Shown one piece after another: positions 1 through 47,353 of a stretch of DNA of 47,353 bases; position 1 is the stretch's first letter; every line of letters begins with the position of its first letter. Source of the DNA: Buttiauxella izardii (GTDB lineage: Bacteria > Pseudomonadota > Gammaproteobacteria > Enterobacterales > Enterobacteriaceae); assembly GCF_003601925.1 (NCBI RefSeq), contig NZ_QZWH01000067.1:1-47353 (forward strand), in the 5' to 3' direction. Both the position numbers and the translations under genes were made by a program. The notes below the pieces were generated by a model. That model had not been told where the DNA came from. It saw nothing but the letters and a program-made list of their open reading frames with translations, and made no database searches.

Positions 1-150
1 ATTGCCCCAGCGTTCCCCATAAGGCAGGGTTGAGCTGCCGGGAGCAGCGAAAGAGAGCGATCGTCGGGAACGAGTCGCGAACGACCCTGATGTTGGGGAT
101 AAGCTGGGGTTTACCGCGCAGCGGCAATTTAATAGCCGGGCGCCTGGATT

Positions 151-178
151 ATCAAGGAGAGGGCGTTCTCTCCTTGAT
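151..178. repeat. Perfect 11-bp inverted repeat hairpin
   Basis: ATCAAGGAGAG (151-161) pairs exactly with CTCTCCTTGAT (168-178) around a 6-base loop. It lies in the unassigned left segment with no T-tract, so it is a structural hairpin of unknown role. Confidence 0.5.
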
Positions 179-253
179 ACGTTCACCGTTTTCGGGAAAT
201 AAAGAGATAACTGAACGCACGGGTGAACGGAAAATCAGCGAGGCTTAAAGATC

Positions 254-279
254 TCACCCTGACAAAATTGCCAGGGTGA
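254..279. terminator. Strong hairpin next to the Tn5-like end, terminator-like
   Basis: TCACCCTG (254-261) pairs with CAGGGTGA (272-279), and the interior CAA/TTG can pair too after one mismatch. It is close to a bidirectional terminator but has only a short T-rich flank. It could terminate transcription within the unassigned segment or be part of a mobile-element end. Confidence 0.4.
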
Positions 280-297
280 TTTGTGTATAAGAGACAG
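279..297. mobile_element. Tn5/IS50-type terminal-repeat-like sequence
   Basis: ATTTGTGTATAAGAGACAG matches the 19-bp Tn5 mosaic end at 17 positions, 16 of them (282-297) contiguous, and the IS50 outside end also at 17. Read leftward it begins CTGTCTCTTATACACA, so the element would extend toward position 1. It abuts a truncated palindromic repeat at 298. Bases before 282 do not continue into a sequencing adapter, which favours a natural IS4-family (IS50 group) end over a simple adapter. No transposase and no second end are visible. Confidence 0.4.
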
Positions 298-325
298 CCT
301 CAGGAGAGAGGGTTAAGGTGAGGGC
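298..325. repeat. Truncated copy of the CCCTCACC/GAGAGGG palindromic repeat
   Basis: The stretch after the Tn5-like end reads as the right half of the enterobacterial intergenic palindrome ending GGTGAGGG, also present at 16347-16379 and 37852-37922. Its left arm is missing, cut at the junction with the unassigned segment. Confidence 0.5.
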
Positions 326-327
326 AA

Positions 328-1857
<1,530 letters not shown>

Positions 1858-1863
1858 TCAGTC

Positions 1864-2718
1864 TTACAAAGAAGCATTTTGCTGTGTGGAAGCCTCGGAT
1901 TTTTTATCCTCTTCAACAACACAAACATCACAAGGTAAATGGTGGCCAATCAACTTACGGTAGCCAAACGCGCCAAGGGCTGCACCGACTATCGGGCCAA
2001 ATACAGGCACCAGGAAGTAAGGAATATCGCGGCCACCGGTAAAGGCAACGTCGCCCCAGCCTGCTAACCAGGCAAACAATTTCGGACCAAAGTCACGCGC
2101 TGGGTTCATCGCAAATCCGGTCAACGGGCCCATTGATGCGCCGATAACCGCAATCAGCAAGCCAATCAGCAAAGGCGCTAACGGGCCACGTGGAATCCCG
2201 TTGCCATCATCAGTCAGTGCCAGGATAACGCCCATCAAAATGGCGGTAATCACCATCTCTACGGCAAACGCCTGAATCAAATTGATGTGTGGATTAGGGT
2301 AGGTTGAGAAAATACCTGCCAAATCCAGGCTCTCTACGCTACCGCGCACCATATGATGCGTCTGCTCGTAATCGAGGAATAAATTGTAATACAGGCCATA
2401 CACCAAAGCTGCGGCGCAGAACGCACCTGCAACTTGCGACACAATAAATGGCACTACTTTGCGTTTATCGAAGCAGGCGAACAGGCAAAGTGCGATGGTA
2501 ACTGCCGGGTTTAGGTGCGCACCGGAAACGCCTGCGGTCAGGTAGATAGCCATCGCCACCCCCAGTCCCCAGATGATACTAATTTCCCATTGCCCGAAGC
2601 TTGCGCCTGCCACTTTTAAGGCGGCAACACATCCGACACCAAAGAAAATCAACAATGCGGTACCCATGAACTCGGCGATGCACTGACCTTTCAAGGTTGA
2701 TGGAGCTGTCTGACTCAT
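1864..2718 (-). CDS. glpF: Glycerol uptake facilitator (aquaglyceroporin)
   Basis: GlpF is an inner-membrane channel for facilitated diffusion of glycerol and other small polyols. The 284-residue protein has the two half-membrane NPA motifs of the major intrinsic protein family, at residues 70-72 and 205-207, with the selectivity-filter arginine at 208. All are shifted two residues from E. coli GlpF. Six hydrophobic segments are evident, with a short charged C-terminal tail. It is the first gene of a glpFK operon; the upstream region carries GlpR-like and CRP-like sites, which fits induction by glycerol 3-phosphate and catabolite control. Confidence 0.97.
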   Translation of the reverse strand: MSQTAPSTLKGQCIAEFMGTALLIFFGVGCVAALKVAGASFGQWEISIIWGLGVAMAIYLTAGVSGAHLNPAVTIALCLFACFDKRKVVPFIVSQVAGAFCAAALVYGLYYNLFLDYEQTHHMVRGSVESLDLAGIFSTYPNPHINLIQAFAVEMVITAILMGVILALTDDGNGIPRGPLAPLLIGLLIAVIGASMGPLTGFAMNPARDFGPKLFAWLAGWGDVAFTGGRDIPYFLVPVFGPIVGAALGAFGYRKLIGHHLPCDVCVVEEDKKSEASTQQNASL

Positions 2719-2800
2719 AGTAGGGTCCTGAAGGCAAAATTAATGATTATTGTTTGTTCGGGCATTCCCTGCCGCGCAGGTGCCATGTAGGCATGGTGTT

Positions 2801-2840
2801 AATTTATCGTTAACGAACATAAACGAGAAATATCGAACCC
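2801..2840 (-). promoter_or_regulatory. Candidate GlpR operators of glpFK
   Basis: The segment 2801-2820 holds a perfect TCGTTAACGA core (2807-2816) followed by ACAT, matching the GlpR half-site pattern with CGAACAT. The adjacent 2821-2840 carries a weaker second copy ending in TCGAAC. Tandem GlpR operators upstream of glpF are known in E. coli; the assignment here is by pattern only. Confidence 0.5.
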
Positions 2841-2846
2841 TAAATT

Positions 2847-2862
2847 TGTGTGGCACGTCATA
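2847..2862 (-). promoter_or_regulatory. Candidate CRP site upstream of glpFK
   Basis: TGTGTggcacgTCATA matches the TGTGA-n6-TCACA consensus at 8 of 10 positions. CRP activates glpFK in E. coli. Confidence 0.4.
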
Positions 2863-3162
2863 AAAATGTGCGATTTCGCGTTGTTCTGTGCGCATTATCA
2901 CCCAAATAAGACAACGCAAACGCGCATGTTAATCTTCAGCTTATTAACAAATAGTGATTTTGAGTGGCTCCGTCATTCGGCATAAGCCGAAAAACGTTAT
3001 GTTACGCAAAGAGCGCTTGAACTCGCTGGACACGGGTACTCACGCTACTTACAATCGAGACACGCTGCGTGGTGCGCATATATTCATAAGGTGTCTTCGG
3101 GGAATATCCGGGACGGGGATTTAGACATCCATCAACGCCTTGCAATTCAGGAGAGGTACGAA

Positions 3163-3402
3163 ATGTCATTTGAAGTGTTTGAGAAACTGGAAGCAAAAGT
3201 ACAGCAGGCGATTGATACCATTACCCTGCTGCAAATGGAAATCGAAGAACTGAAAGAGACAAACAACAACCTGTCTCAACAAGTTCAGCACTCTCAGAGC
3301 AATCATGAAGAATTAGTCCGTGAAAACAATTCTCTGAAAGAGCAACAGCACGTTTGGCAAGACCGTCTGCATGCCTTGTTAGGCAAGATGGAAGAAGTGT
3401 AA
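3163..3402 (+). CDS. zapB: Cell division protein ZapB
   Basis: ZapB is a small coiled-coil protein that joins the Z ring through ZapA and links it to the chromosome terminus via MatP. The start chosen is the ATG at 3163, preceded by a strong AGGAGAGG at 3149-3156; it gives 79 residues, against 81 in E. coli. A longer in-frame reading from 3091 has no support. The whole sequence is a heptad-rich helix full of Glu, Gln, Asn and Leu, and it ends in the conserved MEEV. The gene is monocistronic and ends just before a partial ERIC repeat and a bidirectional terminator. Confidence 0.95.
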
Positions 3403-3459
3403 TACCCGTCATACTTCAAGCTGCAGGGGCGTTGGCTGCAACCTGAATTATTTAGGGTA
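3403..3459. repeat. Internally deleted ERIC element
   Basis: The stretch begins TACCCGTCATACTTCAAGC and ends TTATTTAGGGTA, the two terminal arms of an ERIC element. The central part with the conserved CCAGGAGCTTAC/AAGTGACTGGGG palindrome is missing. The near-full copy at 12015-12139 shows what has been lost. It lies between the zapB stop and the zapB/rraA terminator. Confidence 0.75.
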
Positions 3460-3478
3460 TTGATCGAAAGAAAAAGAA

Positions 3479-3504
3479 CGGGCGCCTCAGGGCGCCCGTT
3501 TTGT
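3479..3504. terminator. Bidirectional terminator between zapB and rraA
   Basis: CGGGCGCC (3479-3486) pairs perfectly with GGCGCCCG (3491-3498) around a 4-base loop, followed by a T-rich tail on the plus strand and A/T-rich sequence on the other side. The convergent genes zapB and rraA both end at it. Confidence 0.85.
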
Positions 3505-3989
3505 TATTCGATATCGAGGGGATCTTCGGAAAGGATAATGCCGGTATTGTCCGCATACAGATGGTCGCCGGAGAAGAATGTCACGCCGCCAAAGTTAACG
3601 CGCACGTCACTTTCGCCAACGCCAACACCTGCGGAACCAACAGGAATAGCGGCAATCGCCTGAATACCAATATCCAGTTCTTCCAGGTCATCAACCTGAC
3701 GCACGGCACCGTATACCACAATGCCTTCCCACTCGTTTTGAGTCGCCAGTTGGGCAAGTTCTGCGTCAATCAACGCACGGCGAACTGAACCACCGCCATC
3801 AATCACCAGCACTCGGCCACGGCCATTTTTTTCGAGCAGATCATACAACAATCCGTTGTCCTCGAAACATTTCACCGTGATGATTTGCCCGCCAAAGGAC
3901 GACCGCCCACCGAAATTGGAAAACAGCGGTTCAACGACGTTGACATCTTCCTGATAGATGTCGCAAAGCTCGGAAGTATCATATTTCAT
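3504..3989 (-). CDS. rraA: Ribonuclease E activity regulator RraA
   Basis: RraA is a ring-shaped trimer that binds RNase E and the degradosome and inhibits mRNA decay. It was once misnamed MenG because it lies beside menA. The ATG at 3989 starts [10 protein letters not shown] and gives 161 residues, exactly the E. coli length; an upstream GTG at 4013 would add eight residues with no family support. The protein is collinear with E. coli RraA throughout, including [11 protein letters not shown] near the C-terminus. The ribosome binding site is weak. It lies downstream of menA on the same strand, separated by about 90 bases. Confidence 0.95.
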
Positions 3990-4081
3990 AGGATTAAGAT
4001 TCTGTTGCTGCACGAATTCTCAGTATATCGCTTAAAGCTAACTGTTGGCAAAATCATCAATTGTTAATTGATATTAATCAG

Positions 4082-5011
4082 CTAAAGCGACACCGTACTA
4101 AGCACAACTCCTATCGCAAACAATAGGTTAGTCAGCAACGCCGCTTTTACCGTGCGTTCGAGCATCGGGCGCATGGCGACCGGTTCCATCTCACGCAACA
4201 CAAAACGCGTCTGCTTAATCAATAAGGGAGCCGCCAGCACGAACAGCCAGCCCCAAAGGCTTTGCAGCCAGACGAGGTTAAACACCGCCAGACACGCCAG
4301 AGCGCCTATCAGCAGGCAGGCGTGATAACGACGCGCCAGTGTTGGCCCTAAACGCACCGCCAGCGTGTTTTTACCGTTTTCCCGGTCGCTATCGATATCG
4401 CGCAGGTTATTGATGTTAAGCACGGCTGTTGCCAGCAATCCGCAAGCGGTCGCCGGTAAAATGACTAATGGAGCGAGGGAGTGCGCCTGCAAATACCAGG
4501 TGCCTGCTACGCTCAGCCAGCCGAAAAAGACTAATACCGAAATATCACCCAAACCCATGTAACCATAGGGACGCGTACCGACGGTGTAAGTAATGGCTGC
4601 GATGATGGCTAATAAACCAAGAGCCAGGAAGCCGAGGAAATCTGCCAGCGTGCGGCAGGCAACCGCAACCAGCGCCAGGCCGGAAACACAGATTAATGCC
4701 ACGGTGATCATCAGCGCCTTTTTCATTTGCGCCTGGGTGATTACCCCTTTTTGCATCCCGCGTAATGGCCCGATACGGTCTTCTTTGTCACTGCCTTTTA
4801 CCGCATCGCCGTAGTCATTCGCCAGGTTCGACAGGATTTGCAGCAACCCCGCAGTCAGCAGCGCCAACAATGCGATGGCCGGATTGAACACGCCTTGCCA
4901 GAAAGCCAACGCCGAACCACAGACGATAGAGGCAAATGCCAGGGGTAACGTGCGTGGGCGCAAGCTTTCAAGCCAGGCTTGAGTGGTGCTTACAGAGTGC
5001 GATTCGCTCAT
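4082..5011 (-). CDS. menA: 1,4-dihydroxy-2-naphthoate octaprenyltransferase
   Basis: MenA is an inner-membrane UbiA-family prenyltransferase that joins an octaprenyl chain to 1,4-dihydroxy-2-naphthoate to make demethylmenaquinone. The start at 5011 (MSESHSV) gives 309 residues, against 308 in E. coli. A longer reading from 5059 would run through the hslU terminator hairpin and is rejected. The first Asp-rich motif, NDYGD, is at residues 65-69, and a second, DIDSDREN, lies near 205-213. About eight to nine hydrophobic helices are visible. The gene is not cotranscribed with hslVU, since a strong terminator intervenes. Confidence 0.95.
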   Translation of the reverse strand: MSESHSVSTTQAWLESLRPRTLPLAFASIVCGSALAFWQGVFNPAIALLALLTAGLLQILSNLANDYGDAVKGSDKEDRIGPLRGMQKGVITQAQMKKALMITVALICVSGLALVAVACRTLADFLGFLALGLLAIIAAITYTVGTRPYGYMGLGDISVLVFFGWLSVAGTWYLQAHSLAPLVILPATACGLLATAVLNINNLRDIDSDRENGKNTLAVRLGPTLARRYHACLLIGALACLAVFNLVWLQSLWGWLFVLAAPLLIKQTRFVLREMEPVAMRPMLERTVKAALLTNLLFAIGVVLSTVSL

Positions 5012-5030
5012 AATTCTCTCTGTCAGATAT

Positions 5031-5061
5031 AAAAAAAATGGAGGGCATAAGCCCTCCATTT
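5031..5061 (-). terminator. Terminator of the hslVU operon
   Basis: AAATGGAGGGC (5036-5046) pairs perfectly with GCCCTCCATTT (5051-5061) around ATAA. On the minus strand the hairpin is followed by a run of T from 5038 downward. It separates hslU from menA. Confidence 0.9.
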
Positions 5062-5088
5062 CAAATGAAGAAAATACGTTGAGCGGGA

Positions 5089-6423
5089 TTATAGGATAAA
5101 ACGGCTCAAGTCTTCATCTGCTACTAACTCATCCAGATGCTTACTGACATATTCGCCATCAATCAGGATGGACTGGCCGTTCATTTCGCTGGCATCGTAA
5201 GAGATGTCTTCGACCAGGCGTTCCAGAACTGTATGTAGACGACGCGCACCGATGTTTTCGGTGGACTCGTTCACTTGCCATGCGGCCTGAGCAATACGAC
5301 GAATACCGTCTTCTGTGAAGTCGATATTCACGCCTTCGGTGCCCAACAGCGCTTTGTACTGCACGGTGATAGAGGCGTTTGGCTCAGTCAGAATGCGCTC
5401 GAAATCTTCAACGGTCAGCGCCTGAAGTTCCACACGAATTGGCAGACGACCCTGCAATTCAGGAATCAAATCAGACGGACTTGCCACCTGGAATGCGCCG
5501 GATGCGATAAACAGAATGTGGTCAGTTTTGACCATACCGTGTTTAGTCGAAACGGTGCAGCCTTCAACCAGCGGCAGCAAATCACGCTGAACGCCTTCAC
5601 GAGACACATCCGGGCCGGAGCTGTTGCCGCCGCGCTTACAGATTTTGTCGATCTCATCGATAAACACGATGCCGTGCTGCTCGACCGCATCAATCGCGTC
5701 TTGTTTCAGCTCTTCCGGGTTCACCAGTTTCGCGGCTTCTTCTTCAATCAGAAGTTTCATCGCGTCTTTGATTTTCAGCTTGCGTGGTTTTTGCTTCTGG
5801 CCGCCGAGGTTCTGGAACATAGACTGCAACTGGCTGGTCATTTCTTCCATACCCGGAGGAGCCATGATTTCAACGCCCATCGGTGCCGCAGCCAGATCGA
5901 TTTCAATTTCTTTATCGTCTAACTGGCCTTCACGCAATTTCTTACGGAAAGACTGGCGAGCCGCAGATGGCTCTGGTGCCGTTTCGTTTTGGCCCCAATT
6001 GTTCTTAGCGGGTGGGATCAAGACATCAAGAATGCGTTCTTCGGCCATTTCTTCGGCGCGGTAGCGGTTTTTCTCGATGGATTGCAGGCGCACCATTTTC
6101 ATCGCGGAATCAGTCAGATCGCGGATGATAGAGTCCACTTCTTTACCAACATAACCCACTTCGGTGAATTTGGTCGCTTCAACTTTGATGAACGGCGCGT
6201 TAGCCAGTTTCGCCAGACGACGAGCGATTTCGGTTTTACCGACCCCGGTTGGGCCGATCATCAGAATGTTTTTTGGCGTAACTTCATGACGCAGCTCTTC
6301 ATCAAGCTGCATACGGCGCCAGCGGTTACGCAGCGCAATCGCCACGGAACGCTTGGCATTGTCCTGGCCAATGATGTGTTTGTTCAGTTCGCTGACAATT
6401 TCGCGTGGGGTCATTTCAGACAT
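5089..6423 (-). CDS. hslU: HslUV protease ATPase subunit
   Basis: HslU (ClpY) is the AAA+ unfoldase that caps HslV and feeds it substrates such as SulA and sigma-32. The protein has 444 residues, one more than E. coli. The Walker A loop GPTGVGKT is at residues 57-64, the pore motif GYVG at 90-93, and Walker B VFIDEIDK at 253-260. The I-domain lies between about 110 and 240, where most differences from E. coli occur (around residues 140-155). The C-terminus ends LSRFIL, the tail that inserts between HslV subunits. It begins 9 bases after hslV. Confidence 0.97.
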
Positions 6424-6432
6424 GGGGATTCC

Positions 6433-6963
6433 TTACGCCTTAGACGCTAATTCTTCAATAGTGTGGAAATGGTTGGTGTAGATACAGATATCACCGGCAA
6501 TCCCCAGCGATTTCTCTACGATGTCACGTGCACCCAGCTCGGTGTTTTCAAGTAGAGCACGGGCAGCGGCCTGGGCATAAGGGCCACCGGAACCAATCGC
6601 AATCAGGTCATCTTCTGGTTGGATAACATCACCGTTACCGGTAATGATCAGAGAAGCATTTTCATCGGCAACGGCCAGCAGCGCTTCGAGTTTGCGCAGC
6701 ATACGGTCGGTACGCCAGTCTTTTGCCAGTTCAACCGCGGCTTTCACCAGGTGGCCCTGGTGCATTTCAAGCTTGCGTTCAAACAGTTCGAAGAGGGTGA
6801 AGGCATCTGCGGTGCCGCCAGCAAAACCAGCGATCACTTTGTCGTTATACAAACGACGCACTTTTTTGACGTTGCCTTTCATTACGGTATTGCCGAGCGT
6901 GGCCTGACCATCACCACCGATTACGACATGGCCATTGCGGCGCACACTTACTATTGTTGTCAC
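6433..6963 (-). CDS. hslV: HslUV protease proteolytic subunit
   Basis: HslV (ClpQ) is a proteasome beta-type threonine protease that forms the double hexameric core of HslUV. The start chosen is GTG at 6963 after AAGGGG, giving 176 residues as in E. coli. The N-terminal Thr-Thr after the initiator becomes the catalytic nucleophile, so this start is functionally fixed; a longer reading from 7026 would bury it. [10 protein letters not shown] is conserved at about residues 17-26. The gene is preceded by a sigma-32 promoter and a 5' leader hairpin, and is cotranscribed with hslU. Confidence 0.97.
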
Positions 6964-6997
6964 GAGCAGACCCCTTATTGCATCAGCTAAATAAGTA

Positions 6998-7016
6998 CCC
7001 CGATGCTTTATCGGGG
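6998..7016 (-). promoter_or_regulatory. Stem-loop in the hslVU mRNA leader
   Basis: CCCCGAT (6998-7004) pairs with ATCGGGG (7010-7016) around five bases, between the heat-shock promoter and the hslV start. A conserved inverted repeat at this place in the E. coli clpQY leader has been reported to stabilise the mRNA. It could also weakly terminate ftsN transcripts, but there is no T-run. Confidence 0.65.
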
Positions 7017-7030
7017 CTGAATGCAATTAT

Positions 7031-7057
7031 AGATGGGGGGGATTTTGGGGGTTTCAA
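7031..7057 (-). promoter_or_regulatory. Sigma-32 heat-shock promoter of hslVU
   Basis: Reading the minus strand, TTGAAA (7052-7057) and CCCCATCT (7031-7038) are 13 bases apart. This matches the sigma-32 consensus CTTGAAA with CCCCATNT. The -35 element overlaps the ftsN stop codon at 7054-7056, as in the compact E. coli arrangement. Confidence 0.85.
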
Positions 7058-8043
7058 CCCCCAGCGCCAAGACGAATACAGTTAGAGTGACCTGCCATCT
7101 TCAGACGGTTGATAGTTCCATCGGCATTATCTTTGCCTTTGATTGGGCCAATCACGACGCGGTTCCAGCCATTATTGGTGGTAATGCGTGAATCAAAGCC
7201 TTCAAACGCCAGTTGCGCACGGACGGTTTCCGCCTGTTCACTGCCTTTGAAAGAGCCGCACTGAACCATCCAGCGTTTCTCATCCTTTGGCTTTTCCTGC
7301 GTTGCTGGAGCTTGTTTCGCCACTTCTTCACGGGTAATTGGAGCCGGTTTCGGCTGTGTCGCAGGGGCTGTTGTACGCTGCTGAGTATTATGCGGCGGCG
7401 TTTGCAGCAAATCCTGATAAGGCTGTGCGTTTGATGTTGTTGTACGCGGTTGCTGCTGCACAGTACGTGGCTGTTGCGTGACTGGCTGCGACTGTTGCTG
7501 AACGGCACGCGGCTGTGGCGCAACTTGTTGAGCGGTATACTGCTGCTGTTGCACTTGTTGCTGCTGAATCACTTTCTGTTGCTGTAACGTGCGCTGACGC
7601 TGTTCTGGCGTCTGCTCATTCCACGGCACTTCATTGAGTTGAGTTGGCTGCTGGCGCATATCCGCCTGCATTTGTTCTAATAACTGGCGTTGTTCAGAAG
7701 TGAGCTGATCTTTATTTTGGACTTCGCCACCGGCAGAAGGCTCGGTCGGGGCGCGCACACCCGTCTGGCGGTTTTCCAGTTCTTTAATATAACGCCAGCG
7801 TTCTTCTGGTTTAGGCGGCAGACCATTCCCGGCGACTTTATGGCCAGGTAAGGTTTCGCTTTCATCTTTTTTATGATGAGTAATGAAGTACAAAGCACCA
7901 ATAAAGGTCACCAGAACGGCGGCCGCAATAGCGACCATTGTCGGCGAGACGGATGGCAGGCTGCGTTGCTTACTGCGGGTGTTACTTTTCTTACGCCGCG
8001 TACCTGACGATTGCCCGCGGCGTACATAATCTCGTTGTGCCAC
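7054..8043 (-). CDS. ftsN: Essential cell division protein FtsN
   Basis: FtsN is a bitopic inner-membrane protein that triggers septal peptidoglycan synthesis through FtsA and FtsQLB/FtsWI. The protein has 329 residues, against 319 in E. coli. It has a basic cytoplasmic N-terminus, a membrane helix at about 34-55, a long Gln-rich periplasmic linker (about 100-230), and a C-terminal SPOR domain (about 255-329) that binds denuded glycan. The conserved cysteine pair is at 262 and 322. The start is GTG at 8043, as in E. coli, with no clear ribosome binding site. The Gln-rich linker is longer and more repetitive than in E. coli. Confidence 0.96.
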   Translation of the reverse strand: MAQRDYVRRGQSSGTRRKKSNTRSKQRSLPSVSPTMVAIAAAVLVTFIGALYFITHHKKDESETLPGHKVAGNGLPPKPEERWRYIKELENRQTGVRAPTEPSAGGEVQNKDQLTSEQRQLLEQMQADMRQQPTQLNEVPWNEQTPEQRQRTLQQQKVIQQQQVQQQQYTAQQVAPQPRAVQQQSQPVTQQPRTVQQQPRTTTSNAQPYQDLLQTPPHNTQQRTTAPATQPKPAPITREEVAKQAPATQEKPKDEKRWMVQCGSFKGSEQAETVRAQLAFEGFDSRITTNNGWNRVVIGPIKGKDNADGTINRLKMAGHSNCIRLGAGG

Positions 8044-8132
8044 TATTGATTCGCTATATTTTTTTCGTTTATCAGCCCGCCATGTTACTTAATGGGCATC
8101 CCTTTGACCAGAATCGAGTGTCCGAAAGCGGT

Positions 8133-9167
8133 TCATTTTCTATTGACAGGTGCGCTGGTGGAGCCTCGTTCAATGAGTTCGCAGTCCAACAAACGTGAAC
8201 CACTATTCACGACCTGGCCGTTGAGTTGATCCAAAAGCAGCAGCATGGCTTCTCGCCCGATATCGAAACGGGGCTGCGCTACGGTGGTGAGTGGCGGATC
8301 GCAGAATTGCGACAGAGCAATATCGTCAAATCCCATGATGGATAAATCTTCCGGCACCCGTAACCCACTGCGTTTGGCCTGAGACAGCGCACCCAGTGCC
8401 ATCACATCGCTGTGGCAAAAAACAGCGGTCGGAGGATTTGGCAGTGCGAGCAATTGCGCCAAAGCCGCAGCACCGGCTTCGTAGGTAAAGTTACCACGCG
8501 CAATATAATGCGGATCGACAACCGTTCCCGTGCGGCGCAAAGCCTGCACGTAACCTTGCAGGCGATAGTGGCAAAGCGGCATTTCTTCAGGCCCGGCGAT
8601 ACAGGCAATTTTTTGATGACCTAAGTTTTGCAGGTAATGAACTGCATTAAATGCCGCCGTCAGGTTATCAATGTGAACGGTTGGTAGTTCCAGTTCTGGC
8701 GCAAACTCGTTTGCCATTACCATCGGTGGCAAATTGCGCTGTTCTTCTATGCTGGCATCAAAGGGAAGGCGGGAGCCGAGCAGCAACATACCGTCAATCT
8801 GCTTGGTGATAATCAGATTGATGAAGGTTTTTTCCTGCTGATTTTGATGAGCGCAATCGCCAATCAACACCAGATAGCCTTGTTCGGCAGCCGTCACTTC
8901 GATACCGCGAATGATTTCGCTAAAGAAGGGATCGCAGATATCCGGAACAATAACCAGAATGGTGCGTGACTCATTACGCTTTAAATTTCGCCCCAGAGAA
9001 TGGGGTAAATAACCTACGGCGATGGCCGCTTGTTCTACACGATTACGAGTGCTTTGCGATACTTTGTCCGGGTTCATTAACGCCCTGGACACTGTTGCCG
9101 TTGAGACTTTCGCCTGAACAGCAACATCTTTCATAGTTGCATTGGCAACTTGATTCTTCGGCTTCAA
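8133..9167 (-). CDS. cytR: Transcriptional repressor CytR
   Basis: CytR is a LacI-family repressor of nucleoside uptake and catabolism genes that acts with CRP and is induced by cytidine. The protein has 344 residues, against 341 in E. coli. The DNA-binding helix-turn-helix and hinge are at about residues 12-60 (TMKDVAVQAKVSTATVSRAL). The rest is a periplasmic-binding-protein-like effector domain including VPDICDPFFSEIIRG. It lies 89 bases upstream of ftsN on the same strand, as in E. coli. A good CRP site is found upstream, consistent with CRP-dependent autoregulation. Confidence 0.96.
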   Translation of the reverse strand: MKPKNQVANATMKDVAVQAKVSTATVSRALMNPDKVSQSTRNRVEQAAIAVGYLPHSLGRNLKRNESRTILVIVPDICDPFFSEIIRGIEVTAAEQGYLVLIGDCAHQNQQEKTFINLIITKQIDGMLLLGSRLPFDASIEEQRNLPPMVMANEFAPELELPTVHIDNLTAAFNAVHYLQNLGHQKIACIAGPEEMPLCHYRLQGYVQALRRTGTVVDPHYIARGNFTYEAGAAALAQLLALPNPPTAVFCHSDVMALGALSQAKRSGLRVPEDLSIMGFDDIALSQFCDPPLTTVAQPRFDIGREAMLLLLDQLNGQVVNSGSRLLDCELIERGSTSAPVNRK

Positions 9168-9215
9168 CTTCTTCTCCTCGCGTGCACTTTACAGGTGCTG
9201 ACAACGTCCCTGGTG

Positions 9216-9231
9216 TCTGACCATGTTCACA
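9216..9231 (-). promoter_or_regulatory. Candidate CRP site upstream of cytR
   Basis: On the minus strand TGTGAacatggTCAGA matches the CRP consensus TGTGA-n6-TCACA at 9 of 10 positions, about 50 bases before the cytR start. CRP and CytR both act at the cytR promoter in E. coli. Confidence 0.65.
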
Positions 9232-9331
9232 TTCTTAGCAGAATTGATGCCTGTTAGTTACAGTTATTTCATTAAAAGTGTGATGGTTGTTGAATTTTTC
9301 GATCTGCTTCGCATATCCACGGGGGGTTGTG

Positions 9332-11590
<2,259 letters not shown>

Positions 11591-11595
11591 TCAGT

Positions 11596-11624
11596 TTGCA
11601 TACTCTGGCGGGGTTCTGTATGAT
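11596..11624 (+). promoter_or_regulatory. Sigma-70 promoter of rpmE
   Basis: TTGCAT (11596-11601) and TATGAT (11619-11624) are separated by 17 bases. This leaves a leader of about 100 bases before rpmE, room for the autogenous control by L31 that I recall for E. coli. Confidence 0.65.
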
Positions 11625-11735
11625 TCGCCGCCTTTGATGCGCAGTTTTTGGTATCAAAAAACCTAATTTATCAACTTCGCGTGGTGTCTGGCGTTAGGGC
11701 TGGAAGAGCGACGCGGCCTTATACAGAGGTTTTCC

Positions 11736-11951
11736 ATGAAAAAGAATATTCACCCGAACTACGCAGAAATTACTGCAAACTGCTCTTGCGGTAATTCTAT
11801 CAAGATTCGCTCTACCGTGGGTCATGATCTGAACCTGGACGTTTGTGGCGAATGCCACCCGTTCTACACTGGCAAGCAGCGTGATGTTGCTACCGGTGGC
11901 CGCGTTGACCGCTTCAACAAGCGTTTCAGCGTTCCAGGCGCGAAGAAGTAA
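11736..11951 (+). CDS. rpmE: 50S ribosomal protein L31, zinc-binding form
   Basis: L31 bridges the large and small ribosomal subunits. This 71-residue copy is the zinc-binding (C+) type, with Cys at 16, 18, 37 and 40. The cysteine-free paralogue YkgM replaces it under zinc limitation in E. coli. It has an AGAGG ribosome binding site before the ATG and ends in PGAKK, one residue longer than E. coli. It is monocistronic, divergent from priA, with a strong terminator directly after. Confidence 0.97.
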
Positions 11952-11973
11952 TTCTTTGCTCTACGGTAGTAAG

Positions 11974-12001
11974 AAAAAGGCGCCTAACGGCGCCTTTTTT
12001 G
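11974..12001 (+). terminator. rpmE terminator
   Basis: AAAAAGGCGCC (11974-11984) pairs with GGCGCCTTTTT (11989-11999) around TAAC and runs into a T-tract. It should also work for transcripts from the other side. Confidence 0.9.
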
Positions 12002-12014
12002 TATCTATTACTTC

Positions 12015-12139
12015 TATAACCGATAGCATTCGAGTTGCTGGTAGGCGGCAAGGGAACGAATTCCCAGGAGCTTACTAAAGTAAGTGACTGGGGTGAGTGA
12101 GTGCAGCCAACACCCCAGCAGCTTGAAGGATGACGGTTA
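12015..12139. repeat. ERIC element
   Basis: This is a near-complete enterobacterial repetitive intergenic consensus element. The centre carries CCAGGAGCTTAC next to AAGTAAGTGACTGGGG (about 12063-12092), the segment targeted by ERIC typing primers. The ends are GATAGCATTCGAGTTGC and CAGCTTGAAGGATGACGG. It sits between rpmE and the metJ stop, where E. coli has yiiX. Confidence 0.88.
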
Positions 12140-12142
12140 GAG

Positions 12143-12460
12143 TTAATATTCCCAGGTCTCTGGATCAATCCCCAGCTCGCGCATAATCACTTTCGCCGCT
12201 TCAGGAATTTCATCACTACGTTCTTTGCGCAGGTCTGCATCGTTTGGCAACGGTTGACCAGTAAACGCATGCAGGAATGCCTCACACAGCAGCTCACTGT
12301 TGGTTGCGTGACGCAGGTTATTCACCTGGCGACGGGTACGCTCATCGGTGAGGATTTTTAACACCTTCAGAGGAATGGACACCGTAATTTTCTTTACTTG
12401 CTCACTCTTCTTCCCGTGCTCAGCGTAAGGGCTGATATATTCGCCGCTCCATTCAGCCAT
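12143..12460 (-). CDS. metJ: Methionine repressor MetJ
   Basis: MetJ is the S-adenosylmethionine-dependent repressor of methionine biosynthesis. It binds tandem 8-bp metboxes as a ribbon-helix-helix dimer. The 105 residues match E. coli MetJ almost perfectly, including the DNA-contacting beta strand KKITVSI at 23-29. It is divergent from metBL, and metboxes lie in the shared intergenic region (12632-12663), so it probably regulates both itself and metBL. An ERIC element lies a few bases past its stop. Confidence 0.98.
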
Positions 12461-12631
12461 GAGTTACTTAATCCTCTTATCAATGTATATGTGCTTTCAT
12501 CGGACAAATCACGATTTCGGCGATTATCTGTTGCGTAGTGTACAGCGTTTATTGATTCGCGGTCTGCGACGCTATCACCCTAAAGCGTATAATTTTAACG
12601 GCTATTGCGTGTTTGCTCAATCTATACGCAA

Positions 12632-12663
12632 AGAAGTTTAGATGTCCAGATGTATTGACGGCT
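12632..12663 (+). promoter_or_regulatory. Four tandem metboxes (MetJ operator of metBL/metJ)
   Basis: Four adjacent octamers, AGAAGTTT, AGATGTCC, AGATGTAT and TGACGGCT, each match the metbox consensus AGACGTCT at 6 of 8 positions in strict 8-bp register. They lie about 60 bases before metB. Confidence 0.85.
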
Positions 12664-12723
12664 AACTCGGCAATGTTTACTCTGGTGCCTGACCTTTATT
12701 CGACCAGCAAGGATTCGAGAGCC

Positions 12724-13884
12724 ATGACGCGCAAACAGGCAACTATCGCAGTACGTAGCGGTTTGAACGATGACGAGCAATACGGCTGCGTTGTCCCACC
12801 TATCCATCTCTCCAGCACTTATAATTTCACCGGATTTAACGAACCGCGTGCGCATGACTATTCGCGCCGTGGCAATCCTACGCGTGATGTCGTACAGCGC
12901 GCACTGGCGGAACTGGAAGGCGGAGCGGGCGCGGTGCTGACGAATACCGGCATGTCAGCCATCCATCTGGTCACGACTGTTTACCTGAAACCAGGCGACC
13001 TGCTGGTGGCTCCGCACGACTGTTACGGCGGCAGTTACCGTCTGTTTGATAGCCTGGCAAAACGCGGCGCGTATCGCGTTTTATTTGTTGATCAAGGTAA
13101 TGAAGCAGCCCTGGCGGCGGCGTTGGCCGAAAAACCGAAACTGGTGCTGGTCGAAAGCCCAAGTAATCCCTTGTTACGCGTGGTAGATATTGCGAAAATC
13201 TGCGCCGCAGCGCGTGAAGCTGGGGCAATCAGCGTAGTGGATAACACCTTCCTCAGCCCGGCGTTGCAAAACCCGCTGGCCCTGGGTGCAGATCTCGTTC
13301 TGCACTCTTGTACTAAATACCTGAACGGTCACTCCGATGTGGTTGCCGGTGTGGTGATTGCGAAAGAGGCGGAAACCGTCACGGAGCTTGCCTGGTGGGC
13401 AAATAATATTGGCGTCACCGGCGGTGCTTTCGATAGCTACTTGTTGCTGCGCGGCCTGCGGACACTTTCACCGCGTATGGAAGTCGCACAACGCAACGCC
13501 CAGGCGATTGTTGATTTCCTGCAAACGCAACCGCTGGTGAAAAAGCTGTATCATCCTTCGCTGCCTGAAAACCAGGGCCATGAAATTGCGGCTCGTCAGC
13601 AAAAAGGTTTTGGCGCGATGCTGAGTTTTGAATTTAATGGTGACGAGCAAAAATTGCGTCGTTTCCTGAGTAGCCTGACTCTCTTCACACTGGCGGAATC
13701 GCTGGGTGGAGTAGAAAGTTTGATTTCACACGCGGCGACGATGACCCATGCGGGCATGGCACCAGAAGCGCGTGCGGCGGCGGGGATTTCAGAAACCTTG
13801 TTGCGTATTTCGACTGGCATTGAAGATAGCGAAGATTTAATTGCTGACCTGGAAAATGCCTTCCGGGTTGCAGCCGAGGGGTAA
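12724..13884 (+). CDS. metB: Cystathionine gamma-synthase
   Basis: MetB joins O-succinylhomoserine and cysteine to give cystathionine, the first step of the transsulfuration route to methionine. The start at 12724 gives 386 residues, the E. coli length; an in-frame reading from 12613 crosses the metboxes and is rejected. It is a fold-type I PLP enzyme with the cofactor lysine at 198 in HSCTKYLNG. It is the first gene of the metBL operon, with metL starting 2 bases after the stop. Repression by MetJ is expected from the upstream metboxes. Confidence 0.97.
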   Translation: MTRKQATIAVRSGLNDDEQYGCVVPPIHLSSTYNFTGFNEPRAHDYSRRGNPTRDVVQRALAELEGGAGAVLTNTGMSAIHLVTTVYLKPGDLLVAPHDCYGGSYRLFDSLAKRGAYRVLFVDQGNEAALAAALAEKPKLVLVESPSNPLLRVVDIAKICAAAREAGAISVVDNTFLSPALQNPLALGADLVLHSCTKYLNGHSDVVAGVVIAKEAETVTELAWWANNIGVTGGAFDSYLLLRGLRTLSPRMEVAQRNAQAIVDFLQTQPLVKKLYHPSLPENQGHEIAARQQKGFGAMLSFEFNGDEQKLRRFLSSLTLFTLAESLGGVESLISHAATMTHAGMAPEARAAAGISETLLRISTGIEDSEDLIADLENAFRVAAEG

Positions 13885-13886
13885 GC

Positions 13887-16319
13887 ATGAGTGTTTCAGC
13901 ACCAACAGGGGCGTCGGGTCGTCAACTGCACAAATTTGGTGGCAGTAGTCTGGCAGATGTGAAGTGTTACCTGCGCGTTGCAGGGATCATGGCCGAGTAT
14001 TCTAAGCCTGGCGACATGATGGTGGTTTCCGCCGCCGGTAGCACAACTAACCAGTTGATTAACTGGTTGAAATTGAGCCAAAGCGATCGTCTTTCTGCTC
14101 ATCAGGTTCAACAGGCATTACGTCGTTACCAGAGCGAGCTGATTAGCGGCCTGGTGGCTCCTGATGTTGCTGATAACTTAATCGGCCAGTTTATTCATGA
14201 CCTTGAGCGTCTGGCCGGTTTGCTTGACGGCAAAATGAGTGACGCGGTGTATGCCGAAGTCGTCGGTCATGGTGAAATTTGGTCTGCTCGCCTGATGTCT
14301 GCGGTGTTGAATGATTTAGGACATCCCGCAGCCTGGCTTGATGCGCGTGAATTTATGCGTGCTGAACGCGCAGCGCAACCGCAAGTTAATGAAGGTTTAT
14401 CCTGGCCGCTGCTGCAAGAATTGATGGCGCAGCATCCGCACAAACGCCTCGTCGTTACTGGCTTTATCTGCCGTAACGATGCGGGTGAAACCGTGCTGCT
14501 TGGCCGTAACGGTTCTGACTATTCTGCAACACAGATTGGCGCACTGGCGGGCGTTTCCCGCGTCACCATCTGGAGCGACGTTGCCGGGGTTTACAGCGCT
14601 GACCCGCGTAAAGTGAAAGATGCGTGTTTGCTGCCTTTGCTGCGTCTTGATGAAGCCAGCGAACTGGCGCGTCTTGCGGCACCTGTGCTCCATGCCCGTA
14701 CTTTGCAGCCAGTTTCCGGTAGCGACATTGACCTGCAATTACGCTGTAGCTACTCACCAGAACAAGGCTCAACACGCATTGAGCGCGTGCTGGCTTCTGG
14801 CACCGGTGCTCGTATCGTGACCAGCCACGACGATGTTTGCCTGATTGAACTCGACGTTTCCCCGCAGCAAGATTTCAAACTGGCGCATAAAGAACTGGAT
14901 ACGTTTTTAAACCGCGCCCAGATTCGCCCGTTGTCGATTGGTGTTCATCCTGACCGCAACCTGCTCCAGCTTTGTTACACCTCCGAAGTGGCGGGCAGCG
15001 TGCTGCAAACGCTTGAGCGCTCTGGCCTGCCGGGCGAATTGCGTCTGCGCGAAGGTTTGGCGCTGGTGGCGATGGTCGGTGCGGGCGTTTGCCGTAACCC
15101 ACTGCACAGCCACCGTTTCTGGCAGCAGCTGAAAGATCAGCCAGTCGAATTTATCTGGCAGTCAGAAGACGGCATTAGCCTGGTGGCGGTGTTGCGCGTT
15201 GGCCCAACCGAAAACCTCATCAAAGGCCTGCATAAATCCCTGTTCCGTGCTGAAAAACGCATCGGCCTGGTTCTGTTCGGTAAAGGTAATATTGGCTCGC
15301 GTTGGCTGGAGTTGTTTGCCCGTGAACAAGAAACCCTTTCAGCTCGCACCGGCTTTGAATTCGTTCTGGCGGGTGTGGTGGATAGCAGCCGCAGCTTGCT
15401 GAATTACGAAGGCCTGGACGCCAGCCGCGCCCTCGCTTTCTTCAATGATGAAGCCGTCCAGCAAGATGAAGAATCGCTATTCCAGTGGATGCGTGCGCAT
15501 CCTTATGATGATTTAGTGGTTCTGGATGTGACCGCGAGCGAGCAACTGGCCGATCAGTATCTTGATTTTGCCAGCCATGGTTTCCACGTCATCAGCGCGA
15601 ACAAAGTGGCGGGTGCCAGCAATAGCCAGAAGTACCGTGAAATCCGTAATGCTTTTACCAAGACGGGCCGTCACTGGCTTTACAACGCCACTGTGGGTGC
15701 CGGTTTGCCGGTCAACCACACCGTGCGAGACTTGCGTGAAAGCGGCGATTCCATTCTGGCTATCAGCGGTATTTTCTCTGGCACACTTTCCTGGTTGTTC
15801 CTGCAATTCGACGGCACCGTGCCGTTTACCGATTTAGTTGATCAGGCCTGGCAGCAAGGGCTGACTGAACCCGATCCACGCGTCGATCTCTCCGGGAAAG
15901 ATGTGATGCGCAAGTTGGTGATTCTGGCTCGCGAGGCGGGTTATGACATCGAACCGGATCAGGTGCGTGTCGAGTCGCTGGTCACCAATGGCAGTGAAAC
16001 CGGTTCAATTGACCATTTCTTTGAAAATGGCGATGAGTTGAATGAGCAAATGCTTCAGCGTTTTGAAGCCGCTCAGGAAATGGGTCTGGTTCTGCGTTAC
16101 GTGGCACGTTTCGATGCAAACGGTAAAGCGCGTGTTGGCGTGGAAGCGGTGCGTCTTGAGCATCCTCTGGCATCGTTGCTGCCATGCGATAACGTGTTTG
16201 CTATCGAAAGCCGTTGGTATCGCGATAACCCGCTGGTGATTCGTGGGCCGGGCGCCGGGCGCGATGTCACAGCCGGTGCAATTCAGTCGGATCTCAACCG
16301 TTTAGCGCAGTTGCTGTAA
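13887..16319 (+). CDS. metL: Bifunctional aspartokinase II / homoserine dehydrogenase II
   Basis: MetL catalyses two steps of the aspartate pathway: aspartate to aspartyl phosphate, and aspartate semialdehyde to homoserine. It has 810 residues, as in E. coli. The N-terminal kinase begins with KFGGSSLAD at 16-24, ACT-like regulatory segments follow at about 300-450, and the dehydrogenase half starts near residue 460 with the NADP-binding VLFGKGNIGSRW. It is translationally linked to metB (2-base gap) and repressed by methionine through MetJ. Confidence 0.97.
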   Translation: MSVSAPTGASGRQLHKFGGSSLADVKCYLRVAGIMAEYSKPGDMMVVSAAGSTTNQLINWLKLSQSDRLSAHQVQQALRRYQSELISGLVAPDVADNLIGQFIHDLERLAGLLDGKMSDAVYAEVVGHGEIWSARLMSAVLNDLGHPAAWLDAREFMRAERAAQPQVNEGLSWPLLQELMAQHPHKRLVVTGFICRNDAGETVLLGRNGSDYSATQIGALAGVSRVTIWSDVAGVYSADPRKVKDACLLPLLRLDEASELARLAAPVLHARTLQPVSGSDIDLQLRCSYSPEQGSTRIERVLASGTGARIVTSHDDVCLIELDVSPQQDFKLAHKELDTFLNRAQIRPLSIGVHPDRNLLQLCYTSEVAGSVLQTLERSGLPGELRLREGLALVAMVGAGVCRNPLHSHRFWQQLKDQPVEFIWQSEDGISLVAVLRVGPTENLIKGLHKSLFRAEKRIGLVLFGKGNIGSRWLELFAREQETLSARTGFEFVLAGVVDSSRSLLNYEGLDASRALAFFNDEAVQQDEESLFQWMRAHPYDDLVVLDVTASEQLADQYLDFASHGFHVISANKVAGASNSQKYREIRNAFTKTGRHWLYNATVGAGLPVNHTVRDLRESGDSILAISGIFSGTLSWLFLQFDGTVPFTDLVDQAWQQGLTEPDPRVDLSGKDVMRKLVILAREAGYDIEPDQVRVESLVTNGSETGSIDHFFENGDELNEQMLQRFEAAQEMGLVLRYVARFDANGKARVGVEAVRLEHPLASLLPCDNVFAIESRWYRDNPLVIRGPGAGRDVTAGAIQSDLNRLAQLL

Positions 16320-16346
16320 TTTCTCTAAACCCCATCTCTGCATTCT

Positions 16347-16379
16347 CCCTCTCCCTGAGGGAGAGGGCCGGGGTGAGGG
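16347..16379. repeat. Intergenic palindromic repeat between metL and metF
   Basis: CCCTCTCCC (16347-16355) pairs perfectly with GGGAGAGGG (16359-16367) around TGA, followed by CCGGGGTGAGGG. The same family occurs at 298-325 and 37852-37922. As a stable hairpin it may also end metBL transcripts. Confidence 0.7.
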
Positions 16380-16484
16380 TTCTTCTTCATATCCTCCCAT
16401 CATGAATAAAATTCAACTTGAGTGAGAATTCCTCATTTCTTGTGTTGAATTTTCAGTTGACGACGTCATGATTTTCCTTCATCT

Positions 16485-16516
16485 TGCTATCTGGACGTCT
16501 AAACGTCTGGATGTAG
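16485..16516 (+). promoter_or_regulatory. Metboxes upstream of metF
   Basis: GGACGTCT (16493-16500) and AAACGTCT (16501-16508) each match the metbox consensus at 7 of 8 positions in tandem. Weaker octamers flank them at 16485 and 16509. A further TGACGACGTCA palindrome-like stretch lies near 16458. Repression of metF by MetJ is expected. Confidence 0.85.
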
Positions 16517-16553
16517 TAAAACACAACACCACATAATAAAATGCGATTGATGA

Positions 16554-17453
<900 letters not shown>

Positions 17454-17459
17454 TTCAGA

Positions 17460-17484
17460 AAATGGCCCGCAAGGGCCATAATTT
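17460..17484 (+). terminator. metF terminator
   Basis: ATGGCCC (17462-17468) pairs with GGGCCAT (17473-17479) around GCAA, followed by a short AATTT. The T-tract is weak. Confidence 0.65.
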
Positions 17485-17603
17485 CCCCGCAGTTCAGTCA
17501 CTTCTCCTTGCAATTATCCCCTTATTTTAAATGGTTATTTAGTAAAATTTACGCCGCTATCAACGTTTCTACACAAAACCTTTGTTACCTTGCTTAAAGA
17601 CCG

Positions 17604-17640
17604 GAAGGAAATAACTATCAAATCTGTAGTTTTTTTCATC
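17604..17640 (+). promoter_or_regulatory. Possible OxyR site upstream of katG
   Basis: CTAT at 17615 and GTAG at 17626 sit exactly seven bases apart, as expected for the inner elements of the ATAG-n7-CTAT-n7-ATAG-n7-CTAT OxyR pattern. The outer elements match poorly. OxyR activates katG in E. coli and oxyR lies in this window, so a site is expected; this placement is tentative. Confidence 0.3.
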
Positions 17641-17677
17641 TATAACTTATCTGCAGAGCTGTATATCCTGGTATTAA

Positions 17678-19888
<2,211 letters not shown>

Positions 19889-19900
19889 TAGATAAGGGTT

Positions 19901-19982
19901 TTGTAGGGTGGATAAGCCGCAGGCGTCATCCACCGTGAATGCTAATTTTGCCGGATGACGCTATCGATTATCCGATCTACGA
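19901..19982. repeat. REP/BIME-type palindromic repeat after katG
   Basis: GGTGGAT (19907-19913) pairs with ATCCACC (19928-19934), with an inner GCC/GGC stem. A second REP-like unit with GCCGGATGACG and its partial complement follows at about 19950-19975. E. coli has yijE and yijF between katG and gldA; here only these repeats and a terminator remain. Confidence 0.7.
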
Positions 19983-20003
19983 AAAACCCTGCTCAGCAGT
20001 CTC

Positions 20004-20031
20004 AAATCCCCGCAAACGCGGGGATTTTTTT
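20004..20031. terminator. Bidirectional terminator between katG and gldA
   Basis: AAATCCCCGC (20004-20013) pairs perfectly with GCGGGGATTT (20018-20027) around AAAC, followed by a T-run on the plus strand and an AAA start (T-run on the minus strand). Both convergent genes end here. Confidence 0.9.
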
Positions 20032-20038
20032 ATCGGTA

Positions 20039-21142
20039 TTATTCCCACTCTTGCAAGAAACGTTGCCCGTACTGGTCGGCGACCAGCAGTGCCGCGTAAA
20101 CCTGATTCGGAGTGGCACCGCCCGGCATGTTGTGAATAGTTTCACCTTCCGCACAAGACGCCTGCGCCACGATGCGCATTTTTTCCTGAACATCCTGTTT
20201 GATATCCAGTTGCGCCAGAGTTATCGGCAAGCCGACGGAGTGGCAAAGTGCTGCAACCGTTTCAATCTCCTCTACCGGCGCGTTTTCCAGCACCAGTTGC
20301 GTCAGCGTACCGAAAGCGACTTTTTCGCCGTGATAGAAATGGTGTGCGTCTGGAATTGCCGTCAGACCGTTATGCACCGCATGGGCTGCGGCCAGACCAC
20401 CACTTTCAAAGCCGACGCCGCTCAGATAAGTGTTGGCTTCAATCACGCGTTCCAGGGCAGGCGTCACGACATGTAATTCAGCCGCCAGCATCGCTTTTTC
20501 GCCTTCTTGCAGCAGCGTGTTGTAGCAAAGTTCGGCCAGCGCAAGCGCCGCCTGAGTACACTTACCGCCCGCCATCGTGGTGGCACCGCTGCGTGAGCAG
20601 GCGCGAGCCTCAAACCAGGTTGCCAGCGCATCGCCGATGCCCGCTGCTAACAAACGTGCCGGTGCATTCGCCACGATTTGAGTATCAACAATCACCATAT
20701 TCGGGTTGTTCGGCAGCATCAGGTAGCGGTCAAACTCGCCTTCGTCGGTATAAATCACGGACAATGCGCTGCACGGTGCATCGGTCGAAGCAATCGTCGG
20801 CGCAATGGCAACAGGCACGCCCATAAAATGGGCCAGCGCTTTGGCGGTATCGAGCGTTTTACCGCCGCCAATACCGAGCACTGCGCCGCATCGTGCTTTC
20901 TCGGCAACGCCTCGTAAGCGGTCAATTTCATTTTGCGAACATTCGCCGCCAAACGCGACAATTTCCAGCGCCAGTCCAGCATCTTTGAAGCTTTTTTCCA
21001 GCGCTGATTCGGCAAACCCTAAGACAAATTTATCCCCGACAACCAGCCAGCGTTCGGCCATAGGTTTGAGATAAACACCCAGACGAGTGATGGCATCAGC
21101 GCCCTGAATGTACTTACTCGGTGATTGAATAATGCAGTCCAT
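20039..21142 (-). CDS. gldA: NAD-dependent glycerol dehydrogenase
   Basis: GldA is an iron/zinc-type alcohol dehydrogenase that interconverts glycerol and dihydroxyacetone; it also reduces hydroxyacetone to 1,2-propanediol. The 367 residues match E. coli. The metal ligands are Asp171, His254 and His271 and the nucleotide loop is GGGKTLD (92-98). It is last in the ptsA-fsaB-gldA operon, 12 bases after fsaB. In the pathway suggested for this locus it would reduce the hydroxyacetone released by FsaB, recycling NADH. Confidence 0.97.
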
Positions 21143-21154
21143 ACTTTATTTCCC

Positions 21155-21817
21155 TCACAAGTTGATATGACCAAACGCGATAGTCCAGTCTTGCTCAAAC
21201 TTCTCTATAGCCGACTCTACCGCAGGGGTATTGAGCATTTGTTGCGCTACATCTAAGGGAAGAGTGATCGCTTCGCAGCCTGCTAACAAACAGTCCAGCG
21301 CCTGGCGTGGAGTTTTGAAACTGGCGGCCAGCACTTTGCTGGCGGGCGCATGCAGTTCAAGCAGGGTTTGTAATTCCTGAACCATACGAATGCCATCTCC
21401 GCCCTGGGCATCGACACGGTTGACGTACGGCGCAACATATTTCGCCCCCGCCAGCGCGGCCAACAATCCTTGAGATGCGCTGTACACGGCGGTGCCAAGC
21501 GTCGTGATGCCTTCTTTTTTCAGCAGTTTTATGGCGGCTAAGCCTTCCGCCGTGACCGGGATTTTCACCACAATTCCAGGGATGGTATTGCTCAGCCGTT
21601 TGGCTTCATCCACCATTCCCTGGGCATCGCGGCTCATGGTTTGGGCAAACAAAATGCCTTCTGCGCCGATGGCTTTTTGCAATCGCGGCAGCACATCCCA
21701 GATGGATTCTTTACTGGCGGCCACAATACTTGGGTTAGTGGTGACCCCGGCGATGGGGAAAATACGCGCCAGGCGCTCTACTTCCGCCACATTGGCGGTA
21801 TCCAGATACAGTTCCAT
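21155..21817 (-). CDS. fsaB: Fructose-6-phosphate aldolase FsaB (TalC)
   Basis: FsaB is a class I aldolase of the transaldolase family that cleaves fructose 6-phosphate, or its 1-deoxy analogue, to glyceraldehyde 3-phosphate plus dihydroxyacetone or hydroxyacetone. It has 220 residues, as in E. coli TalC. The Schiff-base lysine is Lys85 in VVKIPVT. The short length and lack of transaldolase extensions mark it as Fsa and not TalA/B. It lies between ptsA and gldA with gaps of 11 and 12 bases, so it is cotranscribed with both. Confidence 0.96.
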
Positions 21818-21828
21818 ATTGTGCCCCC

Positions 21829-24330
21829 TTAAAGTTCTAGTTCGTGTTGCAACAGGCTGGCAATAGCCTCGGCAGAGGTGGCGTTAACCAGTGCGTTGCG
21901 GAATTCTTCATGCATGATGCGGCGCGCCAGGCGGGAGAAAATACGCATATGCTGGTCGCCTGCGGCATGCTTATTGAGCGTCAGCATGATGATGAATTGC
22001 GCTTCGTCATCGCCCCATTTAACGGGCGCGGGTAGCCGTGCCACGCTAATAGTCGATTGTTCGATATGTTCTGATTTGCTGTGTGGAATGGCGAAACTGA
22101 AACCCAGCCCCGTAGAGAACACGGCTTCCCGCGCCCACAAATCTGCTTCCAGCTTACGGGGATAACGGCAGCGTCCGGCGAGCAGCAGGTTATCGGTCAT
22201 CCCTTTAATCACTTCTTCTTTGCTGCGCCAGTCATTTTCAAGCGAGATACATTGCGTCGTGATAAGCGGCGCATCCTGCTGCGTCATGCGGAACTGGGCC
22301 AGCAAATGTTCGACTTCCAGAGAAGTCCGGCAAGCCATCGCCTGATTGAGTAACTGGCGGCAGGCACGGCTGTCGAGCTGCGCCAGGCGTGCTTTTGTTG
22401 CTGGAATGGACGGCGCGCTCATACTGATTTCATCCAACCCTAAACCGACCATTAGCGGCAGAACCGAGCCTTTCGCCCCCAATTCACCGCATAGACCAAT
22501 CCATTTCCCCTGACGATGTACGGCTTGCACCGCGAAATCCAGCGCACGCAGGAAAGCGGGGTTCAGGCTGTTGTAATGGCGAGTGACCTTCGCATTATCA
22601 CGGTCAACCGCCAGCAGATACTGCGTTAAGTCGTTGCTGCCAATGCTAAAGAAATCAATCTCTTCACAGCACTGGTCGATGATAAACATCACTGATGGCA
22701 CTTCCAGCATGATGCCCAACGGGATTTTTTCATCAAAGGGGATATGTTCACTGCGTAACGATTGTTTCACTTCCGCGAGTTGATCTTTCACCCACAAGAT
22801 TTCTTCCATTGATGAGATCATCGGGATCATGATTTTCAACGATCCGTGCGCGGAGGCGCGCAAAATGGATCGTAACTGGCTGTGGAAAAGGGCCAGATAT
22901 TCCTGATAAATACGCACGGCGCGGTAGCCCAGGAACGGGTTGTTCTCCGCTGGAATATTCAGGTAATCCACCGGTTTATCACCGCCGATATCAATGGTGC
23001 GCACAATTATGCTGCGCCCGTTTGCCCCTTCCAGCGCCTGGCAATAAATGTTGTAAAGCTCATCTTCGGACGGCGCATGAGCGCGGTCCATGTAAAGCAT
23101 TTCAGTACGGAAGAGGCCAACAGCCTCCGCGCCGTTATTAAAGGCCGGGGCCGATTCAACACAATGGGCAATGTTTGCGGCGACTTCGAGACGAATGCCA
23201 TCGGCTGTGCGGCCCGGTTGATCCAGCCAGACCTTTTGCTGATTGCGAACCCGTTGCTGCACGTAAGCTTCTTGCTGGTAATAGCGTTTTACCGGCTCGT
23301 TGAGATTTACGACGACAACGCCAAGATCGCCGTCAATCTGCACGGTTTGTTGTAGCCACGGGGAAAGTGCGTCGATATCCACGCCAACGAGCGTGGGAAT
23401 ATTGAATGAACGAGCCAGAATGACCGTGTGGGAAGTGGTTCCGCCGCTTCGTAGCAGCAACCCTTTGAGCAAGGTTTTATCCAGCTCCAGAAACTGACTC
23501 GGGGTGATTTCATCCGCCAGACAAATCGCGGCGTGCTGGAGTTTGCCAGGCGTTGGGAAGCGAGTTTCACCATAAATATGTTGCAGCAACTGGAAGCAAA
23601 CATCCCGAACATCCAGTACCCGTTCTTGCAGATAAACGCTTTCCGACTGGGCAAACTGCGCGCAAAAATGCGCTGCTGTTTTCACTATCGCCGCCGCACA
23701 ACTCATTCCGGCGTGAATGTGTTCCAACAGCAAAGTGCGCAATGAACTATCACTCGCCAGCGAGCGATGCGCCTCAAGAATGGTGCTTGCCGTTCCGTCA
23801 TTCGCCAGCAGCTGTAACTTGATGGTTTTCAGTAACCTATCCAGGCCATTTTCTAGAGCCGCTTGTTCCTCATCAATGCTTCTCCCCGCAGGTAATTCAC
23901 CCAGTTTATTTAAATCGAGGGAGGCCAGTTTAATCAGCGAACCGCTGGCGCTTCCACCACAAACGGGATTAGCACGGAACAGGCTGGGTTGCAGGCGTGA
24001 AAGGGATTCTGGAATGGGGGCAATTTCGCTGCTTTGTGCTTCCGGTAGTGGGGCATCGCAGTGAGGAAACTCGTCTTGCATGAACGCTGAAAGTCTCGCG
24101 AACGCGCTTTCTGCATCATTCCCGGCGATGAGTAACTGGCAGTCATCCCCTTTAAGCGTGCCTGTTCCGATTAGCGACAGGGCACTTTTCGCATCTCCCC
24201 GACGCTCGGTACGCAGGTTATGCCATTCAATTGTCGAGGAAAACTGATTGCACAGTGTTTCAACCAGACTGGCTGGACGAGCATGTACCCCATTAGGTAA
24301 GTCGCAGCGGAAATTTATAACCAGTGCCAT
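21829..24330 (-). CDS. ptsA: Multi-domain PTS protein PtsA (HPr-like, enzyme I and EIIA-Fru)
   Basis: PtsA carries phosphate from PEP to a fructose-type enzyme II. The start at 24330 (MALVINF), after GGGAG, gives 833 residues as in E. coli; a longer reading from 24396 is rejected. An N-terminal HPr-like domain has His16 in NGVHARPAS. Enzyme I follows, with the phospho-accepting His301 in [13 protein letters not shown] and the PEP-binding core ([18 protein letters not shown]). A C-terminal EIIA-Fru domain has His750 in [10 protein letters not shown]. It heads the operon with fsaB and gldA, divergent from frwC, its likely enzyme IIC partner. Confidence 0.96.
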
Positions 24331-24637
24331 AGGTGTTCTCCCGAACCCACTCAAACAATGGCTACAGAATAAGAGGCCTGCGACATCAGCCGCCACGAGA
24401 CAAAACTGTTAAAAACTGGACAAATGTATTGTCTGTGGTTATTTGCGAGATATCTCACAAAACGTGAAAAAGCAAGTAATGAAACCAGTAATGCTAACTT
24501 TTGAGGCGGATCGCATTTCCCTTCATGTATTACAAAAATCCAGTAAATGGCGTTTTTGTCCACTGTCTGCCGCCGCCTGGATTGCCTATTGTGTCCACAA
24601 TATTTTGGACATGCGCCGCTAAGGCCGGGAGTGCTTT
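24331..24637. promoter_or_regulatory. Divergent ptsA / frwC control region
   Basis: This 307-base stretch drives both operons of the locus. It holds a strong CRP site (24444-24459), a GACAA-n5-TTGTC palindrome (24419-24433), and four copies of the hexamer TGTCCA or its complement: 24417-24422, 24557-24562, 24592-24597 and 24606-24611. The last two form an inverted repeat with an 8-base spacer, about 30 bases before frwC. I saw no small gene. The repeated hexamer is a candidate binding site for a local regulator such as YijO. Confidence 0.55.
24444..24459. promoter_or_regulatory. CRP site between ptsA and frwC
   Basis: TGCGAgatatcTCACA matches the CRP consensus at 9 of 10 positions and is symmetrical over 18 bases. 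Its central position could serve both divergent operons, fitting catabolite control of a PTS-linked sugar pathway. Confidence 0.7.
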
Positions 24638-25720
24638 ATGAAAGAGTTGGTCCAGATCCTCAAAAATACGCGACAGCATTTAATGACCGGTGTGTCGCAT
24701 ATGATTCCTTTCGTGGTGGCCGGCGGTATTTTGCTGGCTGTGTCCGTCATGTTGTATGGCAAAGGTGCGGTGCCTGATGCACTCACCGATCCCAATCTGA
24801 AAAAACTGTTTGATATCGGCGTGGCAGGTTTAACGCTGATGGTGCCTTTCCTTGCCGCTTACATCGGCTATTCCATCGCTGAGCGCTCTGCACTTGCCCC
24901 TTGTGCGATTGGTGCATGGGTGGGGAACAGCTTCGGTGCGGGTTTCTTTGGCGCGATTATCGCCGGGATCATCGGGGGCATTGTTGTCTTCTATATCAAG
25001 AAAATCCCGGTGCCAAAAATTCTGCGCTCGGTGATGCCTATTTTCATCATTCCTATCGTCGGCACCTTTATTACTGCGGGCATCATGATGTGGGGGTTGG
25101 GCGAGCCAGTCGGCGCGCTGACCAGCAGCCTGACTCAGTGGCTGCAAGGGATGCAGCAAGGCAGCATCGTTGTTCTGGCCGTGATTATGGGGCTGATGTT
25201 GGCGTTTGATATGGGCGGCCCGGTCAACAAAGTGGCCTATGCCTTTATGCTGATCTGCGTCGCACAAGGCGTGTATACCGTGGTGGCTATAGCCGCGGTC
25301 GCCATTGCAGTTCCGCCATTAGGGCTTGGCCTCGCCACATTAATGAACCGCAAAAACTTCAATGGTGAAGAACGTGAGGCGGGCAAAGCGGCATTAGTGA
25401 TGGGCTGCGTGGGCGTTACCGAAGGCGCCATTCCCTTTGCCGCTGCCGACCCGTTGCGCGTTATCCCTTCAATTATGCTTGGCTCGGCTTGCGGTGCAGT
25501 CACTGCGGCTCTACTCGGCGCGCAATGCTACGCAGGTTGGGGCGGCTTGATTGTGTTACCGGTCGTCGAAGGCAAATTAGGTTTTGTCGTGGCATTGCTG
25601 GTGGGGGCGGTGGTGACGGCGGTATGCGTCAATTTACTCAAATCGTATGCCCGTAAAAAACAAGTCGATGCGCCAGCGAAAGCTGAAGAAGACCTGGATC
25701 TGGATTTTGAAATTAACTGA
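24638..25720 (+). CDS. frwC: Fructose-type PTS enzyme IIC component FrwC
   Basis: FrwC is the membrane channel (EIIC) of a fructose-family phosphotransferase system. It has 360 residues, against 359 in E. coli, with about nine to ten hydrophobic helices and the family segment GVTEGAIPFAAADP in the second half. The C-terminus is acidic (DLDLDFEIN). It has an AAGGCCGGGAG leader before the ATG. It is the first gene of frwC-frwB-pflD-pflC-frwD and should work with FrwB or FrwD (EIIB) and PtsA (EI/HPr/EIIA). The substrate was long unknown; 1,5-anhydromannitol is the candidate from pathway context. Confidence 0.95.
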   Translation: MKELVQILKNTRQHLMTGVSHMIPFVVAGGILLAVSVMLYGKGAVPDALTDPNLKKLFDIGVAGLTLMVPFLAAYIGYSIAERSALAPCAIGAWVGNSFGAGFFGAIIAGIIGGIVVFYIKKIPVPKILRSVMPIFIIPIVGTFITAGIMMWGLGEPVGALTSSLTQWLQGMQQGSIVVLAVIMGLMLAFDMGGPVNKVAYAFMLICVAQGVYTVVAIAAVAIAVPPLGLGLATLMNRKNFNGEEREAGKAALVMGCVGVTEGAIPFAAADPLRVIPSIMLGSACGAVTAALLGAQCYAGWGGLIVLPVVEGKLGFVVALLVGAVVTAVCVNLLKSYARKKQVDAPAKAEEDLDLDFEIN

Positions 25721-25742
25721 TTGAGATAAAAGGATATTAACC

Positions 25743-26063
25743 ATGACTAAAATTATTGCTGTTACCGCTTGTCCGTCAGGTGTTGCTCATACTTACATGG
25801 CGGCAGAAGCGCTGGAGAGCGCAGCTAAAGCCAAAGGCTGGGAAGTAAAAGTAGAAACCCAGGGTTCGATTGGTCTTGAAAACGAGCTGACGGCTCAGGA
25901 TGTGGAAAGTGCCGACATGGTGATTTTAACCAAAGATATCGGAATCAAAATGGAAGAGCGCTTTGCCGGGAAAACCATCGTGCGCGTCAACATCAGCGAC
26001 GCAGTAAAACGTGCTGATGCCATCATGCGCAAAATTGAAGCCCATCTGGCGCAAACCGCCTGA
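25743..26063 (+). CDS. frwB: Fructose-type PTS enzyme IIB component FrwB
   Basis: FrwB is a small cytoplasmic EIIB that receives phosphate from the PtsA EIIA domain and passes it to the sugar crossing FrwC. It has 106 residues, as in E. coli. The phospho-cysteine is Cys10 in the family signature TACPSGVAHTYMA, and VETQGSIG follows. It is 22 bases behind frwC, with AAAAGGA before the ATG. FrwD, at the end of the same operon, is a second EIIB-like protein. Confidence 0.95.
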   Translation: MTKIIAVTACPSGVAHTYMAAEALESAAKAKGWEVKVETQGSIGLENELTAQDVESADMVILTKDIGIKMEERFAGKTIVRVNISDAVKRADAIMRKIEAHLAQTA

Positions 26064-26092
26064 GCCTTTGAATGACCAGTAAGGAGCGCACC

Positions 26093-28390
26093 ATGACTCA
26101 ACGTATCGAACGCCTGAAATCCGCATTGTTTGCCCAACCGCGAGAAATTTCGCTGGAGCGCGCAGTGTTGTATACCGCCAGTCACCGCACCACAGAAGGT
26201 GAACATGTGCTGTTACGTCGTGCAAAAGCCACGGCATACATTCTGGACAACGTACACATTGCGATTCGAGATGATGAGTTGATCGCGGGGAACCGTACCG
26301 TGAAACCGCGAGCCGGAATTATGTCTCCGGAAATGGACCCTTACTGGTTGCTCAAAGAGTTGGAACAATTCCCAACGCGCCCGCAAGACCGATTCGAAAT
26401 GAGCGAGCAGGATAAAACGCTCTACCGCGAGCAGCTTTACCCCTACTGGGAAAAGCGTTCGATGAAAGACTTCATCAACAACCAAATGACGGATGAAGTT
26501 AAGGCGGCGGTAAAGACGCAAATCTTTAGCGTCAACCAAACCGACAAGGGGCAAGGGCACATCATTATTGATTACCCGCGCCTGCTGCAAAACAGCCTGG
26601 GTAAGCTGGTGGCGGAATTGCGTGAACATTGCCAGCAAGCGCCAGATAACCACTTTTACCAGGCCGCGTTGATTTTGCTGGAGGCTTCACAACGGCATAT
26701 TTTGCGCTATGCCGCGTTGGCGGAAGAGATGGCGACTCAATGTCCTGAAGCATCACGCCGCGACGAGCTACTGAAAATCGCCGAGATATCACGCCATAAC
26801 GCAGAACATCAGCCGCAAGACTTTTGGCAAGCCTGCCAGTTGTTCTGGTACATGAACATTATTCTCCAGTACGAATCGAATGCCAGTTCGCTGTCTTTGG
26901 GGCGCTTCGATCAATATATGCTGCCGTTTTATCAGGCGTCATTGAATCGCGGTGAAAGCCCTGAATTCCTGCGCGAGCTGCTGGAATCGTTGTGGGTGAA
27001 ATGCAACGACATCGTTCTACTGCGTTCAACCAGCAGTGCTCGTTATTTTGCTGGCTTCCCAACGGGCTACACCATTTTGCTGGGCGGCCTGACAGAAAAC
27101 GGGCGCAGTGCGGTAAACATCCTTTCGTTCCTGTGCCTTGATGCCTACCAGAGTATTCAGTTGCCGCAGCCCAATCTGGGCGTGCGAGTAAACGAACTGA
27201 TTGACCGCCCCTTCTTGCTCAAGACCGCCGAAACTGTGCGTCTGGGGACGGGGATTCCGCAAATATTTAACGACGAAGTGGTCGTTCCCGCATTCTTAAA
27301 CCGGGGTGTTTCCCTGGAAGATGCGCGTGACTATGCCGTTGTGGGCTGCGTTGAGCTTTCTATCCCTGGGCGAACCTACGGGCTGCATGACATCGCCATG
27401 TTTAACCTTTTGAAGGTGATGGAAATTGTCCTGCTGGAAAACGAAGGCAATGGCGGTCTGGATTACGAAAACCTGTTGCAGCAAATTCGCGACAAAATCT
27501 GCCACTACATCAAGCTGATGGTGGAAGGAAGCAACATTTGCGATATCGGCCACCGCGACTGGGCACCGGTTCCGCTGCTTTCGTCGTTTATTGAAGATTG
27601 CCTGGCTAACGGCAAAGACATTACCGAGGGCGGTGCACGGTACAACTTCTCAGGTGTTCAGGGGATTGGTATCGCCAACCTTAGCGACTCTTTGCATGCC
27701 CTGAACGGCATGGTGTTTGAGCAACAACGGCTAAGTTTTGACGAGCTCTTGCATGTGTTAAAGGCAAACTTTGCGACGCCAGAAGGGGCGCAAATCCGCG
27801 CACGGTTAATCAATCGTTTTGAGAAATACGGCAATGATATCGACGAGGTCGACAACATTAGTGCCGATTTACTGCGCTTCTACTGCAAAGAAGTGGAGAA
27901 ATATGCCAATCCACGCGGCGGCTATTTTACTCCGGGTTCTTATACGGTTTCCGCGCATGTGCCATTAGGTGCAGTCGTTGGCGCGACACCTGACGGGCGC
28001 TATGCGGGCGAACAACTGGCGGATGGTGGGCTGTCGCCCATGCTGGGCCAGGACTGCCAGGGGCCAACGGCGGTGCTGAAATCGGTCAGTAAACTGGATA
28101 ACTATTTGCTGTCCAATGGCACGTTGCTGAACGTGAAATTTACGCCGAGTACGCTGGAAGGTGAGGCGGGGCTGCATAAACTGGCCGATTTCCTCGGTGC
28201 GTTTACTAAGCTCAAATTGCAGCATATCCAGTTCAATGTAGTGAATGCCGAAACGCTGCGTGACGCGCAAACTCGCCCGCAGGATTATGCCGGGCTTGTG
28301 GTGCGTGTTGCAGGATACAGCGCATTCTTTGTTGAGCTGTCGAAGGAGATCCAGGATGACATTATCCGCCGTACAGCGCATCAGCTGTGA
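26093..28390 (+). CDS. pflD: Glycyl radical enzyme PflD (not a pyruvate formate-lyase)
   Basis: PflD is an anaerobic glycyl radical enzyme. The start at 26093, after TAAGGAG, gives 765 residues as in E. coli; an upstream ATG at 26072 is less likely. The thiyl cysteine is Cys419 in VVGCVELS, and the radical glycine is Gly741 in RVAGYSAFF. Pyruvate formate-lyase has two adjacent cysteines; only one is present here, in the GCVE form of the dehydratase/eliminase branch. I recall a report that E. coli PflD opens the ring of 1,5-anhydromannitol 6-phosphate to 1-deoxyfructose 6-phosphate. Its activase pflC overlaps its 3' end by 35 bases. Confidence 0.95.
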   Translation: MTQRIERLKSALFAQPREISLERAVLYTASHRTTEGEHVLLRRAKATAYILDNVHIAIRDDELIAGNRTVKPRAGIMSPEMDPYWLLKELEQFPTRPQDRFEMSEQDKTLYREQLYPYWEKRSMKDFINNQMTDEVKAAVKTQIFSVNQTDKGQGHIIIDYPRLLQNSLGKLVAELREHCQQAPDNHFYQAALILLEASQRHILRYAALAEEMATQCPEASRRDELLKIAEISRHNAEHQPQDFWQACQLFWYMNIILQYESNASSLSLGRFDQYMLPFYQASLNRGESPEFLRELLESLWVKCNDIVLLRSTSSARYFAGFPTGYTILLGGLTENGRSAVNILSFLCLDAYQSIQLPQPNLGVRVNELIDRPFLLKTAETVRLGTGIPQIFNDEVVVPAFLNRGVSLEDARDYAVVGCVELSIPGRTYGLHDIAMFNLLKVMEIVLLENEGNGGLDYENLLQQIRDKICHYIKLMVEGSNICDIGHRDWAPVPLLSSFIEDCLANGKDITEGGARYNFSGVQGIGIANLSDSLHALNGMVFEQQRLSFDELLHVLKANFATPEGAQIRARLINRFEKYGNDIDEVDNISADLLRFYCKEVEKYANPRGGYFTPGSYTVSAHVPLGAVVGATPDGRYAGEQLADGGLSPMLGQDCQGPTAVLKSVSKLDNYLLSNGTLLNVKFTPSTLEGEAGLHKLADFLGAFTKLKLQHIQFNVVNAETLRDAQTRPQDYAGLVVRVAGYSAFFVELSKEIQDDIIRRTAHQL

Positions 28391-29231
28391 GGTTCTCGAA
28401 GGTGACGAGCTAAAAGCGCGAATTTTTAATATTCAGCGCTACTCCCTGAATGATGGTCATGGCATCAGGACGGTCGTTTTTTTTAAAGGCTGCCCGCACC
28501 ACTGCCCGTGGTGCGCAAACCCGGAGTCACTCTCCGGGAAGATTGAAACCGTGCGGCGCTTGTCTAAGTGTCTGCACTGCCCAACCTGCCAGAACGATGC
28601 CGATGAATGCCCGTCCGGCGCGATGGAAAGAATTGGCCGCGATTATTCTCTGGCTGAACTGGAAACAGAGGTGCTCAAAGATGACGTTTTCTTCCGGTCA
28701 TCAAAAGGTGGCGTAACGCTTTCTGGCGGTGAAGTGCTGATGCAGGCAGCTTTTGCGACGCGTTTTCTGAAACGCCTGAAACTGTTAGGGATTCATACCG
28801 CGATTGAAACCGCTGGCGATGCTGCGCCTGAGAAAGTGCTCGCGCTGGCGCAACAATGCAATGAAGTGCTTTTTGACGTGAAGATCATGGACGCTGAAAT
28901 AGCGAAAGCTGAGCTGAATATCAATCAGCCCAGAGTTCTGGCCAATCTTAAAATGCTGGTAGAGGCGGGCATTCATGTCATTCCTCGCGTGCCACTGATT
29001 CCGGGTTATACCCTTGAGCGGCGCAATATGGAGGAAATTCTGCAATTCCTCGCGCCGTTAAAACTCAGCGAAATTCATCTGCTGCCTTTCCACCAGTACG
29101 GTGAGCCTAAATATTCATTGATTGGCCGGGCGTGGAAAATGCAGGATGTGTTGGTTCCTGATGAGTCGGAAATAAATCCACTACGGATAATGGCTGAGAA
29201 TGCGGGCTATCGTGTGACAATTGGCGGCTAG
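28356..29231 (+). CDS. pflC: Glycyl-radical enzyme activating protein PflC
   Basis: PflC is a radical SAM enzyme that installs the glycyl radical on PflD. The start is the ATG at 28356, with AAGGAGATCCAGG in front, inside the end of pflD; it gives 291 residues, against 292 in E. coli, and MTLSAVQRIS matches the E. coli N-terminus. The SAM-binding [4Fe-4S] cysteines are in KGCPHHCPWCANPE (CxxxCxxC), and a further cysteine group CLHCPTC follows, as in the clostridial-type activases. The 35-base overlap suggests translational coupling with pflD. Confidence 0.95.
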   Translation: MTLSAVQRISCEVLEGDELKARIFNIQRYSLNDGHGIRTVVFFKGCPHHCPWCANPESLSGKIETVRRLSKCLHCPTCQNDADECPSGAMERIGRDYSLAELETEVLKDDVFFRSSKGGVTLSGGEVLMQAAFATRFLKRLKLLGIHTAIETAGDAAPEKVLALAQQCNEVLFDVKIMDAEIAKAELNINQPRVLANLKMLVEAGIHVIPRVPLIPGYTLERRNMEEILQFLAPLKLSEIHLLPFHQYGEPKYSLIGRAWKMQDVLVPDESEINPLRIMAENAGYRVTIGG

Positions 29232-29252
29232 TTTTCATTGAGGATGGCTGAG

Positions 29253-29597
29253 ATGACTCGACATTTAGTTGCAGTAACGGCATGTGTTAGCGGCGTCGCC
29301 CACACCTATATGGCAGCCGAACGGCTCGAAAAACTCTGCCAGCAAGAAAAGTGGACAGTTAAAATCGAAACGCAGGGTGCGCTGGGAATTGAAAATGGAC
29401 TGACGCAAACGGATATTGAGCAAGCTGATGTGGTGTTGCTGATTACCGATATTGAGTTGGCGGGGGCGGCGCGTTTTGATCACTGCCGATGTGTGCAGTC
29501 GGGTATTAATGCCTTTTTGCGTGAGCCTCAAAAGGCGATGTCAGCGGTGCGTCGTATTTTTGGCACTCCGCAGGACACTCGCATCATTCTCAATTAA
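29253..29597 (+). CDS. frwD: Second fructose-type PTS enzyme IIB-like component FrwD
   Basis: FrwD is an EIIB-like protein with Cys11 in TACVSGVAHTYMA, nearly the same signature as FrwB, and VKIETQGALGIEN following. The start at 29253 (MTRHLVAV) has GAGG nine bases upstream and gives 114 residues, against 113 in E. coli; ATGs at 29238 and 29244 are possible but less likely. It ends the frwC-pflC operon and its stop overlaps the convergent yijO by 8 bases. Its C-terminal part differs from FrwB, so it may have a separate role. Confidence 0.93.
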   Translation: MTRHLVAVTACVSGVAHTYMAAERLEKLCQQEKWTVKIETQGALGIENGLTQTDIEQADVVLLITDIELAGAARFDHCRCVQSGINAFLREPQKAMSAVRRIFGTPQDTRIILN

Positions 29598-30444
29598 CTG
29601 ATTTTTCCGTTAGCTGGCTGTGATACTGGCGTCGATATTCTGACGGCGATCTCTCGGTGTTCTTCCTGAATAACCGGCAAAAATAGTTACTGTCGACAAA
29701 ACCGCAGGCATGAGCCACTTCTTTAACCTTCAAGTCGTAGCGTTTAAGCAACGTTTTGGCGTGTTCCAGGCGGGTGTGGTTGAGATATTCGTTAAATCCC
29801 ACGGCACCGGTTTTCTGAAACAGGTGTGAGAGATAGTTGGGGGATATGTAAAAGGCCTGAGCGACGGATTCCCGGGTTAGCTGTTCTGCATATTTCTCAT
29901 CAATGTATTCACGCACGGCTTCGAAAAGTGCCTGGCTGCGCGAAGCGGTCTGGATTTGGCTGCCAAGCAAATCGGTACAGTGGCTCAAAATACTGCTGAC
30001 GATAAACCGTGCGGTTTGCTGTTCATGAGGTTGCATCACCAGTTCATTCAACGCCTGAAGCAGAAACGAGCCAATTCGTGGCCCACGTCGGGCGACGTTC
30101 TGTTTCCCCAACGTTTTAAACGTCGAGCCATCCCAATGCAGCACACTAAATCCAAGCTGCTGTTTGCCAAATAAAATACTGAGCGTGGTGACAGGCGAAT
30201 TCCACTGCGGGTTGTTCCAGCATTTTGCCGGAATATAAAGCACGTCGTGTTGCTCAAGCCTCGCGGGCATTCCTGCATCGCAGGCATCCATTAATACGCC
30301 GTCTAACACCACTTCGAGACGCGGGAAATCCACCTGATAAGCCAGTTCCGATGGAGCCGTCTGGTTATCGGCGAACCAGATGTGTTGAATGCCTGAAGGG
30401 CTATTTAGCAGGCGAGAAAGAATTTGGCTCACATCGTAATTCAT
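29590..30444 (-). CDS. yijO: AraC-family transcriptional regulator YijO
   Basis: YijO is an AraC/XylS-type regulator of unproven function. The start at 30444 (MNYDVSQIL) gives 284 residues, against about 283 in E. coli; a longer reading from 30600 crosses the ppc terminator and is rejected. An N-terminal sensing region of about 170 residues is followed by two helix-turn-helix motifs at about 185-275 (VAQAFYISPNYLSHLF; VKEVAHACGFVDSNYF). It is convergent with frwD, overlapping by 8 bases, and is the only regulator within the ptsA/frw/pflD locus, so it is the best candidate to control it. Confidence 0.93.
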   Translation of the reverse strand: MNYDVSQILSRLLNSPSGIQHIWFADNQTAPSELAYQVDFPRLEVVLDGVLMDACDAGMPARLEQHDVLYIPAKCWNNPQWNSPVTTLSILFGKQQLGFSVLHWDGSTFKTLGKQNVARRGPRIGSFLLQALNELVMQPHEQQTARFIVSSILSHCTDLLGSQIQTASRSQALFEAVREYIDEKYAEQLTRESVAQAFYISPNYLSHLFQKTGAVGFNEYLNHTRLEHAKTLLKRYDLKVKEVAHACGFVDSNYFCRLFRKNTERSPSEYRRQYHSQLTEKSVN

Positions 30445-30516
30445 AAGGCCCCGCAGTGGGTCAGGAAGGATGAGGCATGGTGCCATATTGATGCGCTTAT
30501 TCGTATGAGCAGAAAC

Positions 30517-30542
30517 AAAAAACCCCGCTTGCGCAGGGTTTT
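30517..30542 (-). terminator. ppc terminator
   Basis: On the minus strand an AACCC-n10-GGGTT hairpin with an inner GCGCAAGC is followed by TTTTTT. It separates ppc from yijO, where E. coli has eptC. Confidence 0.85.
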
Positions 30543-30562
30543 GATACGGTATGTTTTCGGTT

Positions 30563-33214
30563 TTAACCTGTGTTACGCATACCCGCAGCAACACCAGCAA
30601 TAGTCACCATCAGCGCTTGTTCAACCTGCGCGTCTGGCTCTTCGCCTTTCTCTTCAGACTGGCGCGAACGGTGCAGCAATTCGGCCTGCAGTACGTTCAG
30701 CGGATCGGTGTAGATATTACGCAACTGAATAGATTCGGCGATCCATGGCAGGTCTGCCATCAGATGTGAATCGTTGGCGATATCCAGAACCACTTTGATA
30801 TCAGCTTCCAGTTGGTCGCGCAGTTGCGTACCTAGCGCCCACAGTTCTGGTTTCACCAGGCGCTGATCGTAGTATTCCGCCAGCCACAGGTCAGCTTTCG
30901 CAAATACCATTTCCAGCATGCCCAGGCGCGTGGAGAAGAATGGCCAGTCGCGGCACATGGTTTCCAGTACGTCTTGTTTGCCGTCTTCTACCACTTTTTG
31001 CAGCGCGGCACCGGCACCCAGCCAGGCTGGCAGCATCAGGCGGTTTTGCGTCCAGGCGAAGATCCACGGAATTGCACGCAGAGACTCAACGCCACCGTTA
31101 GGCTTACGTTTGGCCGGGCGTGAACCCAACGGCAGTTTGCCCAGTTCCAGTTCCGGTGTTGCCGAACGGAAATACGGCACGAAGTCTTTGTTTTCGCGAA
31201 TATATCCACGGTACATATCACAAGAGGTGACAGACAAATCCTCCATGATAAGTTTCCACTCTTTCTTCGGTTCTGGCGGCGGCAGCAGGTTAGCTTCAAG
31301 AATCGCACTGGTGTAGAGCGACAGGCTGCTGATGGTGATTTCTGGCAGACCGTATTTAAAGCGGATCATTTCGCCTTGCTCGGTCACACGCAGGCCACCT
31401 TTCAGGCTGCCTGGCGGTTGAGAAAGCAGTGCAGCGTGCGCTGGCGCACCGCCACGACCGATAGAACCACCGCGTCCGTGGAACAGCGTCAGAGTAATTC
31501 CGGCTTTCTCACAGGTTTTGATCAGCGCATCTTGCGCCTGATACTGCGCCCAGGAGGCCGCCATTACGCCTGCATCTTTTGCGGAGTCAGAATAGCCAAT
31601 CATGACCATCTGTTTGCCCTGAATAAAGCCGCGATACCAGTCGATATTCAGCAACTGAGTCATTACATCGTCGGCGTTGTTCAGGTCGTCGAGAGTTTCA
31701 AACAGCGGTGCAACTGGCAGCGCGAAGGTGCAACCGGCTTCTTTCAGCAACAGGTGAACAGCCAGCACGTCAGACGGTGTTTTCGCCATAGAAATCACGT
31801 AAGCGGCGATGGAACCACGCGGAGCTTCGGCAACCACTTTGCAGGTTTCCAGCACTTCACGCGTGTCGTCGCTTGGCTCCCACTGGCGCGGCAGAAGCGG
31901 GCGTTTAGAGTTCAGTTCACGAATCAGGAAGGCTTGTTTGTCTGCTTCCGACCAGCTTTCGTAATCGCCAATGCCCAGGTAGCGGGTCATTTCGCCCAGC
32001 GCTTCGGTATGGCGGGTACTTTCCTGGCGTACATCAATACGAACCAGTGGAACGCCAAAGCTCTTCACACGGCGCAGGGTATCAAGCAGTTGTCCGTTGG
32101 CGATAATGCCCATGCCACAAGCTTGCAGCGACTGGTAACACGCATAAAGCGGGTCCCAAAGCTGTTCGTTTTGCGTTAGCAAACCGTCTGGTTTTGGCAG
32201 GCGTTGGCCTTTCAGGCGCGCTTCCAGCCAGGCTTGAGTCGACAGCAACTGCTGGCGAATGCCTTTCATGATGCAGCGATACGGTTCTTGTGCGGCGTCT
32301 GGGCCAGCCAGTTCGCTCAGTTCCGGAGTGCATTCCACCATGGAAAGCTCGGAAATCAGCACCTGAATATCGCGCAGGAACAGGTCAGTGGCTTTCCAAC
32401 GGCTAAGCAGAAGAACGTGGCGAGTAATATCAGCCGTAACGTTCGGGTTGCCGTCGCGGTCACCGCCCATCCATGAAGTGAAACGCACCGGCACAAAATC
32501 GACCGGCAGTTTGTAATTCAGGTTGTCTTCAAGTTGTTCGTTCAGCTCACGCAGGTAGTTTGGAACCCCTTCCCACAGGCTGTTTTCTACCACCGCAAAA
32601 CCCCATTTTGCTTCATCTACAGGGGAAGGGCGGTGTTTACGAATTTCATCGGTGTGCCACGCCTGGGCGACCAGCTGGCGCAAACGGCGCATAATCTGGT
32701 TACGCTCGTAATCGGCAATGTCGCTGTGGTCGAGCTGCTTCAGGCAGCTATTTACTTCAACCAGTTTGTGAATCAGGGTGCGACGGGTAATTTCGGTCGG
32801 GTGTGCGGTCAGCACTAATTCTAATGACAAAGATTCAACAGCATCACGAATGGCATCTTCACTAAGGTCCGGCTGATTTTTTAATTTTTGGAGTGTCTTA
32901 GCGATAACTTCTGGATTGCTGGCGGCTTCGCCATTGGCGGAAATGCTGTGATATTGCTCGGCGGTGTTGGCCAGGTTCAGGAATTGGCTGAATGCACGGG
33001 CTACAGGGAGTAGTTCGTCGTTAGATAGGTTCTGCAATGTGGTTAGCAGCTCCTGACGATTAGCTTCATTGCCAGCCCGGGAGGACTTGGACAATTTGCG
33101 GATTGTTTCTACGCGGTCAAGAATGTTTTCACCTAACGCATCCTTGATGGTATCCCCGAGCAACTTGCCGAGCATACTGACATTACTTCGCAAAGCGGAA
33201 TACTGTTCGTTCAT
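30563..33214 (-). CDS. ppc: Phosphoenolpyruvate carboxylase
   Basis: Ppc carboxylates PEP to oxaloacetate and is the main anaplerotic enzyme feeding the TCA cycle and aspartate-derived amino acids, including the methionine and arginine routes here. It has 883 residues, as in E. coli. The catalytic His138 is in [10 protein letters not shown] and the glycine-rich [12 protein letters not shown] loop is present. The C-terminus ends RNTG, the allosteric aspartate-site tail. It is monocistronic, between the yijO-side terminator and argE. Confidence 0.98.
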
Positions 33215-33421
33215 ATGACCCCAGACACCCTATCCAATCTAATATGTAATTTAATTTCACCCGTGAAGGTTCAACACCGTCTTTATAAAGCCACGTAAGT
33301 CTGATTTCGTCAATTGCTACGAAATCGTTTCAGCAAACGAATAAATTGCGCTAATTCATGAAATTTAATTACTAACTTCGTAGATAAGCGTTTCTTATGA
33401 GGATCCGCTAAAAAGTAGCTT

Positions 33422-33441
33422 AAAAAGGGGGCAAAACCCCC
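33422..33441 (-). terminator. argE terminator
   Basis: On the minus strand GGGGG, TTTTG, CCCCC forms a hairpin followed by TTTTT, just after the argE stop. Confidence 0.85.
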
Positions 33442-33455
33442 ATACACGCTATTTT

Positions 33456-34607
33456 TCAATGCCAGCAAAAATGATGCACGACCTGCGTAATCAGTTTGCG
33501 AGTTGGCTCGATAAAACGTGTTTCGATGTATTCATCCGGCTGGTGCGCCTGGTTGATGGAACCCGGCCCCAGTACCAATGTCGGGCAAAGAGTCTGAATA
33601 AATGGCGCTTCGGTGCAGTAGTTCACCACTTCCGTTTGTGCGCCGAGTAATTTCTCAACCACTTGCACCAGCTGATGATCTTTGGCGCATTCATAGCCCG
33701 GAATAGGCGGATGCAGTTCAGAAATCGTCAGGCGGCCAGGCCATTTTTGGCTCACCGGTTCCAGCGCTTCGTTAAGCAAACCGTTCAAATCATTTAACGT
33801 CAGCCCTGGCAGCGGGCGAATATCCATATGCAATTCGCAGCAGGCACAAATACGGTTGGCGGCATCGCCACCGCTAATGTGGCCGAGGTTCAGCGTCGGA
33901 TACGGCACGGTAAACGCATCGTGGTGATAGCGCTCTTTCAGGGTGTTTTTCAGCGACATAATATGGCCGATGGCATCGTGCATCAGCTCAATCGCATTCA
34001 CGCCGCGCGCGGGATCGCTGGAATGCCCGGACTGCCCAAGAATACGAATCGCATTGGAAATGTGGCCTTTATGAGCACGCACCGGCTGCAAGGAGGTCGG
34101 TTCGCCGATAATCGCGCAATCCGGGCGCAGGCTGGTGGTTTCTGAAAAATAACGCGCGCCTGCCATTGTCGTTTCTTCATCAGCCGTCGCCAGAATATAG
34201 AGCGGCTTTTTAAGCTGGGTGACATCCACATCGCGCAACGCGTCGAGAATAAACGCAAAGAAGCCTTTCATATCGGCGGTGCCGAGGCCGTAAAGCTTGT
34301 TTTCGTGTTCGGTCAGAGTGAACGGGTCGCGCGTCCAGCGGCCATCGTCAAACGGAACCGTATCGGTATGACCCGCCAACAATAAACCGCCAGCGCCGCT
34401 GCCGGTGCTCGCCAGCATATTGAATTTATTGCGCGTACCCGGCACGGGTTGGATTTCGACATTAAATCCAAGATCGCGGAACCATCCTGCCAGTAAATTG
34501 ATTAAAGACTCATTGCTCTGATCCAACGCACTGTCGGTGGCGCTGATAGATGGAGTCGCGATCAAAGCGCGGTAAATCTCGATAAAAGGAGGTAATTTCA
34601 TCTTCAC
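33456..34607 (-). CDS. argE: N-acetylornithine deacetylase
   Basis: ArgE is a zinc peptidase-family (M20) enzyme that deacetylates N-acetylornithine to ornithine. Starting at GTG 34607, after AAGGCC, it has 383 residues as in E. coli; an ATG at 34601 would give 381. Metal-binding motifs are LAGHTDTVP and [11 protein letters not shown], and [12 protein letters not shown] contains the catalytic glutamate. It is divergent from argCBGH with ARG boxes between them, so both sides are probably repressed by ArgR with arginine. Confidence 0.97.
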
Positions 34608-34633
34608 TGTTGACAGGCCTTAGCTCGGGTTGG

Positions 34634-34672
34634 TATACATAATCATGCAGTTATATTGAATAAAAATACAAT
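34634..34672. promoter_or_regulatory. Pair of ARG boxes between argE and argC
   Basis: ATTGAATAAAAATACAAT (34655-34672) is a strong match to the 18-bp ArgR box. A weaker box at 34634-34651 lies exactly 3 bases away, the usual spacing for an ArgR hexamer operator. It is placed to control both divergent promoters. Confidence 0.85.
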
Positions 34673-34791
34673 ATTAACTGCCGTAAGGGAACCCCAGGTT
34701 CCGGTGGATTTAACCACGTAAATGTACGTTGGGTGATGGCTTACCAGCTGGCACCTTTAGCAGACACAACCTAAGAAGGTGTACAGCCGAG

Positions 34792-35796
34792 ATGTTGAAT
34801 ACGCTGATTGTTGGTGCCAGCGGTTATGCAGGCGCAGAACTTGTGACCTATTTGAATCGCCATCCTCATATGAACATAACCGCTTTGACGGTTTCAGCGC
34901 AAAGTAATGACGCAGGAAAGTTGATATCTGATTTGCATCCGCAACTCAAAGGTATCGTCGATCTGCCATTACAGCCAATGTCAGATATCAGCGAATTTAC
35001 TGACGGCGTAGACGTGGTGTTCCTCGCCACGGCCCATGAAGTGAGTCATGACCTGGCCCCGCAATTTCTGGCGAAAGGCTGTGTCGTCATCGATCTTTCC
35101 GGTGCCTTCCGCGTTAACGATGCTAAGTTTTATCAACTCTATTATGGCTTTACGCATCAGCATCCTGAACTGCTCGAGCAAGCCGTTTATGGCCTGGCGG
35201 AATGGGAAAGCGACAAACTGAAAGAAACCAGTTTGATTTCCGTTCCTGGCTGCTACCCAACGGCTTCACAACTGGCGTTAAAACCGCTGATTGAAGCGGG
35301 TCTGCTGGATTTGAACCAGTGGCCGGTGATCAACGCGACCAGCGGCGTGAGCGGAGCAGGGCGTAAGGCGGCGATTTCTAACAGTTTCTGCGAAGTCAGC
35401 CTGCAACCGTATGGCATTTTTAATCATCGCCATCATCCAGAAATCGTGACGCACCTCGGTACGCCAGTCATTTTCACTCCGCATCTGGGTAACTTCCCGC
35501 GTGGGATTCTGGCGACCATTACTTGCCGCCTGAAAGAAGGCGTGACGCAGCAGCAAGTTGCGGATGCTTTCAACGAGGCATATCAAGATAAACCATTAGT
35601 GCGCCTGTACGACAAAGGCGTGCCAGCATTGAAAAATGTGGTTGGCCTGCCGTTCTGCGATATCGGCTTTGCCGTGCAGGGCGAGCATGTGATTGTCGTC
35701 GCCACCGAAGACAATTTGCTGAAAGGCGCATCGGCTCAGGCCGTGCAGTGCCTGAATATTCGTTTTGGCTTTGCCGAAACGCAGTCTCTTATTTAA
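34792..35796 (+). CDS. argC: N-acetyl-gamma-glutamyl-phosphate reductase
   Basis: ArgC reduces N-acetylglutamyl phosphate with NADPH to the semialdehyde. The ATG at 34792, preceded by AAGAAGGTG, gives 334 residues, the E. coli length; a longer reading from 34729 has no family support. The nucleotide-binding loop GASGYAGAE is at 8-16 and the active-site Cys154 is in VPGCYPTA. It is the first gene of argCBGH and is followed 15 bases later by argB. Confidence 0.97.
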
Positions 35797-35811
35797 TTAA
35801 CGCCGGGTGAC

Positions 35812-36588
35812 ATGATGAATCCATTAATTATCAAATTAGGCGGCGTGCTGCTGGATAGCGAAGAAGCGCTGGAGCGTTTGTTTACCGCGCTGGTCAACTA
35901 CCGCGAATCCCATCAACGCCCGCTGGTGATTGTGCACGGCGGCGGCTGCCTGGTAGACGAGCTAATGAAAAAACTCTCTCTGCCGGTGACCAAGAAAAAC
36001 GGCCTGCGTGTGACGCCTGCCGACCAGATTGACATTATTACCGGTGCGTTGGCGGGAACGGCGAACAAAACCTTGTTGGCGTGGGCGAAAAAGCATGGCA
36101 TCAATGGTGTCGGTCTTTGCCTCGGCGATGGCGACAGCGTCACCGTGACCAAACTCGACGAAGAGTTGGGCCATGTAGGCCTGGCGAAACCGGGTTCCGC
36201 TAAGCTGATTACCACTCTTTTGGATTCAGGTTTCCTGCCGATTGTCAGCTCTATTGGCGTGACTGCGGAAGGCGAGTTGATGAACGTGAATGCCGACCAG
36301 GCCGCAACAGCGCTGGCGGCAACACTGGGCGCAGACCTGATTCTGCTGTCAGACGTTAGCGGTATTCTGGATGGCAAAGGTCAACGTATTGCAGAAATGA
36401 CGGCGGCGAAAGCCGAGCAGTTAATCGCTCAGGGCATTATTACCGACGGCATGATAGTGAAAGTTAACGCGGCGCTGGATGCAGCACGCACGCTGGGTCG
36501 CCCGGTGGATATCGCATCCTGGCGTCACGCGGAACAGCTTCCCTCTTTGTTTAACGGCGTCGCCATCGGCACCCGTATTCTGGCCTAG
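35812..36588 (+). CDS. argB: N-acetylglutamate kinase
   Basis: ArgB phosphorylates N-acetylglutamate with ATP. It has 258 residues, as in E. coli, and belongs to the amino-acid kinase family, with [10 protein letters not shown] at the N-terminus, VHGGG for substrate binding and [14 protein letters not shown] in the ATP-binding region. Two tandem ATG codons (35812 and 35815) make the exact start uncertain by one residue. It is the E. coli short type without the arginine-sensing extension. Confidence 0.97.
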
Positions 36589-36618
36589 TTTAAAATTAAG
36601 TTTTTGAAGGATAAGACA

Positions 36619-37836
36619 ATGCAAAATCACGGAATCAAAAAAATCGTTCTCGCATACTCTGGCGGCCTGGATACTTCTGCCATCATTCCATGGTTGAAAG
36701 AAAACTACGGCGGCTGTGAAGTGGTCGCGTGTGTGGTGGATATCGGCCAGGATCGTGAAGACTTGCAAGGCGTTGAGCAAAAAGCCCTGCGCTCTGGCGC
36801 AACTGAATGCTACGTCGTTGATGCGCGTGAAGAATTCATCAGCGATTACGTTTATCCGGTTCTGCAAACTGGCGCACTGTACGAAGGCACTTATCTGCTG
36901 GGCACTTCAATGGCGCGTCCGTTGATCGCCAAAGCGCTGGTGGATGTGGCAAACAAAGTGGGCGCAGATGCGCTGTGCCACGGTGCGACCGGCAAAGGCA
37001 ACGACCAGGTGCGTTTCGAGTCCGCATGGGCGGCATTGGCTCCACATTTGAAAGTGGTTGCGCCATGGCGTGAGTGGAACCTGCGTTCCCGTGAAGCGCT
37101 GTTGGATTACCTGAAAGAGCGTGACATCCCGACTACCGCTTCCCTTGAGAAAATTTACAGCCGTGACGAAAACGCATGGCACATCTCGACCGAAGGCGGC
37201 GTGCTGGAAAGCCCATGGAATGCACCGAATAAAGATTGCTGGGTCTGGACTGTTGATCCTAAAGAAGCGCCAGATCAGGCAGAAGAAGTGACGGTTACGG
37301 TTAAAAAAGGCAAAGTTGTTGCCGTTAATGGCGAAACCATGAGCCCATTCCAGTGCCTGGAAACGCTGAACAAAATCGGTTCTAAGCATGGCATTGGCCG
37401 TATCGATATTGTTGAAAACCGCCTGGTTGGGATCAAATCCCGCGGCTGCTACGAAACCCCAGGAGGCACCATCATGATGGCGGCACTGCGTGGTGTTGAG
37501 CAGTTGGTTCTGGACCGCGATAGCTTCAAATGGCGTGAGCAGTTGGGCCTGGAAATGTCTTACGTGGTTTACGATGGCCGTTGGTTCGCACCGCTGCGTA
37601 AATCGCTGCAGGCGTCTGCGGAATCACTGGCAGAAGAAGTTAACGGCGAAGTGGTGCTGGAGCTGTATAAAGGCCACGTCACCGCGAAGCAGAAAAAATC
37701 TCCGAACAGCCTGTATAGCGAAGAGTTCGCAACGTTTGGCGAAGACGAAGTGTATGACCACAGCCACGCGGGCGGCTTTATTCGTCTGTTCTCGTTGTCA
37801 TCACGTATTCGCGCACTCAATGAATTGAAGAAGTAA
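36619..37836 (+). CDS. argG: Argininosuccinate synthase, short type, inside the arg operon
   Basis: ArgG condenses citrulline and aspartate with ATP to argininosuccinate. The ATG at 36619, after GAAGGAT, gives 405 residues. The N-type ATP pyrophosphatase loop AYSGGLDTS is at 12-20; [15 protein letters not shown] and [11 protein letters not shown] are typical of the short class. E. coli argG is longer (about 447) and lies elsewhere on the chromosome, whereas here the gene sits between argB and argH. This argCBGH order is known from other Enterobacterales and Vibrio. It may be the ancestral form or a replacement. Confidence 0.96.
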
Positions 37837-37851
37837 TTTTTTAATTAATAG

Positions 37852-37922
37852 CCCTCACCCTAACCCTCTCCCCCAGGAGAGGGGACTTTCTTTTCTCCCT
37901 GTTCTGGGGGGCAGGGTGAGGG
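37852..37922. repeat. Palindromic repeat inserted between argG and argH
   Basis: CCCTCACCCT (37852-37861) pairs with AGGGTGAGGG (37913-37922), with inner complementary stretches (CTCTCCCCC and GGAGAGGGG). The whole 71-base unit is an imperfect hairpin of the same family as 298-325 and 16347-16379. It lies within the arg operon, 15 bases after the argG stop, and may affect transcript stability or readthrough to argH. Confidence 0.75.
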
Positions 37923-37954
37923 GGTACAAGACGATAATTTAATGGAGCATCACT

Positions 37955-39328
37955 ATGGCACTTTGGGGTGGACGTTTTACTCAGGCAGCAGACCAACGTT
38001 TCAAATCGTTCAATGATTCATTGCGCTTTGATTACCGACTGGCTGAGCAAGACATTGTGGGTTCTGTCGCCTGGTCCAAAGCGCTGGTTACGGTGGGTGT
38101 TCTGACTGTTGCTGAGCAGCAGGAACTCGAGCAGGCACTGAATTTCCTGCTGGAAGAAGTGCAGGCCAATCCGCAAGCGATCCTTGAAAGCGATGCGGAA
38201 GATATTCACAGCTGGGTGGAAGGTAAGCTCATCGATAAAGTCGGTGCGCTGGGTAAGAAACTCCACACTGGCCGTAGCCGTAATGACCAGGTCGCCACCG
38301 ACCTTAAACTGTGGTGCAAAATACAAATCAGCGAATTGCTGGGGGCGACTCGCCAACTGCAACAGGCGCTGGTGGAAACCGCAGAAAACAATCAAGACGC
38401 AGTGATGCCGGGCTATACGCATTTGCAACGCGCGCAGCCAGTGACTTTTGCACACTGGTGCCTGGCGTATGTTGAGATGCTGGCGCGTGATGAAAGCCGT
38501 TTGCAGAGTACGCTTGAGCGCCTCGACGTTAGCCCGTTGGGCAGCGGCGCTTTAGCGGGAACAGCATATGAAATCGACCGTGAGCAACTGGCTGGCTGGT
38601 TAGGCTTTGCTTCGGCGACCCGTAACAGCCTGGACAGTGTTTCCGATCGTGACCACGTACTGGAACTGCTTTCTAATGCTTCCATCGGTATGGTTCACCT
38701 GTCGCGTTTCGCTGAAGATCTGATTTTCTTTAATACTGGCGAAGCCGGTTTTGTTGAACTGTCTGACCGTGTGACTTCTGGCTCTTCGCTGATGCCGCAG
38801 AAGAAAAACCCGGATGCGCTGGAGCTAATTCGCGGTAAATGTGGCCGTGTACAAGGCGCGTTGACTGGCATGATGATGACGCTGAAAGGTTTGCCGCTCG
38901 CTTACAACAAAGATATGCAGGAAGACAAAGAAGGCCTTTTCGATGCGCTCGATACCTGGTTGGATTGCCTGCATATGTCCGTGCTGGTGCTCGATGGTAT
39001 TCAGGTGAAACGCCCGCGTTGTAAAGAAGCGGCTGAGCAAGGTTATGCTAATGCAACCGAGCTGGCGGATTATCTGGTCGCCAAAGGCGTGCCGTTCCGT
39101 GAAGCGCACCATATTGTGGGCGAAGCGGTGGTCGAAGCTATTCGTCAGGGCAAAGCGCTGGAAGCATTACCGCTGGCCGATTTGCAGAAATTCAGCGCCA
39201 CGATTGGTGATGATGTTTACCCGATTTTGTCGCTGCAATCTTGCCTGGATAAGCGTTCAGCCAAAGGCGGCGTCTCTCCTCAGCAGGTTGCACAGGCGAT
39301 TACCGACGCGCAACAACGGCTGGTCTAA
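37955..39328 (+). CDS. argH: Argininosuccinate lyase
   Basis: ArgH cleaves argininosuccinate to arginine and fumarate, the last step of the pathway. It has 457 residues, as in E. coli. It is a fumarase/aspartase-superfamily enzyme with [11 protein letters not shown] (107-117), the [10 protein letters not shown] region around His155, and the signature [15 protein letters not shown] at 276-290. It follows argG after 118 bases that contain a palindromic repeat, and ends with a terminator. Confidence 0.97.
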
Positions 39329-39347
39329 ATAGCTGCAAAACAAGATA

Positions 39348-39373
39348 AGCCTGGCTGCGTGCCGGGCTTTTTT
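39348..39373 (+). terminator. arg operon terminator
   Basis: AGCCTGGC (39348-39355) pairs with GCCGGGCT (39361-39368), with one G-T pair, followed by a run of T. Confidence 0.85.
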
Positions 39374-39460
39374 GTTGGTGATGGATGGTTTGTGCGGTTG
39401 AGAGCCATTATTCAATATCAACTGTTGATAGGGATAATCGTTCATTGGTATGCTTTCTAT

Positions 39461-39480
39461 CGCCATGAGCTATCATGGCG
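39461..39480 (+). promoter_or_regulatory. Inverted repeat in the oxyR leader (OxyR-binding region)
   Basis: CGCCATGA, GCTA, TCATGGCG is an exact 8-bp stem immediately before the ribosome binding site of oxyR. The similar E. coli sequence lies in the OxyR autoregulation region. It may act as a DNA operator and as an mRNA hairpin limiting translation. Confidence 0.55.
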
Positions 39481-39494
39481 ACGGAGGATAGAGA

Positions 39495-40421
39495 ATGAAT
39501 ATTCGTGATCTAGAATACCTGGTGGCGCTTGCTGAGCATCGTCACTTTCGTCGGGCAGCGGATTCCTGCCATGTCAGCCAGCCCACGCTGAGCGGTCAAA
39601 TTCGTAAACTTGAAGATGAACTGGGTGTGATGCTGCTTGAGCGCACCAGTCGTAAAGTCTTGTTCACGCAGGCGGGTTTGCTGCTGGTGGACCAGGCGCG
39701 CACCGTGTTGCGTGAAGTAAAAGTCCTTAAAGAGATGGCCAGCCAGCAGGGCGAGGCAATGTCCGGGCCGCTGCACATTGGCTTGATCCCAACCGTTGGG
39801 CCTTATCTGTTACCGCAGATTATTCCTGAGTTGCATAAAACCTTCCCGAAGCTAGAAATGTATCTGCACGAGGCGCAAACCCATCAACTGCTCGCGCAGC
39901 TTGATAGCGGAAAACTCGATTGTGCGATACTGGCGCTGGTGAAAGAGAGCGAAGCGTTTATTGAAGTGCCGCTGTTTGATGAGCCGATGATGCTGGCGAT
40001 TTACCAGGATCACCCGTGGGCAGATCGTGACCGCGTGCCGTTGTCAGATTTGGCGGGTGAGAAGCTTTTGATGCTGGAAGACGGGCACTGTCTGCGCGAC
40101 CAGGCGTTAGGTTTCTGTTTTCAAGCGGGTGCGGAAGAAGACACGCATTTCCGTGCAACCAGTCTTGAAACGCTGCGTAATATGGTCGCTGCCGGAAGCG
40201 GTATCACATTGTTACCGGCGCTGGCTGTGCCGAACGAACGCTGCCGCGATGGCGTGGTTTATCTGCCATGTTATAAACCAGAACCGCGTCGTACCATCGG
40301 CCTGGTTTATCGCCCTGGTTCACCGCTGCGTGGCCGCTATGAGCAGCTGGCGGAGGCCATCCGCACGCATATGGATGGCCATTTTGAACCGGAGTTAAAA
40401 CAGGCGGTTCAAGCCGTTTAA
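39495..40421 (+). CDS. oxyR: Hydrogen peroxide-sensing regulator OxyR
   Basis: OxyR is a LysR-family activator of katG and other peroxide genes, switched on by a disulfide. It has 308 residues, against 305 in E. coli. The N-terminal helix-turn-helix is at about 18-37 ([20 protein letters not shown]), and the redox cysteines are at exactly 199 and 208 in [17 protein letters not shown] precedes the ATG. Its 3' end overlaps the convergent sthA by 27 bases. The E. coli small RNA oxyS, normally divergent from oxyR, is not recognisable upstream. Confidence 0.97.
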
Positions 40422-41795
40422 CGCCGCTACCCGATAGGCTTCCGCCATGGTCGGGTAGTTGAAAGTGGTGTTAACAAAGTACTCAATCGTGTTACCACCG
40501 CCTTTCTGCTCCATAATCGCCTGGCCGATGTGAATAATCTCGGCCGCGCGCTCACCAAAGCAGTGAATACCTAAAATCTCTTTCGTCTCGCGATGGAAGA
40601 GAATTTTTAGCGTACCCACGTTCATACCCACGATTTGTGCACGAGCTAAATGCTTGAACTGCGCCCGGCCCACTTCGTACGGTACTTTCATCGACGTTAA
40701 TTGCTGCTCGGTTTTCCCGACGGAACTGATTTCCGGGATGGTATAAATACCGGTCGGAATATCTTCAATCAGATGCGCCGTCGCTTCGCCTTTGACCATC
40801 GCTTGCGCGGCGATTCGACCCTGATCGTAAGCCGCCGATGCCAGACTTGGATAACCAATCACATCGCCAACGGCATAAATGTGCGGCTGTGCGGTCTGGT
40901 ACATGCTGTTAACTTTCAACAGACCACGACCATCAGCTTCCAGGCCGACATTTTCCAGCGACAATGAATCGGTATTACCGGTGCGTCCGTTGGCATAAAG
41001 CAGGCAGTCAGCCTTCACTTTTTTGCCGGATTTCAGCGAGACAATGACGCCGTCTTCCACGCCTTCGATGTTCTCAAACTCTTCGTTGTGACGAATAACG
41101 ACGCCGCTATTCCAGAAGTGGTAAGAGAGCGAGTCGGACATCTCTTGATCGAGAAATGCCAGCAGGCGGTCGCGGGTGTTAATCAAATCCACCTTGACGT
41201 TCATGCCACGGAAAATCGACGCATACTCGCAACCAATCACCCCCGCGCCATAAATAATGACGTGGCGAGGTTCATGGTGAAGGTTAAGAATGGAATCGCT
41301 GTCGTACACGCGCGGATGCGAGAAATCGACTTCCGGCGGGCGATACGGGCGCGAGCCACAGGCAATCAGGAATTTCTCGGCGGTGATCATTTCTACCGAG
41401 CCATCGTGGCATTCCAGCGCGATGGTGTGAGCATCAACAAAGCGTGCATCGCCCTGCAACATTTCGCAGCGGTTACGCTCATAGAAGCTCTGGCGCATAC
41501 GAGTTTGTTGGTTAATGACACTGTCGGCATGATTAAGAATGTCGGCGAAGGAAGAACGGAGAAGATGGGTGTGGTCGCTGTATAAAGGGTTTTGATTAAA
41601 TTCGATAATGCGGCTGACGGCGTGGCGGAGGGCTTTCGAGGGGATGGTTCCCCAGTGAGTACAACCGCCACCCACGTTATGGTAGCGCTCAACAACCGCT
41701 ACCCTTGCTCCAAGTTTCACCAGCCCCATTGCAGCGCCTTCGCCGCCTGGGCCGGAACCAATTACTACTGCGTCATAATCGTAGGTGTGTGACAT
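40395..41795 (-). CDS. sthA: Soluble pyridine nucleotide transhydrogenase
   Basis: SthA (UdhA) is a soluble flavoprotein that moves hydride between NADPH and NADH. It has 466 residues, as in E. coli. The FAD loop GSGPGGEGA is at 13-21; the segment [15 protein letters not shown] keeps Cys45 but has Thr where related disulfide reductases have the second cysteine, the normal condition for this enzyme. The NAD-binding motif is [10 protein letters not shown]. It overlaps the end of oxyR by 27 bases on the opposite strand and is divergent from fabR. Confidence 0.97.
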
Positions 41796-41885
41796 GGTAA
41801 GGCTTACCTGTTCTTATACATAAAAGCAACACGATGGTAACATCAACGTCATGATAACCCAATTGTCGTTGTGCTTTTTGCTGCG

Positions 41886-41907
41886 TTACGCGAGCAAGCT
41901 CGCGTAA
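41886..41907. promoter_or_regulatory. Perfect 22-bp palindrome between sthA and fabR
   Basis: TTACGCGAGC (41886-41895), AA, GCTCGCGTAA (41898-41907) is an exact inverted repeat about 90 bases from the sthA start and 80 bases from the fabR start. Its size suits an operator for a TetR-type dimer, and fabR encodes such a protein, though the known FabR sites at fabA/fabB look different. It could also be an mRNA hairpin. Confidence 0.5.
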
Positions 41908-41988
41908 ACAATCATTCACAATCCCGTATAAAACCAGTTAAGTTATTCTCTGGTATAGTGCGACGTCGATTTAAGAGATTCAGGCAAG

Positions 41989-42633
41989 ATGATGGGTGTA
42001 AGAGCGCAACAAAAAGAAAAAACCAGGCGTTCTCTGGTGGAAGCCGCGTTTAGCCAATTAAGTGCTGAACGGAGTTTTGCCAGCCTGAGTTTGCGCGAGG
42101 TCGCCCGTGAGGCTGGAATTGCGCCAACATCGTTTTATCGCCATTTTCGTGATGTTGACGAGTTGGGTCTGACCATGGTCGACGAGAGCGGTTTGATGCT
42201 GCGCCAGTTAATGCGCCAGGCTCGCCAACGAATTGCCAAAGGCGGGAGCGTAATTCGAACTTCTGTCTCAACATTTATGGAATTTATCGGTAATAATCCC
42301 AACGCATTCCGTTTGCTGTTGCGCGAGCGTTCTGGAACGTCCTCCGCATTCCGCGCCGCTGTCGCGCGTGAAATTCAGCATTTTATTGCGGAACTTGCGG
42401 ACTATCTGGAACTCGAAAATCGCATGCCGCGCAGTTTTACTGAAGCGCAGGCTGAAGCGATGGTGACGATTGTCTTTAGTGCTGGTGCCGAAGCGTTGGA
42501 CGTTGATGCCGATCAGCGTCGTCAGCTTGAAGAGCGACTGGTGCTTCAGTTACGTATGATTTCAAAAGGTGCGTATTACTGGTATCGCCGGGAGCAAGAG
42601 AAAGTGGCATTGGCTCAAATATCCGAAGAGTGA
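41989..42633 (+). CDS. fabR: Unsaturated fatty acid synthesis repressor FabR
   Basis: FabR is a TetR-family repressor of fabA and fabB that adjusts membrane unsaturation. It has 214 residues and is nearly identical to the E. coli protein over its first 180 residues. The helix-turn-helix is in [20 protein letters not shown] (about 34-53). Two tandem ATGs (41989 and 41992) leave a one-residue doubt about the start. The last ten residues differ from E. coli. yijD starts 15 bases after its stop, so they form an operon. Confidence 0.96.
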
Positions 42634-42648
42634 TTGAAAGGAAGAGCA

Positions 42649-43005
42649 ATGAAACAGTTACAAGAGAGAGGTACGCTCGGGTTAGCGTTTATCGCGGGCC
42701 TTGCGATTAACGGAACGTTTGCCGCGCTGTTTAGCTCGGTTGTGCCGTTTTCTATTTTCCCCCTTATTACGCTGGTGCTGACGGTCTACTGTTTGCATCA
42801 TCGCTACCAAAACCGCACCATGCCGGTTGGCCTGCCAAGTATTGCAGCGGCTTGTTTCGTTCTGGGCGTGTTGTTGTATAGCGCGGTGGTGCGGGCTGAA
42901 TACCCGGCGATGGGTTCTAACTTCCTGCCATCGGTGCTTTCAGTGGCGTTATTGTTCTGGATTGGCTTTAAAGTCCGGGCACGTAAAACGCAGGTCGCTG
43001 AATAA
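42649..43005 (+). CDS. yijD: Inner membrane protein YijD (DUF1422)
   Basis: YijD is a small inner-membrane protein of unknown function, always found after fabR in enterobacteria. The start at 42649, after AAAGGAAG, gives 118 residues, against 119 in E. coli; an upstream reading from 42634 abuts the fabR stop and is less likely. Four hydrophobic segments are visible (about 11-30, 31-50, 63-82 and 94-108), and the tail is basic. Its pairing with fabR suggests a membrane-lipid role, but this is inference. Confidence 0.92.
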
Positions 43006-43023
43006 TTAGCTGAGCCAGAAACA

Positions 43024-43049
43024 AAAACGGACGCCGAGGCGTCCGTTTT
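43024..43049. terminator. Bidirectional terminator between yijD and trmA
   Basis: AAAACGGACGC (43024-43034) pairs perfectly with GCGTCCGTTTT (43039-43049) around CGAG, giving A- and T-tracts on both sides of the stem. The convergent genes yijD and trmA both end at it. Confidence 0.9.
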
Positions 43050-43050
43050 G

Positions 43051-44151
43051 CTATTTACGCGTTAACAACACGCCGCATTCCATATGATGCGTGTACGGGA
43101 ACTGATCGAATAACGCCAGTCGCGACACATTATGGGTTTCGCTCAGTGTTTCCAGATTTTCGCACAGCGTTTGCGGATTGCAGGAAATATAGAGAATCCG
43201 CGGGTACGCCTGCACCATCTTCACGGTGTCTGCATCCAGGCCGCTGCGCGGGGGATCGACAAAAATGGTTTCGCACTGGTAGCTTTTCAGGTCAATGCCT
43301 TTCAGGCGGTTAAACTCGCGCACGTCGTTCATCGCCTGGGTAAAATCTTCTGCCGCCATACGAATGATTTGCACGTTGTCGATTTCATTCGCTTCAATGT
43401 TGTATTGCGCGGCAGCAACTGACGGCTTGGCGATTTCAGTCGCCAGCACGCGGTTAAAGTTACGCGCCAGCGCCAGCGAGAAGTTACCGTTTCCGCAATA
43501 TAATTCCAGCAAATCGCCGCTCGAGTCTTTCGTCGCATCCAGCGCCCATTCCAGCATTTGAACGTTCATCGCCGCATTTGGCTGAGTGAAGCTGTTCTCA
43601 ACCTGGCGGTAAATCATCTCTTTACCGGCAACGGTCAAACGCTCGTCGATGAAATCCTGATCCAGCTCGATTTTGGTTTTAGTCGCACGGCCAATGAGAT
43701 GAACGTTGAAACCCTGCGCGCGCAGCTTATCGCGCAGCGCCTGGGCGTGTTCTTGCCACTCTTCATTCAGCTTGCGATGGTACAACAATGAAACAACCGC
43801 CTGGTTGCTCATTGTGGTCAGATAATCAATCTGGAAAAGTTTATAACGCAGCGCGGGAATATCACGCACGCCGTCGAGCATCGCAGGCATCAACGCGTTG
43901 ATCAGCGAACTGGCTGCCGGGAAGGTATTGACCCGAATACGCTGCTTTGTTTCCTGGTCAAACATGATGTGGTAGAGGTCGTCTTCATCGTGCCAGATGC
44001 GGAATTCAGCACGCATTCGGTAATGGCTGACCGGCGAACGGAACACCTCCGGCGCAGGCGCGGCAAAAGGCGCCATCAAGCTTTGCAAGCGGGCGACTTT
44101 TTCGGCCAGTTGCGCGTCGTATTGTTCAATCGGAAGATGTTCGGGGGTCAT
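43051..44151 (-). CDS. trmA: tRNA (uracil-5-)-methyltransferase
   Basis: TrmA methylates U54 in the T-loop of tRNAs using S-adenosylmethionine. It has 366 residues, as in E. coli. The SAM motif [15 protein letters not shown] is in the middle, VDPPRSGLD follows, and the nucleophile Cys324 is in YISCNPQTL. It is divergent from btuB across a 362-base region that mostly belongs to the btuB leader. Confidence 0.97.
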
Positions 44152-44513
44152 GGCGTCTACCTGTTAATAAAGTCAAACAACGCGGCGATTGTAGGGAATA
44201 GGTTGGTGATGTCCAGTCCTGTTGCATTTTGATGCTTATAGACAAGCTTATTAACAAAATCGTAGCATAGCGTTTCCGGCCTTTTTACAAGTTAAAAGGG
44301 AACCCAGTGTAATTCTGGGGCTGACGCGCAGCGGTAAGGAAGAGCGGGATGAGTGCAAAGTGCAGACACTGCTTATATAAGTGGGAAGTCATCATCCAAT
44401 AACAAACGCCTCCAAGCCCGAAGACCTGCCGGTATACGTCGCAATCTGCATAACTATCGCGTGCTATTTGTTATGTCTGCGGCATCCTTTTTGGAAAGCG
44501 GATGCTTATATAA
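44152..44513 (+). promoter_or_regulatory. trmA / btuB intergenic region
   Basis: The first 110 bases hold the divergent promoters, AT-rich around 44230-44270; from about 44268 the sequence is the btuB leader with its riboswitch. No open reading frame in it is supported. Confidence 0.6.
44268..44512 (+). ncRNA. Cobalamin riboswitch in the btuB leader
   Basis: The leader carries the marks of the adenosylcobalamin aptamer: AAAAGGGAACCC near 44294, GCTGACGCGCAGCGGTAA near 44321-44338, GAAGTCATCATCC, and the B12 box AAGCCCGAAGACCTGCC (44414-44430). A later hairpin pairs GCATCC (44482-44487) with GGATGC (44500-44505), which can occlude ribosome access just before the ATG at 44514. High adenosylcobalamin should therefore shut off btuB translation. 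Confidence 0.92.
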
Positions 44514-46388
44514 ATGAAGTTAAAAAAACTTTCGCTGCTTACGGCGTTGTCCGTAACGGCTTTTTCAGGCTGGGCGCAAGACAGCAATTCTGAAGAAAAC
44601 CTGGTCGTAACGGCTAATCGTTTTCAGCAACCTGTGAATACAGTTCTGGCTCCGACTGATGTTGTCACCCGGGAAGATATCGATCAATGGCAGGCCAAAT
44701 CGCTTAATGATGTGATGCGTCGTTTGCCTGGCGTGGATATCGTGCAGTATGGCGGTTTGGGGCAAAGCTCTTCTATGTTTGTCCGTGGCACAAGTGCGAG
44801 CCATGTATTAGTGCTGGTGGATGGTATACCGCTCGCGCGACCTGGTATTTCCAACTCCTCGGATATCAGCCAAATCCCTATCTCATTAGTGCAACGCGTG
44901 GAATATATTCGCGGCCCGCGCTCGGCTGTTTATGGTTCCGGTGCGATTGGTGGCGTAATTAATATTATTACCCAGACTGACGAGCAAAAATCGCAGATTA
45001 ATGCGGGCGTTGGCTCTAATAGCTATCAGCAATATGACGGCACATTGCGTCATCGTTTTGGCGATACGGTCGCGACCGTTTCTGGCGCGTACGAAACCAC
45101 CAAGGGTTTCAACGTTCAGCCACACTCAACTTACAGCGGTGATAACGATCGCGATGGCTACCGCAGCAAAAGTTATTGGGCGGGCCTCGAGCATAAATTT
45201 AGCGAAGAGTTTGATGGTTTCTTCCGTACCTACGGTTACACCAACAATAGCGATTACGATCTAGGTGCGCCTCCTTTTACTCCTGCGTATAGCGCGGACG
45301 AGCATCAACTCTATAATCAGAATTACGATGCGGGCCTGCGTTTCCATTCAGGAATCTATTCTTCGCAACTGCTGGCTAGCTATCAAAAAGTGAAGGACTA
45401 CAACTATAGCAGCGAGTATGGCCGCTATAACGATGGTACGACGCTCGACAATATGACTCAGCGTAATATCCAGTGGGGCAACAATTTTGTTGTGGGGAAT
45501 GGCTCGATCAGTGCGGGTGTGGATTGGCAGCAACAGCGCCTGACATCTTCCGACACCATTATGTCTGATACCTACAAGCGCGATGATACGGGTGTGTATC
45601 TGAGCGGCCAGCAGCAGTTTGGTGATGTGACGCTTGAAGCCTCTGGTCGTGAAGATCACGACGAGCAGTTCGGCTGGCACGGTACATGGCAGACGGCGGC
45701 AGGCTGGGAGTTTGTTGAAGGGTATCGTGCCACCGTTTCTTACGGCACCGGGTTCCTTGCGCCATCGCTTGGGCAGCAGTTTGGTTCCACACGTTTTGGT
45801 ATCGACTCTAATCCAAACCTGAAGCCAGAAGAGTCCAAACAATGGGAAGCCGGGCTTGAAGGGCTGACCGGCCCGCTGGACTGGCGTTTGTCGGCTTATC
45901 GCTACACCATTGATAACCTAATTACCTACTATTCGGATCCGGTGACGTATGCTGGCGCTTACGACAACATCAAGTCTGCGACCATCAAAGGGCTTGAGTG
46001 GACGGGGAGCCTGGATACCGGCATCTTTACCCATAAAGTCACGCTCCAATATATGGACCCGCGTGATGATCAGAGCGATGAAGTGCTGGCTCGCCGTGCG
46101 AAGCGCCAGGCTAAGTATCAACTCGACTGGACGATGTTTAACCTCAATATGGATGTGGCGTGGCAGTATTACGGCAAACGTTACGACAACAACACCTCTG
46201 CTTATAACAATACTCAGCAGATTTTGCCGAGTTACAGCACGGTGGATGTTTCCGCATCATATCCGGTCACCTCACAGCTAACCGTTCGTGGTAGAATCGC
46301 CAACCTGTTCGATAAAGATTACGAGACGGTTTATGGCTATCAAACCCCAGGACGGGAGTACTACCTCACTGGCAGCTATACCTTCTAA
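44514..46388 (+). CDS. btuB: Vitamin B12 TonB-dependent outer membrane receptor BtuB
   Basis: BtuB imports cobalamins across the outer membrane and is also a docking site for phage and colicins. It has 624 residues, against 614 in E. coli. A signal peptide (about 1-21, ending SGWA) is followed by a TonB box (ENLVVTA, about 28-34), a plug domain with RRLPGVDI and RGPRSAVYGS, and a 22-strand barrel ending in Phe (SYTF). The plug and last 30 residues match E. coli closely, but much of the barrel differs, including the loops. Its end overlaps murI by 56 bases. Confidence 0.95.
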   Translation: MKLKKLSLLTALSVTAFSGWAQDSNSEENLVVTANRFQQPVNTVLAPTDVVTREDIDQWQAKSLNDVMRRLPGVDIVQYGGLGQSSSMFVRGTSASHVLVLVDGIPLARPGISNSSDISQIPISLVQRVEYIRGPRSAVYGSGAIGGVINIITQTDEQKSQINAGVGSNSYQQYDGTLRHRFGDTVATVSGAYETTKGFNVQPHSTYSGDNDRDGYRSKSYWAGLEHKFSEEFDGFFRTYGYTNNSDYDLGAPPFTPAYSADEHQLYNQNYDAGLRFHSGIYSSQLLASYQKVKDYNYSSEYGRYNDGTTLDNMTQRNIQWGNNFVVGNGSISAGVDWQQQRLTSSDTIMSDTYKRDDTGVYLSGQQQFGDVTLEASGREDHDEQFGWHGTWQTAAGWEFVEGYRATVSYGTGFLAPSLGQQFGSTRFGIDSNPNLKPEESKQWEAGLEGLTGPLDWRLSAYRYTIDNLITYYSDPVTYAGAYDNIKSATIKGLEWTGSLDTGIFTHKVTLQYMDPRDDQSDEVLARRAKRQAKYQLDWTMFNLNMDVAWQYYGKRYDNNTSAYNNTQQILPSYSTVDVSASYPVTSQLTVRGRIANLFDKDYETVYGYQTPGREYYLTGSYTF

Positions 46389-47199
46389 TACACGTCCCAC
46401 CGTACTGGTTTTTGACTCCGGTGTCGGTGGGCTCTCTGTGTATGATGAAGTCCGGCAGCTCCTGCCTGACCTGCACTACATTTATGCCTTCGATAACGTG
46501 GCATTTCCCTATGGCGAGAAAAGCGAAGAGTTTATTGTTGAGCGCGTAGTCGAAATTGTGACTGCGGTTCAGGAACGTTACCCGCTCGCGCTCGCCATTA
46601 TTGCCTGTAATACGGCGAGTACCGTTTCGCTTCCTGCACTCCGTGAAAAGTTCGCATTTCCAGTTGTCGGCGTTGTTCCTGCGATTAAACCTGCTGCGCG
46701 TCTGACTACGAATGGCGTTGTTGGCTTGCTGGCAACTCGCGGCACGGTGCGTCGTCCTTATACTCACGAACTGGTCGCCCGCTTTGCATCAGAATGCAAA
46801 ATCGAAATGCTAGGTTCAGCCGAGCTGGTGGAATTGGCGGAAGCCAAGTTGCATGGGAAACCGGTGGACCTCGAAGAGCTGCGTAAAATTCTGCGTCCTT
46901 GGCTGAAAATGAAAGAGCCGCCAGATACAGTGGTATTGGGTTGCACTCACTTCCCTCTATTAGAAGAAGAGTTGCTGCAAGTTCTTCCGGAAGGCACTCG
47001 ATTGATAGATTCAGGGGCTGCGATTGCTCGCCGCACCGTATGGCTTTTAGAGCATGAATCTCCAGAGGCATTATCTGCTGATGAGAATATTGCTTTCTGT
47101 ATGGGGCTTACGCCTGAGATTGCACAATTAACACCCGTTTTGCAGCGTTATGGCTTCCCAAGGCTCGAAAAACTAGCAGTTCGCAGCAATTTTGAATAA
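46333..47199 (+). CDS. murI: Glutamate racemase
   Basis: MurI makes D-glutamate for peptidoglycan. The start at 46333 lies inside btuB and gives 288 residues, against 285 in E. coli; an alternative from 46288 is rejected because MAIKPQDG matches the E. coli N-terminus. The N-terminal extension (about 1-20) that allows activation by UDP-MurNAc-L-Ala is present. Asp28 is in VFDSGVGG, and the two catalytic cysteines are Cys92 (ACNTAS) and Cys204 (LGCTHFPL). The 56-base overlap with btuB is the same as in E. coli as I recall. Confidence 0.96.
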   Translation: MAIKPQDGSTTSLAAIPSNTRPTVLVFDSGVGGLSVYDEVRQLLPDLHYIYAFDNVAFPYGEKSEEFIVERVVEIVTAVQERYPLALAIIACNTASTVSLPALREKFAFPVVGVVPAIKPAARLTTNGVVGLLATRGTVRRPYTHELVARFASECKIEMLGSAELVELAEAKLHGKPVDLEELRKILRPWLKMKEPPDTVVLGCTHFPLLEEELLQVLPEGTRLIDSGAAIARRTVWLLEHESPEALSADENIAFCMGLTPEIAQLTPVLQRYGFPRLEKLAVRSNFE

Positions 47200-47210
47200 A
47201 AAAACGACGG

Positions 47211-47263
47211 TTGAAATAAAAATTGAAAATAGGGGTTGTCAGCCTCCGGAAAATCCCTATACT
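47211..47263 (+). promoter_or_regulatory. rrn P1 promoter with AT-rich UP element
   Basis: TTGTCA (47236-47241) and TATACT (47258-47263) are separated by 16 bases, followed by the GC-rich discriminator GCGCCTCCA, all typical of enterobacterial rrn P1. An AT-rich stretch (about 47211-47232) upstream fits an UP element. In E. coli rrnB follows murI at this place. Confidence 0.85.
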
Positions 47264-47334
47264 GCGCCTCCACTGACACGGCATAACGGCTTACAAACCG
47301 GCCCGTCAGCCAGACGAAAAGCGAAAATAAATGC

Positions 47335-47353
47335 TTGACTCTGAAAGAGGAAA
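47335..47353 (+). promoter_or_regulatory. rrn P2 promoter, cut by the window end
   Basis: AATAAATGCTTGACTCTG matches the start of the rrn P2 promoter, with the -35 TTGACT at 47335-47340. The -10 element and the 16S gene lie beyond the last base. Confidence 0.75.

Follow-up and report, generated by a model that had tools for sequence, protein, structure and literature searches.

Comparative evidence on transport and regulation at a probable 1,5-anhydromannitol fermentation locus of Buttiauxella izardii

A nine-gene cluster of Buttiauxella izardii is likely to be the orthologue of the Escherichia coli locus for 1,5-anhydromannitol fermentation, with import, catabolism and YijO/CRP control of the kind proposed below, and it probably ferments this sugar. 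The cluster lies at 20039-30444 of the window, by which we mean the whole stretch of DNA analysed (contig NZ_QZWH01000067.1, 47,353 nucleotides). The gene cluster and its pathway are already known; the new part is comparative evidence on transport and regulation, namely the coincidence of PflD with the Frw phosphotransferase system (PTS) and an inverted pair of sites between ptsA and frwC that is the best candidate, as judged from sequence comparison, for the operator of the AraC-family protein YijO. Part of a recent review (PMC12441222) credits Ma et al. (JACS 146:26187, 2024) with the cleavage of 1,5-anhydroglucitol 6-phosphate and 1,5-anhydromannitol 6-phosphate by YbiW and PflD, gives 1-deoxyfructose 6-phosphate as the product and has the substrates first phosphorylated by a PTS; the E. 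coli study of ring opening by PflD to which the initial annotation referred is thereby traced. Since the pathway has been published, the present locus is an orthologue and not a discovery, and by itself adds one species.

The locus and its proposed pathway

The genes form a gldA-fsaB-ptsA unit and a divergent frwC-frwB-pflD-pflC-frwD unit followed by yijO, all with open reading frames (Table 1). The products of eight of the nine genes reach NCBIfam cut-offs, PtsA at the domain level only (PTS_I_fam, 466.7 bits; cut-off 341.7). The exception is YijO, for which the AraC-type NCBIfam models all fall below cut-off among the best 25 of 29 matches; against Pfam it matches HTH_18 and HTH_AraC above their cut-offs (PF12833, the AraC-type DNA-binding domain, 9.1e-22). 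The start of ptsA is placed by homology, the longest frame beginning at 24396, and PflD most likely starts at 26093, giving 765 amino acids. In addition to the motifs listed in Table 1, PflD contains GCVE (thiyl cysteine) and RVAGYSAFF (glycyl radical loop), PtsA motifs including IPH are present and GldA contains GGGK, HAVHNG and HGEK; the motifs checked in PflD, PflC, FsaB, PtsA, FrwB, FrwD and GldA are intact. Profile matches and motifs together indicate a phosphotransfer chain complete within the locus (EI, HPr, EIIA, EIIB and EIIC). The divergent operons described in the initial annotation are thus borne out, and its statement that all catalytic residues are intact holds for the motifs checked, a subset of those residues.

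Table 1. Genes and predicted regulatory features of the locus (positions in the window)
Feature	Position	Strand	Description or sequence	Remark
gldA	20039..21142	-	glycerol/1,2-propanediol dehydrogenase; last gene of ptsA unit	NF047954 728.9 bits (cut-off 700)
fsaB	21155..21817	-	fructose-6-phosphate aldolase family	NF009296 377.5 bits (cut-off 306); VKIPVT
ptsA	21829..24330	-	fused HPr-EI-EIIA phosphotransferase	833 aa by homology
Proposed -10 of ptsA	24366..24371	-	TATTCT on - strand	conserved columns; predicted
Promoter-proximal half-site of ptsA-side operator	24397..24404		GAGACAAA	20 bp from its repeat
Candidate YijO operator, ptsA side	24415..24428	+	ACTGGACAAATGTA	98 bp from ptsA start
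CRP-like site, ptsA side	24444..24459		TGCGAGATATCTCACA	15 bp inside ptsA-side operator
Weak CRP-like site, frwC side	24500..24515		TTTGAGGCGGATCGCA	15 bp inside frwC-side operator
Candidate YijO operator, frwC side	24531..24544	-	ACTGGATTTTTGTA on - strand	107 bp from frwC start
Promoter-proximal half-site of frwC-side operator	24553..24565		TTTTTGTCCACTG	adjoins expected -35 position
Proposed -10 of frwC	24587..24592	+	TATTGT	conserved columns; predicted
frwC	24638..25720	+	PTS EIIC, fructose family	NF007787 690.7 bits (cut-off 426)
frwB	25743..26063	+	PTS EIIB with CPSGVAHT	NCBIfam 206.6 (cut-off 135)
pflD	26093..28390	+	glycyl radical enzyme, orthologue of E. coli PflD (PDB 8yjo)	NF007437 1620.5 bits (cut-off 1109)
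pflC	28356..29231	+	radical SAM activating enzyme, CPHHCPWC	NCBIfam 499.1 (cut-off 326)
frwD	29253..29597	+	second EIIB-like protein with CVSGVAHT	NCBIfam 197 (cut-off 153)
yijO	29590..30444	-	AraC-family regulator, proposed activator

With the enzyme steps carried over from E. coli by orthology, PtsA, which has its own HPr, EI and EIIA, would pass phosphate from PEP to FrwB and on to FrwC, and FrwC, to judge from co-occurrence, would bring in 1,5-anhydromannitol as the 6-phosphate. PflC would put the glycyl radical in place on PflD, whose ring opening would give 1-deoxyfructose 6-phosphate; FsaB would cleave this to glyceraldehyde 3-phosphate and hydroxyacetone, the latter being converted to 1,2-propanediol by GldA. 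The steps of Fsa and GldA downstream of 1-deoxyfructose 6-phosphate were reportedly part of the E. coli study.

Two E. coli loci (L016 and L038) share the gene set, order and orientation seen here, encode a PflD 86-87% identical to that of B. izardii and have both operators, at a DNA identity to the window of about 78% over aligned pieces; they differ in carrying eptC in the flank, whereas ppc directly follows yijO here. Among the 80 loci compared, the arrangement varies. gldA falls within the flanks in 36, ppc also being there every time; pflDC is located elsewhere in Kluyvera and Pseudocitrobacter; and fsaB-gldA-yijO alone is retained in some genomes. The earlier description of import and catabolism as one self-contained module therefore fits this window but not the locus in general. 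Some genomes carry two YijO paralogues.

Co-occurrence of PflD with the Frw phosphotransferase system

Among 149 genomes of the family, PflD and FrwC are both present in the same 25 and both absent from the other 124 at the thresholds used; in two of the 25 (G213 and G331) the genes are unlinked. Where genes are linked, their joint presence does not count as independent evidence, and the unlinked cases may trace to one or two events. YbiW occurs in 49 of the 149, and 24 of these lack FrwC, so that the distribution of the Frw PTS follows that of PflD and not that of YbiW. No frw gene was found in the flanks of the seven Kluyvera and Pseudocitrobacter pflDC loci. A relative of PtsA, at 79-82%, is encoded elsewhere in all seven genomes (split over two frames in G001), and the order ptsA|frwC-frwB-frwD-yijO is kept at all six of the seven sites that were fetched; on these grounds another transporter for PflD in these genera was rejected. 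Import by FrwCBD with PtsA, as put forward in the initial annotation, gains indirect support from this co-occurrence, the unlinked cases included, and we infer that the Frw PTS is the anhydromannitol importer.

Two other readings of these genes bear on this assignment. The PTS might transport another sugar, fructose or a fructose-like one as annotated, and merely neighbour PflD: FrwB, FrwC and FrwD match fructose-family models, and according to a 2019 paper (PMC6643234) PtsA had been identified as belonging to a putative PTS for anaerobic fructose catabolism. The matching presence and absence of FrwC and PflD in all 149 genomes, the retention of both where they are unlinked and the finding of the same operator before displaced pflD as before frwC make this reading improbable. 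It is less probable still that PflD acts here on anhydroglucitol 6-phosphate or some further substrate instead of anhydromannitol 6-phosphate. Its substrate is assigned through orthology alone, but its closest solved relative is PflD 8yjo at 1531 bits, as against 490 for the best choline TMA-lyase, just 467 for YbiW and 124 for PFL, and the same genome encodes a separate YbiW relative that is 39% identical to this PflD. That anhydroglucitol branch likewise comprises a paralogous glycyl radical enzyme, an activase and an aldolase (presumably YbiY and FsaA), but no PTS gene appears in the 5.4 kb read, and a DeoR-like regulator, named by eye, stands alongside.

The candidate YijO operator

The 307-bp ptsA|frwC gap (24331-24637) contains an inverted pair, RCTGGAYWWWTGTA. 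Both of its sites are present, with one mismatch at most, in every one of the 79 gaps compared, which comprise that of the window, those of 72 of the 80 loci and those of six additional sites. Perfect sites number two in the 4.77 Mb genome of B. izardii, both in this gap, and none arose in 100 shuffles of the window; 29 further sites in the genome have one mismatch, against 17 in all for a reversed-pattern control. At one mismatch or fewer, the operator precedes ptsA in 79/79 cases and frwC in 80/80. It also precedes displaced pflD (7/7, versus 0/74 for pflD inside the operon) and fsaB in reduced loci (6/6, versus 0/63 elsewhere), and at the same threshold was not found before gldA (0/46), pflC (0/77) or yijO (0/85). 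The operator thus goes with the first gene of a unit, also when the targets move. Autoregulation of yijO through the same operator was rejected, two of the 85 having a site at two mismatches, as was an operator shared with the ybiW operon (no site within two mismatches in L002).

The best CRP-like match lies 15 bp from the operator in 78 of 79 gaps on the ptsA side and 76 of 79 on the frwC side, the frwC-side site being weak (at least two mismatches of ten in 77/79). No CRP-like site was found at the expected place before displaced pflD, where all seven cases have five mismatches. A search for a strict sigma-70 promoter found none, which is compatible with an activated promoter. YijO would occupy two mirror-image operators, each a 20-bp direct repeat with its inner half abutting the expected -35 region, and together with CRP 15 bp away would activate both operons. 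Control of araBAD by AraC and CRP has a similar arrangement, here as if built twice back to back. The direct-repeat half-sites by the -35 region and the upstream CRP-like site, predicted here from sequence, are alike; the differences are the site sequence, the regulator and the presence of two mirrored copies within a single divergent gap.

YijO is proposed as the binder on account of its linkage and the AraC-like layout. The inverted pair could instead be the site of another regulator or a DNA structure, with YijO controlling something else, a reading that we consider rather unlikely yet the most serious of the alternatives. At most 16 AraC-type candidates were scored per genome, and the presence of YijO paralogues likewise leaves room for it. 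Against it, AraC-type activators typically have a direct repeat alongside the -35 region; 76 of 80 loci have a YijO relative in their flanks, among them those of Vibrio, Gilliamella and Necropsobacter despite their different gene order; and reduced loci keep yijO and the operator although ptsA, frw and pflDC are lost, five genomes retaining yijO, operator, fsaB and gldA without ptsA, frwC or pflD at that site. The alternative also draws on a published in vitro screen in which YijO bound the rmf promoter (PMC6134199), and YijO may have targets beyond this locus. The ptsA|frwC pair nevertheless remains the best candidate operator for YijO, a protein placed among transcription factors of unknown function in part of a 2022 paper (PMC9308461).

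A linked dioxygenase gene and implications

In 18 of the 80 loci, pflD is linked to phyH, an Fe/2-oxoglutarate (2OG) dioxygenase gene. The two copies of its product that were scanned match PF05721, and His125, Asp127, His203 and Arg213-Arg215 do not vary among the 12 of 18 copies that were aligned, corresponding to an Fe(II)/2OG facial triad; the HxD, H and R residues, shared with the PhyH family, would bind the metal and 2OG. The best solved relative by sequence is distant, the fungal AusE (5ybl; E = 8.7e-8). A weaker form of the operator stands before phyH, with at most one mismatch in 9 of 20 cases and at most two in 17 of 20; eight of the 20 have it only at two mismatches and three (L051, L061 and L109) have none within two. 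phyH was rejected as part of the B. izardii genome (no match at E<=1e-20) and as a common gene of the phylum (1/398 genomes at E<=1e-40, that one, G232, being PflD-positive). All four phyH genomes are PflD-positive (hypergeometric p = 6e-4 against the 149 genomes, p = 0.06 against the 49 YbiW-positive ones), both values being uncorrected for kinship. Several of the 149 genomes, among those in a listing that omits 104, measure 0.5-1.2 Mb.

This weaker form before a gene linked to pflD suggests an aerobic branch. Tentatively, and with less than even likelihood, the YijO-type switch in relatives from Klebsiella, Raoultella, Kluyvera and Vibrio may also drive an Fe(II)/2OG dioxygenase; hydroxylation by this enzyme at C1, of either 1,5-anhydromannitol or the 6-phosphate, would give mannose or mannose 6-phosphate directly. 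C1 hydroxylation in Sinorhizobium is ascribed, in the part of the review concerned, to a P450-like, unidentified enzyme and not to a dioxygenase (PMC12441222). The same source, again in part, attributes the neutropenia seen in GSDIb and in G6PC3 deficiency to build-up of 1,5-anhydroglucitol 6-phosphate, notes that oxygen must be absent for the radical route to work, and gives a probiotic little chance of success until an aerobic enzyme comes to light (PMC12441222). phyH could be a lead towards an enzyme that acts aerobically on a 1,5-anhydrohexitol. If the proposal is true, one regulator type would serve two chemically opposite routes, a radical one without O2 (PflD) and an oxygenase with O2 (phyH), and the lineage of the window would have the PflD route only. 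For the locus itself, the comparison could contribute an exactly located candidate operator for YijO, with a candidate regulon, and comparative grounds for regarding the 'fructose-like' Frw PTS as the transporter of anhydromannitol and not of anhydroglucitol.

The locus and its published counterpart

The locus from gldA to yijO is bordered by katG and ppc in the window, and carries, as the initial annotation described, gldA-fsaB-ptsA on the minus strand and frwC-frwB-pflD-pflC-frwD on the plus strand. Its gene order is identical in two E. coli loci (L016 and L038); DNA identity to E. coli is approximately 78% over the aligned pieces. Among the best 80 of 132 PflD relatives, which are the basis of all per-locus counts, the closest with a name come from Buttiauxella and Cedecea (93% identical). 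The claim that all catalytic residues are intact holds for the motifs checked in the locus proteins. Fsa and GldA reportedly provide the later steps of the E. coli anhydromannitol pathway. The E. coli study on ring opening by PflD does exist: a 2025 review (PMC12441222) credits Ma et al. (JACS 2024) with the cleavage of 1,5-anhydromannitol 6-phosphate and 1,5-anhydroglucitol 6-phosphate to 1-deoxyfructose 6-phosphate by PflD and YbiW, respectively, preceded by PTS phosphorylation. Structures of PflD and YbiW have been deposited (PDB entries 8yjo, 8yjn and 8id7). The window PflD scores 1531 bits against 8yjo versus 467 bits against YbiW, and the same genome also encodes a YbiW relative. The locus is real and, being an orthologue of the published system, is ordinary as a gene cluster. 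Neither a paper pairing 'anhydromannitol' with an frw name nor the word 'anhydroglycolysis' was found in the literature searched, which covers a minority of subscription papers; the transporter may already be named in Ma et al. (2024).

Coordinates of the locus genes and candidate operators in the window, and of phyH examples in relatives' loci
Feature	Position	Strand	Location
gldA	20039-21142	-	window
fsaB	21155-21817	-	window
ptsA	21829-24330	-	window
candidate operator ACTGGACAAATGTA	24415-24428		ptsA-frwC gap
mirror copy of candidate operator ACTGGACAAATGTA	24531-24544		ptsA-frwC gap
frwC	24638-25720	+	window
frwB	25743-26063	+	window
pflD	26093-28390	+	window
pflC	28356-29231	+	window
frwD	29253-29597	+	window
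yijO	29590-30444	-	window
phyH	13246-14010	-	L014
phyH	13629-14393	-	L049
phyH	16271-17029	+	L082

A candidate YijO operator

Conservation is deep across the 307 bp that separate ptsA from frwC. Both candidate operator sites are present at ≤1 mismatch in 79/79 such gaps, which come from 72 of the 80 loci (ptsA is absent from the flank in the other eight), from six additional sites and from the window itself; these are related sequences and hence not 79 independent tests. The sites are 114–118 bp apart in 73/79 gaps and 203–205 bp apart in four Vibrio. Perfect matches to RCTGGAYWWWTGTA number exactly two in the window's genome (4.77 Mb), namely the gap sites, and 31 matches are found at ≤1 mismatch, compared with 17 when the pattern is reversed. 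No perfect operator match arose when the window was shuffled 100 times. Each site forms the outer half of a 20 bp direct repeat, the inner half of which sits right beside the predicted position of the -35 region. Inward of the operator by 15 bp is the best CRP-like match, in 78/79 gaps on the ptsA side (≤2 of 10 mismatches in 75/79) and in 76/79 on the frwC side (≤2 of 10 in 59/79); single-base-shuffled stretches give ≤2 mismatches in about 1.6%.

Counted at ≤1 mismatch and ≤260 bp upstream of genes with mapped starts, the operator precedes ptsA in 79/79 cases and frwC in 80/80. It precedes pflD in 0/74 cases inside the operon versus 7/7 displaced, and fsaB in 0/63 versus 6/6 in reduced loci; at least 51 of the 63 operator-free fsaB genes lie directly behind ptsA. 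Within the same limits, none was found before the control genes gldA (0/46), pflC (0/77) and yijO (0/85). The operator goes with whichever gene stands first in a unit.

The reduced loci belong to five YijO-positive genomes without PflD at threshold (G077, G241, G265, G273 and G288), together with a second site in G339. At this ppc site yijO, the operator, fsaB and gldA are kept and ptsA, frw and pflDC are gone, and the second operator, now gene-less, persists at ≤1 mismatch in 4/6. In G241 the yijO frame is interrupted by a stop. YbiW is present in 30/30 YijO-positive genomes, so the YbiW branch may be what FsaB and GldA serve in the reduced ones; YijO itself may be under-counted, as ≤16 AraC-type candidates were scored per genome. 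A YijO relative is linked in 76/80 loci, and this linkage, the retention of yijO with the operator and the AraC-like layout point to YijO as the predicted binder. An in vitro screen (PMC6134199) reported YijO binding at the rmf promoter, so it may have other sites, and a repeat-based attenuator has been guessed for it (PMC2965389); it otherwise appears as a protein of unknown function and a member of co-expression lists, and a tie to the anhydromannitol locus was not found in the portions of the literature searched.

In the ybiW region of the window's genome (L002 670–5254, contig C1), ybiW, an activase and an fsa relative adjoin a DeoR-like gene and the YijO operator is absent, which suggests separate control of the anhydroglucitol branch. 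In two loci of genomes without PflD (L100 11117–16200 and L104 1555–4851), a different glycyl radical enzyme lies near gldA; it shares 35% identity with PflD and is accompanied by an activase of its own. L100 also has genes that, by eye, resemble a DeoR-type regulator and a sugar-phosphate deaminase.

The Frw PTS and displaced pflDC genes

Among 149 evenly drawn genomes of the family (completeness ≥95), PflD (E ≤ 1e-250) was found in 25 and FrwC (E ≤ 1e-120) in the identical 25, and YbiW (E ≤ 1e-250) in 49, all 25 included; the distribution of the Frw PTS thus matches that of PflD rather than that of YbiW. Because linked genes are gained and lost together, the unlinked cases are the telling ones. 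Among the 149, pflD and frwC are separated by about 1.2 Mb on one contig in G213 and lie on separate contigs in G331. The FrwC match of G331 is short, and that of G329 has an internal stop. The comparisons support the Frw PTS as the putative anhydromannitol importer.

Seven further unlinked cases, five Kluyvera loci and two from Pseudocitrobacter, have pflDC without frw genes in the flanks and next to hyp-like genes and an fhlA-like gene (named by eye, 2/7 loci inspected); the neighbouring genes cluster together across 7/7 loci. All seven genomes carry a single close PflD (86–87%) and, at another site, a PtsA relative (79–82%). In 6/6 PtsA sites examined, of seven, ptsA faces frwC-frwB-frwD-yijO-ppc, an order that looks like the excision of pflDC from between frwB and frwD. 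In the Kluyvera genome of L014 ptsA is split over two frames (G001:C192:243-2742, locus L092), which is either real or an assembly error. At the displaced pflD promoters (L014 9899, L020, L022, L028, L029, L027 and L069) the operator is kept and the CRP-like site at 15 bp is absent (7/7); a different regulator may act there. In Vibrio L082 a short-chain reductase-like gene (by eye; 13192–14049) lies between pflC and an fsa relative, gldA was not found within the flank, and this gene may replace GldA.

A linked dioxygenase gene

An Fe/2OG dioxygenase gene of the phytanoyl-CoA dioxygenase family, phyH, adjoins pflDC and a YijO relative in 18/80 loci: five Kluyvera, three Klebsiella, three Raoultella, three Vibrio, two labelled Enterobacter sp., one Yersinia and one unclassified Enterobacterales genome. 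Two scanned products match PF05721 (5.6e-22 and 3.2e-22), and an alignment of 12 of the 18 sequences shows no variation at H125, D127, H203 and R213–R215. In 20 upstream regions, which represent 16 of the 18 loci plus four additional copies, the operator is located 98–103 bp ahead of the phyH start at ≤1 mismatch in 9/20 and ≤2 in 17/20; L051, L061 and L109 have none at ≤2 mismatches (3/20). The phyH start was uncalled for this count in L083 and L084, both of which have a perfect site. A CRP-like site with one mismatch occurs at 15 bp in eight of 12 hand-picked phyH promoters, the other four having two to four mismatches.

Intact phyH is present in 4/149 family genomes (G232, G267, G331 and G339), all PflD-positive; the same four, and no others, have two YijO matches. 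At E ≤ 1e-40 it is found in 1/398 phylum genomes (G232). In G267 and G232 phyH and pflD are on different contigs, and the phyH operator has two mismatches or is missing. The phyH-adjacent YijO proteins form one clade of 19 plus three Vibrio rows. A shortened phyH remnant in G270, which is without PflD (L114 9472–9879), is consistent with decay after pathway loss.

The phyH product could possibly hydroxylate C1 of anhydromannitol or its phosphate, which would give mannose or its phosphate at once; it is also possible that it is a metabolite-repair or side-product enzyme. C1 hydroxylation is mentioned for Sinorhizobium in the review, by a P450-like enzyme described there as still unidentified (PMC12441222). 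If C1 hydroxylation by the phyH product is true, phyH would offer a way around the oxygen-sensitive PflD under aerobic conditions. What the analysis adds is a sharp candidate YijO operator, comparative backing for anhydromannitol import by the Frw PTS, and this dioxygenase lead.
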